NCBI GenBank assembly: GCA_013215515.1
Contig: JABSPC010000024.1
Span: forward strand, 1-9,482
Direction of reading: 5' to 3'
DNA from: Crocinitomicaceae bacterium
Lineage (GTDB): Bacteria > Bacteroidota > Bacteroidia > Flavobacteriales_D > Crocinitomicaceae
Length of the DNA stretch: 9,482 nt
Positions 1 to 9,482 of this stretch are shown here, piece by piece. Below the pieces are notes generated by a model. That model was not told the DNA's origin. It did not search any database and worked only from the letters and a program-made list of their open reading frames with translations. Made by a program: the position numbers and the translations under genes. The stretch's first letter is position 1; the number at the start of each line of letters is the position of its first letter.

Positions 1-930
1 TTCTAATCCAACAGCACCTCTAGGACACCATCCACACCATTCACCTGTTTTCTCTTCACCAACAGTAACTTTAGGTACTAAAGAAGATACAGCTGAAACA
101 GTTGTAGCTAAACAGTTATTTGTCATATCAGCATCAGTTACTTCAACAGCACAAACGTTAAGGCTATAAGCACTTCCAGCTACAGCAGTCAATTGAGTTG
201 TGTGCGTAAAGTTGTACGTATCCCCATAGTTAAGGTTTACTGGGAATGTAGCAGAGTTAGGAACTCCGCCATCCTCCCATGCAACTACAAGAGAAGTAAC
301 AGTAGTCGCTCCCCAACTAGTAACAGTTCCAGCGATATCAACATTTCCTGCAACAACAGTATTAGCAATATTCAAAGAAGTCATTTCCAAATCAACTGGA
401 GATGGTACGAATGTAGTGATGTCATCAAGCATAAAGCCGAATGCCCATGCACCAGCATCATCATAAGTCCAAACAACATTTACCATTTGACCTGCATATG
501 CTCCCATATTAGCAGTACCTGGTCCCCAAGTACCCCCATTAGCAGCAAGAACTGCTACTTGAGTGTTTGTTACACCTCCATCAGTCGAAATACCTACTTC
601 AACAGTTTCACCGTATTGACCTGGCAAAGCATATTCAAAACTTAATACTCCATTTGCTGGAACAGTAAATGCAGCTGAAATTAATTGTTCATTCGATTTA
701 TCACAATCACAAGCATCATCATTAGTACCTGCATAGATAGTATGAGTTGGAACTGGCCAATAAGTACTTGACATATCTGTGCTTGTAGCATATCCTCCAT
801 CAGTAGCTGCTGAAACTTGTGTCCAACCAGCTGGAAGAGCTCCACCTGAAGTACCTTCGAAATCCTCAGTCAGCTGAGCGAAAGCAGTAGTACCTCCAAG
901 AAGTACTAACCCTAGTAAAATTTTTTTCAT
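1..930 (-). CDS. Secreted choice-of-anchor J / thioredoxin-like (Omp28-type) surface protein, 3' part outside window
   Basis: This open frame runs from ATG at 928-930 on the minus strand to the left edge, giving 310 visible residues with no stop. Residues 1-18 (MKKILLGLVL..., ending TAFA before Q19) form a clear signal peptide with a type I cleavage site. Residues about 19-174 resemble the choice-of-anchor J / cleaved-adhesin beta-sandwich: EDFEG start, LPAGW, and a closing FMLDDI at 166-171. Residues about 178-280 look like a CARDB-type Ig-like spacer (VDLEMTSL, later DADMTNNC). From about 287 a thioredoxin-like domain begins, with KTGEWCGWCPRG and the CxxC pair at C299 and C302, as in Omp28-related proteins of Bacteroidota. 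Such proteins usually end in a type IX secretion sorting domain; that part is not visible here. A redox role at the cell surface is inferred from the CxxC only. The opposite-strand open frame at 193-645 is a shadow of this gene. Confidence 0.88.
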   Translation of the reverse strand, partial: MKKILLGLVLLGGTTAFAQLTEDFEGTSGGALPAGWTQVSAATDGGYATSTDMSSTYWPVPTHTIYAGTNDDACDCDKSNEQLISAAFTVPANGVLSFEYALPGQYGETVEVGISTDGGVTNTQVAVLAANGGTWGPGTANMGAYAGQMVNVVWTYDDAGAWAFGFMLDDITTFVPSPVDLEMTSLNIANTVVAGNVDIAGTVTSWGATTVTSLVVAWEDGGVPNSATFPVNLNYGDTYNFTHTTQLTAVAGSAYSLNVCAVEVTDADMTNNCLATTVSAVSSLVPKVTVGEEKTGEWCGWCPRGAVGLE

Positions 931-957
931 AGTTCAATAATTTTGTTTAATTCAACC

Positions 958-989
958 CAAATCTAAGGCGTTAACTGCTTGAATGCAAA
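958..989 (-). promoter_or_regulatory. Bacteroidota-type promoter of the secreted Omp28-like gene
   Basis: Read on the minus strand, TTTG (986-989) is followed by 20 nt and then TAGATTTG (958-965). This is an exact match to the Bacteroidota primary sigma consensus TTTG-N19/21-TAnnTTTG. The -7 box ends 27 nt before the ATG, so the 5' leader should be only about 20 nt. Confidence 0.72.
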
Positions 990-1020
990 TTGGGTTTCCC
1001 CCTTTTTTACAGTAAATTCG
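990..1020 (+). promoter_or_regulatory. Possible promoter of the sirtuin gene
   Basis: TTG (990-992), a 20-nt spacer and TAAATTCG (1013-1020) match the Bacteroidota promoter with one mismatch in the -7 box. The position, 29 nt before the sirtuin ATG, is suitable. The -33 element directly abuts the -33 element of the divergent promoter on the other strand. The match is imperfect, so this is tentative. Confidence 0.35.
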
Positions 1021-1049
1021 ATAATTATTGTAATGCTAAACGGAATATA

Positions 1050-1754
1050 ATGTCAAAAAAAGCAACCATTGTTATTTTTTCCGGCGCTGGAATCAGTGCT
1101 GAGAGTGGGATTCAGACCTTCCGGGATTCGAACGGGCTTTGGGAAAATCACAAAATAGAGGAGGTTGCAACTCCTGAAGCTTGGAAAAATGACCCAGATC
1201 TCGTGACGGAATTCTACAACCAACGCAGGAAAACGATTCTAGAAGTTCAGCCCAATTCGGCTCATTACGGAATTGCCTCATTGGAAGAAATTGCTGATGT
1301 CACTGTCATTACGCAAAATATAGACGATTTGCATGAACGCTCAGGCAGCTCGAATGTGCATCATTTACATGGAAATATTCGCTATTCTAAATCCAGTGGG
1401 CCCGATCAAGAGTCTGAATACTATAAAATAAAAGATTGGGAATTGAAAGCGACGGATTTAAGCCCTAGTGGACATAGATTACGTCCTCATGTAGTTTGGT
1501 TTGGAGAAGCTGTTCCAGCATATGACCAAGCTGTTGAACTACTTTCAGGAGCGAATGTGTTAATCGTTATTGGTACTTCTTTGCAAGTTCATCCAGCGGC
1601 TGGGTTGATTCATTACGCAGAAAATGCTTCACATCGCTACATAATCGATCCTAAAGCAGACGAACTAGACGTGCCCAATGGATTTGTCAAAATTAATATG
1701 AATGCGTCCCAAGGCGTTAATCACATTAAAATTATACTTCAAGAAATTCTTTGA
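1050..1754 (+). CDS. cobB: Class III sirtuin, NAD-dependent protein lysine deacylase (zinc-cysteine-less)
   Basis: This 234-residue protein has the full sirtuin catalytic core: GAGISAESGIQTFR (residues 12-25) for NAD binding, TQNID (88-92), HLHG (105-108) with catalytic H107, LRPHVVWFGE (144-153) and GTS (175-177). Y56 and R59 in FYNQRR match the Tyr/Arg pair that gives SIRT5 and CobB a preference for succinyl and other acidic acyl-lysines, so desuccinylase as well as deacetylase activity is expected. The four zinc-ligand cysteines are absent from the stretch between the HLHG and LRPH motifs, and the whole protein has no cysteine. ATG at 1050 is preferred: an in-frame TTG at 990 would add 20 residues without sirtuin similarity and would start inside the promoter region. 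The gene stands alone, divergent from the Omp28-like gene and convergent with hemD. The family assignment is firm; the acyl preference is inferred. Confidence 0.93.
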   Translation: MSKKATIVIFSGAGISAESGIQTFRDSNGLWENHKIEEVATPEAWKNDPDLVTEFYNQRRKTILEVQPNSAHYGIASLEEIADVTVITQNIDDLHERSGSSNVHHLHGNIRYSKSSGPDQESEYYKIKDWELKATDLSPSGHRLRPHVVWFGEAVPAYDQAVELLSGANVLIVIGTSLQVHPAAGLIHYAENASHRYIIDPKADELDVPNGFVKINMNASQGVNHIKIILQEIL

Positions 1755-1781
1755 GAGTCCACTCAAACAGGTCATTTTTAA

Positions 1782-1811
1782 ATTCCCTATCGAAAGCTTT
1801 GCTTTCTCTTA
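1782..1811 (-). repeat. Stop-codon-linked stem-loop repeat, copy 1 (3' of hemD)
   Basis: On the minus strand the element begins with the TAA stop codon of hemD and runs 30 nt downstream. It contains a hairpin of stem GAAAGC, loop AAA and stem GCTTTC (1792-1806), followed by GATAGGGAAT. A second copy at 4592-4621 is identical at 28 of 30 positions. No T-run follows the stem, so it is not a canonical intrinsic terminator, although it lies between convergent genes. Confidence 0.6.
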
Positions 1812-2546
1812 CTTATCTTTTACATAGTTCTCAATCGCTCCAGTCATTGAAGGTGCATTAGGCTGAGGTGCATGAAGATCCAATCTCAAATTGTTTTTAA
1901 CAATTGCATTCGCTGTTGTAGGACCAAAAGCCGCAATTACAGTGTCATTCTGCTTAAAATCAGGGAAATTCTTCAAAAGAGACTCAATTCCTCCTGGGCT
2001 ATAGAAAACAAGCATGTCATAATACACATTTTCTAAATCTGATAAATCAGAAGCGACAGTTCTATACAATATTGCTTTTGTAAAGTTCAAGTCGTTTGCG
2101 TCCAGAGTACTCGGAATCTTATCTCTAAGTATGTCCGTACATGGAAGTAAAAATTTCTCTTTTTTGTGTTTCTTCAAAACATCAACTAAATCTACAATAG
2201 CTTGTTTACCAAAAAATATTTTTCGTTTTCTATAAGCAACATATTTTTGAAGATAGTATGCAACGGCTTCTGAAATACAGAAGTACTTCATGCTATCCGG
2301 AACCGCAAAGCGCATCTCTTCAGAAATTCTAAAAAAGTGATCTACTGCAGTCTTAGATGTAAGAATTACAGCTGTATGCTCCGACAAATCAATCTTTTGA
2401 GCTCTAAATTCCTGAGCGTCAATGCCATCTACATGAATAAATGATCTAAAATCAATTTTCAATCCGTATTTTTCTGCCAAGTCGAAGTATGGCGATTTCT
2501 TTCCCTCTGGTTTGGGTTGAGAAACTAGTATAGTCTTGATTGCCAA
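1809..2546 (-). CDS. hemD: Uroporphyrinogen-III synthase
   Basis: This 245-residue cytoplasmic protein has the pattern of the divergent HemD family: an N-terminal ILVSQPKPE strand, AVILTSKTAVDHFF near residues 59-72, and the C-terminal signature where IAAFGPTTANAI leads to a PxxxPxxxxxxxAIENY ending. The enzyme cyclises hydroxymethylbilane with inversion of ring D to uroporphyrinogen III in haem and sirohaem synthesis. The start appears to be TTG at 2544-2546. An in-frame TAA lies 15 codon-bases upstream, no ATG or GTG lies between, and the conserved first strand begins directly after it. The gene follows the DUF4271 gene by 29 nt in the same direction, an arrangement typical of Bacteroidota and probably an operon. 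Family sequence conservation is low, so the call rests on both motifs and neighbour. Confidence 0.87.
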   Translation of the reverse strand: MAIKTILVSQPKPEGKKSPYFDLAEKYGLKIDFRSFIHVDGIDAQEFRAQKIDLSEHTAVILTSKTAVDHFFRISEEMRFAVPDSMKYFCISEAVAYYLQKYVAYRKRKIFFGKQAIVDLVDVLKKHKKEKFLLPCTDILRDKIPSTLDANDLNFTKAILYRTVASDLSDLENVYYDMLVFYSPGGIESLLKNFPDFKQNDTVIAAFGPTTANAIVKNNLRLDLHAPQPNAPSMTGAIENYVKDK

Positions 2547-2575
2547 TGTTTCAATTATTTAATTCAACAAATTTG

Positions 2576-3277
2576 CTATCCAATAAAATCCTGCATTACA
2601 AAGTAATATACAACGAATGGCGGCAGAATTTCGAGCGTGCAAAAATACAAAATTATATAATACAATGGGACTCCTTGGACATAAACAACTAGAATACTCT
2701 TAATTATGCGCAAAATGCTCTCAATAACAAAGGTCCAAATGACGACCTGAACGAGTACTTCTTTATAATCAGGATTCAGAACCCAGACCATAGCGCATAT
2801 AAAGTAAATCAACCCTATTGATTGAGTGCCTAAGATTTTCATTATGAATGGCGCCTTGAGAACTTCATACTCTCCCGTTATCAATCCTGTCAAACGCATA
2901 CTCACCAATCCACCCATTAATAATGCGAAAGGCGTTGCGGTTGCAATCAGCAATTGATCCATCCTCCAAACGCCTGTATCTTCTAAGCACAAATACACCA
3001 CTAGACCTGTTGATAACAAGTAGTTTACTATAAGCAGTAGCGAGCCTCTCTTATTAAGTGGAAACGTTTCTAGAATGTGAGTGCGCACTGTTCCAACTTT
3101 AATCATTCCTAGAGATAGGGATGCATAAATAGTAGGTCGCGCCAATCGTGCAAACGCAATTAAGAGAAAGGATGTAAATAACACAATACCGACTTCATAT
3201 GAAAACCAAGGTTCTCTAGAGCTCAATTCACTTGGAATAGACAAGGGTATTGAAGAAGAAAATAGGTTAATTGACAT
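2576..3277 (-). CDS. DUF4271 family integral membrane protein
   Basis: This 233-residue protein has about six hydrophobic spans, near residues 29-45, 79-97, 108-127, 149-167, 174-197 and 205-227. It carries the C-terminal signature of DUF4271 (GVPLYYIILYFCTLEILP, 202-219), a Bacteroidota-specific inner-membrane family of unknown function. It is the upstream gene of a likely two-gene unit with hemD; this linkage is common in the phylum and hints at a link to tetrapyrrole or envelope metabolism, but no reaction can be assigned. ATG at 3275-3277 is the first good start. The 108-nt divergent gap to the acyl-CoA dehydrogenase (3278-3385) is AT-rich, and I found no full-consensus promoter in it on either strand; the nearest candidates lack one base of TAnnTTTG and a well-placed TTTG. 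Confidence 0.87.
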   Translation of the reverse strand: MSINLFSSSIPLSIPSELSSREPWFSYEVGIVLFTSFLLIAFARLARPTIYASLSLGMIKVGTVRTHILETFPLNKRGSLLLIVNYLLSTGLVVYLCLEDTGVWRMDQLLIATATPFALLMGGLVSMRLTGLITGEYEVLKAPFIMKILGTQSIGLIYFICAMVWVLNPDYKEVLVQVVIWTFVIESILRIIKSILVVYVQGVPLYYIILYFCTLEILPPFVVYYFVMQDFIG

Positions 3278-3385
3278 TGCTCTTTATCCTAAAAATTATA
3301 TCTGTAAAGTTACCTTTTGATTTTGAGATTATTTTAACAAAGACGAAAAATATAGTTAATTTTAGAGCTTATTAATTGTAACTGT

Positions 3386-4594
3386 ATGAGAACTGATTTA
3401 TATACACATCCTGACTACTTTAACATGGACGATTTATTGTCTGAAGAACACAAACTTGTCCGTGATGCGGCTCGTGCGTGGGTAAAAAAGGAAGTGTCTC
3501 CAATTATTGATGAGCACTACGAAAACGCAACGTTTCCAACTCACCTTCTAACTGGATTGGGAGAAATTGGTGCTTTTGGACCTTATATTCCTGAAGAATA
3601 TGGTGGACCTGGATTGGATCAAATTTCTTATGGATTGATCATGCAAGAATTGGAAAGGTGCGATTCTGGACTTCGCTCAACGGCATCAGTACAGAGTTCA
3701 TTGGTGATGTATCCGATTTGGAAATATGGGTCAGAAGAACAAAGACAAAAATACCTTCCAAAATTGGGAACCGGTGAAATGATTGGTTGTTTTGGTTTAA
3801 CAGAACCAGATCACGGATCCAACCCAAGTGGAATGCTTACTAACATTAAAGATGCTGGTGACCACTATATTTTGAATGGAGCTAAAATGTGGATTTCAAA
3901 TGCCCCTTTTGCTGATATCGCTGTAGTATGGGCGAAAAATGAAGAGGGAAGAATTCACGGATTGATTGTTGAGAGAGGCATGGAAGGTTTTTCTACTCCG
4001 GAAATGCACGGAAAACTATCGCTTAGAGCTTCTTCAACAGGTGAATTGATTTTTAATAATGTGAAGATTCCAAAAGAAAATATTTTACCTGGGAAATCCG
4101 GTTTAGGTGCTCCGCTTGGATGTCTTGACTCAGCTCGTTTTGGTATAGCTTGGGGTGCTCTGGGTAGCGCAATGGACTGTTACGATCAGGCCCTTAGATA
4201 TTCAAAAGAAAGAATTCAATTCGGCGTTCCAATTGGTGGATTTCAATTGATTCAAAAGAAATTAGCTGAAATGATTACCGAAATCACGAAAGCTCAATTA
4301 TTGACATTACGCCTTGGACAGTTAAGAAATGAGGGTAAGGCTACCTCAGCTCAAATTTCAATGGCAAAGAGAAATAATGTTGAAATCGCACTTAATATTG
4401 CACGTGAGGCAAGACAAATTCACGGAGCAATGGGTATTACTAGTGAATATTCAATTATGCGACACATGGCAAACTTGGAGTCTGTATTGACTTACGAAGG
4501 AACTCACGATATCCACTTGTTGATTACTGGACACGATATTACTGGAATTCCTGCTTTCACAAGAGAGATGCCAGATTTAAGCAAAATGAAATAA
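3386..4594 (+). CDS. gcdH: Glutaryl-CoA dehydrogenase-type acyl-CoA dehydrogenase
   Basis: This 402-residue FAD enzyme follows glutaryl-CoA dehydrogenase closely along its length: DSGLRSTASVQSSLVM (93-108), YGSEEQRQKYLPKL (114-127), CFGLTEPDHGSNPSGM (135-150), QFGVPIGGFQLIQKKLAEM in the C-terminal helical domain and YEGTHDIHLL (370-379). E371 corresponds to the catalytic base of GCDH, and R97 to the arginine that holds the substrate's distal carboxylate, which favours glutaryl-CoA over ordinary fatty acyl-CoA. The reaction is oxidative decarboxylation of glutaryl-CoA to crotonyl-CoA in lysine and tryptophan breakdown, with electrons passed to electron-transfer flavoprotein. Length and termini are normal. 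It appears monocistronic, with divergent DUF4271 upstream, and a repeat stem-loop and an intrinsic terminator downstream. Confidence 0.92.
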   Translation: MRTDLYTHPDYFNMDDLLSEEHKLVRDAARAWVKKEVSPIIDEHYENATFPTHLLTGLGEIGAFGPYIPEEYGGPGLDQISYGLIMQELERCDSGLRSTASVQSSLVMYPIWKYGSEEQRQKYLPKLGTGEMIGCFGLTEPDHGSNPSGMLTNIKDAGDHYILNGAKMWISNAPFADIAVVWAKNEEGRIHGLIVERGMEGFSTPEMHGKLSLRASSTGELIFNNVKIPKENILPGKSGLGAPLGCLDSARFGIAWGALGSAMDCYDQALRYSKERIQFGVPIGGFQLIQKKLAEMITEITKAQLLTLRLGQLRNEGKATSAQISMAKRNNVEIALNIAREARQIHGAMGITSEYSIMRHMANLESVLTYEGTHDIHLLITGHDITGIPAFTREMPDLSKMK

Positions 4595-4621
4595 GAGAAA
4601 GCAATGCTTTCGATGGGGAAT
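4592..4621 (+). repeat. Stop-codon-linked stem-loop repeat, copy 2 (3' of gcdH)
   Basis: The element starts at the TAA stop codon of the acyl-CoA dehydrogenase and contains the hairpin GAAAGC-AAT-GCTTTC (4598-4612), followed by GATGGGGAAT. It differs from copy 1 at 1782-1811 only in one loop base and one base after the stem. Similarity ends at 4621. The genuine intrinsic terminator lies 54 nt further on, so this element may serve another purpose such as 3'-end protection or processing. Confidence 0.6.
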
Positions 4622-4675
4622 CGAAGATTATCTGCTCTAGCTAATTTTATAGGGTAACCAAATCAAACTAATTTT

Positions 4676-4703
4676 AAAGGAAGTCAATTTAGCTTCCTTT
4701 TTT
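4676..4703 (+). terminator. Intrinsic terminator of gcdH
   Basis: An 8-bp perfect stem, AAAGGAAG (4676-4683) with CTTCCTTT (4693-4700), encloses a 9-nt loop and runs into six consecutive T (4698-4703). It lies 81 nt after the stop codon of the acyl-CoA dehydrogenase and is oriented to end its transcript. Confidence 0.85.
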
Positions 4704-4867
4704 CGGGTCCAGTTGTTTGGGTTTGTGTATTGCTCACGATAGTTAATTTTTAACCGCAGAGGCACACAAATTTGATACTTGATATTAGTCGACACAAGCT
4801 AAACCTAAAGGTCTACAAAAACGTGTTATATAAGTTGGAAGTGAACGTTATGGATGATTAATTAATA

Positions 4868-5305
4868 CTATTTAATTTCACTCATTACAAACGAACTTTG
4901 AACATTACCAATACTTGGGATTGTTGCCAATTTTTCGCGTAAAAACCTCTCATAAGCGACCATGTCAAATACTTCAATAAACATAGCGTAGTCATGGTCT
5001 CCAGCGATGTGATAGCAAGCACTCACTTCTGGAAATTCAACAACTTGATCTTCGAATTTCTTCAACAATTTCAAATTGTGCTCCTTCAATGACACTTGGC
5101 AAAATACTTGAAGGCTCTTACCGATTGCGATCTTGTCCAGTTCGACCGTGTAATTTTTAATAACACCCGTTCTTTCCAACCTTTTTATCCGTTCATATGT
5201 CGGAGTAATTGTTAATCCTACTTGGGCGGCTATTTCTTTGTTGTTCAATTTCGCATTCTCCGTGAGAATCTCAATTATCGCCAAATCAATCTTGTCCAAT
5301 TCCAT
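4868..5305 (-). CDS. Lrp/AsnC family transcriptional regulator
   Basis: This 145-residue protein has the standard Lrp/AsnC plan. Residues 1-50 form a winged helix-turn-helix (MELDKIDLAIIEIL, then NKEIAAQVGL and the recognition segment TPTYERIKRLERTGVI). Residues about 62-143 form the RAM effector and oligomerisation domain, with the effector-loop motif GDHDY at 102-106. ATG at 5303-5305 fits the family N-terminus; a TTG two codons upstream (5309-5311) is possible but less likely. The gene is divergent from a PLP decarboxylase, with a 143-nt shared region carrying a perfect -7 box for this gene and three palindromes. Local control of the decarboxylase and autorepression are therefore likely. 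The effector amino acid cannot be read from the sequence. Confidence 0.93.
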   Translation of the reverse strand: MELDKIDLAIIEILTENAKLNNKEIAAQVGLTITPTYERIKRLERTGVIKNYTVELDKIAIGKSLQVFCQVSLKEHNLKLLKKFEDQVVEFPEVSACYHIAGDHDYAMFIEVFDMVAYERFLREKLATIPSIGNVQSSFVMSEIK

Positions 5306-5325
5306 GTTCAAAAAAATTTTCTACT

Positions 5326-5333
5326 CAAAGGTA
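5326..5333 (-). promoter_or_regulatory. -7 element of the Lrp-family gene promoter
   Basis: TACCTTTG on the minus strand is an exact TAnnTTTG match ending 20 nt before the regulator ATG. The expected -33 position, about 5353-5357, has TTC rather than TTG and falls within the palindrome at 5351-5363. A weak -33 box covered by an operator fits autorepression. Confidence 0.5.
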
Positions 5334-5350
5334 TAATATTAGCGTTAAAA

Positions 5351-5383
5351 AGAATTTTATTCTGCAGTTTACTAAACTTTAGT
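5351..5383. promoter_or_regulatory. Cluster of three palindromes, candidate Lrp-family operators
   Basis: Three perfect 13-nt inverted repeats lie in the divergent region: AGAATTTTATTCT (5351-5363), AGTTTACTAAACT (5366-5378) and ACTAAACTTTAGT (5371-5383), the last two overlapping. The first two share the form AG-N9-CT and begin 15 nt apart. The first fits the E. coli Lrp consensus YAGHAWATTWTDCTR at 13 of 15 positions. Further arms ATTCTGC (5359-5365) and GCAGAAT (5410-5416) bracket the core. Binding by the adjacent regulator is inferred. Confidence 0.55.
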
Positions 5384-5421
5384 GTTTTTTTCTGTGATTT
5401 AATTCAAGCGCAGAATTATAA

Positions 5422-5429
5422 TATATTCG
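5422..5429 (+). promoter_or_regulatory. Possible -7 element of the decarboxylase gene
   Basis: TATATTCG is one base from TAnnTTTG and lies 19 nt before the decarboxylase ATG. No TTG or TTTG sits at the right distance upstream, so the promoter would be weak or activator-dependent. This would suit activation from the palindromes at 5351-5383, but the call is tentative. Confidence 0.25.
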
Positions 5430-5448
5430 TTTCCAAAAATGCAGGAAG

Positions 5449-6576
5449 ATGGAACGACTAGATGCGCTTTTAAAAAAAGTAGAGAACAAAACAGGTGACT
5501 TCATGGGATATCCCGTGGCCAAAGATTTCGATATTGAAGAACTCCTCCCCTTTTTCAAATATCCATTGAACAATTTGGGCGATCCTTTTGTTGATTCAAC
5601 CTATGCGGTGAATTCTAATGAGATCGAGCGAGAAGTGATCGAACAATTCGCAGATTTATTTCAAGCCCCAAAAGACAATTGGTGGGGGTACGTTACAAAC
5701 GGCGGTTCTGAGGGAAACCTTTATAGTTTATACTTGGCCAGAGAAAAGTACCCGAATGGAATCGTCTATTTTTCTAACTCAACGCATTATAGTATTCGGA
5801 AAAATCTTCATGTTTTGGGTATGCAATGTATCACTATCCGAACGCAACCGAATGGGGAAATGGACTATAAAGATTTGCACCAAACGATAGCGCAACACAG
5901 AAATGTACCGGTGATTGTGGTCGCGAATATTGGAACAACCATGACTGAGGCTGTTGATGATGTAATCACGATTAAGAGCATTCTCAACGACTTAGCAATT
6001 CAGCAAAACTACATTCACTGTGACGGCGCATTGGGGGCAATAATCAATGTCTTTTCTGGAAAGAACAAAATTGGATTTCATTTGGGAATAGACAGTATTA
6101 CATTGAGTGGCCATAAGTTCATTGGGAGTCCAATTCCTTGTGGCATTGCATTGGTTACAAAAGCGAACCGAGACAGGATAGCAATGTCGATTTCCTATAC
6201 TGGAAGCTTGGACACAACAATTACAGGTTCTCGAAACGGGCACAGTCCAATAATACTGTGGCATGCCCTTCATAAATTGGGAGACAATGGGCTCAAACAA
6301 AGAGTAGATAAATGTTTGATTACCGCGCAATATGCAATGGAAACGTTTGCAAAAAATGGGATTCCGTGTTGGAAAAACGAAGGTGCCATAACAATTGTAA
6401 TTCCACCTCAACCAGTTGAAATTCAACAAAAATGGCAACTTGCAACAGAAGAATTTATGAGTCATATTATTTGTATGCCAAATATTTCACGAGAACAAAT
6501 TGACTTATTGGTTAAGGAAATAACACAGGACGGCTCTAAGAACTTCCCAATCAAGGAAAAGTTTCCCTTTCTATAA
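5449..6576 (+). CDS. hdc: PLP-dependent group II decarboxylase, histidine-decarboxylase-like
   Basis: This 375-residue protein closely resembles the Morganella-type PLP histidine decarboxylase in length and block order: GYVTNGGSEGN (residues about 80-90), THYS with ring-stacking H113, PNGEMDY, VANIGTTMTEAVDD, CDGALGA with D192 contacting the PLP nitrogen, SGHKFIGSPIPCG with Schiff-base K223, and ITGSRNGH (258-265). The reaction would be decarboxylation of an amino acid, most likely histidine to histamine. Related plant and bacterial enzymes of the same fold act on serine or aspartate, so the substrate is not proven. ATG at 5449 is directly preceded by AGGAAG, too close to be an ideal ribosome site, but the next in-frame ATG would remove the conserved start. 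No antiporter gene lies beside it. Control by the divergent Lrp-type regulator is likely. Confidence 0.83.
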   Translation: MERLDALLKKVENKTGDFMGYPVAKDFDIEELLPFFKYPLNNLGDPFVDSTYAVNSNEIEREVIEQFADLFQAPKDNWWGYVTNGGSEGNLYSLYLAREKYPNGIVYFSNSTHYSIRKNLHVLGMQCITIRTQPNGEMDYKDLHQTIAQHRNVPVIVVANIGTTMTEAVDDVITIKSILNDLAIQQNYIHCDGALGAIINVFSGKNKIGFHLGIDSITLSGHKFIGSPIPCGIALVTKANRDRIAMSISYTGSLDTTITGSRNGHSPIILWHALHKLGDNGLKQRVDKCLITAQYAMETFAKNGIPCWKNEGAITIVIPPQPVEIQQKWQLATEEFMSHIICMPNISREQIDLLVKEITQDGSKNFPIKEKFPFL

Positions 6577-6588
6577 GTGTATTGAATT

Positions 6589-6622
6589 AGTGTTGTTTAC
6601 ATACTAAAAGTATTATAACACT
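6589..6622 (+). terminator. Possible structured transcript end after the decarboxylase
   Basis: Outer arms AGTGTT (6589-6594) and AACACT (6617-6622) enclose an inner hairpin ATACT-AAA-AGTAT (6601-6613), starting 12 nt after the decarboxylase stop. The pairs are nested but AT-rich and no T-run follows, so terminator function is uncertain. Confidence 0.3.
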
Positions 6623-6744
6623 CTCAGAATTTCATTTCACACTTACCGCAACCATCTTACTATCATATAGTTAAAATCATGTTTACTTTATTTTTTTGGC
6701 GCGAATTAGAAAACGCGTTTATTTGTATTAGATGATTTCGATAA

Positions 6745-6759
6745 TTAACATTTTGTTAA
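6745..6759. promoter_or_regulatory. 15-nt perfect palindrome upstream of the surface-protein pseudogene
   Basis: TTAACA (6745-6750), TTT, TGTTAA (6754-6759) is a perfect inverted repeat ending 31 nt before the ATG at 6791. It could be an operator or part of an old promoter. In AT-rich DNA such repeats also arise by chance. I found no full-consensus promoter in 6577-6790. Confidence 0.3.
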
Positions 6760-6790
6760 AAATACGCGCTGGTTTTAGGTCTTCGCCAAT

Positions 6791-9482
6791 ATGGTAACTA
6801 TGATTAATTACCTGATATACAATCGATTTAAAAATTTCCAAAAGAATTGTTTGGCTCTGCTTATGTGCGGGAGTATGTTGTCCTGTTCTACTCAGACAGG
6901 ACCTGGGGGAGTTGGAAGGACAGACGGAACTTCATCATTGGAGGGTTGGTATATGGGTGATCTTGGAATAGAAGAAGCTCCAGGAGATCCAGCAGAATTA
7001 GGTGACCCAGTAGTGCAATGGCTAGATCAAAGTAGTAATAATAATCACATGGTTACCGATGGCGCGTTTCCTCCCGGATTTTTTTCAAATGGAAATGGAT
7101 TCAATGGATTATATTTTGCCATTGGTGCGAACCGCAAAATATTGGTCTCTCCATCCCCGGTTAGTGCATCAATGACAGATGTCTCCATTTTTTCAGCATA
7201 CGTCAATAGTACATCAGGAAACGGAAATGAAAGGCCGGTAGGAGTCTCTACTAATCCAGCATGGGTTCCCAGGCCAACAAATGGGAATAATTTTAGCCAA
7301 GGAACTGATAACTCGTTCCGAAAGGATAACGGTCCGTTCATCGCTTATGGCCCTAGGAAGCATAAGTGACTATGCAGATGGAGCAACAAACATAGCTTCC
7401 GGCGCTTCTTACACAACAAATCCCGCAAGTTAGTTTAGAATTGGTCAGTTTCGAAATTCGGGTAACGATTCTTGGTTGTATGAAACAATGTTTTTCTCCT
7501 CAAAGGTAAATCTTGCGCAACGTATTATTTGAGACAATTATCTCTCCGCTAAATTTGGAAGCAGCTTAATTGCTAACGATGTTTACCAAGAAGACAATCC
7601 AATCAACTGTGAATTTGATCATGAGGTCGTTGGAATTGGAAGAATAAATGCTGCCAATATACATAATGAGGCCCAAGGAACTGGAATTGTACGTGTACTG
7701 AATCCGGTCGATTTAAATGATAATGAATTCTTAATGTGGGGACATGATCAAAGTCCGTTGACGCTAGACAAAATTACCGATCTACCAGCAGGGGGGTGTT
7801 ATCTATGTCACAACGGACGTGGAGAGCAAGTGAGAAAAGTCCTCTCGGAGCGACGGTTGACTTAGGCTGTCTAGACATTCTACGGGGCCTAACTGGACTA
7901 GGAAACTACGTGCCATCAGAAATAGCCATCATTGCAGATTTAGATAACGATGGATTTTTCAATGATGAGATTCCATTTGTTGGAGCCGTAAATATTGGTG
8001 GTAATATTTTCGAATTTACCAACACATTCTTACTTCAAGACAATATCCGTTTTACGATCGCCCTCGTGCCTTCCGAATTTGTACAGCCTCCTTTATATAC
8101 CACATCTATTGTAGACACAACCGTTTGCATTTACGATAGCATTATTATTAACTTGAATTTTAATCTGTTGCCGCTTTCGGTTCAATGGGACTTTGGAGAC
8201 TTAGCAGTATCAAACACTGTAGGAAACATTGCTCACATCTATTCGAATTCCGGCAATTACCTTGTTCAAGCAATTGTACAATACCCGTGTCATACGCATA
8301 TTGTTGATTACAATGTTACCGTATTCAATATTCCAATTGTTGATTTAGGTCCGGATACTGTCTTGTGTAGCACGAACCCATTCCTTCTTGATGCCCTAAA
8401 CCCCGGTGCGACACACATTTGGCAGGACAATTCAATTTTACAAACATATAGCGCCACAGCATCAGGAACCTATTTTGTGGAGGTTACAGACATCAATGGA
8501 TGTGTTAACTCGGATACCCTAGACATTTCTATTGGACCACCAGTTAGTGCTGGAAATGACAGTATCATAATTATATGCAATACCATCGCATCATTAGACT
8601 TGAATCAATCATTGAGTGCAGGTGTAGGACCAGGAGTTTGGTCTGAAACATCAGCCGTACCTTCTCTAAGCTTCAATACTACACTAGGTGAACTCTTTAT
8701 AACTTTTGCCCTGTCCGGCTCCTATTCATTTGATTACATCGTTGCTGGTGGATTCTGTCCGGATGATACGAGTACAATGGTCATTAACATCGTCGCGCAG
8801 CCTGATGCAGGAAGTAACTCAGTACTTTCTATTTGCTCAAGTGATGGCCTTGTTGATGTCAACACTCTTCTTTCAACCAATGTTGGTTCGGGTACTTGAA
8901 CAGAAACAGGTGTGCCAAATTCTGGACAGTTTACTGCTGGCACTGGTTCTTTGGATCCAAGTGGAATAGCCACTGGAGCTTATGATTTCACCTATACGCT
9001 AGACATCATTCCTCCATGCCCATCTGATTCTGCTGTTCTGACCGTGAACATCACAAACACCCCCGTAATTGCCTTTAACGTGATTCCCTCAGAAGGATGC
9101 GAAGGACTCGAGGTGTTTTTTGACAACCAAAGCATTACTGACCGAACGTCAACTTGTCTATGGAGTTTTGGCGATAGCAATACAAGTTCAACAAGTAGTT
9201 TCCCTTCAAACATATATTTGAATTCGGGCTTCTACGATGTGACATTGACAATAGACAACAACGGTTGTTCTTCAACTTTAACTCAGTTCGATGCTGTAGA
9301 GATTTATCCACAGCCTAATACCGATTTTAATTGGACAAGTTCTCAGATTTTTTCCGATTCTCCCATAGTAGATTTTCAAAATTAATCCAGTTCCGCAACA
9401 ATCTTTAATTGGGATTTCGGTGATGGAACTACGTCTACAGATGAAAGCCCAACACATTCATATCCTCTAGGCGTTGCTGGGA
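6791..9482 (+). pseudogene. Decayed gene for a large LamG/PKD surface protein, 3' part outside window
   Basis: One protein can be followed across several broken frames. It starts with ATG at 6791, a hydrophobic secretion signal (CLALLMCGSMLSCS), then QTGPGGVG and a LamG-like region, and continues to YVNST...SFRKDNGPFIAYG. At about 7351-7361 (the CCC run at 7351-7353 is a good candidate) the frame shifts, and the sequence goes on as SISDYADGATN..., WLYETMFFSSKVNLAQRII, NYLSAKFG and VGIGRINAANIHNEAQGTGIVR, a family-typical stretch. That part holds in-frame TAG (7431-7433) and TGA (7530-7532). At the G6 tract (7791-7796) the frame returns and runs through QRTWRASE, a PKD domain (WDFGD near 8185-8200), a TWQ-like ATHIWQDNS module and two 87-residue repeats. 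These are cut by TGA (8897-8899) and followed by further PKD domains (WSFGD near 9160; WDFGDG near 9410) with TAA at 9383-9385. Such proteins are normally exported by type IX secretion as adhesins. The neighbouring genes are intact, so general sequencing error is unlikely. A short 192-residue product (6791-7369) could still be made. Confidence 0.82.
8540..9061 (+). repeat. Two tandem 87-codon modules inside the surface-protein pseudogene
   Basis: Unit 1 (8540-8800) and unit 2 (8801-9061) are both 261 nt and encode related Ig-like modules. Shared positions include AG(N/S)(D/N)S near the start, an IC, LDLN or VDVN, G-x-G-x-W-x-ET, SGSYSFDY or TGAYDFTY, CP(D/S)D and a closing VxNI. DNA similarity is low, so the duplication is old. 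The Trp codon TGG at 8639-8641 in unit 1 lines up with the TGA stop at 8897-8899 in unit 2. Confidence 0.68.

Follow-up and report, generated by a model that had tools for sequence, protein, structure and literature searches.

The window analysed here (i.e., the whole stretch of 9,482 nucleotides) comes from a Crocinitomicaceae draft genome (G000; 79% complete, 796 contigs) and carries two copies of a short palindromic repeat on opposite strands. One copy is located at the end of hemD, which converges with a Sir2-family gene, and the other at the end of an acyl-CoA dehydrogenase gene (Table 1). The first-pass annotation had described a 30-nt element at both places, and direct comparison bears out its description: positions 1782-1811 (minus strand) and 4592-4621 (plus strand) are identical at 28 of the 30 positions, each 30-mer opens with the TAA of its own gene, and each contains the stem GAAAGC/GCTTTC with a 3-nt loop. 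On the contrary, the claim that the two sequences diverge at once after 30 nt was wrong. Indeed, related copies run to around 42-44 nt, up to ..RTGACC, and the hemD copy carries a tail with this ending. The pair is the longest and most alike of the inverted pairs found in the window by a repeat finder (33 nt, 91%), which returned 11 inverted pairs and 13 direct families in all. Both 30-mers are predicted to fold as DNA hairpins at -4.4 kcal/mol. In RNA folding of 58 nt, the hemD copy did better than shuffled sequences (z -2.4), and the dehydrogenase copy no better (z 0.07). Searching Rfam at E<=1 returned nothing in the window save one match (E 0.59) elsewhere than the element. At 6791-9482, the frame of a large secreted-type protein seems to be split into several ORFs, by pseudogenization or by draft errors.

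Table 1. Features of the two window copies and their genes, and loci of the infA-rpmJ copy
Feature	Position	Strand	Remarks
Copy 1	1770..1811	-	first triplet is the hemD TAA (1811-1809); 58.9 bits
Copy 1, TAAGA	1811-1807	-	
Copy 1, hairpin 1	1806-1792	-	GAAAGC-AAA-GCTTTC, then GATA
Copy 1, hairpin 2 region	1787-1770	-	GG-GA-ATT-TAAA-AAT-GA-CC
Copy 2	4592..4632	+	first triplet is the acyl-CoA dehydrogenase TAA; 47.9 bits
Copy 2, TAAGA	4592-4596	+	
Copy 2, hairpin 1	4597-4611	+	GAAAGC-AAT-GCTTTC; tail to 4632
hemD, uroporphyrinogen-III synthase, PF02602	1809..2546	-	stop is the first triplet of copy 1
Acyl-CoA dehydrogenase	3386..4594	+	stop is the first triplet of copy 2
Sir2-family gene, PF02146	1050..1754	+	convergent with hemD; its stop is 15 nt past copy 1; ATG at 1050 used as the start (990 in the ORF list)
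Separate terminator-like hairpin and T-run	4676..4703	+	AAAGGAAG/CTTCCTTT then TTT; downstream of copy 2; by sequence
infA-rpmJ loci	L153, L154, L157, L158, L160, L266, L276, L278, L293, L296, L300		111-138 nt

A tight pattern, searched in G000 with up to three mismatches, gave 20 matches (13 for the reversed control), and the only two without mismatch in this draft were the copies of the window. Since the tight form amounts to just these two copies, the family is visible only when the stems are allowed to vary with compensation. Patterns including the tail gave 2 matches each. With up to two mismatches allowed, a looser pattern matched 8 times, in 5 of 60 genomes, and its reversed control never. 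Summed over the genomes, a loose pattern found 30 matches in the 34 genomes of the genus, vs 8 for its reversed control, and 20 in 46 genomes outside the genus, vs 21. Judged by its excess over the reversed control, the loose pattern is restricted to the genus. There was one exact pattern match among named genomes, on a contig of a Nitrospiria MAG (L034, 2424-2447), perhaps misbinned or due to chance.

We then relied on a covariance model built from six copies; its training sequences mostly open with TAAG, which favors TAAG-starting matches, and its E-values are rough. At E<0.01, this model finds at least 27 matches in G000 and at least 18 in G011, the closest relative of G000 among the genomes compared. 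At E<=0.5, G000 has at least 34 matches, with 150 of 806 candidates scored in a genome 79% complete, and each of the 34 genus genomes has at least one, when around 0.5 per genome is expected by chance. The dispersal that had been proposed from the two window copies is thus confirmed across G000 and its relatives, and the genome holds many copies, not just two. Weak matches include chance ones: two of them (L255 862-900 and L168 494-533, with G029 and G010 among the genomes) are located inside an apparent chorismate synthase gene, apparently by chance, and gauge the false positives near 22-24 bits.

The element spans 42-48 nt and is made of NAAGA, a 6-bp hairpin with a loop of mostly 3-4 nt, GAT and, usually, a second hairpin. 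In the G000 and G011 forms, this second hairpin reads RGG-GA-NNN..NNN-GA-CC, and the core of many of them ends in GACC. The second half differs between species, so that the matches may not all belong to one family. The first four bases, counted over 55 rows (57 rows, less L149, a second locus for a site already counted, and L133:9724, a fragment of 24 nt), are TAAG in 18, GAAG in 13, CAAG in 8, AAAG in 4 and others in 12; neither a GTAG nor a CGTC unpaired tag was found at these bases in the 55 rows.

The first hairpin covaries. Over 56 distinct rows, all six of its pairs show double changes, with 96.7% pairing, and its arms change together (e.g., AGTTGC/GCAACT and AGAAAC/GTTTCT). The second hairpin is weaker, with 92.9% pairing at the outer two pairs and 72.7% at the inner three. 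For the whole structure, 89.8% of the cells are paired in these rows vs 79.4% after shuffling, and 71 cells carry double changes vs 19.7. Because the rows are akin to one another and were aligned to the model itself, this covariation only leans towards structure; in the loose pattern, the AA/TT part of the arms is fixed and the inner pairs are free. Among the loops, GNNA accounts for 21 of 27 tetraloops, GNRA for 11 of the same 27 and GNA for 10 of 23 triloops, and longer loops occur in 5 of 55 rows. A GNRA-type RNA tetraloop as a rule was rejected on this count of 11 in 27. The GNNA/GNA bias leans towards stable DNA hairpin loops, no more than that.

Positions relative to genes were established for 124 distinct hits, i.e., the loci of part of the matches, mainly the first listed, merged when the sequence and its 15-nt flanks were identical (the G003 acyl-CoA dehydrogenase copy is outside this set). 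Exact starts at a stop codon make up 22 of the 124, 11 of them at ORFs of at least 100 aa and 11 at infA, the latter being one orthologous site. In 11 hits, a stop lies within the first 40 nt of the element, and in 11 others the element begins 1-100 nt after a stop. Copies inside a same-strand ORF are in frame 0 (12), frame 1 (3) or frame 2 (2). In 26 hits, an opposite-strand start lies within 100 nt of the 5' end of the element, which points away from it; 4 hits are opposite to an ORF, and 33 have no ORF of at least 100 aa nearby. Of the 27 matches of G000 alone, 5 fall at a stop codon and 8 sit within an ORF in frame 0. At ORFs of at least 100 aa, offset 0 was seen 11 times, against two at most for any other value; this preference is partly built in, because offset 0 means TAA or TAG as the first triplet. 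The proposal that the element has a position fixed relative to the stop codon therefore stands in one part, since exact abutment recurs (22/124). A fixed 3'-UTR position is unsupported, as 12 of the 124 copies are in frame in genes, 26 run from an opposite-strand start and others are arrayed. Stop-codon abutment is real, and it is one mode of several.

More telling is where orthologs devoid of the element end. Among the at-stop genes compared, some do so at the same residue: hemD and infA of G011, and the acyl-CoA dehydrogenases of G009 and G020. Other orthologs of this dehydrogenase are shorter at their end by up to 8 residues. A derivation of the after-stop copies from coding copies, the first codon of which mutated to a stop, is unsupported at hemD and at the acyl-CoA dehydrogenase; by eye, no in-frame native stop was seen 48 nt downstream at either gene. 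The Pfam search covered 10 proteins; the names infA, rpmJ, infC, rpmI, gyrA, DUF177, L32, L17, chorismate synthase, fructose-bisphosphatase and FtsH were assigned by eye and should be taken as presumptive.

Coding copies have a bias of reading frame: 12 of the 17 same-strand coding matches are in frame 0 and 5 are not. The first codon of the frame-0 copies is GAA in 9, AAA in 2 and GAG in 1 (n=12), and their usual translation is EExAxASDGESxDDQ. One or two of the 12 (L162 and L207) agree poorly with this peptide and could be chance matches. The genes concerned include those of TsaD, an FtsH-like protease, a HU/SPOR protein and a DUF349 protein (two copies). In-frame insertion with a conserved peptide is attested by these 12 matches and by the empty sites of tsaD. 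Among 32 genomes with a tsaD match, 30 loci were retrieved and 29 were readable by motif; G000 and G011 have the insert, which the other 27 of the 29 readable orthologs lack. It measures 48 nt, i.e., 16 codons, so the tsaD frame is kept. Of the public TsaD proteins, we sampled 9 of 120 listed: two, with 86% and 79% identity to the query, carry the insert, and the other seven lack it, including two at 84% and 83% identity. By eye, no clear target-site duplication is seen at tsaD; the divergence at the other sites is too great for alignment. Elsewhere in G000, a copy in a DUF177 gene (L179, G000:C46:8183-8225) has an in-frame TAA in its hairpin loop, with the conserved DPRW end of the protein in frame beyond; this could be a pseudogene, an assembly error or a case of readthrough.

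The element is variably present between relatives at hemD, at the acyl-CoA dehydrogenase and at tsaD. By eye, it was found in 1 of 30 hemD loci and in 3 of 30 acyl-CoA dehydrogenase loci (G000, G011 and G003). In a three-protein tree, G003 groups with G009, and G000/G011 group with G026. As these nearest kin, G009 and G026, are devoid of the element at the acyl-CoA dehydrogenase, either the element was gained twice at one codon, or it was gained once and lost several times. Tandem arrays are arranged head to tail, with a 52-nt period in G026 and about four units in C525, and G028 has ten near-identical copies; the arrays and these ten copies speak for copying. In some intergenic regions of G028 (L267-L273), the element is accompanied by another short repeat, which resembles AATCTAAAAGCGAAGCGATCTAA. 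In G000, the element and its flanks are near-identical on two contigs (C520 and C590; L175, L176), from duplication or strain mixture.

At the infA-rpmJ junction, the copy starts exactly at the infA stop in 11 genomes. Because these genomes are spread over the genus tree, the infA copy points to an old function, kept at that site. We compared infA in the 11 genomes with a match there, plus G011, where the gene is devoid of the element. Hairpin 1 pairs in 97.0% of 66 cells; alternatively, a strand further downstream can take up its 3' arm in a long helix, paired in 96.0% of 99 cells. Double changes occur at 1 of 9 pairs of the long helix and at 2 of 6 pairs of hairpin 1. In the predicted junction RNA, the closing helix uses this same 3' arm, so that the two folds would be mutually exclusive. 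The S4-Flavobacteria leader RF03141 is found downstream of infA in 8 loci (L154, L157, L158, L266, L276, L278, L293 and L300); the infA-rpmJ site is near such a leader and, by prediction, able to form a junction fold. The infA-rpmJ stretch itself differs from ribosomal-protein leaders in that, over the 8 of 11 loci scanned, it matches no Rfam family at gathering score. We propose that the infA-rpmJ element may be a ribosomal-operon leader or another regulatory RNA. At what we take to be the infC-rpmI junction, the element starts at the stop in G033 and contains the stop in G003, and what we take to be the DUF177-L32 junction has copies in G000, G009 and G017. The family may have been recruited for a function beside ribosomal genes; function and mobility are compatible and can both hold.

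The search for a mobilizing enzyme covered the PF01797 family (Y1 transposase), which was found in 13 of the 34 genomes and is absent from the copy-rich G011, G009, G018 and G020, and from G003. Of 26 loci round PF01797 matches, some of which belong to one gene, an element match at E<0.01 occurs at two. The first is inside a presumed chorismate synthase gene. The second, a weak copy in G028 (L254, 1739-1780, 19.3 bits), is present on one side only and overlaps a shortened Y1 transposase ORF at its 5' end; this copy could be an insertion into the transposase gene or the remnant of a link. The element was found on both sides of a transposase in none of the 26 loci. In G000, broken pieces of Y1 transposase (L027-L031) have near their ends another palindrome, CCGAGGC..GCCTCGG. 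A repeat flanking its own RAYT was rejected on the PF01797 distribution and on these 26 loci, save for the one-sided G028 copy.

Taken together, the 30-nt repeat is probably the 5' part of a genus-wide family of palindromic repeats of 42-48 nt, likely a REP-like mobile DNA element. We infer that its mobile form would be a single-stranded DNA hairpin, inserting preferentially at A/G-rich NAA sites by means of an enzyme acting in trans and not of a resident RAYT. A copy with T as its first base would supply or abut a TAA, so that translation would stop where it normally does, leaving the hairpin as 3'-UTR; with G or A, the copy would be read through as the acidic linker described above. Selection would then leave mainly harmless positions. 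A stronger version, to which we give little credence, makes of the element a phase-locked mobile palindrome at NAA codons, the first base of which would set either a stop and a 3'-UTR hairpin (TAA) or a 16-codon linker (GAA/AAA), the infA-rpmJ copy being a two-state leader RNA.

Another way to read the after-stop copies is as a cis-acting RNA hairpin, selected at each site for 3'-end protection, coupling to the next gene or protein binding. The recurrence of offset 0 at unrelated genes would agree with it, as would the infA-rpmJ hairpin, kept in 11 genomes with an alternative downstream partner for its 3' arm, and the G033 and G003 copies after infC and before rpmI, at or containing the stop. 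However, a hairpin selected at each site sits badly with a hemD copy present in 1 of 30 genomes and an acyl-CoA dehydrogenase copy in 3 of 30, with an infA devoid of the element in G011, and with double changes at just 1 of 9 and 2 of 6 infA pairs; coding copies and antisense copies before starts also misfit a 3'-UTR role, and we regard this explanation as unlikely. Intrinsic termination, which had been suggested among other roles, is highly improbable: nothing is flagged on the sense strand at either window copy, copies occur in frame inside genes, and beyond the dehydrogenase copy, starting around 43 nt past it, there is a separate terminator-like hairpin with its own T-run. This latter hairpin has a counterpart after the G011 ortholog and escaped the terminator scan because its loop has 9 nt for a limit of 8. 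What such a reading can account for is the opposite strand, where a stem followed by TCTTA is flagged at both window copies (3 sites in the window for 1.6 expected) and might end the convergent Sir2-family transcript.

A true REP family mobilized by a resident RAYT transposase would explain the size, the palindrome and the location after genes and inside ORFs, all as described for REPs (PMC3733652), and there are PF01797 pieces in G000 and a G028 copy overlapping a transposase 5' end. Nevertheless, PF01797 is patchy (13/34 genomes, with copy-rich G011, G009, G018 and G020, as well as G003, devoid of it), two-sided flanking is seen in 0 of 26 loci, the G000 pieces have their own palindrome and the GTAG tag is missing from the element, which together make a resident RAYT improbable. 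It is hardly credible, finally, that a low-complexity acidic linker, maintained at the protein level, merely resembles a hairpin: coding copies do read EExAxASDGESxDDQ, but the same nucleotide structure is found outside genes and its arms change together.

The probable mobile family resembles several known systems. REPs of the GTAG and CGTC super-families are described as short palindromes, located mostly after genes and some inside ORFs, and the ends of GTAG REPs often supply a TAG stop codon (Di Nocera et al. 2013, PMC3733652). The same source reports CGTC REPs from Bacteroidetes among five phyla, apparently without a dedicated transposase. REPs usually exceed 100 copies per genome, according to PMC2817692. 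Our element is likewise a dispersed stem-loop repeat close to 3' ends, with some copies inside ORFs; it differs from REPs by NAAGA in place of the GTAG/CGTC tag, a stop that is mostly TAA, and a second hairpin that is usual and species-specific. The arrays seen are direct, head to tail; many REP families form pairs in opposite orientation (inverted dimers, BIMEs). RPEs are presented in a review (PMC10969869) as elements of about 150 bp that insert in frame into unrelated genes and encode a conserved peptide, and PMC3733652 mentions REP-sized RPE-4 and RPE-6 and RPEs with a CGTC end. The element shares with them this mode of insertion and the conservation of the peptide, but it measures 48 nt at tsaD, has no CGTC in its first four bases, differs in sequence and end, and has many copies outside genes. 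Both the supply of a stop codon and the insertion inside genes thus have precedents, the former in GTAG REPs and the latter in REPs and RPEs.

MITEs have terminal inverted repeats and generate a target-site duplication. By eye, neither terminal inverted repeats nor a clear target-site duplication can be made out for the element at the tsaD site, although it is, like MITEs (PMC10969869), small and dispersed next to genes. No description of this family was found in the open-licence papers searched. We conclude that these small palindromic repeats form a real family, of an ordinary type and with new details. It would add to the Bacteroidota a palindromic repeat family outside the GTAG and CGTC super-families and without an evident resident transposase. 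The movement of CGTC REPs is treated as an open question in PMC3733652, and the filled and empty tsaD sites of near relatives would provide material on how such repeats move. The bias of reading frame would make insertion into housekeeping genes tolerable, and through the infA-rpmJ copy a dispersed repeat is connected with what may be a regulator of a ribosomal operon.
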